A DNA stretch of 64,000 nt from Siphonodentalium dalli. Taxonomy: Eukaryota > Mollusca > Scaphopoda > Gadilida > Siphonodentaliidae. The stretch covers positions 99,841,319-99,905,318 of the forward strand of contig CP136066.1 of the NCBI GenBank assembly GCA_032622095.1. The letters are read 5' to 3'. The notes under the pieces were generated by a model that saw only the letters and a program-made list of their open reading frames with translations, did no database searches and was not told where the DNA came from. The position numbers and the translations under genes are program-made. Every line of letters begins with the position of its first letter. Position 1 is the first letter of the stretch. This document shows, piece after piece, positions 1 through 64,000 of this stretch.

Positions 1-104
1 AGCGCGTTACCATTTCTGACATTGGTTCTCTTGTTTTAACAGATTGAAAATTTCTGACAATTTTCAGCGCTTCCACTGTGCGTTTCTCGTATTTTGATAC
101 TTTT

Positions 105-778
105 TCAACTCAAAGCAAAAGCCAGCCTGATCGCAGCGGAGTGTGACAGTGGTATGAGCAGACCGCCGGAAGAACGCCATGTATAACGCTTGGGCGTAAA
201 GCTAGCGCCAGAGTCGCAGTGGCAGCACAATGTGGACGTTCGATGAGCGGGAACCAGTCCATAACACCCCATGACAGCGCAATAAGTTTTGGACAGAGCC
301 TCATTGAGCGTATTAAAGACGGGAAAGGCACGTAGTGAGAATTTGATTAAGCTTACTGTAGTCAAAAAAGACAAGATTAATTTCTTGCTGCGATCACGAG
401 AAGCTAATATGCGCTCTTGCTACGTTCACATAACGCTCACGTCGCTCGCTTGGCGCTTTGCTTTGCGCTGTCACGGCGACAGTTCTACGTCCTGGCCAGA
501 ACGCCGAGCCTTTGCGCTTGTTTTGTGCATGCATAAAACAAGCGCGGCGCTCTGTCACTCTAGCCAGTGTCCACTGCGTCACCAATTGGTTCTTGGAGAC
601 CTTAGTGCGTTTAGGTGGCCGCTTTGGTACTTTTGCAGCGCAATGAGAGCGCCGGCCTGAGTGTGACAGGGGCTTTATATGCCATGTATTCCTTTGTCTA
701 TTTTATCTTTACATGTAGGTTGTGCTACACTAATGTGTGTGAATGACCATTAAACGGTATCTTATCTTATCTTATAGT
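105..778 (+). mobile_element. retroelement 3' end with TTATC tail (probable)
   Basis: This stretch is more GC-rich than its surroundings and ends in a short AT-rich tract followed by GTATCTTATCTTATCTTATAG-like pentamer repeats (about 752-777). A short tandem tail of this kind is the usual 3' terminus of non-LTR retrotransposons and the SINEs they mobilise. No reverse-transcriptase motif is visible in any frame, so this would be only the 3' untranslated end of a LINE, or a SINE. Overlapping frames on both strands (105-374 minus, 289-660 plus) look like by-products of the GC content. The 5' limit is not defined. Confidence 0.4.
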
Positions 779-2025
779 CCAGATAGTTTATACCGGCTGA
801 GGCTCAATGCAAAGTGTGAAGTGGAGAGACATCAACACACTATGCGACACCGGAAATTGCGCAGGAGAAAAAATTGAAACACGACAAAATTGTTCTGACC
901 AACAAACGTCAATATCTTGGGCCTTGTGCGCATACCTAAATTATCCAGATGATCCAGAAATTAAGACTGTCTGTCTACCGAGAAATATACGGCATTGGAA
1001 TACTTAGCCCAAACATAATCCATCACTGTTCTGAAACTAAACCATCGGTCCCCCTAAGCGCATATCAACCTGCGAAACTGTCGAACTATCGTTACTTAAG
1101 AATGTCGCCTAATAAGTCGTTGCACATTGTTATCAGCTGGCAATTGTTTCTAATGATAAGTACGACCAATTAAGTTCGACTTCCCGCTGAATATGACACA
1201 AAAATCGAACGTAAAATTAGTTTTCACTGTTATTTTTATTCGATCTCACACTTAGTACCGGAACCAATACAATGATATGAGTACCCTGCCATAATTTAAG
1301 ATACCCCACTCAGTTGTTCACTTTGACATACATATACAAGGCCCAAGATATTTACGATAAGATAGATCTTATAATCTTCACCACGTGCAAACTATTAAAC
1401 TATACTCTTCCCCTTTTTGGTGGCAACTTGCCCCTTTTGGAAAGGGTACTTTCATGCCCCCCCCTCGAAGATGGTAAGATATCTAACCGTTTGGGAGGGC
1501 AATTCTACCCAATTTAAGGGGTGCATTTTTCAACTTACTGGGGGTTGCATCTAAGAAATTTCAACCCACTGTGGTTGGTCTCACAACTAGCTTGTGGGTT
1601 ATACCTAACCTATTTGGTGAGCAATATTAACCGTTTCGAGTGTTTATTTAACAACTAGTCCGGAGGTATAGGCCCACACCTCAAAATAGATAAGCTGTGT
1701 TGCTATATTAATTATTGAAAGTTCTCCAATTACAAAATGTCCTATATTTAAACCATTGGTATGTAAACAGAACAGTTACAGTGATTATTCAAGAAACATT
1801 TATAGTAGCGAAGTAAGTTCAAATATTTTAGTCGAACTATTATTAGAATATTTCTCAATTAAATGCATTGACATTTTCCAATATTTAATGTCAATATTAA
1901 AAAAAACCCCTTTGGTATCTGATTTGACTGATCAGACATTGATTGCTAACAGTGATTTAATAAGTGTTTATTCTTACGCTATGTGTACATGGGTTTAAAG
2001 AATTACATAGAACAATAAACTAAAA
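779..2025. other. no gene seen
   Basis: AT-rich sequence with no recognisable exon, repeat family or RNA gene. A C/G-rich stretch at about 1410-1500 carries runs of C but no structure I can name. Confidence 0.5.
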
Positions 2026-2345
2026 TTAATATTCACGCGGTATGTATCGTTTTCTTTCATCTACAAAAGCATCACAGCTAAGAAGCGTGTGGTATTCATC
2101 ACCAATCACGTTACGGGTACATAGTTCACATGTACGTTGGATATACGAGGTTTTGTTCCAACGACCGCGGTCTACCGGGAGTATATGATTTGCTGTGCTG
2201 CATCTCGCGAGAATCTGAACATCTTTAAGGCTCCGATTATTAATGTATATTTCGATACCAAAGTTTGGTTTGATTGCCTTATATGTCAACCCCTTAGCAC
2301 AGGCCTCCATTGGAGAGGTTTCGACAAGTGAAGTCCTGTCATTGG
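2026..2345 (-). pseudogene. LINE reverse transcriptase C-terminal tail (fragment)
   Basis: The minus-strand frame (94 residues from 2310 down to 2026) matches the extreme C-terminus of non-LTR retrotransposon ORF2 proteins. It has a '..TANHILPVDRGRW' segment, equivalent to the family's 'TSNHxLPVExGRW', followed by a zinc-knuckle-like CELC-x7-DEYHTLLSC and then ERKRYIP. In known LINEs this tail follows the reverse-transcriptase domain and is thought to bind RNA or DNA during target-primed reverse transcription. Nothing of the polymerase or endonuclease domains is found upstream (higher coordinates), although a few more compatible residues can be read to about 2345. This is a 5'-truncated dead copy, as is usual for LINEs. 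The residue pattern is clear enough for the class but not for the clade. Confidence 0.75.
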
Positions 2346-4849
2346 AGAGTACTGTTATTAATTAAAATTAGAATATTGTAGATAATGCATTGAGAAAATC
2401 TCACTGCACACAAATGTTCATGAATTATTGTATACCGTAATTATAACTTTCGTCATTAAATTAGGGAAGCAACGTTTTTGGCCCCACACAATTTTACAAC
2501 TACAAATATCTAAACGTATACAGTCGTACTAGTAACTCTATCCATGAGTTGAGAAATCACTCTAATGACAAAACAAATAGTGATGTTTCCGGTAACAGAA
2601 GGAACAATAGTATCGTCGGGCGGGCGAAAATTAATTTAAATTTGTTTTAATTAAAAAAAAATATATTCATTCTGATTGTGTGCTCTTGCAGAGCAGATGA
2701 TATAAAAGGACACAATGAACACATTATTTTTTACTGTGGGTATTATTGGAAGGCATAAATACACGTACAGTAATCCTCGGCAGTATTTTCAAAAAAAAAA
2801 AAAACTATCGCGATATACCCAGCGGTTGAACTGGCCCGCATACACAAGGCCGCCGTCAAACCCAGAATTTCAGTCCAAAACATCGCAGATCGGCGACTAA
2901 TGAGCACAATTTTGCTATGATCAGAGATCGATAAACATGTTGTTTTGTTTCGGTTATTGCATTTGTTGATTGTTTTTCACGGTGTTGATCAAATAGGTAG
3001 GGGCGGAGGTCTCGACTACGGACGGGTGGGTTAGCGGAAACGTCACTATTCTTTTCAGGCCTGAAGGTACTAATTACGTCAATTTTAAACATACGAATCA
3101 GACTTTCCCTTTTGAAGAAATGAAGGAACACGATTAATAGACTATTACAGTTGAATTCACAATTATGTAAGGAAATTTAGATTGCCTGTTGAATATCTTA
3201 TTTGGTGTGTAGAAACAGCCATGTATCAATCACTGGGAATATTCACACACAACACCGACACTGTTCGTGTACAATATATCTGTGGAGTGTATACAATTGT
3301 AGAATAATAAGAGGGTTTATATAGGTCAACATGACCGCCTTCGGAGATTGCTTCTTTCAGTAGAAAGGTACGCACTACTTTCTACATCTACGTTGTCAGT
3401 GATACATCTTTAATACCGATTTGTTGTCATTTAGTCAATCGCTGATTCATGGTCGCAATAGAAATATCAACGTACAAGGTTTCATCAGGATTGTGTACGT
3501 GCTGAATTCAGTCTTACTCTTATAACTTTCATATCCCAGTAGCTGGGATTAGTGGGATTATAACTGATCGACATCACGATCTAACGTCATTAATAATTGG
3601 TTCACTCGATTCGTGGCTCCGGTAATCTTCATTTTCCACCTTGACACCGTGTTCCACTTCCACCACTCGGTCGAGCCAATATGTCAACTTTATTACAACT
3701 CGTTAAATTGGAAACACAATCGGAAGTATCAGCAAGAATGAGCATTATATTAGTATTTCCGAAGAAATTATCCATCAAACATTTTAGTTCTTCCGCCAAA
3801 AACAGCAAATTGTTGTGTTATGCGTAGATGTTAAATGTTAAACCTCAAATATTAAGGACGCAAAACAATCTGGAATTCGCGAGTACGAAAGTTTCACAAA
3901 GCAATGGTCATCGAACTTCTGTAAACTCGAACACTGGGAAAGAAAATTATACGCACACATTTCATGACTCAAAAATTTAACGAGTCGATTAATTTATCAT
4001 TCGCCATTGTTTTATACAAATAAATTGGACCCAATAAAATAGAGGAAATTGGCGTCTGTCAAAAAAGTATACACCCTAAATTATGCTGCTCTGGCCATCT
4101 GCATCAGCGTCATATTGCCACCGTTTCATGGCCATATAACTACCACTCTTTGTGATAGTACACCTGCCTATTATTGTGAGGTGTAACTACTCCTTCGGTG
4201 GTAATATAATCAAATTTGCCCCTAAAGCGTGCCACCAACAAAGGGGTAGTCGTCTGCCGCTCCAGGTTTTAGCGCGTGACCGGATGTATTTCATACATGT
4301 AATTACGAACGTAGCATTCAATGAATACCCTTCCAGTCAAGAAAACGACTGGACGTTCTTTACAACATTAGTTTTGTTGATCTACAAAACAGACAAATAT
4401 TTGTATCTACTATCGCAGGTTTACAATACCTTTTAACAAGGCGGTTAAACTTGATGTTATTACATGTAGCAGTTCAATATACTGAATCGGGATCGGGGAC
4501 CGTCGATCGTACATGTATATAGTCCCAGTGTAGCGTGGCCTAAATACGTAAACTGCATTGATAATGGGAGCCACATAATTGGACATTATTTTGGACATAT
4601 TCGATTGGACGGCTGATTAGCATGAAATTTGTTGCAAAATTAAAGTAAACATTGAAGCGAATGGAACGCGTGATTGCATGCTGCATTTGATTTACATTCA
4701 TTGTGGAGGCACACAGTAATGCTAAGGATGTCATTAGCACAGCCAGACGACACAGTCAAACAGAAACCCGCGCATATAGTCTGTGGGAAGTACATGTATA
4801 CACTGTCTTAGCGATATCGAACAGTTGACATGTATTGTTACACTGTCGT
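2346..4849. other. no gene seen
   Basis: Low-GC sequence with a 12-base A run near 2790 and a few homopolymers. Short frames on both strands (for example 2856-3131 minus, 4152-4436 plus) show no family resemblance and no biased composition. I see no dispersed repeat here. Confidence 0.5.
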
Positions 4850-4988
4850 ATTGGAGAACAGTTCCCAGAAGTATTGAACTACTTAGTTCTATTCAACGTA
4901 CATATTCAGTGGTAATATTTATTGGAGAACAGTTCCCATAAGTATTAAACTACTTAGTTCTGCTCAACGTACACAGTCAGTGGTAATC
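4850..4988. repeat. tandem duplication, two ~71-bp units
   Basis: The block beginning TTGGAGAACAGTTCCC at 4851 recurs at 4922, with a few substitutions (for example AGAAGTATT versus ATAAGTATT and GTACATATTCAG versus GTACACAGTCAG). There are two units only. Confidence 0.85.
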
Positions 4989-6049
4989 AAATCTTGATGG
5001 GAGAAATTTTTAGAATCCTTTTTTATGATATAGAAAGTGACCGAATCGTTGCAGTAAAAATTTAAAATCTACCTCTGATTGGCAGTCATATTTAGTAACC
5101 TATTCATTTAGCAGATAATTCGTGACTAAAATGAGGCTACATGTTTTATAGTCTATTGGATGTGGGGAAATTAGTTTATAAGAAATGATAGTGTCAATGT
5201 CATGACTGTAGCTCAACTCGAGGAGCTTAATATTATGCCGAACAGTCAATAGATTGATAAATAATAAGGAAAGTAACAACATTTCAGTTTCAGTAAGTAC
5301 TGTGTAGATGCAATTGTTTTAATTTCAAACATTTCTGCAATAAATGCTGCTGACGGCCATGTTTTTTTTAAACGAAATTATGAAAATATTGATGACTCCA
5401 ATCTGAAGACCACACTAAGACCATGATTTATGAAGTTTCTCAGAGTAGCCTATATTTTTATTCTGAATAGCATGTTTGTACATACATACAGAATTTGACT
5501 TACCGCACATACATTACAAAATGTTAACACGTGTGTCCCAGCATATACGAGATGAGAAAGGCATTAATTTGAGGCGTATTTGACAGTGGAATATTCGATT
5601 TGCCGTGTATATGCATACTCGTGGAATTGTGGCAGTACAGTGCAATTCACGAATTGTTTAAACTCGGAGATCATTTCGCTTCATCTGACAATTCATTCCA
5701 AACTGTAATAGCATGTGGCATAAATGACTTGTGTAAAGAGGTAGAAAATCAAAAGGGAGGTCTTAAGTTATCGTGACTAAATGGGTATCCACTTGAAGTT
5801 GTTGAATCTCTTGGGACATATTTATATAAATATTGTTTTCTCGTCATTTACATAAATCAACAAGTTTTGATTTATCTCACCTTTTCGATAGTTTCTTCCA
5901 TCCAATTGGTACCAATAAGCATCCCTATTACATCTCCTGTAGCCCAGTTATTATACATGCTGCTTCCAATTGCATATCTTCTAATAATTTTGATTCTTCA
6001 TCCGTGCAAATGTCACACACAAAGGAATCATATTCCAAGGCAGGGCGTA
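4989..6049. other. no gene seen
   Basis: AT-rich sequence with no recognisable exon or repeat apart from the approach to the degenerate array that starts near 6050. Confidence 0.5.
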
Positions 6050-6760
6050 TAAATGCAGTTTGTTGACGATAGGATGAGGGATGTGGCCTGTATTGTGTGC
6101 CGAACGATTTAGTCAAGAGTATAATCCATGATGGCCGCTTTGATGGCTCCCATCTAGAGATCAGCCCTGACGAACCATCTGATGAGGAATGTGGTCTGTA
6201 TGGTGTACCAGAGGACTTATTCATGCAAAGAGTAAATTCCACAATGGCTACTGGCGGCCATGTTCTTCAACGAAATTCGGAAAAAATAATTGATACCTCC
6301 CATCTAGAGGTCACTCCGAAAATCCGTATGCAGTTTGGTGATGATCGAACGGGGGATGACGTCTGTTGGGTGTGCCAAATTATTTAGTATTGCAAAGAGT
6401 ACAATTCAAGATGGTTGCAGGCGGCCATATTTTTCATTAAAATATCCTTCAAATTTGATAGTTCCCATCTAGAGGTATCCTAAACATGCTTGTAAATGTT
6501 CAAGACATTTCTCAAATAACTGCGGCCTACAGGATGTGCCAATGGATTCAAATTTGAAATCCAAGATGGCTGCTGGTGGCCATGTTTTACAGAGTATTTC
6601 GGGAAAGATCGATGGCTCCCATCTAGAGGCCACCAGAAAGATCCATACGAAGTTTGGTGACAATCGGATGCTATATGTGGCATGTAGGGTGTGCCAAAGG
6701 AAATTGTCGACGGACGCACGGACGGACACCAAGCCATGGTAATAGATCACACTTGATTTC
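6050..6760 (+). repeat. degenerate tandem array, 'AAGATGGCxGC' family
   Basis: About four diverged units of roughly 150-180 bp. Each carries, in order, a 'GTGCCAAA' segment, an ATCC(A)AGATGGC(C/T)GC block, a 'GGCGGCCATGTTTT' block, a 'GATGGCTCCCATCTAGAGG' block and an 'AAGTTTGGTGACAATCGGATG' block. The array ends with GGACGCACGGACGGACACC and CCATGG at about 6710-6740, a terminus also seen at 40900-40935. Open frames here (5928-6242 minus, 6097-6387 plus, 6469-6750 minus) are repeat sequence, not genes. Related arrays lie at 26240-27560 (reverse orientation) and 40300-40985. Confidence 0.75.
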
Positions 6761-6980
6761 GTCGGGTTGAGATAAAAAGCCTAGTATGGCAGGATAAGAC
6801 CTCAATTCTTCAATATAATGTTAACAACTGTTCTTTAGTACATAACACCTCACAAGAAGCATGAATATTTAAAGGATGAATAAGGTTTGTAAATGTTCAT
6901 AGATGTGACACTTTGGTTAAGTTTTTACCATGGCTGCCAATTATGTAACAAGCCATTTATGTGCCATTCAAATCGGTGTA

Positions 6981-7337
6981 CACTGTTAAAAAAATTCCGT
7001 TCCCATACGGTACAATGATCCGAAAATTTGCTGCCGGCACAATGTACCGTGAGGGCATGTAACAATGTACCGTAAGGGTTACGGAACAATGTACCGTAAG
7101 TGTTACGGAACAATGTACCGTAAGGATTACGGAACAAGATACCGTAAGGATTACGGAACATTGTACCATTTCAGTACGGCCATATGTTCTGTACCACTAT
7201 AGAACAAAGTTCCATATTCATAAGGGACATAGAACCGTAACAGAACAGGTAAATGTTCCTCAACTTTACGGGACTATGTGCCGGCAGCAATTTTCCGGAT
7301 CTTTGTACCGTATGACAATGGTATTTTGTTAACAGTG
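6981..7337. mobile_element. MITE with CACTGTTAA inverted ends and internal 24-bp repeat
   Basis: The left end (CACTGTTAAAAAAATTCCG, then a CATACGGTACAATGATCCG block and TTGCTGCCGGCAC) matches the reverse complement of the right end, which reads GTGCCGGCAGCAATTTTCCG and finishes TTAACAGTG at 7337. The arms are about 60-70 bp with scattered mismatches. Between them a ~24-bp unit built on GGAACAATGTACCGTAAGG is tandemly repeated about five times (7040-7165). The minus-strand frames here (6925-7169) translate this repeat and are not genes. No clean target duplication is visible. A relic of the same family lies at 12938-13043. Confidence 0.75.
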
Positions 7338-7440
7338 CATTTCAGTTAAATTGTATTGCCTAGAATGTTTGTTTTTCCCATAATAAGCAGATATCTTCAT
7401 TATATATCATCCTTAAGTTGGTGCTGAATTCCATTCCATT

Positions 7441-7660
7441 AATAACCCTTTCATGACTGGAGCTTCCTGATTTTTTTGCAAAAACCCAGTGCCAATGCAT
7501 TCTCATTTGCATAACAATATTTACCTTGACTTTGTAAGCCAGTGTATTCTCTTATATATGAGAGGCTCTCTATGCGAGACTTACATATATAAGATAATGC
7601 ACTGTCAAATGGTCTTTAATGCTGCACCAGCGTGGCTCCCGTCATGAAATGGCTAAGGTT
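7441..7660. mobile_element. piggyBac-like MITE, diverged copy
   Basis: The ends read AACCCTTTCATGACTGGAGC on the left and, reverse-complemented, AACCTTAGCCATTTCATGACGGGAGC on the right. Inside are two weak palindromes built on 'AGTGTATTCTCTTATATAT'. The same internal words occur in the much better preserved element at 29077-29468 and in the fragment at 53091-53280, so these are one family at different states of decay. The flanking TTAA is only partly conserved. Confidence 0.6.
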
Positions 7661-7665
7661 GAATT

Positions 7666-8930
7666 CCGGATTTAAGCCGAGAGGTGGTGTTACATACATG
7701 TACCACCTCATGGTTTCAGCCACTGCAGATGTAATATAACTAAAATTAATAAATGAATTCAAGATATTTAATCATTTTTGGAAATGAGTTCGAAAATAAT
7801 TTGTGTTCCAAATTTAAGAAGTAGTGTCGCTGTCTGAAAATAAATTATTCTAACATATTCCAAAGTTCACTATTTACCAACAAGAAGAGTTCATAGCATC
7901 AAAGACCCCAACTATGGTAAAGTTGCATTCTTTGAAGCTATAAATGAAATGTGATTAATAGTTTGGCTTTTTGGAGCTGCATGTAGAAATCAATTTCATG
8001 TACACATTAAACACATATTATCGGTATATATTATAGGAAAAATTGAACGCTCAAAGAATTTGGTATCAAATGAAATTTTATATTCCTGTATAATAAAAGA
8101 TTGTACACTATACATGTACCTGTATGGCAATGCACATACCGGTAGCCATGACGTGATGCATGGTATACAATGCAAATGTTTTGAGTAGACATGTAATGTA
8201 CTTGAGTAGACATTACTTGTTAATACCATGTTCAATGTTTTAGTGCTATGCACACACATTCTTTGTATGAAGTAGAAGAAATAGCAATCGGTACATCCAC
8301 TGTCCCCAGAGTACTGTCTCTGTATATTTGATGACTATCATGACTTCATATAGCTGCACAGTCAACAGAGAACATGCTATTCTAATTTCTATAGTTGAAT
8401 ACACATGTATGGTTCATCGTCACTTCTATTCACAATAATCCAGAAAGAAATGATATTCCACAAGTGTCACACTTTTCATGTACCAGGATAGAGATACGGT
8501 TTGTCATCTACCTTGGAACAAACGTCATCTTGGCACGTTGGAGCTATGTCAGGCACATGCATATCATCATACATGCACATGTATATATGTAAGTCCAGTA
8601 ACACCACTTTCCTGCATTATTGTCCAATTGTTTATGCTATGATAAATCTCTTCATATGATATCAGATTTCCACCGCAGTCCTGAAAATATAGACATATAT
8701 CATAAATATACAATTACATATACCACATCACTATCTTTGTCTTTACACCAGTATCGATTCATGCATGGTGTCAGGGTTTGAACTTGCATCCCCACCTGCA
8801 AAGCACACAGCTAAAAATAATTATGCTGATACATGTATTATTTGTATATTCGGATATTGTTCCTAAACTCAAGGAAAGAATTATGGACAATTAAAATTGG
8901 AGGTCGTTCTCCAGATACGGTTACCGCTAC
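7666..8930. other. no gene seen
   Basis: AT-rich sequence with frequent ACATGTA words, for example around 8110 and 8570. No exon, RNA gene or repeat family recognised. Confidence 0.5.
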
Positions 8931-9260
8931 CTTTTTCGTTGATAATAAACGCTCTTCATTGCTAATCAGTAGTGTCTCTTTATGTCATATGCACCTATTT
9001 GTTAAGCCAATGACACCCCCATGTCAAATTACCTTAATGTTCGAATTTGCCGACATATCTTCTAAGCGGATAATAAACGCTCTTCATTGATCATCTAATT
9101 TTTGTTAATATAATTAGTAGTCCCCGTTTAAGTCAGCTGAGGTCAAAGGTGCCTATGTCATGATATTTGCCTGGTCAGGTGACCTCTGTACCAGTTTTCT
9201 TATGTATCGCATAAGCTGATATGGAACGCTCTTTATTGCTCGTATATGAAAATATAATTG
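8931..9260 (+). repeat. diverged tandem repeat carrying AACGCTCTTYATTG
   Basis: Three diverged units are marked by GATAATAAACGCTCTTCATTG-like words at about 8940, 9068 and (as GATATGGAACGCTCTTTATTG) 9218. Between them are matching 'GTTAAG...CCCC..GTCAAAT' segments. The marker word is the same AACGCTCTTTAT motif found in pairs inside the TTAA MITEs of this window. Confidence 0.55.
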
Positions 9261-9376
9261 TTAAGTCCCCCTTTAGGGTTAACGGCAGACCCCCGGTCAA
9301 TTTACCACTGCATATAAATTTCCAGCGACCATTTCATTCACACACACATTAATGACAGTCTCGTGCCACTAACAAT

Positions 9377-9587
9377 ACTAGAGTAATGTTCAATGTAATT
9401 GACCAATTAACCACAGCAGAATTATGGGTAATTTTTCAGGATTTAGTCGGAAATATGACTTGTTGCCATTCATCATAAAGCTAGCTTTCCGATGAATGGT
9501 AACAAGCCATATTTCCGAATAAATCCTGAAAAATTACCCATAATTCTGATGTGGTTAAGTGGTCAATTACTTTGAGCATTACTGTAG
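9377..9587. mobile_element. foldback MITE, TA-flanked (copy 1)
   Basis: This is a near-complete hairpin. The left arm runs from AGAGTAATGTTCAATG through GTAATTGACCA and AGAATTATGGGTAATTTTTC to CCATTCATC. The right arm is its reverse complement, ending GCATTACTGTA. The loop is about 20 bp. A closely related, better preserved copy lies at 11524-11719. The ends are consistent with insertion at TA, the target of Tc1/mariner and pogo-like transposases; that assignment is inferred from the ends only. Confidence 0.8.
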
Positions 9588-10080
9588 TAGTCTGATGTGC
9601 CCTCAGGCTGTTAATCATTCCTGTTGGCAATTGCTAAAACACGACACTCAAAACTCATATTGTCGGTATATTACATGTATATTGGTATATAAATAAGTCT
9701 ACACAGACTTGTTGATGATATGCATAAGTTCATATGTATCATATATACTCACCGACTCAGGCGCTGTACACCTTCCTATTCACACATTCAAAGATGTTGG
9801 GCAACTTCCACTGGTGGTAATTGTCTGTCTTTTACTTGAGATGGCCGCAAACATAATCCACATGTATACGTATCAGCATATATCTATGTCAGTTGTGTTG
9901 TTCAGCGATGGTGCCTTTCTATTGTGTTTGTACTTTTCTGCTTGCATGTGTGCCATGTTCAATCTATCCTCATCAGCTGTTTCAGGAATCAGACTGTGGA
10001 ATACAAATTGATTGAAAACTTTAATATTAATAGGAATACATGTACGATACATGTACATGTTTTTCATTTGTTTTTAATGA
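9588..10080. other. no gene seen
   Basis: A 100-codon plus-strand frame (9709-10011) starts well but has no recognised motif, and its composition matches non-coding surroundings. A GATACATGTACATG tract sits near 10046. Confidence 0.45.
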
Positions 10081-10200
10081 TTGGCGAGGTGGATGTAAGT
10101 GTAACATTCACCGGTATTACTGAACCATCCCAAACACCACCACTGCTCCTCGGAGGCCACGTCATCACAGTGACTTGGGTTCGGGACCCATCATAAGAGC
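10081..10200 (+). other. possible tRNA-like A and B boxes (SINE head?)
   Basis: TGGCGAGGTGG near 10082 resembles an RNA polymerase III A box, and GGGTTCGGGACCC near 10178 resembles a B box. The ~95-bp spacing is longer than in most tRNA-derived heads, and no cloverleaf can be folded with confidence. It may be a diverged SINE head or coincidence. Confidence 0.25.
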
Positions 10201-10677
10201 CACTTCATATTGACAACATCTACATGTAACTAGTATTTTAAATAAGATATAAACATAAATTTTAAAATACAAGAAATGGAGTCACACATACATATACAAA
10301 CATTAACCGTGTGCATCCTGTGATGCTGGGCATCCAAACACGGGACCAAAGCCCCTCCAATCGAAACTCCATAACGCGATGTTAAACACGTCTCCAGATA
10401 TTAAATTATAGAACACTTTACAATGACTCCCCTCTTCCCAGATCCATGATGGCTGTGAAAGACCGATCGGTCTATTTTAATCTTTAGCCCTGGCCAATCG
10501 GACTATTATAGTAATGTAGATCGATCAGTGATTCACCTATGCAGTCCCAGACCTATACATGTACATGTAGCTGATTTTTTGTTTACATAGGGGCCATACT
10601 AGTAATCACATGATATGGATTAAATGTGTGTGTGTTTAGTGTCAGAACTATTGTACAAATACACATGTAATATGATG
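10201..10677. other. no gene seen
   Basis: AT-rich sequence, no exon recognised. A TATACATGTACATGTAGC stretch lies near 10555. Confidence 0.45.
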
Positions 10678-11099
10678 TATGGTATCCTGTTTCGCCCCAT
10701 ACTTTTTTCGCTTCCTTCGTTTGTTTCGGTTCTTTCGCGGCAAAGCAAGCGAAATAATCCAAATTATTTCGGGTCCTTTGCTTGCTTCATTTGTTTTTTG
10801 TTTTCAATTTCTTCGGTTCCCTCGTACGACATTTTGTTGTTTATTCAACTTTCGGTTGCTCCTTCCCTTGCTTCACATAGTTTTTCTTGGTTCTTTCGTG
10901 AAGATTCCGCCGAAAGTGAAAAACCAATTGAAGCAAGCGAAATAACAATTTCCAATGATGTTTTTTCGCTTTCATCGTTTACTTTTTTGGCTTGCATTAT
11001 TTATTTTTTTTCGCTTCCTTCCCTGCAAACGAATCGAAGCAAGCGAAAAAAACAAACGAAGGAAGCAAAATAAAGTATGGGGCGGAAACGAGACACCAT
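10678..11099. mobile_element. MITE with ~50-bp inverted ends rich in TTCG
   Basis: The left end (TGGTATCCTGTTTCGCCCCA, then TACTTTTTTCGCTTCCTTCG) pairs with the right end, which reads CGAAGGAAGCAAAATAAAG, TATGGGGCGGAAACGAGACACCAT. The interior is pyrimidine-rich on this strand and is built from short variants of 'TTCGCTTGCTTCG', including self-complementary TTCGCTTGC/GCAAGCGAA words. The 149-codon frame at 10624-11073 and the 88-codon frame at 10679-10945 run through it and are composition artefacts (Phe/Ser-rich). The family is unknown to me. Confidence 0.75.
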
Positions 11100-11523
11100 A
11101 TACATACAACAAATTGATATAGGCCCAATTGGAATTGCCACTGGTGACAATGAAAATTTAATTTACAAAGTTAAAAAAAATCAACAGATCAACGATTTTT
11201 ACTAGTAATTTTACACTTCACCTGCTTCATTCTTCCGGAATATTTAACGTTTGGTGGCTGATTTAGTGTTGTTGTGCATTCTATCATGAGCAACATTGAT
11301 TTATCATACACCACACGGTCTACACCTGTTTGAAGTGCTTTAAAATAACTTTTTATTCACAGAAATCACAAAAATGCGATACAAATTATAAACGCCAAAT
11401 TGTTTCCCATTTAGAGTTTTGCTGTTTCGTAAAAAGAGGCCAAAACAATTGGCAGATGTTTAACCCATTCCTTTATGACATGTTGGCATTATATATACCA
11501 CTGTTGGGCCATGGATTAATAAG

Positions 11524-11719
11524 TACAGTAATGCCCAAAGTAATTGACCACTTAAACACAGCAGAATTATGGGTAATTTTACAGTCGGAAATATGGCTTG
11601 TTGCCATTCATCAGGAAGCTTCCGATGAATGGCAACCAGCCATATTTCCGACTAAATCCTGAAAAATTACCCATAATTCTGCTGTGGTTAAGTGGTCAAT
11701 TACTTTGGGCATTACTGTA
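11524..11719. mobile_element. foldback MITE, TA-flanked (copy 2)
   Basis: This is a 196-bp hairpin. The left arm starts TACAGTAATGCCCAAAG, then TAATTGACCACTTAA and GCAGAATTATGGGTAA; the right arm is the reverse complement and ends CTTTGGGCATTACTGTA. Excluding the outer TA gives ends of CAGTAATGCCC with TA on both sides, as expected of a TA target duplication. The loop is only a few bases (around AGGAAGCTTCC). It is the better copy of the element at 9377-9587. Confidence 0.85.
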
Positions 11720-12937
11720 GACGATCATGCTAAAATATCCTCTTTTGACAGAAACTGTTGGTACAATTTGTCCGACAGAACCTCATACTACATGTACCTG
11801 TATAGGCCTCGTGGTTCCGATCTAATTATATTGTGGACCGGTACATATAGAAAACGTACATATGTTAGTTACATGTATATGGTGTCAAATCTGACACAAA
11901 TTTAATAAATACCACAGATATATTAATCCATACGGCATATTGCATGAATAGAAATTTAAATATATGCAGGCCTATAGATGTCTAACTGAAAAGGGCATTT
12001 TCATAAACTGTAATAATAAAATAATGTATATATTATAATTATAGCTCTGTCGTCCATGCGACTCAAACGAAATACAGAACAAAACACTTTCCGGACTTTC
12101 TGTGGACTATAACAATATATACCGGCACGGTATAATATCACTCTAATATCGGTATAGGCTAGGGCACATGCATGAAATAGCCATTTAGCTGACCATGACA
12201 ACACACACGCATTTCCCAAAGACCATGTATATATTTGAAAGATATAGAGATATCAATTTACATTTATGACAGCTCAGCTAGACCCAACGTCGAATAGATC
12301 CTTAATTCAATCACCTACATGTATTTATGGCATGCACATGTTAAATAACATATGGACGCAGGCGACCCGCGACCGATTGTAGCTCTCCCTAGCTCATAGC
12401 AGATTTACGACCCATGCACCGATAGATTAATTTGGACACCCCCTAAGGATAACTATTATGTATTTATGTACACTGCATCGGTGTGATTCACAATTAGTAG
12501 ATTGACATTTAACTAAAACTCCATGTCAACTTGTATCCCCACGGGTGGAACTTGAACACCGGGATCATTTTCATATATATAGGCGATGTCCGACTGTGTT
12601 GATTTAACTGTATATCATACTGAGAGCTCGCAAAGCTGTTACAGAAAGTGGCGTTATAAATGAATCAGAATCGGATAGGTATGCCATCATACAGATTTCT
12701 CACCAAACGGCGGTATTAGAAACGAGTTTAAATATATGGTATTCAGTGTTATGCATGTATATATAATCAACCAGAATAAGAATCGAACAATATAATTACA
12801 ATATAAAAGTTAACTTACCTGAAAAAGTCATATATTCCAACATATTAAGTGTCATATTTTATGCCGATTCTCTGATTCTCTAGTTATCTTCTTGAGATAT
12901 TCAAAACAAAGAGCCGGTAACCACGTGACTCATTACC
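11720..12937. other. no gene seen
   Basis: AT-rich sequence, with no exon or repeat family recognised. Confidence 0.5.
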
Positions 12938-13043
12938 CAGTGTTCAAATTACGGTACAAAGTTCCATCAAGGTGCTTACGGAACAATGTACCACGGTGAA
13001 AACGGTACTACGATCCGTTTTCACACGGAAAATAATAACAGTG
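12938..13043. mobile_element. relic of the CACTGTTAA MITE
   Basis: It contains GTACAAAGTTCC, GGAACAATGTACCACGG and an end AATAATAACAGTG. The reverse complement of that end (CACTGTTATTATTTTCCG) matches the terminus of the element at 6981-7337. The left terminus is eroded. Confidence 0.5.
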
Positions 13044-13377
13044 TATACATTCACCGACATATACAGTCTCTTTATAAGGCCGACGAAAATCCTAACGTAT
13101 GTACGTCTCTATATCTCTCTATTAAAATTAGGTTATGTATTGAAGGGATTCCCTCCACTTCATTGGAGAGTGGCGCAGACAACGTGCGCTTCCATTGGTT
13201 TATGGCGTAACAAAACACTTCACATGTCAGAGGTCAATGACGTGTTGACATTGACATTGTCAAACTATTGTTGGAAAACTGAATACAGGGGATATATCCA
13301 TAATTCATTATACTCATCGCAATATATGAGACATCATCTTAAGAGCTTTTATCAGTCAACGATATTCATGACTTATT

Positions 13378-13888
13378 GGCTGTGGACACACGTACCACAG
13401 TAGCGATGGCATAGTAAGTGTGACAATTTATTATGGTGGAGTTTGGTGACAATTGGTCTTCATAAGGACAATGCAATGTGCATGTTTGCACAATCATTGT
13501 ACCAAGCTCTACCAACGTCGCAGTCGATCTCTCAAGGATTTATCTACCTGGAATTTTTGTCGCCGTTGATCTTTACTCAACACGCAAACATCGCAATTGG
13601 ATAACTGTCTTAATACGCATGAAATTAATGTAAGTATATAAACAAGCATTGAGATCATATCAATAAAACGTACTATATATCATATAGAATACAATTTAGC
13701 AAAACGTAATGAGTAGAGATCAACCTTGGTGAAACGCAATGGGTTAATTGGCCCAGTCGACTCATTGTGCGGAAACTCAACGTGCAACATGGCTAGCTAT
13801 GACATAGTAATTACTGTCACCAAACTCCACCATACTAAGTTGTCACACCTACTATGCCATCGCTACTGTCGTACGTGTGTCTGCAGCC
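13378..13888. mobile_element. inverted-repeat element, GGCTGYRGACACACGTAC ends (copy 1)
   Basis: The left end starts GGCTGTGGACACACGTACC, then GATGGCATAGTA and TTATTATGGTGGAGTTTGG. It is matched in inverse by 13803-13888, ending GTACGTGTGTCTGCAGCC. The arms are about 75-85 bp. A second member in the opposite orientation lies at 49228-49914; its internal segment also matches 13712-13800 here. The 102-codon frame beginning at 13726 and the one at 49219-49494 share residues only because they read this repeat. No transposase is encoded. Confidence 0.7.
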
Positions 13889-14689
13889 ATTATTCTTTCG
13901 TATCTTGTATTTGTAACCATTTCTATATAATACCATTCTCAAAAACATTTACTACGCCAGGAATGCACTCCATTCTTGGAAATGGTGTTTACGTCATGTT
14001 GGGAATGCCGCGTCGTTGTAGATATGGAATATAATGGAAACATCTAGAGACGTACATCCGTTAGGATTTTCATCAGCTTTTCAAAGAGACTGTTAAATAT
14101 ACTATAGACTAATTTCTCGATGTTGTTCAGAAAATTAGTTCAACAGGGACCAAACCACTCCATCGTACACTGAGGGGTGTTCAGATAATACATACAGGTA
14201 ATGTGTATAGAAACACCTTTTATCTTAGTTTCTTTGTTGAACACTTACAATGTAAATAACCGCCACACACTAGATAACAATAATCACGAAACTACCCATC
14301 AAGGAGTATCCGGTTATCAAAGTACGGATATGAAACTAGTCTATCGACCTGATCCTCTTTTGGAAATAATCCCATTGATATACAATACTCCGGCTCGTCC
14401 GTGCGTTAGCCGCATATTTATTGTGCCATAGAGTGAATGCGATTTGGAGATAATTGCATGTATGTATTGTGGGTGTCCTGGTATTGTCCACCACAATGTA
14501 CATGGTAAGACAAACGACTTTACATGTATCTCCGGTTAACATAATTTGTTATGTAATCTGGATGACACTAAAGGTTTTGTCGCGGTTATTGTAATTACAT
14601 AGACCTTTGACGGACTGGACTGATATCTTTCACAAATTTATCAATGATGATGTCTTAAACTTATCTATATTTACAAATTGCTGCGATTC
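13889..14689. other. no gene seen
   Basis: Frames at 14201-14431 and 14336-14542 lack recognisable motifs. Confidence 0.45.
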
Positions 14690-15480
14690 AGTCAGTCGGC
14701 TACATAAATAAAAGGTCGCATACCCCACGTCCCCCGAAACGATGTGGTTTATTTGGGACGTTGACCTTTATTTCAAGACCACGTAAGTCAAATTCTGCAT
14801 ACATTTTACGCCAACTTGCGATCGAGCACATGCGTGTTCTCAAAGTGAACCACACACCAAATATCAATATATTCTGGTGCAGATTGCTCAAATTATCATT
14901 TAGACAATGTAAACAGTATGATTTCTAAGTCGAACAAATGCATGCACACAAGTCCGTCATAAATCATTGGTCATGACACAACTCGAAATTGACCTGTGTC
15001 TTCTGTAAACCATTTACCAATACCAAGAGATTTGTTAAACATTGTTAAAGTTATCATTCGGACAACCAAAATATTTAGATTTGTAAGTCGAAAAGAGGCA
15101 TAGGTCCATCATAGGACCATCTTTAAAATCGAACTTAGTCTGTGTCTTCTCAAATGTGAACTACGTGGCGAATATTTAGAAATTACTTTGATATTGCCCA
15201 AATTATCATTCGGACGACCCAAAAATTTAGATTTCTAAGTAAAATAAAAGGCATAACTCCGCCAACAATTATCGCACTATGACCAAAATCGAACTTGGAC
15301 TGGGTCTTATCAAATGAGAACCAACCACGTACCAAATATCAAGAAATTCTGTCGAATATTGCTGAAATTATCATCCGGACAGCATAAATACGATTTTCCA
15401 AGTCGAAAAAGGAGCACAACTGCGACAAAACACATCATCGGAGCGTGACCAATTTCGCTCTTGACCTTAAAACGTGACAC
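14690..15480 (-). repeat. diverged tandem array, ~150-165-bp units
   Basis: Five or so diverged units. Recurrent landmarks are AAATTATCATTCGGAC (about 14889, 15050, 15200, 15365), 'AAGTCGAAAAA/GGCATAACTC', 'GACCAAAATCGAACTTGG', 'GTGTCTTCTCAAATGTGAAC' and 'ACCAAATATCAAGAAATTCTG'. The strand is arbitrary. Arrays of this type are common in molluscan DNA (recollection, not searched). Short frames across it are not genes. Confidence 0.7.
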
Positions 15481-16036
15481 TTTATGAGCCAGGAATGGAA
15501 AAAAGGAGAATGGCGCCAAAATCGATGTTTTTTTATATATAAATGTTAGGGAAGTGGCTGACGAAAAACACATAACTGTTTAGCCAAGTCCGTATTTGTC
15601 TATGGCTGTTAGCCGATACGAAACATGTCAACAGTTTGATTACATGTTGTGGTCAACGCCAGGTAACCATGCACGTAAATTAAATAACATAATACTGCAC
15701 ATGTACAAAAACGCTCATTTTCATTAACTTTACCCTGAAAGATTTTGCTGATACGGTAGCTACCAAAGGTAGCATTTAGCTTTCTGTCGAAGCGGGTTGC
15801 CACTGTACGCCTGATATTGTCACAAATGTAGTTGCTCATTCGCAGGTTTACCGTCAACTCTGTAAAGACATGCTCACACAATGGCGAGGAAAACATTGCA
15901 AAAAGTTTGAGAGCAAAACTTCAGTCACAATTCACAAACTATGTCTCCGATTTCTGTACTTATCACGAGGGGATTTATCATTACAGGGATGACTGTTTAA
16001 TATATGATTCTTGTCAGATAGTATGATGTAGCTTCA
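15481..16036. other. no gene seen
   Basis: Two short frames (15609-15896 minus, 15832-16026 plus) overlap each other antiparallel and show no family signature. Confidence 0.45.
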
Positions 16037-16531
16037 AGGCACGGGCGGCGTTCGTTGCAGAAATATTTTTATCTGTTCAAATCGCCATCAACAGAAGGAA
16101 CACCAATATATATACAGTTCCGCTCATATGCCAAATTATAATCAGCGCGTAAATAGTATATTGTCAAGACGTACGATGGTGTACGCAAACAAGAGACAGC
16201 TCGTGTTACAGAAGGTTGTGATTCTGTTTACATAACACAGCGCAATTCTATTGGTTAATCTCACACAAATGATATAAACGCTCTTTAGTATTTCCATATC
16301 AGGAAAACAGTAACAAATAACGCTCTTTATGTTTACCAATTCCGGATCTAAACAAAAGACAGGAAACGTAGGGTGAACAAAGGGGAAAAATTGACAATAA
16401 CATACTGTTTATGCCATATTTCTGATTGGTATAAGAACAATGTCTGTCTATATCTTACTATTCCTTCTGTTTAAGGCGGTTTTTGATGGAGGTGAATATT
16501 TTAACAAGCATACCCACCGCCACCCGTATCT
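16037..16531 (-). mobile_element. TTAA MITE, full length, left arm of a composite
   Basis: A member of the ~495-bp family also found at 17600-18121, 53436-53930, 60154-60644 and 61414-61906 (plus a deleted copy at 28563-28828), here in the opposite orientation to all of them. Landmarks are an end AGGCACGGGCGGCG, then ATATTTTTATCTGTTCAAATCG, AACGCTCTTTAG and AACGCTCTTTATGTTTACCA, AGGCGGTTTTTGATGGAGG and an end CGCCACCCGTATC followed by TTTAAGG. The target site is TTAA on the right (16532-16535) and an eroded TTCA on the left. No coding capacity. Confidence 0.8.
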
Positions 16532-17599
16532 TTAAGGCAAGAGTCAGTTGAAAAATCTCCTGCAGAATACCATACATTGTATAGCTCAGGTATATATATG
16601 GTGACACACCCCAACTTTAGGGTGAGACGTACGTTTTGCATAAATCCAGCCAAAAATGGCAAGATATTTAAAAAAATGAATTTCTCTGGATCTATCCGGC
16701 AAAATATCTTGAGGTTCTCATATCGTCATCTTCATTGTATATAGACTATGAGCAATTATGAAGAAACAAAAACAAAATGGATTTTAATACATTTGAGAGG
16801 TTGAAAATCTTATTTATTTTTTGTCTCTTTCGGTACCAAGAACTGCTAGAATAATTAACAATGTTTGCACAAAAATCCAATCACCAACTATCTTATTGTC
16901 TTGGGTCTAGGAGATGAGTCTTAATTGTATCACAATGTTGAGTTAGATTTTAATTACATAATATAGCATCATACCACCTCTATTATAATGAAGAATAAAG
17001 CAAATATTCCAGCCCAAATGAAAAAAAATATTGATATGCAGTGTGATCCACTCGATCAGAATGTTATCAACTTGAATTAGGCCACAATGTTAAGATATAT
17101 TGTGGTCAGCTCTAAAATGGCTATGAACCCGTGACCACAACTCATCTCAGTCGAATTTTTCATTGATCAACAGGCGTGACAAGGGAATTCACATATATAG
17201 AATATTAGTTATGGGTAGTTGCCTTTCTAAATTAAAATAATCATTAATTTTCACGAATCAAGAATAATTAAATCTCTTCTCATGATTTTGAGATATATCA
17301 TGGATATAAGAACTACTTTTGAAAAAAATGTATTTTACAGAAGTTCTTGGTACCTGAAAATATTGAAATTTAAAACTTTGTTCATGCAATAAAAGTCAAG
17401 TAAATGATGTGATGATATCCAATTGGTCGATGGTTCTAAAATATTGTGTCACAATAATCGCCTGTACCAAATTTATTTCACTCACGCTCTATATTACATA
17501 ACACGTTTGTCGGACGCAAGCATGGACGCTCTTTATAAGAGACGACCATTGAAATTTTTCCTTGATTGACAAAATGAGTTCAAACTTCTTCTTTTTTTA
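16532..17599 (+). repeat. core between inverted MITEs; dispersed repeat 16618-17110
   Basis: The segment 16618-17110 (landmarks GTACGTTTTGCATAAATCC, GGATTTTAATACATTTGAGAG, AATGTTGAGTTAGATTTTAAT, ATATAGCATCATACC) recurs in the same orientation at 46148-46600 with moderate divergence. A further inverse pair, GGTACCAAGAACT (16830) and AGTTCTTGGTACC (17341), suggests that the core is itself partly fold-back. No exon is recognised. Confidence 0.6.
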
Positions 17600-18121
17600 A
17601 GATACGAGCGGCGGTGGTGGTGGTGGGTATGCTGTTAAAATATTCAGCTCCGTCAAAAACCGCCATAAACAGAAAGAATAGTAATATATAGACAGACTTT
17701 GTTCTTATACAAATCAGAGATATGGCATAAACAGTATGCTATTGTCAAATTTTTTCCTTTGTTATGTAAACCAAAGAAAAAAACGTTGCAGAACCTGGCT
17801 TTTGTTTAGATCCGGATATGGTAAACATAAAGAGCGTTATTTGTTACTGTTTTCTTGATATGGAAATAATAAAGAGCGTTTATATAATTTGTGAGTGATT
17901 ATCCAATAGAATGGCGCTGTGTTATGTAAAAAGAAGCAAAACTGTAACACGGGCGGGTTCTTGTTTACGTACACCATCGTACGTCTTGACGACAATATAC
18001 TATTTACGCGCTGATTTTGTTTGGCATATGAACAACACTATATACTGTGTTTTAATATTCCTTCTGTTGGTGGCGATTTGAACAAATATGAATATTTCTG
18101 AAATGAACGCCGCCCGTGCCT
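17600..18121 (+). mobile_element. TTAA MITE, full length, right arm of a composite
   Basis: Opposite in orientation to 16037-16531. It starts AGATACGAGCGGCGG, includes AAAACCGCCATAAACAGAAAG, ACATAAAGAGCGTTATTTG and AATAAAGAGCGTTTATA, and ends CGCCGCCCGTGCCT followed by TTAA (18122-18125). It is somewhat longer than its relatives, by small insertions including GGTGGTGGTGG near the left end. Confidence 0.8.
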
Positions 18122-18539
18122 TTAAAAGTTGATATCTGGCCATCAAAAACCTCATAATAATGTCAAATGGGTACGATCTAATTATGTTCGGGTGTATAAA
18201 ACGTACAAATGATGGTTATATGGTGTCAAACAGGATAAATCATCTTTAAAACGAGTAGAACATCACTGTTGATAACAATTAGTATTGTGCATGCAGCGCT
18301 AATTGAACAGATGATTATTCTATTCACAGCTTTCGTTTTTGAACTTCCAAATGTATCTTTAGCTCTGTTGCAACATTAAATTATAAAACCACGCCCTGAT
18401 ATTGTGAGCATACAGATAGTTTGTCCCGCTTCTTTGTGGAACATATATTGATAACGGTTGTTTATTCTCGGTAAATTATGTGAGGTTTTTTTCAGGGAAA
18501 ATAACGTCTGTATAATAGAAATGTTGTATGAATTACAGA

Positions 18540-18930
18540 CATATTATGGGCTTGCGAAACTGATAAGTTGGTATACAGGCTCTATGCCAACTGGGGGACT
18601 GAAGCATTCTATTAACATTGCCGAAAATCTCATGAAAATCGACCATACCAATCCATAGAAAACTACGAGTGAACTACGCTCAATTGTAAATATTTACTTC
18701 TCGATTCGGGACGCATCTATCTGCGATAAACTAACGAACACGATCTCGCCATCGAAAGTCACTTTATTGAATTAGTATATAAGAATGTCAATGTGTGTAG
18801 TTAATTTTGGATATTTGTAAAAATAACTACTTTGAGCAAGATTATTCTCCATTTTAATTTGATCACCCTGCCGGAATGTTTCACGTCACTTTAATTGACC
18901 TATACTGGCGAATTACGCAAATATCAATTA
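18540..18930 (+). repeat. dispersed repeat, member 1 of 3
   Basis: Shares TAAATATTTACTTCTCGATT, CGGGACGCA, TGCGATAAACTAACGA, AGATTATTCTCCATTT and TTTGATCACCCT with 35790-36180. A more diverged relative lies at 37670-38050, and all three have the same orientation. The 66-codon frame at 18458-18658 overlaps it and has no family signature. No inverted ends or tail are visible, so I cannot assign a class. Confidence 0.7.
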
Positions 18931-19535
18931 TGTCAGTTTGAAAGCAAATACCGTCGATGGTACAATTATGTTTCAGGAACATTGAACAAGTATGGCCCTC
19001 TGGATGTATTTCGCAGGTAAACATCAGTTATTGAATTTATATACACTTACCTCCGTATGTGAATACCGGGAACACACAGTAAAGAATTAACAAGGCAGGA
19101 TACATCCTTGTGAATTATCGGAACTTCGGAGCTACAGGTAACCAGCATGAAGGATCCGGTTAATCAATGTTCCTTACTGGAGTCAGCGAAAGTATTTATA
19201 TGCGGAATGATCCAACGATTACAATCAACTCCTTTGTCATTCTGGCTAATTATCAATCGCCGCCAATTTATTGTTGACAGTTGATGACCTGTAGGGCATC
19301 GAATCGGATCGTACATCGAATTATTTCGTTCATTGTGCTGTTCAGAGAAATTAAATGCTGGAGAATATCTTAGCACAAATACTCACATAATTGACCTATA
19401 ACGTGAAATAGGTACATACTGTGATTATTTGATTCTGAAATACGCAGATAATGGAGTCATAGCCTTTATTTCAATTTATGGCGCGGACCACAGTGAAAAC
19501 ATGTTAAAGAGCGTGAACCTGTGCCATTGTTCGCA
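18931..19535. other. no gene seen
   Basis: A 70-codon minus-strand frame (19164-19376) has no recognisable motif. AAAGAGCG occurs once near 19505. Confidence 0.45.
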
Positions 19536-19643
19536 CATAATCTGCTTAGAATCGCCTCATCGTGAGTCGATAATGTGACTAAACTATTCTCATTTTCAGC
19601 ACATTATCGACTCAAAATTAGGCAATTCTAAGCAGATTATCTA
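19536..19643. mobile_element. hairpin, ~42-bp arms (small MITE?)
   Basis: ATAATCTGCTTAGAATCGCC followed by TCGTGAGTCGATAATGTG is matched in inverse by CACATTATCGACTCAAAATT, AGGCAATTCTAAGCAGATTAT after a ~20-base loop. No target duplication is apparent. Confidence 0.7.
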
Positions 19644-20678
19644 CCTAAAAACACGTTTTATTATAAGGGATCGTGTGCTAGTTTTATGGAGAACAGGCTG
19701 AATGGGGCGTTGGGGTAAACATTTATTCCGAATGATAAAGTAACATAAACATCCATATATATATTCGAATGTAGGTACATGTATGTCTGTCTTTTTGTCC
19801 GCTATATACGTTAGCAGCAGACCATCTAGAAGACATCACATATGTTTAGCGGGAGTAGTTCGTCACGAGAGAGATACTTGGGTAATATTTATAAAGAGAC
19901 ACTGTCGGGGTTATGGACAGAAAATGGGGAGGGGGCAACACAACTCGATATTTTTGTCGCCGATCTCCACTAACTTTATTTCGGCCAATTTGGCCGGTTA
20001 CTTCATGTGACTTTTTCATCTGACGTGTGTGTCGGAATAATGATATGGAGGATTTATGTAAATGTTAGCCCAAACTACATTTCCAAGTAACGATGGTTTT
20101 GTTGTTTATTTTGAGGAATAATACCGCGTCAGATGAATTCAGCCCAAATATGTTAACAGTTGTCGTGTAAAACATTCGGCAGTAAGTTAGCGTTATTTAG
20201 TATTTGTGGATGTCCTTTAACATGGGGAAAATAGACTACTGCGCTTGAACGAGCATGTGAATTGTCGTTTTTAATGTATAGCAACTTTATAATCAATAAC
20301 AGAGGCATTCTCTGTCAAATAAGGTCGCTCTATTTACGATACCAATTGGGGAACTTTGTAAATTAAATTACGCGTAAACTTAACCTGCTGCAAATAGAAA
20401 AGGTGTCGGAATCGGCGTACTCGCCCCATGGGCTAACTCGCCTAATCGGCGCGTGCCAACTCGGAATAAAAGGCCAACTCGGAATAAAAGATGCATACGG
20501 GGTGTTATATGGCGTTTGGTCCGTTGTTTCTCAATGAATATTATTGAAATTTGGTGTATATGTCCGGGCTGGGACATGGAATACAACAACGTTTGAATTG
20601 TTTTAAATTTACAAATTTGTTGATTTTATTCATTTTGTTTTCGTTCTGAAACACACTATAAAGTGTATATAATATAAT
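19644..20678. other. no gene seen; short GC-rich tract near 20400
   Basis: Frames at 19783-20010 and 20380-20589 have no recognised family. A tandem 18-base duplication of GCCAACTCGGAATAAAAG sits at about 20455-20490. Confidence 0.45.
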
Positions 20679-20915
20679 AACGAACACGAGACATACATAA
20701 TTTATGAACTGTTAACAAAAGATATCAAATTCAATACATGACAAAGATGACTCAGTGGAGTTTATAAAGTGAACATAAAAACATTGAGGTAAGAATCTGT
20801 TTAAGGAATTCAACTTTATTTAATGATAATAAACACATAAATTAAAATAACAAACATGAGACATACATGATTTATAAACTGTTAACAACAGATATCAAAC
20901 TCAATACATGACAAA
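20679..20915. repeat. local tandem duplication, second copy interrupted
   Basis: Unit 1 (from about 20679) contains GAGACATACATAATTTATGA, ATTCAATACATGACAAAG, ATGACTCAGTGGAGTTTATA. Unit 2 begins about 20845 with GAGACATACATGATTTATAA and runs to ACATGACAAA at 20915, where the giant palindrome interrupts it. The remainder of unit 2 (AAAGATGACTCAGTGAAG and following) resumes at 26186. Confidence 0.85.
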
Positions 20916-23900
20916 TAGTCGGGGAGCCAATAAGGTCCACCTGCACCCCCCCCCCCGATGATTACAAATAACCTTATTTTTATTGTTCCCTATGGTATCC
21001 AGATAAAGAATCCGGAATTCTCCGAAAAATAAAGGTGGCCCTACTAGGTGCTAGAGCCATTTGAATCCAAGATGGCCGCCATTTCCTCTAATTCCGACCA
21101 GCTGTATTTAATCGTTGTAATAGATCGGTTGTTAGCAAAAGACACAGACAAAATATATGCCATTTGTTGGTATGATGTCCTTCTTCAAAATGACGGCACA
21201 AAATTTCGAAAAAAATTCAAAATGGCCGCCGAAAAATGACGTCATCTGCACGAAAATAGGAAATTTAATTAATATTTCACCATATCTTCCATTTTTCTTC
21301 ACATTAATCATTAGTAAATGTCAATGTTTTTGAGACAGTCATCAAGCGTGATATTATAGCGTCATTTTAAGACATTTGCCATTGACGAGGGTTCCGTAAT
21401 AGATACAGAAAGAGGATTTGAAAAAGAGGGGTAAGAGTTTCGATTTTTTGCAAGACGATTTTGATAGTCATTTTATCGACAAACCACACAGGCTGTTAAT
21501 AGAATGTCAACAACTATGTGCTTTATTTTATTGGACGGATGTTTTACTTCAATGGGAATGAAATTGGTGTAGAAAATTTCCAAAATGGCCGCCGAAAATA
21601 TGAAAAATGGTAAATATTGCCCCAGGGTGTCCTGCAATGGCTTACAAGTTGTGGTTAATATATAAAATTGGCTAATCTGTATTATATACATTGCATACTA
21701 ACATGTCTGATGCACCATGGATCATTGTTTCTATTGTCACCACTGACATCACCAGAAATATTGGATTTTTCTCTCACAAACTTGACAAAAATTTCGACAA
21801 AAATTCACTTTTCAGGGTTGGACAATTGTTTTAAGTAAAATGCAACTATCATTGGTATCAAAGGTATTTATTGTATTGGTCTATCTTAAATATGTCACAC
21901 TACGGTGTTTATAGACCAAATTGCTCAAGATGGCTTCCAAAATGGCAACCAAATTTATAAAAAGTTAATTTTTTACATATATCCCGAACATTATTCTCTG
22001 CGTTATCCGACAAGGTAGTAAATTGTGACTCACTTGGTTATTGTACGTGTTAGTTAATTAACTGACAACTACGTTCTATTATGTTTGTCCCAGTTCCGTA
22101 TGGGGCATGACAAATTCATTTTAAAGTTGCAGTATGGAATTTTGCGGAGAACCTCTTTTGTGTTTCTTGCCATATTATTGAAAGGAAATGGGCAGAACTT
22201 TGAAACGGAACTGAGATGAACCATAATATGTGGCTATTCTGGTCCATTATGATAAAACATATCAACTGGATACACGGTGGATGCCAAGATGGTAGCCAGG
22301 GAGTTACTATATGGTCATAGATGAGGTGAATAGGTATACAGGGAGTTATTGTATGGTCAACGGTGAGATGAGTACATGTATGTATACAATTAGTGACTGT
22401 ATGATCATAAATGTAATGAATAGCTATACAGGGAGTGACTAAATGGTCATGTGTCAGGTGTATGAGTATACCCGGTGTTCCTGCTTGGTGACGTGTAGGT
22501 CATGTGTAGGTTATACGGGTATACACATGTGTTGCTATATGGTCATGGGCGAGGGGTATGTGTATATAGCGAGCGGCTATATGGCCATGGATGATGTGCA
22601 TATGCATACATGGAGTGAATATACTGACATGGCTGGGGAGTATTAGTATATCTTGAGTGGCTATTCTGCTATGGTGTGACAAATAGGGATACGGGGAGTG
22701 ACATGGCCAAGGGTGAGGTGAATATATATACAATGATTGACCATGATCATGTACGAATGTTTTGAATAGGTACACACGGTGTGACTATATGGCCATAGGT
22801 CAGATGAAGGAGTATACCAGGTGCCATGGGTGAGGGTATGTGTATGAAGCGAGTGGCTATATGACCATTGGTGAGGTGGATATGTATACCCGGGGTGACT
22901 CTATGGTCATTGTTGTGGTGTTGATGTATATATTGAATGTCTATTTGACCATGTGTGTGTGGAGAATAGGTATACATGGGATGACCGTATGGCCAATAGT
23001 GAGGTGAATGGGTATACAAGGAGTGACTCTATGGTTATGGGTCATGTTTAGGATTATACCCGGTGTGACTGCATTGTGACTCATGGCTGTATGGCCATCC
23101 ATGGTCATGGGTCAGGTGTACGTTTATACAGTTGGTCACTATATTGTGATGTCTGTAGTGTTTATGTATATATGGAATGACTGTGTGGTAATGGGTGGCT
23201 ATCGCTTTTCACGTTTAAAGTTCCCCCATGTACACAAACACTATCATGGTGGAGAACTCTTTGATATGACCTCTCTATTGATTAACATATCCTTGCATTA
23301 TTGTGGAAAGCGATAGCCACCCAAATTACACATGTACAACCCACCATGACCTCATATGTACATAAACACCACACAAATGACAATATAGTCACCCACTCTA
23401 TACACATACACCTGACCATACAGCCATATTTGGTTATACTGGTACATGCCACAAATGACGATACAGCCATGAGTCACCTTGCATGAACACCAGGTATACT
23501 CCTACACCTGACCATATAGTCACTATGTGTATACATATTCACCACATTCACGATCATAAAGTCACTCATTGTATACCTATGCACCTCACCGTGGACCATA
23601 CAGCCACTACATGTATATCTATTCGCCATACCCATGACCATAGAGTCAATCCAGATATACATATACACCTCATCAATGGTGAGCCCTTCCAAATATACCA
23701 ATACCCGCACACACGACCACTCATAAGTTTAATACTTGCATATACACCTCGCACATGACAATTCAGCAACTCAATGTATACTTATACACGCCATCCATGA
23801 TCATTCATCTACACCCTATACACCACCGATGATAATACATCCACAACATATATCAATATACGACCCACCCGTTACCAAAAGGGCACTCCCTATATAGCCA

Positions 23901-26185
23901 CACGTATGCATATAACTTCAATCTTGACCGTACAGGCATACCAGGTGCACCTATACACATTACCCATAACCATAAAATCACTCCCTATTTATCTACGCAC
24001 TCCATCCATGATCATACAGACAGCACAAATATACATATACACCCACATGTCACAATACAGCCACACACGGTACACATATACATCCCACCACGACATTACA
24101 GTCACTCCATATATACATAAACAACTCACATATGACCATGTAGCTACTCTCGTTATATCTATACACCACAGCAATGCCCATACGGTCACAACGGCCACAC
24201 ACAACAATACACCGTACAGTCACTACATGTATACCGATTCACTTCACACATGCCCATACAGCCACTCCTTATATTCCTATGCATCTCACCATGGACACCC
24301 CACTCATAACCATATAGTCACTCCTTGTATACATATTCACACCATTCATGCCCATACAGTAACTCCCTGTATATATATTCACCTCACCCTTGGCCATGTC
24401 ACTCCCCGTATCCTTATTGTCACACCATAGCAGAATAGCCACTCAAGATATACTAATACTCCCCAGCCATGTCAGTATATTCACTCCATGTATGCATATG
24501 CACATCATCCATGCCCATATAGCCGCTCGCTATATACACATACCCCTCGCCCATGACCATATAGCAACACATGTGTATACCCGTATAACCTACACATGAC
24601 CATACCGCCACATCACCAAGCAGGAACACCGGGTATACTCATACACCTGACACATGACCATTTAGTCACTCCCTGTATAGCTATTCATTACATTTATGAT
24701 CATACAGTCACTAATTGTATACATACATGTACTCATCTCACCGTTGACCATACAATAACTCCCTGTATACCTATTCACCTCACCTAAGATAATATAGTAA
24801 GTCCCTGGCTACCATCTTGGGTTTCCACCCTGTATCCAGTTGATATGTTTTATCATAATGGACCAGAATAGCCACATATTATGGTTCATCTCAGTTCCGT
24901 TTCAAAGTTCTGCCCATTTCCTTTCAATAATATGGCAAGAAACACAAAAGAGGTTCTCCGCAAAATTCCATACTGCAACTTTAAAATGAATTTGTCATGC
25001 CCCATACGGAACTGGGACAAACATAATAGAACGTAGTTGTCAGTTAATTAACTAACACGTACAATAACCAAGTGAGTCACAATTTACTACCTTGTCGGAT
25101 AACGCAGAGAATAATGTTCGGGATATATGTAAAAAATTAACTTTTTACAAATTTGGTTGCCATTTTGGAAGCCATCTTGAGCAATTTGGTCTATAAACAC
25201 CGTAGTGTGACACATTTAAGATAGACCAATACAATAAATACCTTTGATACCAATGATAGTTGCATTTTACTTAAAACAATTGTCCAACCCTGAAAAGTGA
25301 ATTTTTGTCGAAATTTATGTCAAGTTTGTGAGAGAAAAATCCAATAGTTCTGGTGATGTCAGTGGTGACAATAGAAACAATGATCCATGGTGCATCAGAC
25401 ATGTTAGTATGCAATGTATATAATACAGATTAGCCAATTTTATATATTAACCACAACTTGTAAGCCATTGCAGGACACCCTGGGGCAATATTTACCATTT
25501 TTCATATTTTCGGCGGCCATTTTGGAAATTTTCTACACCAATTTCATTCCCATTGAAGTAAAACATCCGTCCAATAAGATAAAGCACATAGTTGTTGACA
25601 TTCTATTAACAACCTGTGTGGTTTGTCGATAAAATGACTATCAAAATCGTCTTGCAAAAAATCGAAAATTTTACCCCTCTTTTTCAAATCCTCTTTCTGT
25701 ATCTATTACGAAACCCTCGTCAATGGCAAATGTCTTAAAATGACGCTATAATATCACGCTTGATGACTGTCTCAAAAACATTGCCATTTACTAATGATTA
25801 ATGTGAAGAAAAATGGAAGATATGGTGAAATATTAATTAAATTTCCTATTTTCGTGCAGATGACGTCATTTTTCGGCGGCCATTTTTAATTTTTTTCGAA
25901 TTTTTTTGCCGTCATTTTGAAGAAGGACATCATACCAACAAATGGCATATATTTTGTCTGTGTCTTTTGCTAACAACCGATCTATTACAACGATTAAATA
26001 CAGCTGGTCGGAATTAGAGGAAATGGCGGCCATCTTGGATTCAAATGGCTCTAGCACCTAGTAGGGCCACCTTTATTTTTCGGAGAATTCCGGATTCTTT
26101 ATCTGGATACCATAGGGAACAATAAAAATAAGGTTATTTGTAATCATCGGGGGGGTGCAGGTGGACCTTATTGGCTCCCCGACTA
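20916..26185. mobile_element. giant palindromic (foldback) element, 5.27 kb
   Basis: The left arm 20916-22732 and right arm 24368-26185 are near-identical inverse copies of about 1.82 kb, starting TAGTCGGGGAGCC and ending GGCTCCCCGACTA. The flanks read ...GACAAA and AAAGATG..., while the uninterrupted duplicate at 20741 reads ...GACAAAGATG..., which shows a 3-bp AAA target duplication. The outer ~1.35 kb of each arm is unique sequence with repeated CAAAATGGCCGCCGAAAA words. The inner part is a 42-48-bp minisatellite. The apex (about 23201-23321) is a further hairpin, GGTGGCTATCGCTTT pairing with AAAGCGATAGCCACC. The mirrored 63- and 72-codon frames in both arms (21048-21239 with 25866-26057; 21473-21691 with 25414-25632) show no domain I know, so it looks non-autonomous. 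The ends match no superfamily I can name with confidence. Sea-urchin TU and Drosophila FB elements have a similar architecture. Confidence 0.9.
22290..24830. repeat. minisatellite core of the palindrome, 42-48-bp unit
   Basis: On the left half the unit approximates GAGGTGAATAGGTATACA-GGGAGTGACTATATGGTCAT, with phase markers at 22303, 22345, 22393 and 22435. From about 23290 rightwards the same unit runs as its reverse complement. The units between 22733 and 24367 are more diverged than those inside the matched arms. All the apparent reading frames here (for example 23906-24430, 174 codons, His/Thr/Tyr-rich) are translations of the repeat. Confidence 0.85.
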
Positions 26186-26239
26186 AAAGATGACTCAGTG
26201 AAGTTTATAAAGTGAACATAAAAATATTAAGGTAAAAAT

Positions 26240-27560
26240 CTTTTTAAGCATTACTAAACCGTTTAGCACAGTCCACTTCACTCATCCGATCATCACTAAA
26301 CTTCATATTTATCTTGATATTGATCTATCAGATGAGAGCTATCAAATATTTTTTTAATTTTATAGGAAAAAATGGTCGCCAGCGGCCATATTGCATTTAC
26401 GTTATATGTTATCGCGTCATGTCGATATCTAGTATTACTTAGAAATTTCACCTTTCCAGATTCATAATTGCTCCATTGACTGTAACAGATGGAATTATTC
26501 CCCTCTTCGGATAGAGTGTCACTGAAACTTTATTTTGTCAGACTGTCTGTATAGTCACTGATTATATATGGCAATAATCTGTAATAAGATGTAGCACTAT
26601 TTTATTTTATATTTACATGCAGTGGTTTTTATACAACAATTCTAATCCCCCCTAGATCATCATGTGATCGACCATACATCGTGCGAGGACCTGGTTGAAT
26701 TAAGGGGGTTTTATGGATAACTTCTGTCCTCAAGCTAGATTATACTTATGACATTTAATGGCATGTTTCTAACATGGAGGGTTAGATATGCGTGAGACAC
26801 CACCTCTCTTCAATTCACACCAAGTTATCAGCTGTCATATTCGGATATTAGAACCCATAGCCATGATATGTGGTTTATTTTGTGTATACTAGTAATATTG
26901 TTATTTTCAGTACCTTTATATACCAGTACTGTGTATAACAATGCATATACATTAATCCATGTATACATGTATATTGATTCAACGGATTCAGTGGTTTTGT
27001 CCACCAGTCTATCAAATTTGCGGGGAAAACATGGCCACAAGCAGTACACCCTGTTAAATTTCGAATTTGAATCAATTGGCGCACCCTGCAGCCAGCTTTT
27101 ATTGGAGAACTTTTTCTCATGTGGATAGTTTGGGTCACCGCTAGATGTGAGCCATGTTTTGTTCTCAAGCTGTCCTTGTGAAGACATCACTGCCAGCGGT
27201 GATCTTGAATTTTACTATTTTTATGGCTAAATAATTTGGTTGATCCTACAGACGACACCCCTTGTCCGATCGTCACCAGATTCCACAATGATCTTCTGGA
27301 TAACCAGGGGGAGAGTAATCTAATTTTCCCGAATTTCGTTAAAAAACATTACCACAGGCAGCAATTTGGTATCTTACTGTTTGATCCTCTTTTGCGTGAC
27401 TGAATTGTTTAGCAACTGTACAGTCATATCCCTCATCTGATAGTCACCACACTTTATATTGATCTTCGGGCTGACAACTAGATGGGAGCTATCGAATGCT
27501 TTGAATTTTTTTGGAAAACATTGTCGCCAGCAGTCATCTTCTATTTTGGTTTTTATATAC
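26240..27560 (-). repeat. degenerate 'AAGATGGCxGC' array, reverse orientation
   Basis: Reverse-complement relatives of the units at 6050-6760: AAATGGTCGCCAGCGGCCAT (26370), GGCGCACCCTGCAGCC (27080), CATCACTGCCAGCGGTGATC (27184), ATTACCACAGGCAGCAATTT (27350) and ACTAGATGGGAGCTATCGAA (27478). A 120-codon minus-strand frame (26828-27190) and its antiparallel partner are repeat translations. Confidence 0.6.
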
Positions 27561-27790
27561 ATGTATATCTCTTCATTCGGATAGCCAGTATTACGTTGGT
27601 ACTTCAACTTTCCGCATTCCTGTCATCATTTGAAATATAAAAATTTACCTGATACCATGCACCCTTCAAAATTTGTTTCGTCGTATCTATTTAATGACCC
27701 GTATGGTAATATTGATACAGATATATTTGTCAAACATTTCTTTGTACAATATACAGGTATTTAGTTTGTAACTAAATCTAGAAATATATA

Positions 27791-28340
27791 ATAGTAGCTG
27801 GTGGACCCTACTTCGTCCGGGATGTTACCCTCTGATTTTCGGAGAATTGCGCGATTTAACCTTGAATTGACCATTTTAAAGGTGAACGTCATGTCGGGTC
27901 ACGATTTGACCCGCCCAAAACACTCCCCGGACAAAAGTCACGACAAAAGTACCGTCGAAATCCGCCCGGCTTTATCCGATTTGACAATTTTGAATGTCAA
28001 GATCAGGTCAGGGTCATAATTTGACCCACCCGAAACACTCCTGGGACAAAAGTAACAGTAGGTATTATATTTCGTTGAAATACTTCGTTTTACCAGATTT
28101 GACCTTGAATTGATCTTTTTGAATGTCAAAGTCAGGTCGGGATCAAGATTTGACCCGTCCAAATAGTCCAGAAACATGCCTACATCAGCACGTTCGAGAA
28201 CATGGTCCCACGTGAAATTGGACCCGTCAATATTGCTCCCGGGATCAAAGTAGTCCTACACACAAATTTTTAGTCGGATCGGTCAAGGTCCAGAAACATG
28301 CCTATGAGCGAGGTCAAGTTGACACGTTAAATACCAAATC
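27791..28340 (-). mobile_element. Helitron-like remnant with internal diverged repeats
   Basis: The left boundary, read on the minus strand, ends CCCGGACGAAGTAGGG-TCCACCAGCTAC next to TATTATATA. The tandem Helitrons at 30909-33285 end CCCGGACGAAGTCGGG-TCACCTTCTAG before TATATA. Inside, ACCTTGAATTGACCATTTT and GGTCAAGGTCAGG-type words recur at roughly 150-bp steps. It is heavily decayed, and the 5' end is not located. Confidence 0.55.
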
Positions 28341-28562
28341 CGAGTCGGATCAGTCGAGCAGTGTTAGAGTCTATAACACATACACACATGCATTCATGCA
28401 TACACACATACATACAGACAGGTGTTCCAAAATGTATAATCGATAGCTACAACAATTCTATGGTAGATAGTTTACGGCCGAACTGATGCATGCATCTTAG
28501 TTTTCTTGTATATAATCATTTCCATGATACGAGGGGTCTACTCTAATGTTGCAGCGGTTTAA

Positions 28563-28828
28563 AAGATACGGGCGGCGTTGGTGGTGGATATGCTGTTAAA
28601 ATATTCAGCTCCGTCAAAAACCGCCATAAACAGAAAGAATAGTAAAATATAGACAGACTTTGTTCTAATACCAATCCGAATCTTGACGACAATATACTAT
28701 TTACGCGCTGATTATGCTTGGCATATCATCCGCATGTGAACAAAACTATATATATTTTAATATTCCTTCCGTTGATGGCGATTTGAACAAATATGAATAT
28801 TTCTGCAACGAAGGCCGCCCGTGCCGTT
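28563..28828 (+). mobile_element. TTAA MITE, internally deleted copy
   Basis: It has both ends of the 495-bp family (AAGATACGGGCGGCG on the left, CCGCCCGTGCCG on the right, TTAA on both sides), but the middle, including the paired AAAGAGCGTT words, is missing; it jumps from TTCTAATACCAATCCGA to TCTTGACGACAATATACT. Two small frames (28714-28899) are spurious. Confidence 0.8.
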
Positions 28829-29076
28829 TTAAATGTGATATCGTTAGAGTCAGTGTTGGTGCAGTTAGAGGGACAACACATTTACATATAAATCCGTGAC
28901 AGGGTGAATCAAATCAAGTTGATTAAAGGCGCAACGTGCGCAGATGGGGAGGGGGCATCAAAATCAAGGTTGCCGACTTACACTAAACCTATCTGATCTA
29001 AGGGTTTGGTCTAAATAAACAACAATGACTCTATTTGAGTCAGGGATGGGAGATGAGGGTATTATTTTTATTTTAA

Positions 29077-29468
29077 CCCTTTACCCAACAAACCGGCCAA
29101 AACCGGCCAAATAAAGCTTCAACAGCCTAAAATATCTTGGGTATGTCTCAATAAAACCATACAAATATGGATATCATTGGAACCGGCTCATTGACCACAT
29201 TGTGATGGTTATAGTTATGCCATGTGCCAATGCATTCTCTTATATATGCGAGTCGACCATAGGTCGCCTCGCATATATAAGAGAATGCATTGGCCTAAAA
29301 AAAATCTTTTTTTAACACTTTTTACCATTTTTTCTTACATTCTTTAACAATTTTATAATTTGTAATGTGTTAAGCCAATGCATTCTCTTATATATGCGAG
29401 GCGACCTATGGTCGACTCGCATATATAAGAGAATGCATTGGCACATGGCCCTTCTGTTGGGTAAAGGG
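29077..29468. mobile_element. piggyBac-like MITE with two nested palindromes
   Basis: TTAA at 29073-29076 and 29469-29472 bounds a 392-bp element whose ends are CCCTTTACCCAACA and TGTTGGGTAAAGGG. TTAA target duplications with CCCTTT-type ends are characteristic of piggyBac-family transposons. Inside are two 69-bp near-perfect palindromes (29226-29294 and 29374-29442), GCCAATGCATTCTCTTATAT... around a TCGACC centre. The second is the exact inverse of the first, so the whole element folds as a cruciform of cruciforms. No coding capacity. Diverged relatives are at 7441-7660 and 53091-53280. Confidence 0.88.
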
Positions 29469-29472
29469 TTAA

Positions 29473-30425
29473 ATACTCCCAAATGGCATCATCCTGATCA
29501 GGGATGCGTCTGAGGATGGTATGAAACAATATGTTGGCCGACTTCCGCCAAACATATATAGACATTTCTGAGGAATGAGGAATGATTAGCGGTTCTATTT
29601 TGTTAAAGGGACAGAACCTGCGTCTATGGTGTATGGAGGGGGGGGGGGGAGACATTTTAAGCACCGATCTCCCCAAACTCATAAATATACAACTAAATGA
29701 TATGATATGATATGATGCAATTAACTAATTGTGTTGTTTATATTTTACCGTTCACGGCCAGTCAGGAATGGGGTATTCAAAAACTTGTGTGCGCCAGGGT
29801 CGATGATGAGGCTTTGTGCGGATCAACATATTTGTATCTCCTGCAAATTTATATATAGTTATATAAATCCCCAGTGGTACACGATGGTATAAGAAATATA
29901 ATTTTTATTTTTCGAAGTGGCACAGTTCAGGTCGTTACACCTAAATTGGTAAAACAGTTCTTTTGTTATTACAACATTTTATAGGTATATCTTCCAAACA
30001 AGGAATCCAGTGCGTCTGTTTAAAGTATCCGAGGCAGGGACGGATGTCGAAGGAGGGGAAATAGAACTGCTTTAATCAAAACTGTCAACAGTTTCACAAA
30101 TACAGTTATCTCTATGAAGTATATATTGGTGTATATTTTCAGAATATGAAAAATCAGGGATTATATTTGGGGCACCATAGCAATTACGGAAACTGCTTTG
30201 AATTTATAAAGCATAACATATTCTAACATTCTAACATGTACGTGTATAATTTGTTAACCGGTAGCAACATATCACAGATGTTGATGACCTTTTAACCAGG
30301 GAAACGCCGGATCACCTTGCTAGTATAGGTCGATTGATACGCGATATTATATATACACGCGTGGAACCTTAACGGAAGCATAAAATTTCACCATCTGTTT
30401 AAAATTTTCGAGCAGACGTGAGAAA
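29473..30425. other. no gene seen
   Basis: A run of ten or more G lies at 29640-29651, and (ATATG)n-like ATGATATGATATGATATG at 29697-29716. No exon recognised; the 109-codon minus-strand frame at 29353-29682 begins in the flanking MITE. Confidence 0.5.
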
Positions 30426-30426
30426 A

Positions 30427-30456
30427 ACGCTCTTTAGTTTTACCATTTCAAGAATA

Positions 30457-30521
<65 letters not shown>

Positions 30522-30540
30522 TACCGAACGCTCTTTATTA
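30427..30540 (-). repeat. (TAC)22 microsatellite inside a TTAA-MITE relic
   Basis: Twenty-two perfect TAC units (30456-30521) lie between AACGCTCTTTAGTTTTACCA and ACGCTCTTTATTATTGG. These two words are the paired motif of the TTAA MITEs in reverse orientation, so the microsatellite probably grew in the spacer of an old copy. Confidence 0.75.
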
Positions 30541-30833
30541 TTGGTTCATACTTTGATAGATTATTTTTTTTATTGACAATCAGGTCACCTTCACAGGTAG
30601 AATAATTTGAATACACAAACAAACATACACATAGACAGAACATATTATCAGAAAGAGTTAAGTGATTGGTGTTGATTGGAGAAATTAAAGTGATACAACT
30701 ATAAGATAAGGCATTAATGGGCCTACATGGTACTCAATAGAGATTTACTATATACATACTATATATATTATTAATTTGAACACGTTAAATAAACTACAAC
30801 GGGTTATTAAACAGAATAGGGACACCGGCATTG

Positions 30834-30908
<75 letters not shown>
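30834..30908. repeat. (TA)n microsatellite, ~37 units
   Basis: An uninterrupted alternating TA tract immediately precedes the first of three tandem Helitrons. Shorter TA tracts separate and follow the others (31675-31710, 32477-32512, 33286-33300), as expected if TA repeats are the insertion target. Confidence 0.95.
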
Positions 30909-30911
<3 letters not shown>

Positions 30912-31673
30912 ATTATATATTTTGGAAGATCTGTCTGTGTGTGTGTGGTGTGTGTGTGTTCGCGATGAACTCGAAAACGGCCGACCCGATTTCGATGAAA
31001 CTTCGTATGTGAGGTTACTATCGGCCGGGAAGTGGCATAGGCATATTATTTTTCAGATCCGAGGACAACTTTTCGCGTGCCGAGGTCAAATCTGTTTTTA
31101 CGCTGTGTTACGGGATTTTCATTGGAGTTCGGTGCTTACAAATCGATTCGAAACAGCGCGAATAATAAAATGCCAGTCATAATAATGACACTGTGAGAAT
31201 CTTTCGTGTTTCCTCTTTCCAACGATATGTAATGCGTATGTATCCGTTTTAGTTATCTGCCTCAATTATCAAGAAGAAGTGGTACTATCTTCCATCAGGA
31301 TAAAAACAATGCGTAACTTCTGACGTCGTTAGAGGTCATAACGTTAGATCACGTTAACGCTTAACCGGCCGATGCATTTGACTGTTTCAGACGTCTTGGC
31401 GATATCTCGGGCACCTAACTTGATAATTAATGAGCATGTGTATATGAGGCGCGTTTATATACTTGAGTGGAAATCAAATCGGGTTAAACTGGCGGATTTA
31501 TAAGGACGAAATTCGATGCATAGGGTATCTCGGTATCCGCTGGGCCGATTTCCCGGTATCCGCTGGGCCGATTTCCACCATTTTTGGGGTGTTGGTGTTT
31601 GACCCCACCTGACCTTGACCTTCAAAATGGTCAATTCAAGGTCAAAGCCCGGACGAAGTCGGGTCACCTTCTA

Positions 31674-31674
<1 letters not shown>
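30909..31674 (+). mobile_element. non-autonomous Helitron, tandem unit 1
   Basis: It starts TCTATTATATATTTTGG directly after ...TATA and ends with a hairpin (CCCGGACGAAGTCGGG) some 8 bases before CTAG, followed by TATATA. The 5'-TC, 3'-CTAG with an upstream hairpin, and insertion between A and T, are the Helitron hallmarks. Inside are (GT)n near the 5' end, the word CGATTTCGATGAAACTTCG and, near the 3' end, two copies of GGTATCCGCTGGGCCGATTT. No Rep/helicase coding. It is nearly identical to unit 2; the visible differences include CGGCCGACC versus CGGATGACC. Confidence 0.85.
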
Positions 31675-31710
<36 letters not shown>

Positions 31711-31713
<3 letters not shown>

Positions 31714-32475
31714 ATTATATATTTTGGAAGATCTGTCTGTGTGTGTGTGGTGTGTGTGTGTTCGCGATGAACTCGAAAACGGATGACCCGATTTCGATGA
31801 AACTTCGTATGTGAGGTTACTATCGGCCGGGAAGTGGCATAGGCATATTATTTTTCAGATCCGAGGACAACTTTTCGCGTGCCGAGGTCAAATCTGTTTT
31901 TACGCTGTGTTACGGGATTTTCATTGGAGTTCGGTGCTTACAAATCGATTCGAAACAGCGCGAATAATAAAATGCCAGTCATAATAATGACACTGTGAGA
32001 ATCTTTCGTGTTTCCTCTTTCCAACGATATGTAATGCGTATGTATCCGTTTTAGTTATCTGCCTCAATTATCAAGAAGAAGTGGTACTATCTTCCATCAG
32101 GATAAAAACAATGCGTAACTTCTGACGTCGTTAGAGGTCATAACGTTAGATCACGTTAACGCTTAACCGGCCGATGCATTTGACTGTTTCAGACGTCTTG
32201 GCGATATCTCGGGCACCTAACTTGATAATTAATGAGCATGTGTATATGAGGCGCGTTTATATACTTGAGTGGAAATCAAATCGGGTTAAACTGGCGGATT
32301 TTTAAGGACGAAATTCGATGCATAGGGTATCTCGGTATCCGCTGGGCCGATTTCCCGGTATCCGCTGGGCCGATTTCCACCATTTTTGGGGTGTTGGTGT
32401 TTGACCCCACCTGACCTTGACCTTCAAAATGGTCAATTCAAGGTCAAAGCCCGGACGAAGTCGGGTCACCTTCTA

Positions 32476-32476
<1 letters not shown>
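31711..32476 (+). mobile_element. non-autonomous Helitron, tandem unit 2
   Basis: The same length (766 bp) and ends as unit 1, joined to it through a 36-bp TA tract. The 76- and 63-codon frames across the junctions (31584-31814, 32386-32577) translate the 3' end of one unit, the TA tract and the 5' end of the next; they are not genes. Confidence 0.85.
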
Positions 32477-32512
<36 letters not shown>

Positions 32513-32515
<3 letters not shown>

Positions 32516-32535
32516 ATTATATATTTTGGAAGATC

Positions 32536-32568
<33 letters not shown>

Positions 32569-33285
32569 TCGCGATGAACTCGAAAACGGATGACCCGATT
32601 TCGATGAAACTTCGTATGTGAGGTTACTATCGGCCGGGAAGTGGCATAGGCATATTATTTTTCAGATCCGAGGTCAACTTTTCACGTGCCGAGGTCAAAT
32701 CTGTTTTTACGCTGTGTTACGGGACTTTCATTTGAGTTCGGTGCTTACAAATCGATTCGAAACAGCGCGAATAATAAAATGCCAGTCATAATAATGATAC
32801 TGTGAGAATCGTTCATGTTTCCTCTTTCCAACGATATATAATGCGTATGTATCCGTTTTAGTTAACTGCCTCAATTATCAAGAAGAAGTGGTACTATCAT
32901 CCATCAGGATAAAAACAATGCGTAACTTCTATGACGTCGTTAGAGGTCATAACGTTAGATCACGTTAACGCTTAACCGGCCGATGCATTTGACTGTTTCA
33001 GACGTCTTGGCGATATCTCGGGCACCTAACTTGATAATTAATGAGCATGTGTATATGAGGCGCGTTTATATACTTGAGTGGAAATCAAATCGGGTTAAAC
33101 TGGCGGATTTTTAAGGACGAAATTCGATGCATAGGGTATCTCGGTATCCGCTGGGCCGATTTCCCGGTATCCGCTGGGCCGATTTCCACCATTTTTGGGG
33201 TGTTGGTGTTTGACCCCACCTGACCTTGACCTTCAAAATGGTCAATTCAAGGTCAAAGCCCGGACGAAGTCGGGTCACCTTCTAG
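32513..33285 (+). mobile_element. non-autonomous Helitron, tandem unit 3
   Basis: 773 bp with the same ends. It is more diverged than units 1 and 2 are from each other: a longer GT tract, GAGGTCAACTTTTCACG for GAGGACAACTTTTCGCG, GAATCGTTCATG for GAATCTTTCGTG, and a 2-base insertion in CTTCTATGACG. It is followed by a short TA tract and then unrelated sequence. Confidence 0.85.
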
Positions 33286-33449
33286 TATATATATATATAT
33301 CGACGAAAGAGAGGTGTCGCAAAATCACGGACATGACTAATATATGTTAAGCTATATGTGTTGCGATAAAATTCAAGTAACCAACAAGTTCCTTTCGCAA
33401 AAATAACGTCGATCTTTATGATTGTTGAAACACGCGGATATATATAGAA

Positions 33450-33585
33450 TACACTTAGTGTTTCTGAATACCAAATTTACACCACTCGTGGGATTGATGA
33501 TTTACCACACGAGCTTTAGCGTGTGTGGTAAATTATCAATCCCACGAGTGGTGTAAATTTGGTATTCAGAAACACTACTTGTGTA
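33450..33585. mobile_element. hairpin MITE, ~64-bp arms
   Basis: GTGTTTCTGAATACCAAATT, TACACCACTCGTGGGATTGA ... pairs with ...TCAATCCCACGAGTGGTGTA, AATTTGGTATTCAGAAACAC around an 8-base loop near GAGCTTTA. The outermost bases TACAC/GTGTA also pair, so a TA target is possible. Confidence 0.85.
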
Positions 33586-34366
33586 TTTTGTTTTTATCAT
33601 GACCGGTACAGGAGCAAAAAATGCTATGAAATCGAAATAAATCCACTTAAATTAAGACGATTCTGTCACACCATTCACAATCATCCCGTTGTGTTCCCCA
33701 CACTTGACCGTACATCGACGTACACTATCACAGCTGATCAGGCGTATTGATACATTGAATTAGGTCAACACTCAATTGTAGGAATATGGCATCAGTTTAG
33801 CCAATTCACAATAAACTGTAATGAAACCGCCATAAATAAACAACATGAATATATTTGGGAATACGAATTTAATGAATATAAATATAACACATTGCGGGAA
33901 CTTTTTTTTCTCCGCCGGACAGTCAACAGGAAACCACGAAAGTCATTTTGAAATCCACCGTTTGTTGTTCGAGTTTGTTACGTCTATTTCTTGAAATATA
34001 TGTTCAATTTTGCTGATCTGGATGTGATTTCCACGGAATTAACTGTTCGTTTTTATCGCATTAGTGAGTATAATATTCATTTGAATCGAAAGTATCAAAT
34101 TGTTTTCATCGCGAAGCGCTACGTTTTAAAAATAGTCATTTTGATCGAGGTCACGGAAGGTTAATAATGAAAGGTCAACTCGGATGTAGTTCTACTATGG
34201 GTATAAACTTTAACCATTGAAATGCCATTCAAACATGTTACCCACAGTAGAAACGTGTTACCCACGGTCGGACTCCTGTTCACACATAGCAGGGTGTACA
34301 GCACAAATTTATTATATAGCATGTTTGTACACAGTACAATAGGGAGTCATGGTATAAATATATATA
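33586..34366. other. no gene seen
   Basis: AT-rich; a 63-codon plus-strand frame begins at 33559 inside the preceding hairpin. No exon recognised. Confidence 0.5.
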
Positions 34367-34936
34367 TCTCATATATATTTTTAAGACCTCTGTTTGTCTG
34401 TCTGTATGTCTGTCATTTATACAAATCTACGATTCTCGACCGATCGGGACGAAACTTGGTACGTGTGTGTAGTTTGACCAGGCGGTCGTCGTTGTCGTAT
34501 TGGCTTCGCGCATGCGCAGACGAGATATCGGACACGGGTGGAGCTATCGACTTGAAATTTGCTATGTGAATGTATCTTGCCCCGGATACGAATTTTATCG
34601 GGTCGCCGAGCCCGTGCGACGCCAGCTTCGCGCATGCGCAGACGAGATCTCGGAAACGGGTGGAGCTATCGACTTGAAATTTGGTATGTGAACGTATCTT
34701 GCCCCGGATACGAATTTTATCGGGTCGCCGAGCCCGTGCGACGCCAGCTTCGCGAATGCGCAGACCAGATCTCGGAAACGGGCAGAGCTATCGACTTGAA
34801 ATTTGGTTTTTGAATAGCCCGGACAACGTCGGGCTCATCGGCTTTTGAATAGCCCGGACAACGTCGGGCTGGGTAGAGCTATCGACTTGAAATTTGGTTT
34901 TTTAATAGCCCGGACAACGTCGGGCTCATCGGCTAG
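34367..34936 (+). mobile_element. non-autonomous Helitron with triplicated 3' hairpin
   Basis: The 5' end TCTCATATATATTTTTAAG follows a TATATA tract and resembles the 5' end of the units at 30909-33285, including the GTCTGTCTGT stretch. The 3' end is CATCGGCTAG before TATATA. Inside, a 122-bp unit (phase marker TATCGACTTGAAATTT at 34545, 34667, 34789) is repeated three times. The terminal hairpin AGCCCGGACAACGTCGGGCT occurs three times (about 34817, 34851 and 34908). Frames of 63-115 codons across this repeat on both strands are translation artefacts. Confidence 0.8.
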
Positions 34937-35789
34937 TATATATATATATATATACATCGCAAAAAAAAAAAAAAAATAACAACGATTGGGATTGATGTAA
35001 ACATATTTTATTCCAATCCTATACATGTAACATATATGAACATTTAACAACAGTTTTGACAATATAGTATTGCTAGGTGAATCGGAAATGCGTCTAACAA
35101 CAAGCCCATGGCTTTGATTAAGTTTGCTCCCCATTAAGTTTGCTCCTTTTGGGATTATTTAATATGGAAATGAATCGATAATCGTGTGCAGTAAATTTTT
35201 TGCTTTTCACGATCTAACAGACTAAGCACAACGCGTAGTATAATATTAATTGTGTTCAATCGGCCAGTTGAGGATATCCGAGGCTTGATAAGTGCGGTGG
35301 CTATGTGATAGAACAAAACTAATTGACTGGCTGTCTATCTTTAAACGAAGTTTTTTGGTACAAACCGAGCAAAACGTATATCCTGTCGGTTGTGACGGTT
35401 AGGATATCACCCTACAATTAGAACGTACACATAATGTGATGATGCAGTACCCTAATATGACGACATAGTACCCTAAACGTACTCGTAGCTCTATCTGTGA
35501 GTTTTCTGAAACTTCTCTATTGATAAAATATACGTTCTGACGGTTAGTACATCACGTTTGCATAATTTGATGATCGTAGATGCTATACGTGGGTTTTGCG
35601 AAACCTCTCCATTTACTCAGTAGGTGCTTGGTATCCAGCGAGCACTAGTCTCTGGACTACTAGGGCAAATGTGAGAGCGTTGTTATCAAACTTTCGGGCA
35701 CATTGCCATAGTGTATTTTCGAAAGCATGTTATCTCTGGCCTTAGAAAACGCATTATGACAAGCTGGAATCCACTGCTTAAAGACATAT
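34937..35789. other. no gene seen; poly-A run at 34961
   Basis: A run of about 16 A follows a short TA tract. A small duplication (AAGTTTGCTCC twice at 35119-35146) is the only other structure. The diverged pair GACGGTTAGGATATCACC / GACGGTTAGTACATCACG (35394, 35537) hints at an old tandem repeat. Confidence 0.5.
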
Positions 35790-36180
35790 TATGTACTTAA
35801 TCGGGTGCGTGAAACAAATAAGTTGGTATTCAGGCGCTATGCTAACTGTGGGAATGTAGCATTCAAGTAAAATCGCCGAAAATTTCAATCAAATCGACCT
35901 TACCACTTCATAGAAAACATCGTCTGAACTACGCACAATTGTAAATATTTACTTCTCGATTCGGGACGCAACAATCTGCGATAAACTAACGATAACGATT
36001 TCGCCATTGAGTGTCACTGTTTTAATTAATGTATAAGAATGTCGGTGCTTGTTGTCAATTTGGATATAATATTTATAAAATGTACTACTTTGAGCCAGAT
36101 TATTCTCCATTTCTATTTGATCACCCTACTGGAGTGGTTCACATCACTTTAATATCTCGAATAATGGCGAAAGTACCACT
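35790..36180 (+). repeat. dispersed repeat, member 2 of 3
   Basis: Closest to 18540-18930: both hold GATAAGTTGGTAT/AATAAGTTGGTAT, TAAATATTTACTTCTCGATT, TGCGATAAACTAACGA and AGATTATTCTCCATTT at the same spacing. Confidence 0.7.
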
Positions 36181-36689
36181 AGCGTTACGAGAATAAGATA
36201 TCCCTAAATATTGGGGGTATAGTATTAATAGTTATCATTTTCTATACTTTTCTTTTGCAAACAAAATGTGACCTGTAAAATGTCCGCATGTACATATTTC
36301 AGCTGATGTTGACATTCGTTTGGCGTAAGGTCACGACATTGAACTTTTCCTGAAGGTCAAATGTTAATGCAGAATCTAAAATATAAATTTGTCGTGATCT
36401 CATTCTGGGATATCTAGACGAAATATTATATTTACGTCTGATGAAATACAGGACAATAGAAGCAGTGTTGGTAATGACTGGTCAATGCGAGTTATATAAT
36501 TAATCTTTAAAACAGGCTCGTTGGAACTGTAGCATTGATTACTATAGCACAGTACACTATTGGTATTATCTGGAACAGATTACAACACTGAATAAGTACC
36601 TTAGCCCATTACAAGCAACAAACTAAAACAAGTGAAACGTCAAGCGTGACATAACCCCCGGCGCTCAGTTTAGAGAATGGACAATACTA

Positions 36690-37410
36690 AATATGTGTAT
36701 GGATGGAACATTTTGTTATTGTCTAAATCCAAGAAGTGGGTAATATATCCCATAGGCTGGGTTATAAACACGACAAAGCACGACAAAATCCGATGACCTA
36801 TGCCCATGTTGCAAGCTGAAATTTGCAAACGAACACAACGTTGAGATATTCCACAGTCAAACACGGGTTGTAACTCTGGTGAAATGAATGGACGGAACCT
36901 GTCGTATGTGGGTGTCCTTTATCACAGGATGGTCTACACAGGATGGTCTATCACAATACCAAAGCACAACAGAAACTGATGATCCGATATTTACAAGTAA
37001 AATAAGTGCAATAACTCTGGTAAAAATGAATGGACGAAACCTGTAGTAGGTCGGTATCATTTCCCAGAACTTTGCTATAACCATGCCGAAGCACAACTGA
37101 ATCGGATTATCCTTGCCAAGTTACAAGCTGAAATGTTCGCACGGACAAAACATTCCATATCAAACATGGGCCGTAACCCGTGTAAAACTTAATGGACGAA
37201 ATCCGTAGTATGTGGGTATCCTTTTACCAGACCTATGTTATCACCATGCCAAACAACAACGAAATACGACACTTAACACCAGAGTTTCGAGGTGATATGT
37301 TCGGACGGACTGACGCACCGAAAGGCGGTTAGACGGACAGGCGTACAGACGGAGCCATTGGCTATATCATGAATATTTCCCGACTCCGGGGCATAATATA
37401 GAATCACGAA
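36690..37410 (-). repeat. diverged tandem array, ~150-bp units
   Basis: Landmarks that recur about four times are GTAACTCTGGT(G/A)AAA, AATGGACG(A/G)AACCTGT, GTATGTGGGTATCC, 'ACCATGCC(G/A)AA..CACAAC' and 'ACAAGCTGAAATG'. It ends in a GACGGAC-rich stretch and GGGGCATAAT near 37390, much like the arrays at 6.1 and 40.3 kb. Strand arbitrary. Confidence 0.65.
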
Positions 37411-37669
37411 AAGGGAAATTGGTGAAATAAATTTGCGAAAATATGGTAGATATTCAATGTATGGCCTGTTCATAGATTTCATACAACACTCAATTTGACA
37501 AGTCCTTCTATTTTATACCCAGTTAGTTTTTATATATTACCATCCTGATAACAAAACAGAAAACCTTTCTCATTTTTTCAAATTATTTGTATGCATGGTC
37601 GGTGCCAGAAAGTAAACAGGCCAGATTCTTTACCTGCAGTTTGAACCAGGCTTAAAAACATGGACATAT

Positions 37670-38050
37670 AGAGATATTTAAAGACATATGGCATATTTCA
37701 TTGAATAAAAAAATCCTAACACTATCCCCACTGGAAGAACGTAGCAAGGAACAAATATTGTTGAAAATTCCAACCACATCGAATGTACCATTTCACAGAA
37801 CACAACGGTTGAACTACGCACATATGTAAATATTTACTGCTTTATTTGGGACGCCTTATTGGGCGTAAATATTACGGAAATCATTGGGCCAATAATAGTC
37901 ACTGCGTGTCATTCGTTTATAACAATGACGCTGTTTTCTGACTAATTGGATGTCACATTTTATGAAAATAACTTCTTTTGGTATGATTATTTGTTTATCC
38001 GTCCAGGAACACCTCAGTTGAGTGTTTCACATCACTTTAATAGGTTATGT
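37670..38050 (+). repeat. dispersed repeat, member 3 of 3 (diverged)
   Basis: Shares TGAACTACGCACA, TGTAAATATTTACT, TTTGGGACGC and GTTTCACATCACTTTAATA with 35790-36180 in the same order, with considerable divergence between. Confidence 0.6.
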
Positions 38051-39725
38051 CGATGTCAACTAAGGATTTGGATAATATTGAGCAATTGACTCAAATGTTA
38101 GTCGCAAACAGTTAGAGGAAATAATTCAAACATATATAGAAAGAGGGACATACACGTGAAAATGCATAATGCATCTTTATATAAAAAATAGTAGGACCTG
38201 TCTGTCCACCAGACTGTTCGCGATTTTTCTCCCAGACCACTGGGCCGAATTAAACCAAAATTGGTGAGATGACTTGGGGTATACCCTGGTGGATGTTAAA
38301 ACGGCGTTATAGTAAAAATTGATTTAAATAAAATTAATTGATTTAAAAAAATCTAGTTTGGTAACATTTTCACTGCCAGTGGCGTTATGGCGTCGTGTTG
38401 GGTCGTTGACGTTATGGCCATTTACCAGTGGAGAAATATAACAAGAGTATCACGAAAACCACAAAACTTACTCAGTTGAAAGGCTATTGTAACTCACAAT
38501 CGTGGAACATATTACAGTTTGAAACTTAGAGACACCTTTGTTCCGATACGCCAATCTTTGAGGTCCGGTTATGAATAATGGTTAACTGCTAGTGTGCTGA
38601 AATAGGTGCGTGCTATACTCATTTTACGCTTTAAAAAACATCAAATTGGTTAAAAGATCAAAATGTGTGCGAAGAGCACGAAGGGGACGCTGCTGAATCA
38701 AGGATCTGTCTGAGATCAAAATGTGCACCCAGGCCCCTAACGCACAAAGGTTTCGGCCCCCTTCGATGCTGAATACAGGCTCACGAAGGGAGATAGTTAC
38801 TAATAAAACTGCGACACTGGTCACACAAGAGTTATTGGCGCTATTGCTGGCCGGATTAAGAAGCAAAATGGCGCTTTTGTTCAGAATTCTTGATGTGCTC
38901 ACAACGATATGTGTCTACATAAGAAATCGATGCGTGTTATGTAGAGTGTGGCTCAAACTCATTCACAAGTACCATGTTAGCTGCTACTACAACAAAGAAA
39001 TTTGTTCTTCGATTTTGAGTCTCGGATTTCATTGTTCAGACTTCACCGTTGATAGTTGTTATATATCTTGTGTCAGTTAATCTCTCTCATATGTTTGTAT
39101 ACTTGAACATAATTCAGAAAAGTACAACTATTTCTGTTGTGACACCCAATGTATGGATGTCGGTAGAGACTAATCGAGCTTTGATGAACTACATGCATCC
39201 CTGATAGATATCCATAAGGTTGATATTTTGTTTCTGTGTAATTGGGGTAATGTTGTTGAATCAGTGGCGGTCGAATGTGTTGACTTATTTTAAATGTGTT
39301 TTCTTATGCATGTATCGATAAGTTCATGCAAACTTTTTGCGGAGAGAGAAGGCACTTGCCATACACGTATATACGTAACTAGTTTACTGGTCAATATTAC
39401 TTTATGAGATATCTGATCGCATCCGATCGATGGAAGGACAACCGTAAGCGAGATATGGGCACCACATCACATACATTTCAGCACCAGTTTTACTTTGATA
39501 AATAGGGGTCCTACGTTCACCACATGTGCATGCTACAAATTGGGCATGCTAACATGTGTTCTCTCTCTCACCAGTTTAGTGCTCAATATACATCGTTCAC
39601 GTTATTCTACAGACTCATAAAAGAACATCATAAGAACGTCAGTATCTCAGAAGTTGCCCATAGATGCCCGACAATTGTCTCAGAAACCGCTATTCTCCCC
39701 CCACTATGAGTGATCGTGGAATCAA
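38051..39725. other. no gene seen; Helitron-type 5' fragment near 38185
   Basis: TATAAAAAATAGTAGGACCT, GTCTGTCC and TTCGCGATTTTTCTCCC (38185-38240) resemble the 5' portion of Helitron-type repeats in this window. No 3' end is identified, though ATCTAG occurs at 38350. Frames at 38624-38902 and 38721-39080 overlap antiparallel and carry no known motif. Confidence 0.45.
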
Positions 39726-39728
39726 CCA

Positions 39729-40033
39729 TATTTTATTTATTTATTGGGGTTTAGCGTCGCTTTCAGCAGCCAGGGCTATATCACGATGTTGTCAGTTCTA
39801 TTGGTGGAGGGAAAGTCTGTGCACTAAGTCAAAACTAGCAGCGATTTCATTGGCTGGAAGAATGACCATTGTGCCCGGCGAAACGACCGACCATCGGCGA
39901 GTAGCTGGCATCTCCCCCAGAAAACGATATGGGATACAAAGTCGGCGATGACGCCACCGAGAATTGAACCCATATCGCCAGCGCTGGAGAGCCAGACTGT
40001 CTGAAGCATAACCCGACTGAACCACCGAGGTCA
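39729..40033 (-). mobile_element. tRNA-derived SINE
   Basis: Read on the minus strand from 40033, the head has an A-box-like GGTTCAGTCGGGTTATGC and, about 50 bases later, a B-box GGGTTCAATTC, the internal promoter layout of a tRNA gene. A body follows, and the 3' end ACGCTAAACCCCAATAAATA AATAAAAT is A-rich, as in SINEs that borrow a LINE tail. It has lost tRNA folding, so it is a SINE rather than a functional tRNA. Frames of 60-95 codons across it are spurious. The SINE family name is not assigned. Confidence 0.78.
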
Positions 40034-40299
40034 CTGGAATCATCTATAAAGTTACTTGTGTCAGTTTTCCTTCGACGTAAGCCTGCCAGTGAAATCCGAA
40101 TAATACTGGTTTACGTCGTACGATTGCTTTGCTCTTCTATAGCGGACTTTACGTCCATATCCAGTGGCGGGATTGTTGTTCAATGTTAATCGAGTTTAGT
40201 ATACAGATCATTATACAATGGGACATTTATCAGGAAGTGTAATATCTTAAGGTCATAAGTGTGTAAATATAATAACAAATATTGACAATTTCTTGATCA
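40034..40299. other. no gene seen
   Basis: Short spacer of AT-rich DNA between the SINE and the next repeat array. Confidence 0.4.
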
Positions 40300-40985
40300 T
40301 AAAAAACGGTAAGTCCTGCAGCTCATGCTAAATAATGGATTGAATTTTGTTCGTGAAATCCATCTTTGTTTGCCGAATGACCTCCAAGTGATTCGTTCAA
40401 ATCTAAATGGCAACTTCAGCACCCACGATTTTTTTTATAATAATCAGACCAACGGTACGGCCTTTAGCCGGTGCTAATGTATGTACATTGTTTAATACTG
40501 AAAACCAAGATTGTGGACGGTAGCCATGTTTTTTGGCCGATTCACCCAAACATATCATTCTCATCTACATGTCAACTTACATGGTACATTTCATTTATAA
40601 CAAAATCGGTAAGGCCTGTAGACCATGTTCATTGAATGAATTTTGAAATCCAAGATGGCCACTGGTGGCCATGTTTTGTTTTGGCCAAATGACCCCAAAA
40701 TGACTCGTTCACATCTACATGTTAATGTCAACAGCCATAACACAATTTATGATAATCAGACCAACGGCACGACATTTAGCCTGCTAATGGATTTACATAT
40801 CTATGTGAAATGCAAGATGGAGCTGGCGGTCACTTTTTTCGCAGAATGACTCCAAAATGACAGTACGACCTGTAGCCCGCGCTTGTGGAAATTGTTGACG
40901 ATCGTCCATCACCACGACGGATACCAATCCATGGCAATAGCTCAAACCTGACATTGTCAAGTTGAGCTTATAATACATATGAATC
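40300..40985 (+). repeat. degenerate 'AAGATGGCCAC' array
   Basis: About four ~160-bp units with landmarks 'GGTAAGTCCTGCAG/GGTAAGGCCTGTAG', GAATTTTGAAATCCAAGATGG, 'GGCCATGTTTT', 'GACTCGTTCACATCTACATG' and 'ATAATCAGACCAACGG(T/C)AC'. It ends with GACGGATACCAATCCATGGCA and ATAGCTC near 40935, the same terminus style as the array at 6050-6760. Confidence 0.7.
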
Positions 40986-41990
40986 GAAGACACCTGTCCG
41001 GAAATTATTCAGTCAATTGATATCGATATTTTATTATATAATGCGATAATCAATTGTGACAGTTTTTTTCGTTACTGTTTCAGAACAGAGTGTGATAAGA
41101 TTCCGGCTATCTCAGACAGGGGTAGAGTTTTCCCGTTTGCAAACTCCCCGAACCGTAAAATGTTCCAAACATGTTGTATGCATTATACCAGAAAATTCGA
41201 AATAAAATCAATATTAATTGCATGATGGAAGCTTTTCCGGACAGGGGTCTTCGATTCATATTCATTATTCTACACCGAGGAAACAATATAGAAATTGTTA
41301 TAGGAAGAGATATTCTTTCAGTTGGGTATATTATGAGGCAACTGGTGGCAAATAACTGAGATGCATTGCAGCGAATCTGCATTCACCTATGTACCTACAT
41401 GTATATACATACTATCAACGTATATCCCGTGGACTACAATGACCACCACCCCAAATGGACAGTGCTGGGTGTTCTGACACTAGATCGTACAATTTCAATC
41501 TCTATTCTCAATTTCTTTATTTCGCTCGTTTAAACGGCCACGGTTTCCAAATTATGTCTACGTAATTTGGAAACAAGTATGATCAAGATAGGTCGATGCA
41601 AATAACTATTGATATACCGACTTAGTATGCTCTGGTAAATATTTCCCATGATCACATCCATCCTCTTGTTATTTGCTTGCCTATAAAATAGCGGGAAATT
41701 ACCGAAACGGAGATCGTTATTTCACTCTAGATAGCGTTATTTCACTGTAGGGCTTGAAACTAACACGAGCTGTCAATGTCGATCGAGTGATCATTGCGTG
41801 CACACTGTCTACTAGCCAATCAAAAGACAATAGGTTTGAGTCGTAGCGTGTCAATTTAAACTTTACGCCTAGGCTCTTTCCTGTTTGTAAACACTGACAC
41901 GTGCGCTGATTACTTAAGTACAGTTAATGATTTAATTAATTAAGAAATAACTGAAAAACTTTGAGCCTAAATAATCCGCATATAATAAAA
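40986..41990. other. no gene seen
   Basis: A 91-codon minus-strand frame (41107-41382) and its antiparallel 62-codon partner show no family resemblance. A short duplication of GTTATTTCACT occurs at about 41720-41740. Confidence 0.45.
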
Positions 41991-42132
41991 AGAATACCTA
42001 CAGTTTTTTCGTTTGAATACCAGAAACATCTCATTCGTGTCTGGAAAGAAATATCGAATTTTCGATATTCCATATTTTTTTCTAGACACTCATGAGATAT
42101 TTCGGTATTCAAACAAAACCTGTAGGTATTCT
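41991..42132. mobile_element. hairpin MITE, ~60-bp arms
   Basis: AGAATACCTACAGTTTTTTC, GTTTGAATACC...GTGTCTGG pairs with CTAGACAC...GGTATTCAAAC, AAAACCTGTAGGTATTCT. The central part (ATATCGAATTTTCGATAT) is also self-complementary. Confidence 0.8.
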
Positions 42133-42454
42133 CTATTTATTTTTACCATATCAGGAATAGACGAATAGGCTCTTTTATGTTACATGCCCTGTAAATTACT
42201 GGTTTTTTGTTTGGGACCCAAACTTCGTGTTCAAAATTGTATTATTTTTTTTATGACTTTCTGGGACATATAGCGCTCGTAGAAAGGTAGTTCAAGTAAG
42301 TTCGACCTATTTCGATACCTGGACATAACCAAAAGGCTAATATTATTAGATGTATTTTGAAGCGTAAACCGCCTAGTGGATTTGCACAATGTTCAATTAC
42401 AAATCAGTGACAAAGAAATATCGGGGTTGGTCGGGCGAGAGTCATCATCAATAA

Positions 42455-42545
42455 GCTAGAAGTTATTGTGTGACGTATTCGTGCTCTGCAAATCTAACCA
42501 CCAACGATCGAATACCTCTGACGGGCGAGCCCTCGTTAGGTGATT
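42455..42545 (+). repeat. 85-bp dispersed repeat, copy 1
   Basis: TAGAAGTTATTGTGTGACGT, ATTCGTGCTCTGCAAATCTA, ACCAACGATCGAATACCTC and CCTCGTTAG recur at 44985-45070 in the same orientation with about ten differences. Confidence 0.85.
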
Positions 42546-42610
42546 TAATCTTTTTTTTATAGTTTAACCAATACAGGTAAGTGGTTGTCTGACAAGGTGA
42601 CACATACATC

Positions 42611-44530
42611 AGGCCAGGTTTATACGTCGAGCAGGCACGGGTCGCGCCAGCGTAATTACTGTGAAAATTACAATGTCCAAGATAATGATTACGATATCAT
42701 CATATATGACATATATCGTCAAATAAAACCTTTATCATAATGTCAAAGTACAATTTTTTTTTGCATTTGGCCAATGTAGAGAAATTCATAACACACAAGC
42801 GCACCGAGATATGTGTAAAGGTTTCATCATAACATCTGTTCAGAGAAGTTTGGTATCTGCAAGAATTGATAATGGCCGTGCGATGTACTTTTAACGTCGT
42901 GTCAATGGATGAGTCTCCAGGTGATAATGGACGAGTCGGATTGGCGGATTGGCGCGAACAAAGTGAGGCAACCTCTTGGCTGCTACACGTCAGTACTGAG
43001 TACTAAAATGTCACGTTGTGTGCTTATCCACTGGAAAATGACCATAACGTCAACGGCCTAGCACACGGCGTCATTAGCAGGCAAGACGTTAATCACTCAC
43101 AGGGAAGTGACGTGACAAATCCTTTCTATCAATGGCGTACCCCTTCCACCATCCCTAGTTCTGACATGGGGACAATTCGAAAAATTAAAACTTCCATGCA
43201 TCACAAAGTTTACTTCATTGTTAATATAAGTTTGATGAAAATCTGCGACGAAAAAAAATCATATAAGTTATGGTGCCCCTCCCCCATCCCTGACACCGAC
43301 AGCGTCGCCTTATGTTTTAACCTGCACTACAGAAAGACTCGTTCATTATCCACCTCTCAATATTCTTCGGACTCGTTTCATTGACATTGACACACTCGTC
43401 CAATGACATAATCAATTTCTAGCCCTTATACAGACGATATTCGGTGATAATATCGGGGGATTTTGATTGCTGTTTATCGATACGTGAAGTTTCTTTGAAA
43501 ATAACTTAAGATTGAGTCCGTTAGTCTCGATTCTAATTGCGAAAAATCCCGAAAAGTAGCTAAAATACTATTATTTCGTATTTGTACTGGAAAATAATGA
43601 CACTATATAGTTGACTAAAACTCGCTTTTTCTCATGTGTGTAGCGCCGAATCTTGGTGTTCAAAAGTCGATGGCTATTTCCTTCAAAATTATGCTATCTT
43701 GGCGCTGACTTTGAAACCCACCACGTGGTGCATACATATAAATTGGCCTCGCCCATTATCTTTTACCTCCTCCATTATCGGGTTGTAGGGCGTGAAGATA
43801 GCGCAACGTATAAAACAAACTGGCTCGTCAGAATTTCTCTGGCATTCCCTGATGTGCTGCACGCCTGGTACCGACGTGCTACACGGCTGTGGCTCGACGT
43901 GCTAGACATGGGTTGCGTTAAGATGATTCAGTGAGCTCACTCCCCGTTTAGGATCCCTTTGGCGTAGAGCTGCATAATTTTAAGTTGTTAACGTCTTCCG
44001 TTGGTCGTCCATATAGCGCGACGCGGGTCTGGCACAGCGTCGGGCCACAGACTTGTTGACTCTTGGACGTTGTCAATATACGTTGAAGGTAATATGGTAT
44101 ACGGTACTGCGGGGACATGCATGTATTGACTGACAAAGGACGTTTCGCGACATTTGGGAATACATTTATTGCAGATATATACGAAGGTTCAAGTGCGATG
44201 AATTCCAAGATCGAGGTTTTGAAACCAACTAAAGCTTTCCGAGATTCGTGCACCAGTTGAAGTATTTTGTATAAAGACACAATGGGGCCATTTTACGGTG
44301 TATTGCCAAAGGACACTATCATGGCGCATTTTCGTGAACTCCCCAAGGGAAATGATTACTAGTATAGCAGACGTAAATTTGTATCAGAAATTTTAAAATT
44401 GTTCTAAATATACGAGTATCGCACGTGCCAGCTGGCTCGACGTATAAATCAAACACATATAACACGCGCCAATGTCTAGCCTAGCGAAAATAGCACGACC
44501 CGTGTTTGGCGCGACGAATAAAACTGGCCT
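42611..44530. mobile_element. 1.9-kb inverted-repeat element (probable)
   Basis: The left end, AGGCCAGGTTTATACGTCGA, GCAGGCACGGGTCGCGCC, is matched in inverse by the right end, where GCACGACCCGTGTTTGGCG, CGACGAATAAAACTGGCCT is found (44490-44530). The ~40-bp arms match at roughly three quarters of positions. Related words (GCGCAACGTATAAAAC near 43800, AGCGCGACGCGGG near 44013, GGCTCGACGTATAAATC near 44432) recur inside as possible subterminal binding sites. The three interior frames longer than 90 codons (43016-43384, 43653-43934, 43948-44280) have no motif I know. No target duplication is clear. Confidence 0.5.
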
Positions 44531-44984
44531 CAGGGTAAGCGAAAATCACACTTAGCCCTCCAGAATGACAAGAACATGTCAGAATGGAGAACTGACTGAC
44601 GGACTATAAAGCCTTTCCGTTTGTCAGCATAAGTATAGTGAATGAAATAATAAGATTCGAGGCTAAATATAATAATGACCAAAGGCCACAGTTTATGGCA
44701 GACAAATTGCTCCCCGTTCTCATGACATAAATTTGGAGGTGGAAGCTGTATCCTGGAGCGGTTTAATTGAATTTTGAAAATAGTTTAGAACGTACGCTTT
44801 ATGCCAAAAAGTAGAATTTAGACATTTTTGTAATTTGACTGCCAACGGGTTTAACATATGCCAAACTGTTTGATAGGACCGCCGCAGATTGCTGAGTAAT
44901 GCTGACTATGTGCCATATTAAGGGCATGTCACGTTACCTTTCGGCTTGTTATGATGTTCGGACCAGAGTTATCACCAAAAAAAA
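44531..44984. other. no gene seen
   Basis: Spacer without recognised features. Confidence 0.4.
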
Positions 44985-45070
44985 ACTAGAAGTTACTGTG
45001 TGACGTATACGTGCTCTGTAAATCTAATTGCACCAACGATCGAATACCTCCGCCGACGAGCTCCTCGTTA
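44985..45070 (+). repeat. 85-bp dispersed repeat, copy 2
   Basis: Second copy of the block at 42455-42545. The two copies lie outside the inverted-repeat element at 42611-44530 on either side, but not at its edges. Confidence 0.85.
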
Positions 45071-45226
45071 GTGTCGGCGCACATGCACGGTCCCAATTGT
45101 ATCCGGTTAAATCCGGCTGCCGGATATATCGGGCCCGATAAAATCGGAGGGGTCAACGCACACGAGTCGGAATTTCCGATTTTCGCTCCGGTCATATAAT
45201 CATGCGCTCTCGCATCAAGAAATTCA

Positions 45227-45472
45227 CCTTCTGGGGACCTCATTCTGATTAGGTCTCATCTTCTGGGAAATATCCATAGTCTCAACTTAAAATTGGTTTA
45301 GTTACTTTTACCCTTCTGGGAAGTTTCTATATCTCTTAATTTGAAGCGGATACAATGCTAATCGAGGTGACTAATGGGTGAACATCACCGATGTCGACTG
45401 AGGAACCTCCATCTGATCCTAGGTCTCTCATAGAAGTTGAGGCCTAAGCAGAATGAGGCCCCCAGATGGTGC
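45227..45472. mobile_element. MITE with CACCWTCTGGGG ends
   Basis: CACCTTCTGGGGACCTCATT, CTGATTAGG is matched in inverse by CCTAAGCAGAATGAGGCCCC, CAGATGGTG. The arms are about 45 bp and the total ~245 bp. A third copy of the terminal word (CCTCTGGGGACCTCATTCTG) stands alone at about 45523, a solo end or nested remnant. Confidence 0.75.
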
Positions 45473-45609
45473 ATTTGTTGACGATAGCCCGCCGTGTTGG
45501 ATATATAGCGTCACTAAATTCATCCTCTGGGGACCTCATTCTGCAAACGACATACATACTGTTTGAACTCTTCATTGAATCGATTAACGAGTTGATCATT
45601 ATCTTGTTC

Positions 45610-46023
45610 GGCCATATATGAACAAAGAAAAAAGAGCTAATTGATATTTTTATGTGTTCGCGTACTTCCGATTACAGTTGTTGTAGGACGCTTATGTATC
45701 GAATGTCGAGTCTGCATGAAACAATGTCTGCTGATGGAATCATATTGTGTCATTGTTGTATTATCGACGAAAATAATTTATAATTCTTTGAAAATATTGG
45801 GTATGTTTTGCTTCTTGTCTGGCCATATATCAACGAAGTAAAGATCTAATTGATATTTGTATGTGTTCGCGCGTACTTCCGATTGAGCTTGTTGTAGGAC
45901 ACTTATGTATCGAAGGACGAGTCTGCATGCACCGATATATGTTGACGCAAATGTGTCATTGCTCTCTTATCGACGAAACTCGTTTGAAAATGCTTTGAAA
46001 ATATGGGGTATTTTTTGCTTCTT
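45610..46023 (+). repeat. tandem duplication, two ~211-bp units
   Basis: GGCCATATATGAACAAAG (45610) and GGCCATATATCAACGAAG (45821) head two units that also share TATGTGTTCGCG, TACTTCCGATT, TTGTTGTAGGAC and TTTTGCTTCTT. Confidence 0.88.
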
Positions 46024-46147
46024 AACCACATATAGCCTGAATTACTATGGGACACCCAATTTATAGTAACACTCTGAACCACGGTTAATGCCGCATGTGC
46101 AGGTAACTCCAAACGTTATGCAATTCTCTGCGGGCATATCCCTTATC

Positions 46148-46600
46148 TTAGCGTCAAGGGGAAAACGCACGTTTTGTATAAATCCTGCCAAAATGGCAAG
46201 AGATTTTCAACAAAGAATTGCTCTTGGTCTATCAGGCGAAAGACCTTGAATTTCACAATTAATCATCTTCATTGTATCTATAATCTGAGCAACTATTAAG
46301 AGACGACAACAGAATGAATTTTAATACATTTCAAAGGTTGAAATTATTTTCTTTTGTTTTTGTCCTTTCGGTTCCTAGACCTTCTAGAATAATTAATAAA
46401 TTCACACAAGACTCCAATCACCAAACAGCTTATTGTGTTGGCTCCACGAGAGGAGGCTTCATTTGTTTTAGAATGTTGAGTTAGATTTTAATTGCACAGT
46501 ATAGCATCATACCCCTTTATATTATAAAACAAAGGGAGCAGTCAACTGGACGAAAGCCACAGTGTTAAGAGATATGGTGGTAAGCTTTAAAAAAAAATGA
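46148..46600 (+). repeat. dispersed repeat related to 16618-17110
   Basis: Shares ACGTTTTG(C/T)ATAAATCC, CATCTTCATTGTAT, TTTTAATACATTT, AATGTTGAGTTAGATTTTAAT and TATAGCATCATACC in the same order. Unlike the copy at 16.6 kb it is not flanked by TTAA MITEs. Confidence 0.75.
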
Positions 46601-46734
46601 CTATCTAAAACAAATTTCGAACACAATTAAAATATAACCAATCGTGAATGTAAAATCTATGGGAAATTAGTGAATAGATAATATGTGCGAACAATGTCAA
46701 CTTATAAAACACTGACGACTTTTTGAAGTGGTGA

Positions 46735-47275
46735 CATCACCTGATGTTGATTGGCTGTTTATTCTATAACGCGATTGACACTTCCTGAAAACATAACTTT
46801 CCTTTATTGTTAGTTGGTTTGCCGCCGATGGTATTCAAATTGAGTCCGTTGGTTTTTGACCTGGTTTTTCCTCCCGTTCGCATCTGAAACATTTCTGTGA
46901 TGTAACAAGGTTGTTCCATCTGGAGAGATTTGAAAACAATTACTGCCCATTTATTTTTAGTCCTAAATTTGAATGTCATGATGTCTTCTTGATTTATAAA
47001 ATGGGTTATGTGATCATATTTACATTTGCTATTCATTAAGCGTACACGATTGTTCAAAATGTCGATCTTATCCACGCTCCCCTGAGTGATGGTAGTCAGT
47101 AAATAGTTCAAACATTTCGATACGCGAAACAATGAGTGAAAGTACAGCATGTTTCGTTGCCACCTTGGTAAAAGTCTGATCCCACCGGCGTCTAGGCAAC
47201 GACATGTCGAGCCGATTTTAAGGTCGAACGGCACTACAAGTACGTCTGAGCTAAATTGCTTCTTTCTCATCTGAG
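46735..47275 (-). pseudogene. LINE reverse transcriptase C-terminal region, decayed
   Basis: The minus-strand frame of 168 residues (47270 down to 46764) follows the pattern of the region after the polymerase active site in CR1/L2-type retrotransposons. 'YLLTTITQGSVDKIDILNNR' corresponds to the common 'Y-N-LL-G-P-I-KLQ-IQNR' segment. 'DIMTFKFRTKNKWAVIVFKS' corresponds to 'L-W-PI--R--YK-----YK-L'. 'CYITEMFQM' corresponds to 'P-YL--L'. The frame stops after VSIAL; the next codons, read through the TAG, give NKQPINIR, where the family has a W-N-LP--IR sequence, so the stop replaces the conserved tryptophan. The catalytic YxDD motif and the endonuclease are absent. A dead 5'-truncated fragment. 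Confidence 0.7.
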
Positions 47276-49227
47276 GGAAGTCATATCTTGCGTCGATCGT
47301 GGTTGATCAACTATCAATGCTTACTATTATATAATCACTCGCATACATAATGCATGTCAATGTTTTAAATATAGCGTTAAATTACACAAAGCAATATGAC
47401 TAAGCATTCGACCTTAAATTGTACACGTGATCCGTTTAAGGTTGGGTGCGCCTGTCGTCTCCAATCCAATAATAATGCTGTTCTGTTGTCGCGGGGATAT
47501 TGTTGACGCAATCAATTGATTTCAATTCGTGCATTTTTGGCTTTTCCGAAAACTCGCTCGCGACACTCAGTGCAGGTGTCTTAATCACGAACCGAACATA
47601 ATTATTATATTTCTTGTATCAGTTGATCCGCGAACATCATGCTGGTAGACATTAAGCCTGTGCGATACAAACAAAACTAATTTCTTTCTCTTTACTGGAT
47701 ATGAAACGTAAACGTGTCCTAAACAGGAATTTGACAACCCCTAAAGTTGGAAAGTTCCAACTGGTAGCCATATATCAGTTCAACAAATAAACATGGAGTA
47801 ATACTACGTTTGGCCTAACATTAATTAACCTCATACGAAATACTGGTTGGAAAATTAAACTACCAGAACAATTTAAACCTAATTTTAGTCTGAAATTGTG
47901 TCGGGCATGGAATTTCAAAATATTGAATTTTGACACGCCCCTATGTTATAACAGTAAAACATATTATTAGTGATCCACTGTGCCAGTAGGCGAACATTTC
48001 AGGCGATGTGTAACTGGGAATTGCTAATTTATCCCCTCCCCACCGAAGCAGACCAGAATTCCCTAGTCAAAACAATTTCCATTATTATGCAGCACAACCC
48101 AGAATATGATAAAATTGTCCAAGTCTGGTAGATTTTATTTGCAACTCACCTTATAGGTTGTAATTTTCCAACATGTACTTCAAGCAGGGGCGTAGCTAAA
48201 GGATCTCCGTTGAGGGGATAGGGTCCATCTTGGAATTTTCAAGAGCGCCCCCTTGGACCAGAACCAAATTGCCAAGTCCGTGAAATGGACATGGCAATTG
48301 CCCTCACAGGCTAATCGTCACAAACCAACACATCGGACTTCCCAAAAATTTGGAAAATTTCCAACATGTCGCCTCATATGGTTAGAAATACCCAATAGTT
48401 TATTTTCAACTGATTGCAATTGGAATCTAAATATCTTGCGATTGTGGGATTATAATACACTTTAACAAGCCCAAAAAAATCACCCAAAACATTGCTTGCT
48501 GATAATTAAATTATCAGAATATATTCAATTGTTTTTAAGTCTAAAATTTGCAATTAATATTATGGAATGTACAACTATATTGAAACGTATGGTTAAAGTT
48601 TGGGTGGAACATTGGATCCCCAATAAGCGAATCCCCATCGCCACATCCATGAACTCAAGCCTCTTCAACCTATCATACATGTGGCTGGAATTTTCCAACT
48701 ACGCCATTTCAGTCCAAATAAATTTTTTGAAAGTCGAATATTCTATTAATTTTTACCGAACGAATTATTTCCTACTTTTGGTGAATGTTTTTCAAACCCT
48801 ATAGCGGGAGTGTTTGATTAGTATTCCCAACAAATGGAATTTTCAGGTACCAGTCGGATATTTCAACCAATACAATATTATCAGGAGGTGAACAATGGGG
48901 CTGACTTGGTCATTGTCGCATGGTTTCGTGCAAAAGACACCCGGGATCTCTCAAACGTGCAAACAGACAGGATCTCAAAATATCGTTCGTCTGCGACAGT
49001 TAAACTCAAAGATGGTGGAATACCCATTCAAATACCTTTGAAATTTAACTCGAAAATCACAGACAAATAATTATTGGAATAATAATTAACATGCGACTAA
49101 TTTGAAACCGATTTAGAAATGAAATTTTGAGATGATGGGTGAGTTTTGAATATTTTGTGAGATTCTGTGTGTCGTTTGGCACATTTAGGAGATCCTGAAT
49201 TTAGCCCACCACATGTGCTCATAGAAT
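47276..49227. other. no gene seen
   Basis: AT-rich. The frame 48496-48804 (102 codons) and that at 48834-49070 have no family resemblance. GCAGGGGCGTAGCTAAAGGA at 48184 resembles an hAT transposon terminus, but no partner end was found. Confidence 0.45.
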
Positions 49228-49914
49228 GGCTGCGAACACACGTACCACGGTACCGATGGCACAATAGGTGTGACAATTTATTATGGTGGAGTTTGGTGAC
49301 AATTGTGTGACAATACTTCTGTGCCATAGCAAGCCATGTTGCCCGCTGAATTCGCACAATGAGTTGACTGGACCAAATAACCCATTGCGTTTCACCCAGG
49401 TTGATCTCTGCTCATTAAGCTTTGCTACATTGTATTCTCTACGATATAAATAATTGCACGATCGATCGTCCAGAATTGTGTTTGACCGTTTCAATCCCTC
49501 ATTGCCTCACATATCATGCACGTATAGTATTGTATTGATATGTTCTCACTACTTATATTAAATTCATGCACATTAAGACAGTTCCCCAATTGCGTTTTTA
49601 ATTTTGCGACGTTTAGTTCTATTCATAATTCTGCTAACATTATCATGTGGGCCGATGAAGCTATGTCGGAACTGTTGGTGGAACTACAACTGAAAGAACG
49701 TATCTGGAATAAACAAAGCGAACAATATACACAAGGACCAAAACAAGAAAAAGGCTGATCATAACGAACTTTGGAAGACTCATTGTGCGAATATGCAGCG
49801 GGTGACAAGACTAGCTATGGCATATTAATTGTGACGACCAATTGTCACCAAACTCCACCATAATAAATTGTCACACCTGCTATGCCATAGCTATTGTTGT
49901 ACGTGTGTCCGCAG
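49228..49914. mobile_element. inverted-repeat element, GGCTGYRGACACACGTAC ends (copy 2)
   Basis: Starts GGCTGCGAACACACGTACC and ends GTACGTGTGTCCGCAG. The arms contain AGGTGTGACAATTTATTATG, GTGGAGTTTGGTGACAATT and their inverse. The interior sequence around 49320-49420 is the reverse complement of 13712-13800, placing it in the family of 13378-13888. Two antiparallel short frames at 49540-49808 have no known motif. Confidence 0.7.
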
Positions 49915-50569
49915 TGTACAATGCACAAACTAAATCATGAATATATGTTGGATTTAAATAACAGGTAGTTGTTTCAAATGCTATTTCTAAGTCTGTAATG
50001 CCAAAAAAGCTAATTGTTTGTATAAATGATTTTGACCATCAAGGGTTATGGTTGGTAAATATACAGTTAGCTCGGGTGAATAGCAATTGGATACACTGGT
50101 TGATGTTTCGAAGGGTTTCACAAGTCGAATTTGTAATGTAGCAGCATATTGTGAGGCAGATGTTGGGTTATATCAGTCAAATTACTGAAATAAAATCTCC
50201 AAAACTTTATTTGACATCCTAAATTATTATAGAAAGAGGATTATACTAATTTGGCATAACATAAACTTGATGAATTTTCTTTCGATAAGTGTGTCTATGC
50301 GGTTATATTGCTGCATATCTATTTGTGTTGATATTGGTACCAGGTATAATACGGTATACTGGTAGTAAACAGTATCAGCAACCAATATGAGCCGCTGCTT
50401 TGGATACACATTTGTAAATCGTTATAAACCATTTACCATACCACCCCTCATACCGAGTTACGAGGGAAATATGAATCTGTCCATCTAAGCGTATAGTATA
50501 GCCGCATCTTTTTACGAGCTCTTATTTTTCCCCTACATTTTTCTGTCAATTTGTTTAAAGCTTGCCGCC
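49915..50569. other. no gene seen
   Basis: AT-rich spacer, no recognised feature. Confidence 0.45.
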
Positions 50570-50850
50570 GATATTTAGTACCATGGGAACTTGTGCATCT
50601 GTGATTATGAGATCCGTCCGACTGCTTTGTGGAGTTATCCCCTTTTTTACTTAAAATATTTCTCAAATGCATACTTTTGTCCGAGCTTGTATTCCTAGTT
50701 TTCACACAATTTTATTACAAACTTGGCACAGCTAGTTAGTACGGTACCATGTGGACCTGTGCACCTGCGATTATGAGGTCCATCCGACGCTTTACTTGAC
50801 AATTTTCGCAACATGATCTCATTTGTCCGAGCTTGTATACTCCTACATAC
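50570..50850 (-). repeat. tandem duplication, ~166-bp units
   Basis: CCATGGGAACTTGTGCATCT, GTGATTATGAGATCCGTCCG (50581) recurs as CCATGTGGACCTGTGCACCT, GCGATTATGAGGTCCATCCG (50747). TTTGTCCGAGCTTGTAT also recurs (50683, 50823). Strand arbitrary. Confidence 0.85.
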
Positions 50851-52027
50851 TCCATAGGGATATCCTCAGTCCCATTGGGGCAATCTACCTCCAGTTCATT
50901 TAAGTTAAAATGTTAGTCAGTAGATATGTGACTCATCTAATCTGGTTGTGGTTTACAAAATATCGAACCTTATTAGTGTTACTCGGAATGGGTAAGTAAT
51001 GATACTATTATCTGTTTTGTAAATGTTTGGGTTATGAATAAATAGTTGCAGTCAATCAATTGACTAATGGCGACAACGACATGAAAACATGTGTTTTGAA
51101 TGACTCGTGACCCGTACTACGTGAACAAAACGGGTGACGATTTTATCTAATGACATTAGCATTAAAATTGTATCAACATATTCCTTCGTTTCCCCCCATA
51201 GAAATGTATATTTGGAACCTAATATTTCAATATTTGTTCAATTTGAGCTACATAAAGAATATACACTCAAATTCGATATTTTTACCATAATAACATATTT
51301 CACCATAAATAAATGAACACAAATTGACAAGTATTAACAAATACTGATGTCACACTTTTGACTCCGATTGAAACTGAAATAAGTCCTCTTCTTTGATTGA
51401 CAAATATACACAATACGGAAAAATGTATGTGTGGTTCCCAGATATATCATGTGGTTTCCTTCCGCGCTGCACGACGTAAGCGACAATACGATATTCCGGA
51501 ATCGAGGCAGCTGCTCGGTACGGAAAAAATTATGCGTGGTCTGATGTGGTTCCCAGAAACATCACCGGGTTCGATGTTTACCACACGATATGGGTTTATC
51601 TTGTGTTGGTATCGATCAAGCAAATTGAAGATAGCACACCACACTAGTCAATAGATAATTAATAGTCTATATACGCAAGTAAAGGGTTATGACCGTATAC
51701 ATTCTAAATTATTATCTCGCCCGAACATAATTTTTTACCTAATGAACGAGTCTTGTTAAACGATCTTTATCTTTACCATATTTGGGGAAATTTCAAAGAA
51801 ACGCTCTTTATGTAATTGGCGTATTTTGTTGTTTGGCATCCAAGTCCAGAACAATAATCAGTGGGTAGACGTCCGCATTTGTCTTAAACGCCATGCGTAA
51901 TTTACAAATGTGTATTTCAAAGTGTTTTCCTAATGATATTGTCCAAAAATCAGTCTCGACGAATGGATGACTAGATTAATTAGCCCTCCGTACATTTTAA
52001 AGCATCAATTATGCAGATTGCGTAGTT
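50851..52027. other. no gene seen; relic of paired AACGCTCTTTAT words at 51755-51825
   Basis: AACGATCTTTATCTTTACCA and GAAACGCTCTTTATG, about 50 bases apart, repeat the paired motif of the TTAA MITEs and mark a decayed copy. An 85-codon plus-strand frame (51397-51654) with an antiparallel partner has a repeated GTGGTTCCCAGA and no known domain. Confidence 0.5.
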
Positions 52028-52424
52028 GGGTGATTCTCAGCGTCACGTACGTTACACTGAACTCATTTTTGAAGAATAAAAGAAGTTACTGTTTGAAAAC
52101 TGAACACTGATATCAACAATTGTTAAGTGTCCAGATAGTCAACTGTATATATGATTGTAACAAAATAGCAGACCAGCGGATCGGTGGTGTTTTAAAATGT
52201 TATGCCGAAACTGAAGTCTGTCGCGTGCGTTAAATTACATGCGAAAACAAACTTTTTCGCAACGTATTGGTTTCATTCATTGCTTCTATAATTTCTGACA
52301 ACTATACGCGATTTCCAATAAACTACCAGTGGCTCAGGCTTTCTTTTGTTTCCCAGAATTAATTTATCTACAGAGCCTCAATGTGTTGTCACGTACGTTA
52401 CATGGAATTGTCACGTACGTTACA
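52028..52424 (+). promoter_or_regulatory. left terminus: 12-bp inverted end and three GTCACGTACGTTACA sites
   Basis: The first site begins 14 bases after the start of the element. The other two (52388-52402 and 52410-52424) are spaced 22 bp apart, about two helical turns. The motif is itself nearly palindromic around ACGTACGT. Likely transposase-binding sites by analogy with other DNA transposons (inference). Confidence 0.6.
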
Positions 52425-53090
52425 TATTCAGGTCACGGACAATGTTTTCATAAATATAGCTTAAAATGCAGACATTTATTTCTAAAATTATTTTATTACC
52501 ACATTTATGTTAAATTGTAATAAAAAAATGATATCCAGAGTATGACAAATCCAAATTCTTTCAAATGGTATAAAAGTAAATAGACACTCTTTTTAAGAGT
52601 GACTATTTCCTTTGATACCATATTTAAGTATAATAAAACATATCATGTCCAGGGTATTAAAGGGAAGTTGTGTAGATGCAGTGAATAGAAACACTCTTTT
52701 TCCCATATCTTTCGGCCCCACCGCCTTATCAATGGCAATATAACTATATATTTACATATCAACTAAGTGTTTCTATGCAATGTATGTAAGTACAGGTTGG
52801 TTATTTGGATATCATAATAAATATAAGATGAAAAATTTCGACTGATTTTTGTGAATATCTTGATGGAAACTAAATGTTCTAAATCCTAAGCCAATGCATG
52901 GTATTGCATATGTATATATTTCTTTTCCTATTTTCATCTAAAAATAATACCATTACTAAATCTACAACAGGCCGCTTTACAGATAATATGCTAAAATATA
53001 ACAGTGTGTAATCTTAGAAATTAAACTAATAAAATAATTCACATATTCACTAAAAATTGTGCAGATATCCTATATTTATTCATTCCTTAA

Positions 53091-53280
53091 CACTTTCATG
53101 ACAGGAGCTGCGCTGGTGCAACATTGAAGATCATATGTCAGTGTATTCTATTATATATGCGAGCCTCGCATACCGGCATGTATAAGAGCATGCACTGGTG
53201 AACAAAGTCAATGTAAATATTGTTAGGCAAATGTATTCTCTAATATATGCGAGGCTCCCTATAAGACACTCGCATATTAA
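53091..53280. mobile_element. piggyBac-like MITE fragment
   Basis: Follows TTAA (53087-53090). The sequence CACTTTCATGACAGGAGCTG, CGCTGGTGCAACATTGAAGA matches the reverse complement of the right end of 7441-7660. Two palindromes with TATATATGCGAGGCTC-type words follow. The far terminus is lost. Confidence 0.6.
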
Positions 53281-53435
53281 AGTTTTTGCAAAATTTCAGC
53301 AAGCTTGAATCATGGAAGGGTAAAATTGCCGTTCAATCAATTTGCCTCTCAGCCTCTGAATTTGCTTGGATGGATGGGAAATGATAATAAATAATTGTGA
53401 TGACAAACCAATACTGTAATTGATATGACTATTAA

Positions 53436-53930
53436 AGGTACGGTTGGCCTTGGCGGTGGGTATCATGTGAAAATATTTCCACTCGTCAAAAACCGCCACA
53501 AACAGAAAGAACAACAAAATGTAGACAGACTTTGCCCGTATACAAATAAGAAATATCGCATAAACAGTATGTTATTGTCATATCTTTGACCATTGTTATG
53601 TAAACAAAACCATAAAAAGTAACTTTTCTGGTGTTTGTTTATATTATGATGGTAAACATAAAGAGCGTTCTTTGTTGGTGAATTCCTGATATGGAACGAA
53701 TAAAGAGCGTTTATGCCATTTGTGTGTGATTAGCCAGCAGCATTGTGCTGTCTTCTGTAACACAATCAGGCTCTTGCTTAGGTACAATATAGTAAATCTT
53801 TATGATAACATGCTGTTTACGCGATGGTCATGGTATATATGAACGAAACTGTATGCGTTTTTTATGTTTTTCTGTTTACGGTGATTGGAACAAATATGAA
53901 TATTTTCGACAACTAAGGCCCCACGTGCCT
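53436..53930 (+). mobile_element. TTAA MITE, copy inside the 5-kb transposon
   Basis: 495 bp bounded by TTAA at 53432-53435 and 53931-53934. It starts AGGTACGGTTGGCCTTGG and ends CCCCACGTGCCT. It is highly similar to copies at 60154-60644 and 61414-61906; the three form a younger subfamily than those at 16.0-18.1 kb. It contains the paired ACATAAAGAGCGTTC and ATAAAGAGCGTTTATG words. No coding capacity. Confidence 0.9.
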
Positions 53931-54069
53931 TTAAAGGGCAGTTCTAGCATTTACTTGAGAAATAACATGAATACCGGTCTGTCCAAGATTGTTCGATCGT
54001 TGGGTAATGTTTAACAGTCTGACATTCAAATTGATCCAATATATTTAACATGTGAATCCAACACATAAA

Positions 54070-56035
54070 CTTTATAGAAACTTGGCAAATTTAAATTGTC
54101 CAGGTGTGCCCGCAACATCTGGAGTGTTTATGGTCTTAACTATTTGGCTACTTGTATAGTATACTCTATCTGGTACTACAGGCCACTTCCAGAAATGTCC
54201 AGACCTGTGCATAACTTGCACCTGATATTCATTATCAATCACACCTGTAACCTCACCAGGAAAAAGTTCCCCATCGTAAGATGCTGCAACCCACTCTCCC
54301 AATTTGATAATCGACTGGCTTGCGTCTACTACAGTACATGCATCACCACAGTCAACAGTAGCGAGTGCCTCCTTGACGCCAAAAACATGATATGTTTCCA
54401 ATTTTCCAGTAGTACTAGTATAACAGTACTTACTAACATGCATCTTTGCTATGGATTAACATACTTTATTAAATTGTCAATATCTTTCTGGGACACAAGC
54501 ATAACTTCCACAATTGGCATCAGGTCCTTTACTAGCTTATAGAAGTCTGAATCATTTTGCACAACAGTATCCCCGGACAGATTCATAACCTTCTGTCTGA
54601 CCAACGACTTGGCTCTTCCACCAACCCCATCAATGACCATCTTCCCATGGGCAGTCGCAAAAAAATGTCCATTCCATGTTCTTCTTGTATTTCAAAGCCA
54701 AATCATGCATTGTTTTCATGGCATATCTGTTCTTGAACTCACTAGTCGGGCCATCACTGAATATTATGTCATTTTGATCAACTGAATTATTATCCTTGTT
54801 CAAATAGTTATAAATTTCCATCAAAAAAGTATATATTGTGTCACGGCCCTTATCCTTTGTGTCAGAACAAATTAGAAATGTCTTGAAATTATCATGGTCA
54901 AACGCAGCCGCTGTGAAAAACTGAACTGTATCCCGTGACCATAGGGCAGATTGTACCTCCTTCTGGTACTCACAAATGTAAGCCATTGCAAAGTCAATTT
55001 GGAGTATTCGGTGTTGGGTTTTGTCTGCATCGAAAGCATTCTGTGGAAGTCATTTTATGCGAACATGCTCCTGAATTTTTGGTATATTCTCCATTATTTC
55101 ATTGAGAAGAACTCCTGCTGTTATCAATTCACATTTTCCTCAATCTACCCTCATCACCCTTCTGCCAAACATACCACCAATCATATCCTGAATTATGCTC
55201 ACAGAAGCACTGAACAATTTGCCTTCTCTACATACATCACATTTTGCCTGCCAGCATTTTCCAGCCAGATCATCTAAATCACAAAGGAACGTTTCCCACC
55301 AACTCCCATCATAACTCCATCCTAATCATTTAATTCGCAACATAAAGTTCTCATGTAACCTGCACTTACACTGATCCCTCGGAGAGTCGCCCAGAAGGAG
55401 AACATTTTTAGGTCTCATCTTGCAGAAAGTTGAAAATGATACCGAACTATCAGCAGACAATTCTGAATATATCGCATAAGCCTCTCTAAAATACAGTCAG
55501 AAAATACTTCCTTTCTCAGTCTCTTTCCATCGATCCATATTGTCATCTCGTCCTTCATTCCAGGTAGAGTTATACTTATATCGGTTCTAACGAAGAAGCT
55601 TTCAACATTCAACCGATCTCCCGATGCCATAAGTTCCTTCAAAGACCCTTCAAACTTATTTCTGATCCTGAGTCCACTTCCTTAGCAAGCTCGCTTTGCA
55701 TGTGACGCCGGTAGACTTATTCGTGTTTGAGACACAGCCTTGCTGGAAGCCTGTCTCGATTTATATGACAGCCGTACAACCAATGGTTGCTCCATCGCCT
55801 TCTCTGGCTTTTTTCCTGTGTAATCTAACTCTCTCCTGTGTCGCTGCCCGGTTTACCTGCTTATCTTCTTCTGACATCATCAATTTCTTATTCCTCCTCA
55901 ACAATTTGATCCGCTCATTCTCACATTTTCTATATTCAGGATCATCCTTCCTCCTTTCCCTCATCTTTCTCATGCTATCAGCACTACTAGTTATTTTTTT
56001 AGGCAGAGACGAATCCATGCCTACATTCAAACAAT
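54070..56035 (-). pseudogene. transposase-like gene, unclassified 'SDGPxSxFKN' family, decayed
   Basis: Read 5' to 3' on the minus strand, the pieces follow the order of a protein family I recall as 'uncharacterized' in molluscs, cnidarians and fish. A basic N-terminus (MRKMRERRKDDPEYRK, ~55930-55980) comes first, then a KSRQASSKAV..SLPAS linker (~55690-55730), a FSTFCKMRPKNV..CKCRLHENF cysteine-bearing segment (55340-55437) and a core with ILQIDFAMAY (~54990), FSDGPTSEFKNRY (54719-54760) and HGKMVIDGVGG (54614-54652). A C-terminal GEWVAASYDGELFPGEV...WPVVPDRV domain closes it (54150-54300). The three core motifs with spaced Asp residues suggest an RNase H-fold (DDE-type) transposase; that is inference. 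It is broken by a TGA after LRIK (~55340), stops near 55140 and 55050, and a frameshift at a 7-A run (54659-54665). No introns are needed. Confidence 0.7.
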
Positions 56036-56727
56036 TTGGAGAGAAAGGACATCCAAATCATTCAAGCCTTTATATATACATCAGTCCAATTTCAAAACTT
56101 TCAGACACTTTCACTGCCAAAGTTCAACCACATACATATTTGTTTTATTGATTCCACCACATTGTGTGCCTTTAAATATAAAAATAACTAATGTCAGAAT
56201 AGTGCTCTTTGATATATAATGGTTATTATTTAGGCCACTGTCCTAATATATAGCACTGGAAACAACAGTCACATAATTGAAGGGTTAATTTGACATGCAT
56301 AATCTGTATGAAATTCCTACACTTTCTGCTGAAATATTGCTACATTGCACTTTCTGCCGAGATCTTGCTACATTGTGTATGTGTTATGCTGCAGTACAGC
56401 TGTACTGTATGTAATTTGAATTGGGAGGAATGTCAGCCAACTATTACGCAGTTTCTGCAACTCTGGATGACAGAACAGTAAGAAGTAACTGGCCTCTACC
56501 TTTCAATAAGTCATAACACATGTTTGTTTTGCCATATCTGGAACAATTGATTTCAAGAAATTGCACAAATCTACCTATAACCGCTTGAGCTAATGTATAT
56601 AGCTGATCTACTGATAACACAATGGAGATGCATATGTTAAATCCAGTAGCTGAAGTGCTGCTGTTAGTAGAAGCATCATAGTATAGAACAGAAGGGGCAA
56701 TTGATGTGTAGTTGCAATACATCCAAA

Positions 56728-57038
56728 TGTAACGTACGTGACGTCACGTGCGTTACACAACTTGTAAAGTATTTAAGCGTTTTTTACCAACAGCAACCAC
56801 TTTTAATTAACCTCATAATTTTTCAATTAATTTCCTACATACAATAGTGTAATAACTGTTATATTGCTTTACGTGGTTTTCATGTAATGAGAATACTAAA
56901 CAGTTCATTGTTGTCACGTACGTTACAGTTCAATTCATAAGATGTAAATTTGAGACTTTTTGCCCCCTGCATCCCACATGCATAAAAAGAAATATATTGG
57001 CATACTGGAATAAAATTTACATTTTTTGAGAATCACCC
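56728..57038 (-). promoter_or_regulatory. right terminus: paired palindromic sites and 12-bp inverted end
   Basis: TGTAACGTACGTGAC (56728-56742) abuts GTCACGTGCGTTACA (56743-56757), forming a 30-bp palindrome containing a perfect TGACGTCA. A further GTCACGTACGTTACA is at 56913-56927. The end TGAGAATCACCC is at 57027-57038. The palindrome lies about 700 bp upstream of the N-terminus of the minus-strand transposase gene, so it could serve both as transposase site and as promoter element (inference). Confidence 0.55.
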
Positions 57039-57826
57039 GGTTACCATTTTAAAAGGACAATCGTAGACACAACGTTACATTTTAAATATGACCTGATTTA
57101 TTTTCAAAACATCTTTACATGTGCATTGACCACATGGGGTCTGGGAACCTAAACAAACAATATTACATGTATATGAAATTAAAGCAGAAAACAGTTCCCG
57201 GACCTGTGCTGGAAGGGGTTCTGTGTAGCACGCTTCATATCAACACCATAATTTACTAGTCTCCTACCGTGACTATCGGTAGGCCTGAAGCTGAAATTGT
57301 AAACATTAACAAACCACACACGTGGACAGCGGCGGTCACAAAACTTAAACGGACCCCCTTGACAACCTGTATTTAATTTTTTTATGGGAACACTTTTTTT
57401 CAATACAACTGTATTTCTACCCCCCTCCCCAACCCACATACATGCATGCACATGCAACGAAACAATCAAGATAATATACTTTATTACTATATATTCTAGT
57501 TGAAACGATGGTGGGGCTTGCGGCCCCTTGTTGCGCTTCGCGCACATTATATTATATTGAACAGCGCGCTCTTCGCGCACAATTTGATCCTTTAATCATT
57601 CTTTTATCAGATTTATTCTCATCTGAGAGAAGAAAAGAGCATTAACGTCGGCAGTATTGTTTACACTGTATTATTCCCGGTCCCGGGAATGTGGTTTTTC
57701 TAACCGAGTTCCGGCGAATCTGCTGAACGGTATACCCACTGGCGGGAGGTCAGACTGTGTCCATTTGCCATATTCTGTGTATACCGGTACTGCTTCGATT
57801 CCACATTCAATGCACAACTTTCATAA
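57039..57826. other. interval upstream of the recombinase-like gene
   Basis: It holds a 133-codon minus-strand frame (57580-57179) with no recognised domain, GCGCTTCGCGC / GCGCGCTCTTCGCGC inverse words near 57532-57580, and a CCCGGTCCCGGGA palindrome at 57677. A promoter and first exon of the downstream gene would be expected here, but I cannot identify either. Confidence 0.45.
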
Positions 57827-59712
57827 CAAGAGGACATCGACAAGGTTGATGAGGGGAGGCCACCAACTGGTGAAGAATGCAAGGATGCAGATGAAGAACG
57901 GCAAGAGGACATCGACAAGGTTGATGAGGAGAGGCCACCAATTGGTGAAGAATGCAAGGATGTAGACGAACAGCAAGAGGACATCGACGAGGTTAATGAG
58001 GAGAGGCCACCGACTGGTGAAGAATGCAAGGATGCAGATGAACAACAAGAGGACATCGACGAGGTTAATGAGGAGAGGCCACCATCTGGTGAAGAATGCA
58101 AGGATGCAGATGAACAACAGCAAGAGGACATCGACATATTTGATGAGGAGAGGCCACCAACTGGTGAAGACTGCAAGGATATAGATGAACAGCAAGAGGG
58201 GGACATGGACGATGACGTTGATGACGTATGAAGTATATTCAAAGGGTGCGAAGAGGATCAGATACATTTCAAGCAGCAGTTTGAATTATGATGAACATGA
58301 TGAGAGGCCACTAGTTGTTGACGAATCCGAGGATTCTGGAGACGAACAAGAAGAGGACATGGACAAGGACGTTGATGGTGTGGCACCAGTGGATGAAGGA
58401 TCTCCAAAGGGTGCGAAGAGGATGAGATATGTTTCAAGTAGCAGTGGGACTTCTGATGACCAGATTGAAAAAAGAAGAAAAAATGTCCAGTGTTAAAGGT
58501 CCAAAGGTATTCACTCGCAAACTGGTAAAATCACATACAACATCCCACGGTGTTAAGAAAAAAAGGTCGTTTGTTTGGAACCAAGTTCATGCATGTAAAT
58601 TCTGCAAAAAAAAATAAGAACAAACTTTGCTAAACATGTAAAACAAGAGGGATCACAAATGTCAGCCTGAAATTCAGAATATCCTGAAAGTTTCAAAGGA
58701 AAGGGGTTTCGACACAAACATGTTAGAGCGATGTGGGACATTTTGAGGAACAAGGGTGACCATGTCAATAATATTGAAGTACTGTCAAAGGGAAGAGGTG
58801 AAGTCATTGTTTCCAGGCGACAACATGAAACATTTGATTTCTCCTGGTTGTTTCGCTTGGCTCAAATTGGACAGAACTATGTTTAGGCACCAGAAGTGTT
58901 GTCCAGCAATTATTCTGGAACAGACAGATGATTCACATGCAATAGCAAACGAATCACATGCGACAGCAAACGAACTGCGAGTTTGTAGCCTTGGTATGTC
59001 TCTGAGGTTAAATCCTGAAGCTAGCGATCTCCTTAAAAATGAATTTTCCTATTATGACAAATGTTGATGTTACAGCTCAATCACAAAATGACAACTTCAT
59101 AATTTCCCTTGGCAATATGTGGATCACCAAAAACTATTGGAAATCGTCTTAAAAGGAAATACTACACATCTAGAATGCGAGGGGCAGCACGGCTCCTAAT
59201 AATTGCTCGAAAACATGCAAACAAACCAAGCTACAAAATGAACGATTTTGTAATACCCGAACATTTTGATGATCTCGCCGCAGCAGCATTGATGACAGCC
59301 TCTCCAGATTTCGATGACATTGATGACATGAAGTCACCCTCTACTGCCATAAAATTAGGGTTTGATATCAAACGTATGGCAGCAGCCAAATGGGGTCAGG
59401 CCCTGATAGACAAGAATTATGCAGACAAGACAAATTGGAAGGATTTCTTCAAATTGATGGAATTGCAGTGGTCCATGAAGGTTACAAAATTCGCAACAAC
59501 CACTCTACAGTTGCGGAAATTCAATAAAAACAACCACTCCCAGACCCAAGTGATCTTGTAAACCTACAAGGTTACATCAAAGACCAGTTGAAATAATTTG
59601 ATTTGGATCTCAGGGATTTGTCTTCGACCTCTTACCAAAGGGTGTGTGAGTTGGCTGATACGAGACTGCTCCTCTACAACAAGAGACGTGCTGGAGAGAT
59701 TGAAGCAATCAG
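57827..59712 (+). pseudogene. tyrosine-recombinase-like gene, exon 1 (decayed N-terminal part)
   Basis: The frame from 57827 (just after an in-frame TAA at 57824) encodes an acidic repeat (five 24-25-residue units, 57851-58217). It then shifts near 58225 to the frame of 58240-58496 (YSKGAKRIRYISSSS and KGAKRMRYVSSSS, a duplicated module). Further shifts lead through CKFCKKK..TNFAKHVKQE (zinc-finger-like, ~58590-58650), LRNKGDHVNNIEVLSKGRGE (58745-58805), GCFAWLKLDRTMFRHQKCC (58848-58905) and GMSLRLNPEASDLLKNEF (58995-59048). The long clean segment 59118-59561 follows, then LADTRLLLYNKRRAGEIEAI (59653-59711) and a GTAATT donor. The motif order matches a family of ~1000-residue animal proteins that end in a tyrosine-recombinase-like domain (from memory). 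At least four frameshifts and two stops make exon 1 non-functional as assembled. Confidence 0.68.
57851..58217 (+). repeat. coding minisatellite, 72/75-bp units, acidic repeat
   Basis: Units start at 57851, 57926, 57998, 58070 and 58145, so the steps are 75, 72, 72 and 75 bp. Each encodes roughly EERPPTGEECKDADEQQEDI plus a short linker. Length changes are whole codons, which suggests that the array expanded while the frame was under selection. Long frames on the opposite strand (57700-58242, 57821-58267) are shadows. Confidence 0.8.
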
Positions 59713-60687
59713 GTAATTACTGTACTATCATATTTGCAGAAGAATGTTGCAAGACAACTTTAGTAAATAAGGTCTGGACCTCACCAAAGTGAGTCAAGAC
59801 GCAAAATAAAACAATTACAAAAAATCCGACAATGTACGATTTCCAGACATAGTGACAGTTCTGTATAGTATGTTTTATAGGTAAACTGTATAATAAAATA
59901 GCTTATTTGCATATGTATGAATACGATTATCTCAGATTATCTCCAGAAATTGTTCATGTTGGCACCGATATTCAAAATACGATAACTTTGGATTGGAACG
60001 AGGTATACCCCTGTTTTTTCTTTCTACGTAAAGCCCGTATCAACGTCTATCGAATGCAACAGATAACTAAAATATTATTTTTTCTGACATGAGACTGGTT
60101 TTGATATGGCCGGTCATATTTTGAATGTTGTTCACAGTTTCCTTTGCTCTTAAAGGTACGGTTGGCCTTGGCGGTGGGTATCCTGTGAAAATATTTCCAC
60201 CCGTCAAAAACCGCCACAAACAGAAAGAACAAAATGTAGACAGACTTTGTCCGTATACAAATAAGAAATATCGCATAAACAGTATGTTATTGTCATATCT
60301 TTGACCATTGTTATGTAAACAAAACCATAAAAAGTAACTTTTCTGGTGTTTGTTTATATTATGATGGTAAACATAAAGAGCGTTCTTTGTTGGTGAATTC
60401 CTGATATGGAACGAATAAAGAGCGTTTATGCCATTTGTGTGTGATTAGCCAACAGCATTGTGCTGTCTTCTGTAACACAATCAGGCTCTTGCTTAGGTAA
60501 AATATAGTAAATCTTTATGATAACATGCTGTTTACGCGATGGTCATGGTATATATGAACGAAACTGTATGCGTTTTAATGTTTTTCTGTTTACGGTGATT
60601 GGAACAAATATGAATATTTTCGACAACTAAGGCCTCACGTGCCTTTAATATTATTATCGTCATGTGTTAATTTATACATTGTTTCAG
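59713..60687 (+). other. intron 1 of the recombinase-like gene, with MITE
   Basis: It runs from the GTAATT donor at 59713 to the acceptor TTGTTTCAG ending at 60687. A full-length TTAA MITE (60154-60644) occupies half of it, close to the acceptor. The rest is AT-rich without features. Confidence 0.55.
60154..60644 (+). mobile_element. TTAA MITE in intron 1
   Basis: 491 bp bounded by TTAA at 60150-60153 and 60645-60648. It is nearly the same sequence as 53436-53930 and 61414-61906, so insertion was probably recent. The paired AAAGAGCGTT words are intact. Confidence 0.9.
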
Positions 60688-60811
60688 GGTTAAAGACTAT
60701 ATTGCACGACAAACAGGTGTATCTAATCTGGAATTATCAATGAGGACGTCCTTGAATAGTTTGGAAAAGAAATTGCTGGAAACACAGGAATTGATACAAG
60801 TTCGCGGCAAG
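60688..60811 (+). CDS. tyrosine-recombinase-like gene, exon 2
   Basis: Acceptor TTTCAG before 60688 and donor GTATAT after 60811. It joins exon 1 in phase (AG + G gives Arg). It encodes RVKDYIARQTG...SLNSLEKKLLETQELIQVRG K without stops. In the family this is the helical stretch that precedes the catalytic domain and ends in a 'RGKxxRxVPV' strand. Uninterrupted, unlike exon 1. Confidence 0.62.
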
Positions 60812-61361
60812 GTATATATCTAAAGCACCGGCAATCGTCAAACATTTGAAATGTTAGCAAGGGTTAAAAGCAACATGCACTTTCATGCATTTTATTGGTA
60901 GTTTGGTATTCGTATATTATTTTTAGTGAATAATGTGATGCCAATCATGCAGTTACAACTTACAAGTTATATAGTAATGATTTTCTGTGCATGCATATAT
61001 TATTAGCTAATGAACCTGATATGTTCCCAATGTAAAATATAGTTGACAAATTTCCCCCGCTAAATGATGTGAATGTTAATTAATCTTGTTGGTTAACACT
61101 ATTTAATAATAGCCCTGCAAGATTTAACGAAAGTTGTATGTTGCTTCGCATGAATGAGAATGCGAGGCTCTTTGAATTGTAACATCATTCTATCGCTCAA
61201 TGTTGTCGTCATATTTATATTAAAGTAATTATTTAATCAAAAGACATGCATTACAATAACTAAGTGCGAAGTGAAGCTCATTGCCAGTTATTATAAGCGC
61301 ATTGTTTTCAAAGTATTCATATTGATGTAGCTATAGTATGTTCTTTCATCCCTATTTTTAG
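60812..61361 (+). other. intron 2 of the recombinase-like gene
   Basis: 550 bp, AT-rich, GTATAT donor, acceptor CCTATTTTTAG. Nothing else is seen inside. Confidence 0.55.
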
Positions 61362-61985
61362 TATAATCGTGGTGTTCCAGTTATTGTGTCGGCAGACATG
61401 AAGGACGTTTTAAAGGTACGGTTGGCCTTGGCGGTGGGTATCCTGTGAAAATATTTCCACCCGTCAAAAACCGCCACAAACAGAAAGAACAACAAAACGT
61501 AGACAGACTTTGTTCGTATACAAATAAGAAATATCGCATAAACAGTATGTTATTGTCATATCTTTGACCATTGTTATGTAAACAAAGCATAAAAAGTTAC
61601 TTTTCTTGTTTTTGTTTATATTATGATGGTAAACATAAAGAGCGTTCTTTGTTGGTGAATTCCTGATATGGAACGAATAAAGAGCGTTTATGCCATTTGT
61701 GTGTGATTAGCCAGCAGCATTGTGCTGTCTTCTGTAACACAATCAGGCTCTTGCTCAGGTAAAATATAGTAAATCTTTATGATAACATGCTGTTTACGCG
61801 ATGGTCATGGTATATCTGAACGAAACTGTATGCGTTTTAATGTTTTTCTGTTTACGGTGATTGGAACAAATATGATTATTTTCGACAACTAAGGCCTCAC
61901 GTGCCTTTAAAGTTTCTGGCTAGTGCCAGCGTCAGGCAGAATGTTGGAAGGAGAACTTCAAACACATACTTATTTGCCTCATCTA
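61362..61985 (+). pseudogene. tyrosine-recombinase-like gene, exon 3, split by a MITE
   Basis: The exon begins YNRGVPVIVSADMKDVLK (61362-61413) and resumes after the MITE with KFLASASVRQNVGRRTSNTY and LFASS (61911-61985), followed by donor GTAAGT. The MITE (61414-61906) lies within the Leu-Lys codons and its TTAA duplication accounts exactly for the extra bases, so the pre-insertion exon was open. The sequence corresponds to the family's 'VPVLL..EMK..L' and 'N-YLFA' strands, early in the catalytic domain. With the insertion, the frame enters MITE sequence and stops, unless the MITE is spliced out. Confidence 0.65.
61414..61906 (+). mobile_element. TTAA MITE inserted in exon 3
   Basis: 493 bp, with TTAA at 61410-61413 and 61907-61910 forming a perfect 4-bp duplication. 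Ends AGGTACGGTTGGCC and GGCCTCACGTGCCT. Because the interrupted coding frame is recognisable, this copy proves that TTAA belongs to the target and fixes the element boundaries. Confidence 0.93.
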
Positions 61986-62343
61986 GTAAGTATTACAATT
62001 AAGATAAAGATCTGCATTGAATTTGAGATGAACTGTTATTCTTGCTTTCACACTGCCCATAATTTTGACAGCAGTTGTACCTCACAGACATTAACTATCA
62101 GGTATATTATGATCAATATGGCAACTTGTATATACGCGTGTTGAGCGTGAAAAAAAAAGATAAAATATGGAACTAATGGAATTGGTACTGAACATAGAAA
62201 ATTAGAAATCGAATAGTGTGCCTTGTGTATGGTGAATATTTTAACAATCACTAGTATATCCTGAACATTTATATTTATTTGGTCACTCACATACAATTGT
62301 CATGGTTTAGTACAGTTTGAGTAACACTTCCACTAAATTTCAG
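61986..62343 (+). other. intron 3 of the recombinase-like gene
   Basis: GTAAGT donor and AATTTCAG acceptor. Two antiparallel short frames (61923-62144, 62048-62296) are intronic noise. Confidence 0.55.
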
Positions 62344-62462
62344 GAGATGAAGTTATCAGAGCCTATGACAGTTTAAAAAGAATTTGCTGCGAAATCAAAC
62401 TGAAGCATCCAGAGAAGATCACGTCAGTGAATTTGAGAAAATATATGGCCATAATCACACAG
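62344..62462 (+). CDS. tyrosine-recombinase-like gene, exon 4
   Basis: AATTTCAG acceptor, GTGAGC donor, open throughout and in phase with exon 3. It encodes DEVIRAYDSLKRICC...KITSVNLRKYMAIITQ. The 'SVNLRKYMAIITQ' segment aligns with the 'L-RHT-AT' (box II) region of tyrosine recombinases, the Arg being the second catalytic arginine (inference from motif shape and from relatives that read '..KLRKHVATxSQ'). Confidence 0.65.
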
Positions 62463-62615
62463 GTGAGCAATACAATTTGTTTTAATTCTAAGACATGATC
62501 AATTTAATTGTTTGTTTTTACTAGGATAACTGATTATGAAACAAGTATTTGTTTATCTATTGTAAATACTTGAGTAAATCTAATATACTCAATCGCCCTA
62601 TCCATTATTTTTCAG
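62463..62615 (+). other. intron 4 of the recombinase-like gene
   Basis: 153-bp intron, GTGAGC to TTTTTCAG. Confidence 0.6.
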
Positions 62616-62780
62616 GCATTTTATCTGAGTCATCAACAACAGTCATGGATTACCAACTACCTGAGCCATTCAATGGACATTCACAAGATACATTACCGCA
62701 TGACATATAAAAAATGATGCTTCTACAGGAATTCAACCTCGTTGGAAAGTATGCGGGAAAGAAACTAGATGATATCAGGT
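62616..62780 (+). pseudogene. tyrosine-recombinase-like gene, exon 5 with nucleophile region
   Basis: From the acceptor TTTTTCAG it reads AFYLSHQQQSWITNYLSHSM, DIHKIHYRMTYKK and then TGA at about 62709. Relatives read '..GH-x4-H-x2-YYR', where the Tyr is the presumed nucleophile; His and Tyr are kept here although the Gly is Ser. One base out of frame the reading continues MLLQEFNLVGKYAGKKLDDI (about 62716-62777), the expected C-terminal tail, ending at a possible GTTTAA donor. A single frameshift in the TATAAAAAATGATG stretch therefore separates the catalytic end from the tail. Confidence 0.62.
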
Positions 62781-62930
62781 TTAATGGTTCGTAATAAGTT
62801 AATGTTTTATCAAGCTTTTTATAGAATACTACTACCTCAATTGTTACCGAGATATCGGTACTGATATTGAACCTGAGAAATGAAATTTCCTTGTATGATT
62901 GATTCGACGGTCAAACTAAAACAGTTAGAA

Positions 62931-62966
62931 AGTTGGAAAGTATGTAGGAAAGAAACTAGAATATAT
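62931..62966 (+). repeat. duplicated exon-5 fragment
   Basis: GTTGGAAAGTATGTAGGAAA, GAAACTAGA repeats 62741-62770 (GTTGGAAAGTATGCGGGAAA, GAAACTAGA) about 190 bp downstream. It ends where the following hairpin element begins. Confidence 0.8.
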
Positions 62967-62968
62967 AT

Positions 62969-63128
62969 GCCATCAACGTCGTTTTTCGGTTGATCTATGA
63001 GCCTATAGATCGATCAGTAGACGAATAACATACAGTATAATTCCGCAAAGTGGATTATACTAAGTATGTTATTCGTCTACTAATCGATCTTTTGGCTCAT
63101 AGATAAACCGATAAACGACGTTGATGGC
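62969..63128. mobile_element. hairpin MITE, ~66-bp arms
   Basis: GCCATCAACGTCGTTTTTCG, GTTGATCTATGAGCC...ACGAATAACATAC pairs with GTATGTTATTCGTCTACTAA, TCGAT...ATAAACGACGTTGATGGC. The loop (AGTATAATTCC..GGATTATACT) is itself self-complementary. The outer bases TATAT/TTATA are compatible with a TA target. Confidence 0.85.
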
Positions 63129-64000
63129 TTATAATTACAACGATAACACTTTATTTCAACTATCTACTATTAATCCATCTCAGAAAAATTAATTGCCAAA
63201 ACATGATTTTCCGTTGGACGATCTCCGAATTTGGTTGATGGTCCGAAAATAAATTGGCCGAAATTGTCAACGCGCAACTACACCAAGCAAACTTTCAGAA
63301 AATAAATATTTACACCTCAACTTCAATTTTCAGCAATAAACTATCCATGATAACAAAAATTACTTGTTTGGCTACGATTTAAGTTTAAAATGAGTCAATA
63401 ACAACCCAACAATTATCAACACACACAGAGTCGAATCCGAAGCGATTGGATAGCGATCTCCGGTACAATTATTAACTCCAGACTCCACTCTCCAGCCCGA
63501 TGGCCGATGTAATTTGTAAACAAATGCCATGACCACATCTAATGTTCTCGTGACAAATGCCATGTCATTACCATTGTTACGAAGCAGATAAATGTTAATT
63601 GGGTTGTAATCGGGTAACGCATTTTACTTATTTCCAATAAGATTATCCATGTTCATCAACCTGTTGATCACTCTGATTCATGATAATTTGTGTTCACAGT
63701 AACTATAACGTTGTCATGGACTCTCTTTCGAAAATTGGACAAATGAAAAACGCGGCACGAACTTTTAGTGTTCAGTCGAGCGTTACAAAAACATGAATAC
63801 GGCTGAAATGAACAGACATAAGTATAGTATAGTGTCCGCAAGAAGCCGAAACATGCAATATAGACATCAAATACTTTTTCAAATGTTTCTAGCATTGAGT
63901 TTTCGAGTTTTTTTTTTTCACTGAAATTCTTATGAAATTATCGTTCCGCGCTTTCACGTCATCCGGGGACGTCGTGAGGGGCGACGGCTATAGACTCGCC
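63129..64000. other. no gene seen
   Basis: AT-rich sequence with short antiparallel frames (63372-63563, 63668-63895 minus) and no recognised family. GC content rises in the last ~60 bases, which may herald another element or gene beyond the window. Confidence 0.45.

Follow-up and report, generated by a model that had tools for sequence, protein, structure and literature searches.

A decayed DNA transposon of Siphonodentalium dalli with a predicted DDD transposase, 4-bp target duplications and regularly spaced subterminal sites

The element and its broken gene

The stretch of Siphonodentalium dalli DNA that was analyzed (64,000 nucleotides, referred to below as the window) contains an element with inverted ends, subterminal site arrays, and the remains of one gene on the minus strand (Table 1). 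In a preliminary description, the element was taken for a delimited DNA transposon with exact 12-bp inverted ends and a decayed gene encoding three Asp-bearing motifs, and all three points were borne out. Within the window, exact GGGTGATTCTCA is found at the two element ends only. With up to two mismatches allowed, four matches were found versus 4.6 expected. At this stringency the 12-mer is thus about as frequent as expected at random, and the case for the ends rests on copies elsewhere in the genome. The right-end zone of the window copy is ca. 246 bp shorter than in sibling copies; this shortfall, the target duplication, and the nested repeat were all absent from the preliminary description.

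Table 1. Features of the transposon copy and its flanks (positions in the window)
Feature	Position	Strand	Remarks
Whole transposon copy, decayed, 5,011 bp	52028..57038	.	Exact inverted ends; end zones common to sibling copies with 4-bp target duplications
Left target-site duplication copy, AGTT	52024..52027	.	3 of 4 bases match right copy; 4-bp length from 22 insertions
Right target-site duplication copy, GGTT	57039..57042	.	3 of 4 bases match left copy AGTT
A-end terminal inverted repeat, GGGTGATTCTCA	52028..52039	+	Exact; downstream of gene
B-end terminal inverted repeat, GGGTGATTCTCA	57027..57038	-	Exact; upstream of gene
A-end site array	52042..52424	.	Motif copies 52042-52056, 52220-52234 (3 mismatches), 52388-52402, 52410-52424; ~21, 199, 367, 389 bp from end
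B-end site array	56728..56927	.	Motif copies 56728-56742 (-), 56743-56757 (1 mismatch), 56913-56927; ~246 bp nearer end than in most siblings
Nested interspersed repeat, ~506 bp, foreign to original element	53429..53937 (about)	.	Copies at 60147-60648 (97.6%) and 61410-61912 (96.6%); present in L025 too
Broken transposase gene	54078..56057	-	tblastn with intact relative P0180 covers residues 88-169, 190-477, 474-534, 611-690; several frames with stops
Putative N-terminal basic region	55761..56057	-	ORF rich in basic residues; P0180 residues 5-122 predicted mostly helical
Cys/His-rich region, putative zinc binding	55140..55496	-	Matches P0180 from residue 190; conserved C232, C234, H237, C266, C273, C278, C281
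First putative catalytic Asp motif, IDFAMAY	54978..54998	-	Equivalent P0180 D365 is Asp in 86/86 rows
Second putative catalytic Asp motif, SDGPTSEFKN	54729..54758	-	Equivalent P0180 D445 is Asp in 85/85 rows with a letter
Third putative catalytic Asp motif, HGKMVIDGVGG	54617..54649	-	Equivalent P0180 D486 is Asp in 85/85 rows with a letter
C-terminal SH3/Tudor-like domain	54078..54308	-	Matches P0180 residues 611-690, 49% identity; VIA matches of the P0180 model part: PHF19, PHF1, MTF2 Tudor

The first two Asp motifs lie in one frame (54630-55049) and the third in another (54449-54691). Predicted structures of the protein family revealed an RNase H core that is most like retroviral integrase, with three invariant Asp residues (DD40D) at the canonical places of the fold, as in DDE/D transposases and integrases, followed by a C-terminal Tudor-like domain. 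Fold prediction, which the preliminary description had proposed as a check, thus points to a family of RNase H transposases of DDD type whose core resembles that of integrase. Foldseek E-values were weak (best 1.0e-3 and 4.7e-4), and the top matches were a mixture of integrase, terminase nuclease, Argonaute, RNase H, and Endonuclease V; structural alignments to retroviral integrase had 9-15% identity (the VIA closest structures are those among the matches listed). Sequence search of the PDB gave a best E-value of 0.66 for the P0010 core and, for the Tudor-like domain, nothing at E up to 1. In the Tudor region, the aromatic residues W653, W655, and Y664 are conserved in only ca. 60-70% of the 28-30 rows with letters. 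A total of 3,103 database proteins belong to the family at E up to 1e-3; among the 120 matches listed, source names are "uncharacterized", "hypothetical", or "unnamed", with no functional name. The preliminary description likewise knew relatives only as "uncharacterized" repeats in animal genomes.

Copies, target duplications, and empty sites in the host genome

A search of the 2.23-Gb host genome returned 215 exact matches to GGGTGATTCTCA. The control, the same pattern reversed, had 114, which puts the background at about half of the exact matches. Among 100 listed places on contigs C1-C4, 18 adjacent end pairs faced inward within 10 kb and none faced outward, with a random inward expectation of 0.026. 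We therefore conclude that GGGTGATTCTCA bounds further copies of the element. Relatives from the same genome that retain long open frames have variant ends, summarized as GGGYNATTC. Viral contigs gave five pattern matches, none of which was a relative.

The target duplication was read from 22 independent insertions in which both ends could be read. A 4-bp duplication with at most one mismatch was present in 19 of them (exact in 13), no clear duplication was seen in the remaining three (L012, L017, and L027), and no signal was obtained for lengths of 5 to 8 bp. Terminal repeats and site arrays are also present in the L001 element, whose flanks (AAAT and TTCT) are nevertheless mismatched. Internally deleted copies that lack the gene retain both end zones and have duplications. 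Two paralogous empty sites, a further check that had been suggested at the outset, are consistent with a 4-bp duplication; in the case of L011, a pattern with up to three mismatches was unmatched, and more diverged paralogous empty sites were found instead. The gene itself recurs between such ends: out of 20 gene-bearing loci with flanks examined, eight had both ends, five had one, and seven had none within the range fetched. No ends were recognized within that range for E46, E48, E52, N84, N85, and N86, while a site array and a candidate end were seen at N88.

The inward pairing, the 4-bp duplications, and the empty sites all argue against the idea that there is no transposon and that inverted 12-mers happen by chance to flank an integrase-like gene of host or retroelement origin. 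The unexceptional frequency of the near-matching 12-mer in the window, the background share of the exact genome matches, and a predicted fold closest to retroviral integrase would agree with such a pair; when seven ORF pieces from the gene region were scanned with Pfam, no reverse transcriptase was found. A chance origin of the terminal repeats is ruled out by the genome copies, their pairing, and, barring artefacts, their duplications, and we consider the chance-pair explanation as a whole extremely improbable. Very probably, the window element is the inactive remnant of a cut-and-paste DNA transposon that was autonomous.

Spacing of subterminal sites and a proposed mechanism

The window contains five exact copies and one 1-mismatch copy of GTCACGTACGTTACA, all in the terminal zones of the element, as the preliminary description had it; a seventh, degraded copy (3 mismatches, at 52220) can be added. 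Outside the terminal zones, a single 3-mismatch match was found, at 8192. Among relatives, the subterminal motifs differ by lineage, yet their distances from the ends are nearly equal: one end has sites at ca. 20, 195, 380, and 400 bp, the opposite end at ca. 366 and 535-550 bp. Site clusters are ca. 183 bp apart (mean 183, range 166-205, n=17), separated by DNA that for the most part could not be aligned. The doublet spacing of ca. 22 bp and the positions of single sites are very constant. Five loci taken after the pattern was seen yielded one readable end, which fitted the layout; the site positions of L025 fit it poorly. The new observation here is the placement of lineage-specific motifs at near-constant distances from the ends, in clusters ca. 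183 bp apart. Distances that stay fixed while the letters change point to a constraint on end geometry rather than on sequence.

The cluster spacing is close to the nucleosome repeat, and the constraint is possibly set by nucleosomes. The very constant doublets and single sites are also what a protein lattice would require, and the regular spacing may instead reflect a rigid multi-subunit transposase complex that is unrelated to nucleosomes, an explanation to which we give nearly an even chance. A cluster spacing of 166-205 bp is, however, long for direct protein contacts; this spacing, near that of nucleosomes, and the Tudor-like domain of the protein also speak against a rigid complex, though not decisively.

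For the transposon proposed here, the N-terminal basic helices and the Cys/His region would bind the lineage-specific subterminal motifs, and several protomers, at site clusters ca. 183 bp apart, would bring the A-end and the B-end together. The core would then cut at GGG and insert the ends into the target, the two strands being joined 4 bp apart. The C-terminal Tudor-like domain may contact chromatin or DNA, and the nucleosome-scale spacing may place sites in successive linkers; both the nucleosome phasing and the Tudor function are what we infer. The fullest form of the proposal, which is tentative and in our view rather doubtful, is that of an unnamed animal DNA transposon superfamily whose DD40D transposase ends in a Tudor-like domain, with termini of the form GGGYNATTC and duplications of 4 bp, in which two unlike ends keep lineage-specific sites at fixed nucleosome-scale distances while the letters and the intervening DNA change, i.e., a chromatin-phased transpososome. 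The available parts of the literature examined contain no description of such a transpososome for any transposon.

Relation to known transposons

Curated Pfam profiles place none of 43 family members in a known transposase family. DUF7869 (PF25273) matched weakly over the catalytic region in eight of the 43 at E up to 1, with a best score (two best members) of 24.8 bits versus a gathering cut-off of 26; MULE matched one member at a chance-level E of 0.085. "DUF7869" is unmentioned in the literature searched. Searches with the protein motif strings and with the end and motif letters brought no account of the family, the matches, as far as their available text goes, appearing unrelated from their titles; nor was a description of it found in the accessible portions of papers on new superfamilies, on Sola, and on Tudor, subterminal, or nucleosome themes.

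The preliminary description had stated that the transposase belongs to no nameable superfamily. This stands insofar as no Pfam transposase family rises above chance in the 43 members; the family may be a superfamily that has no name as yet, or else a group within Sola. The first of these, a new superfamily among the DNA transposons of eukaryotes, for which we see a substantial chance just short of even, would agree with the Pfam result, with source names devoid of function, and with termini or duplications at odds with IS3EU, IS481EU, and piggyBac as described in the excerpts available; the comparisons covered Pfam profiles and published descriptions, those of Sola included. Membership in the named superfamily Sola (Sola1 or Sola2) is a serious candidate that we stop slightly short of calling probable, and novelty would then be limited to structure and end geometry. 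In the available excerpts, Sola elements are described as having a DDD transposase, 4-bp duplications, a size of mostly 2-9 kb, and very variable terminal sequences (PMC10741241), and they are reported from bivalves (PMC10294476). The three invariant Asp and the duplications of the present family meet this description, and element size is alike, but the likeness is by description only, and the same excerpts (PMC10741241, PMC10294476) contain neither a GGGYNATTC signature nor ordered subterminal arrays. If the family is Sola, the present data add a structural and end-architecture description not found in the accessible Sola literature. The ends, the target duplication, the predicted fold, and the native long open frames make family proteins annotatable as transposases and open to experimental test.

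Retroviral integrases (RSV, STLV, and HIV-1) resemble the family in predicted core fold and in an SH3-like domain after the core; their third catalytic residue is Glu, whereas that of the family is Asp, and the family is a transposon with terminal inverted repeats. The termini of Ginger1 and Ginger2, TGT..ACA, disagree with those of the family, and Kolobok has a TTAA target duplication. TTAA is also the target duplication of piggyBac in the excerpt available (PMC5199201); it was seen in one of 22 insertions (E30), the others being varied, and both groups were rejected. The duplication of Ginger1 and Ginger2, 4 or 5 bp in the accessible part of PMC10045372, agrees. IS3EU, GingerRoot, and IS481EU are likewise eukaryotic transposons with integrase-like DDE/D transposases; the same part of PMC10045372 gives them TA..TA or TNT..AYA termini (occasionally TG..CA for GingerRoot) and duplications of 6 bp, or of about 4, 15, or 25 bp. 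IS3EU and GingerRoot were rejected, since TA..TA termini and a 6-bp duplication are expected for them, and the family has GGG..CCC and 4 bp. hAT, with duplications of usually 8 bp, and 5-7 bp in some groups (PMC12730594, as excerpted), was rejected on the 4-bp duplication. In the hAT elements Hermes and Kat1, repeats in the subterminal regions are important to the transposase or bound by it (excerpts of PMC10368747 and PMC4763223). A two-end layout with ca. 183-bp spacing was not found in these excerpts, while subterminal repeats are common to hAT and the present family.

Ends, copies and target duplication

The preliminary description gave the window transposon exact 12-bp inverted ends, and these were recovered, with no further exact match anywhere in the window. 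Of the six subterminal motif copies it placed in the terminal zones, five are exact and one has one mismatch; a seventh, degraded copy also lies inside the two zones. The minus-strand gene, described as decayed with three Asp motifs, carries stops and frame changes and keeps all three motifs.

Other repeats are also present in the window (see table). An interspersed repeat of ~506 bp, nested within the transposon, appears to begin and stop beside TTAA, like a TTAA-targeting MITE; the two closest other copies have 97-98% identity with the nested one, and part of the L025 locus also matches.

Coordinates of the transposon and of other repeats in the window
Feature	Position	Remarks
Transposon copy	52028-57038	
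~506-bp repeat, nested	53429-53937	within transposon
~506-bp repeat, other copy	60147-60648	
~506-bp repeat, other copy	61410-61912	
~506-bp repeat, weaker copy	17618-18126	
~506-bp repeat, weaker copy	16033-16522	
72-bp tandem repeat	57827-58199	5 copies, 89%; plus strand reads as acidic repeat protein
122-bp tandem repeat	34503-34814	2.6 copies at 94%; unit looks G+C rich versus 38% G+C of window

The host genome (2.23 Gb, 9 contigs) was searched with the 12-bp end, and inward-paired copies with 4-bp duplications were found. The exact 12-mer gave 215 matches, versus 114 for the reversed pattern. At 100 listed places on contigs C1-C4, 18 adjacent pairs less than 10 kb apart faced inward (random expectation, 0.026), and none faced outward. 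All 18 were fetched and, together with the window, made 19 copies; three were dropped, their flanks being common with a fourth. The 4-bp flanks were identical in 8 of the remaining 16 copies and had at most one mismatch in 13, versus 0.82 and 2.67, respectively, for shuffled flanks; the observed identity was reached in none of 2000 shuffles. Other flank lengths from 2 to 12 bp gave no duplication signal in the 16 copies, and copies L012, L017 and L027 had no clear 4-bp duplication.

Empty sites, sought in order to read the duplication, were seen in paralogous form for two copies. The joined flanks of L011 align across the junction (147/177 columns identical, reaching 13 bp beyond it) to an adjacent unit of the tandem repeat in which this copy sits, and that unit carries a single TTAT. 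For L021, the joined flanks match a 45-bp paralogue within L012 (39/45 identical), which reads TATT where the L021 duplication reads TATC. Copies L011, L013, L014 and L023 have the same flanks; because these lie within a tandem repeat, the transposon was probably amplified there along with its surroundings.

In most of the ~2.2-kb siblings, only element bases 1-1094 and 4092 to ~5000 are present, which leaves both end zones and removes the gene.

Gene-bearing loci

With the window core protein as query, 77 matches were obtained in the host, many in long open frames. Eighteen of these, the window and L025, a 7.4-kb divergent element with a decayed gene and a TIR that has the same 12 bp and continues to 28 bp at 93%, were examined with flanks. 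Both ends were found at 8 of the 20 loci (window, L025, E30, E32, E33, E34, E47, E57), one end at five (E31, E36, E38, E49, N87), and no end in the range fetched at seven (E46, E48, E52, N84, N85, N86, N88). Termini were read as GGGTGATTCTCA; GGGCGATTCTTT / GGGCGATTATTT; GGGCGATTCTAC; GGGTCATTCCAT / GGGCCATTCCAT; GGGCCGTTCCAT / GGGCCATTCCAC; and GGGCAATTCCAC. The terminal signature of the copies is therefore GGGYNATTC, with one-base deviations at the right ends of E32, E33 and E34 and the left end of E57.

Exact duplications flank E32 (ATTA), E33 (AAAA), E34 (CTAA), E47 (ATAT) and E30 (TTAA; its right end has two deviating terminal bases), while that of E57, 3/4 matching and inside a G run, is the weakest. 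Overall, 13 of 22 insertions have exact duplications and 19 are within one mismatch. Despite 99.35% identity across 4,955 bp, E32 and E33 occupy different insertion sites, which suggests that they moved recently. We conclude that the element has been mobile in the past with a 4-bp duplication, and that its deleted copies retain both end arrays.

E32 against E34 reaches 93%; otherwise the compared proteins share 25-46%, and at most 55% when the window core piece is one of the pair. Outside the host, JAAEPJ010000558.1, a contig that bears a bacterial MAG title, codes for P0180, an intact relative of 690 residues; its gene lies between inverted GGGCAATTCCAT ends and has site arrays of its own, with no target duplication in the flanks. 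We infer that this contig is animal DNA within the MAG.

Weak core matches also occur in long frames at C8:9184858 (937 residues), C6:84812395 (853), C6:138887518 (853) and C9:158201278 (1456); the usual length being 600-700 residues, these may be fusions or domesticated genes. The gene copies at E46 and E48 are 97.6% identical and have a ~516-bp tandem repeat upstream; their similarity ends ~0.4 kb past the gene, with no recognisable end there. At N88 (~5043-5786), ATTCCGTCAC motifs form an array after a divergent gene copy, some of them ~190 bp apart, and GGGCCATTAACTGT is a possible end.

Arrangement of subterminal sites

The motifs vary by lineage; their distances from the ends nearly agree (see table). 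The E47 arrays are mirrored, so the gene can face either way relative to the ends.

Site centres (bp from end) of motif copies with at most 3 mismatches
Lineage	A-end	B-end
Window	21, 199, 367, 389	119, 289, 304
E30	20, 198, 386	366, 534, 550
E32	22, 190, 379, 402, 569, 591	368, 533, 558, 571
E57	190, 370, 392	529
L001	18, 187, 375, 396	372, 526, 549, 563
E47 (mirrored)	22, 188, 386, 400 (upstream of gene)	365, 531, 547, 566 (downstream)

The 17 window-family siblings, four of which have one common set of flanks, all have their first A site at 21. In 15 of them the second site follows at 190-200 (not in L012 and L020), and 15 have the doublet at 379-395 and 401-416 (not L020 and L027). The B array occupies 365-369, 534-540 and 549-555 in 14 siblings, all except L016, L021 and L023. 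The window B array lies ~246 bp nearer the end, and two gaps in the window-sibling alignment agree with this shift. E57 has one internal motif match besides its end arrays. L025 fits the layout poorly (188; -207 and -580; two more sites further in).

A Monte Carlo comparison of six lineages (window, E30, E32, E47, E57 and L001; E34, L025, N87 and E38 left out), with E47 orientation left free and random sites spread evenly over 8-650 bp, gave an observed score of 1.34, versus a random mean of 0.28 and a maximum of 0.58 in 5000 trials. With sibling L019 representing the window lineage, 33 of 36 like-end pairs had no DNA similarity at E<=1e-3; the other three match over 32-39 bp, at sites or TIR. 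Five loci were fetched once the spacing pattern was known, and only N87 had a clear end, with sites of a different motif at 22, 201, 390 and 412 bp. E38, fetched before and scanned for sites afterwards, has roughly B-like sites at 344, 511 and 532. Spacing between site clusters averages 183 bp (range 166-205, n=17); from this spacing alone, a nucleosome reading of the arrays may be hypothesized.

Mechanism and classification

In its mode of action the element resembles DDE/D cut-and-paste transposons, its chemistry being integrase-like, and its integrase-like core is predicted to perform DDD catalysis. The N-terminal half of the transposase would bind the subterminal motifs, the unlike A- and B-ends would be brought into synapsis, and the Tudor-like domain may contact chromatin.

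IS3EU, piggyBac, Ginger and hAT were each ruled out by the features tested. We neither file the element as Sola nor claim it outright as a new superfamily, because its likeness to Sola, compared by description only, consists of two features common to both, the 4-bp duplication and the DDD triad.
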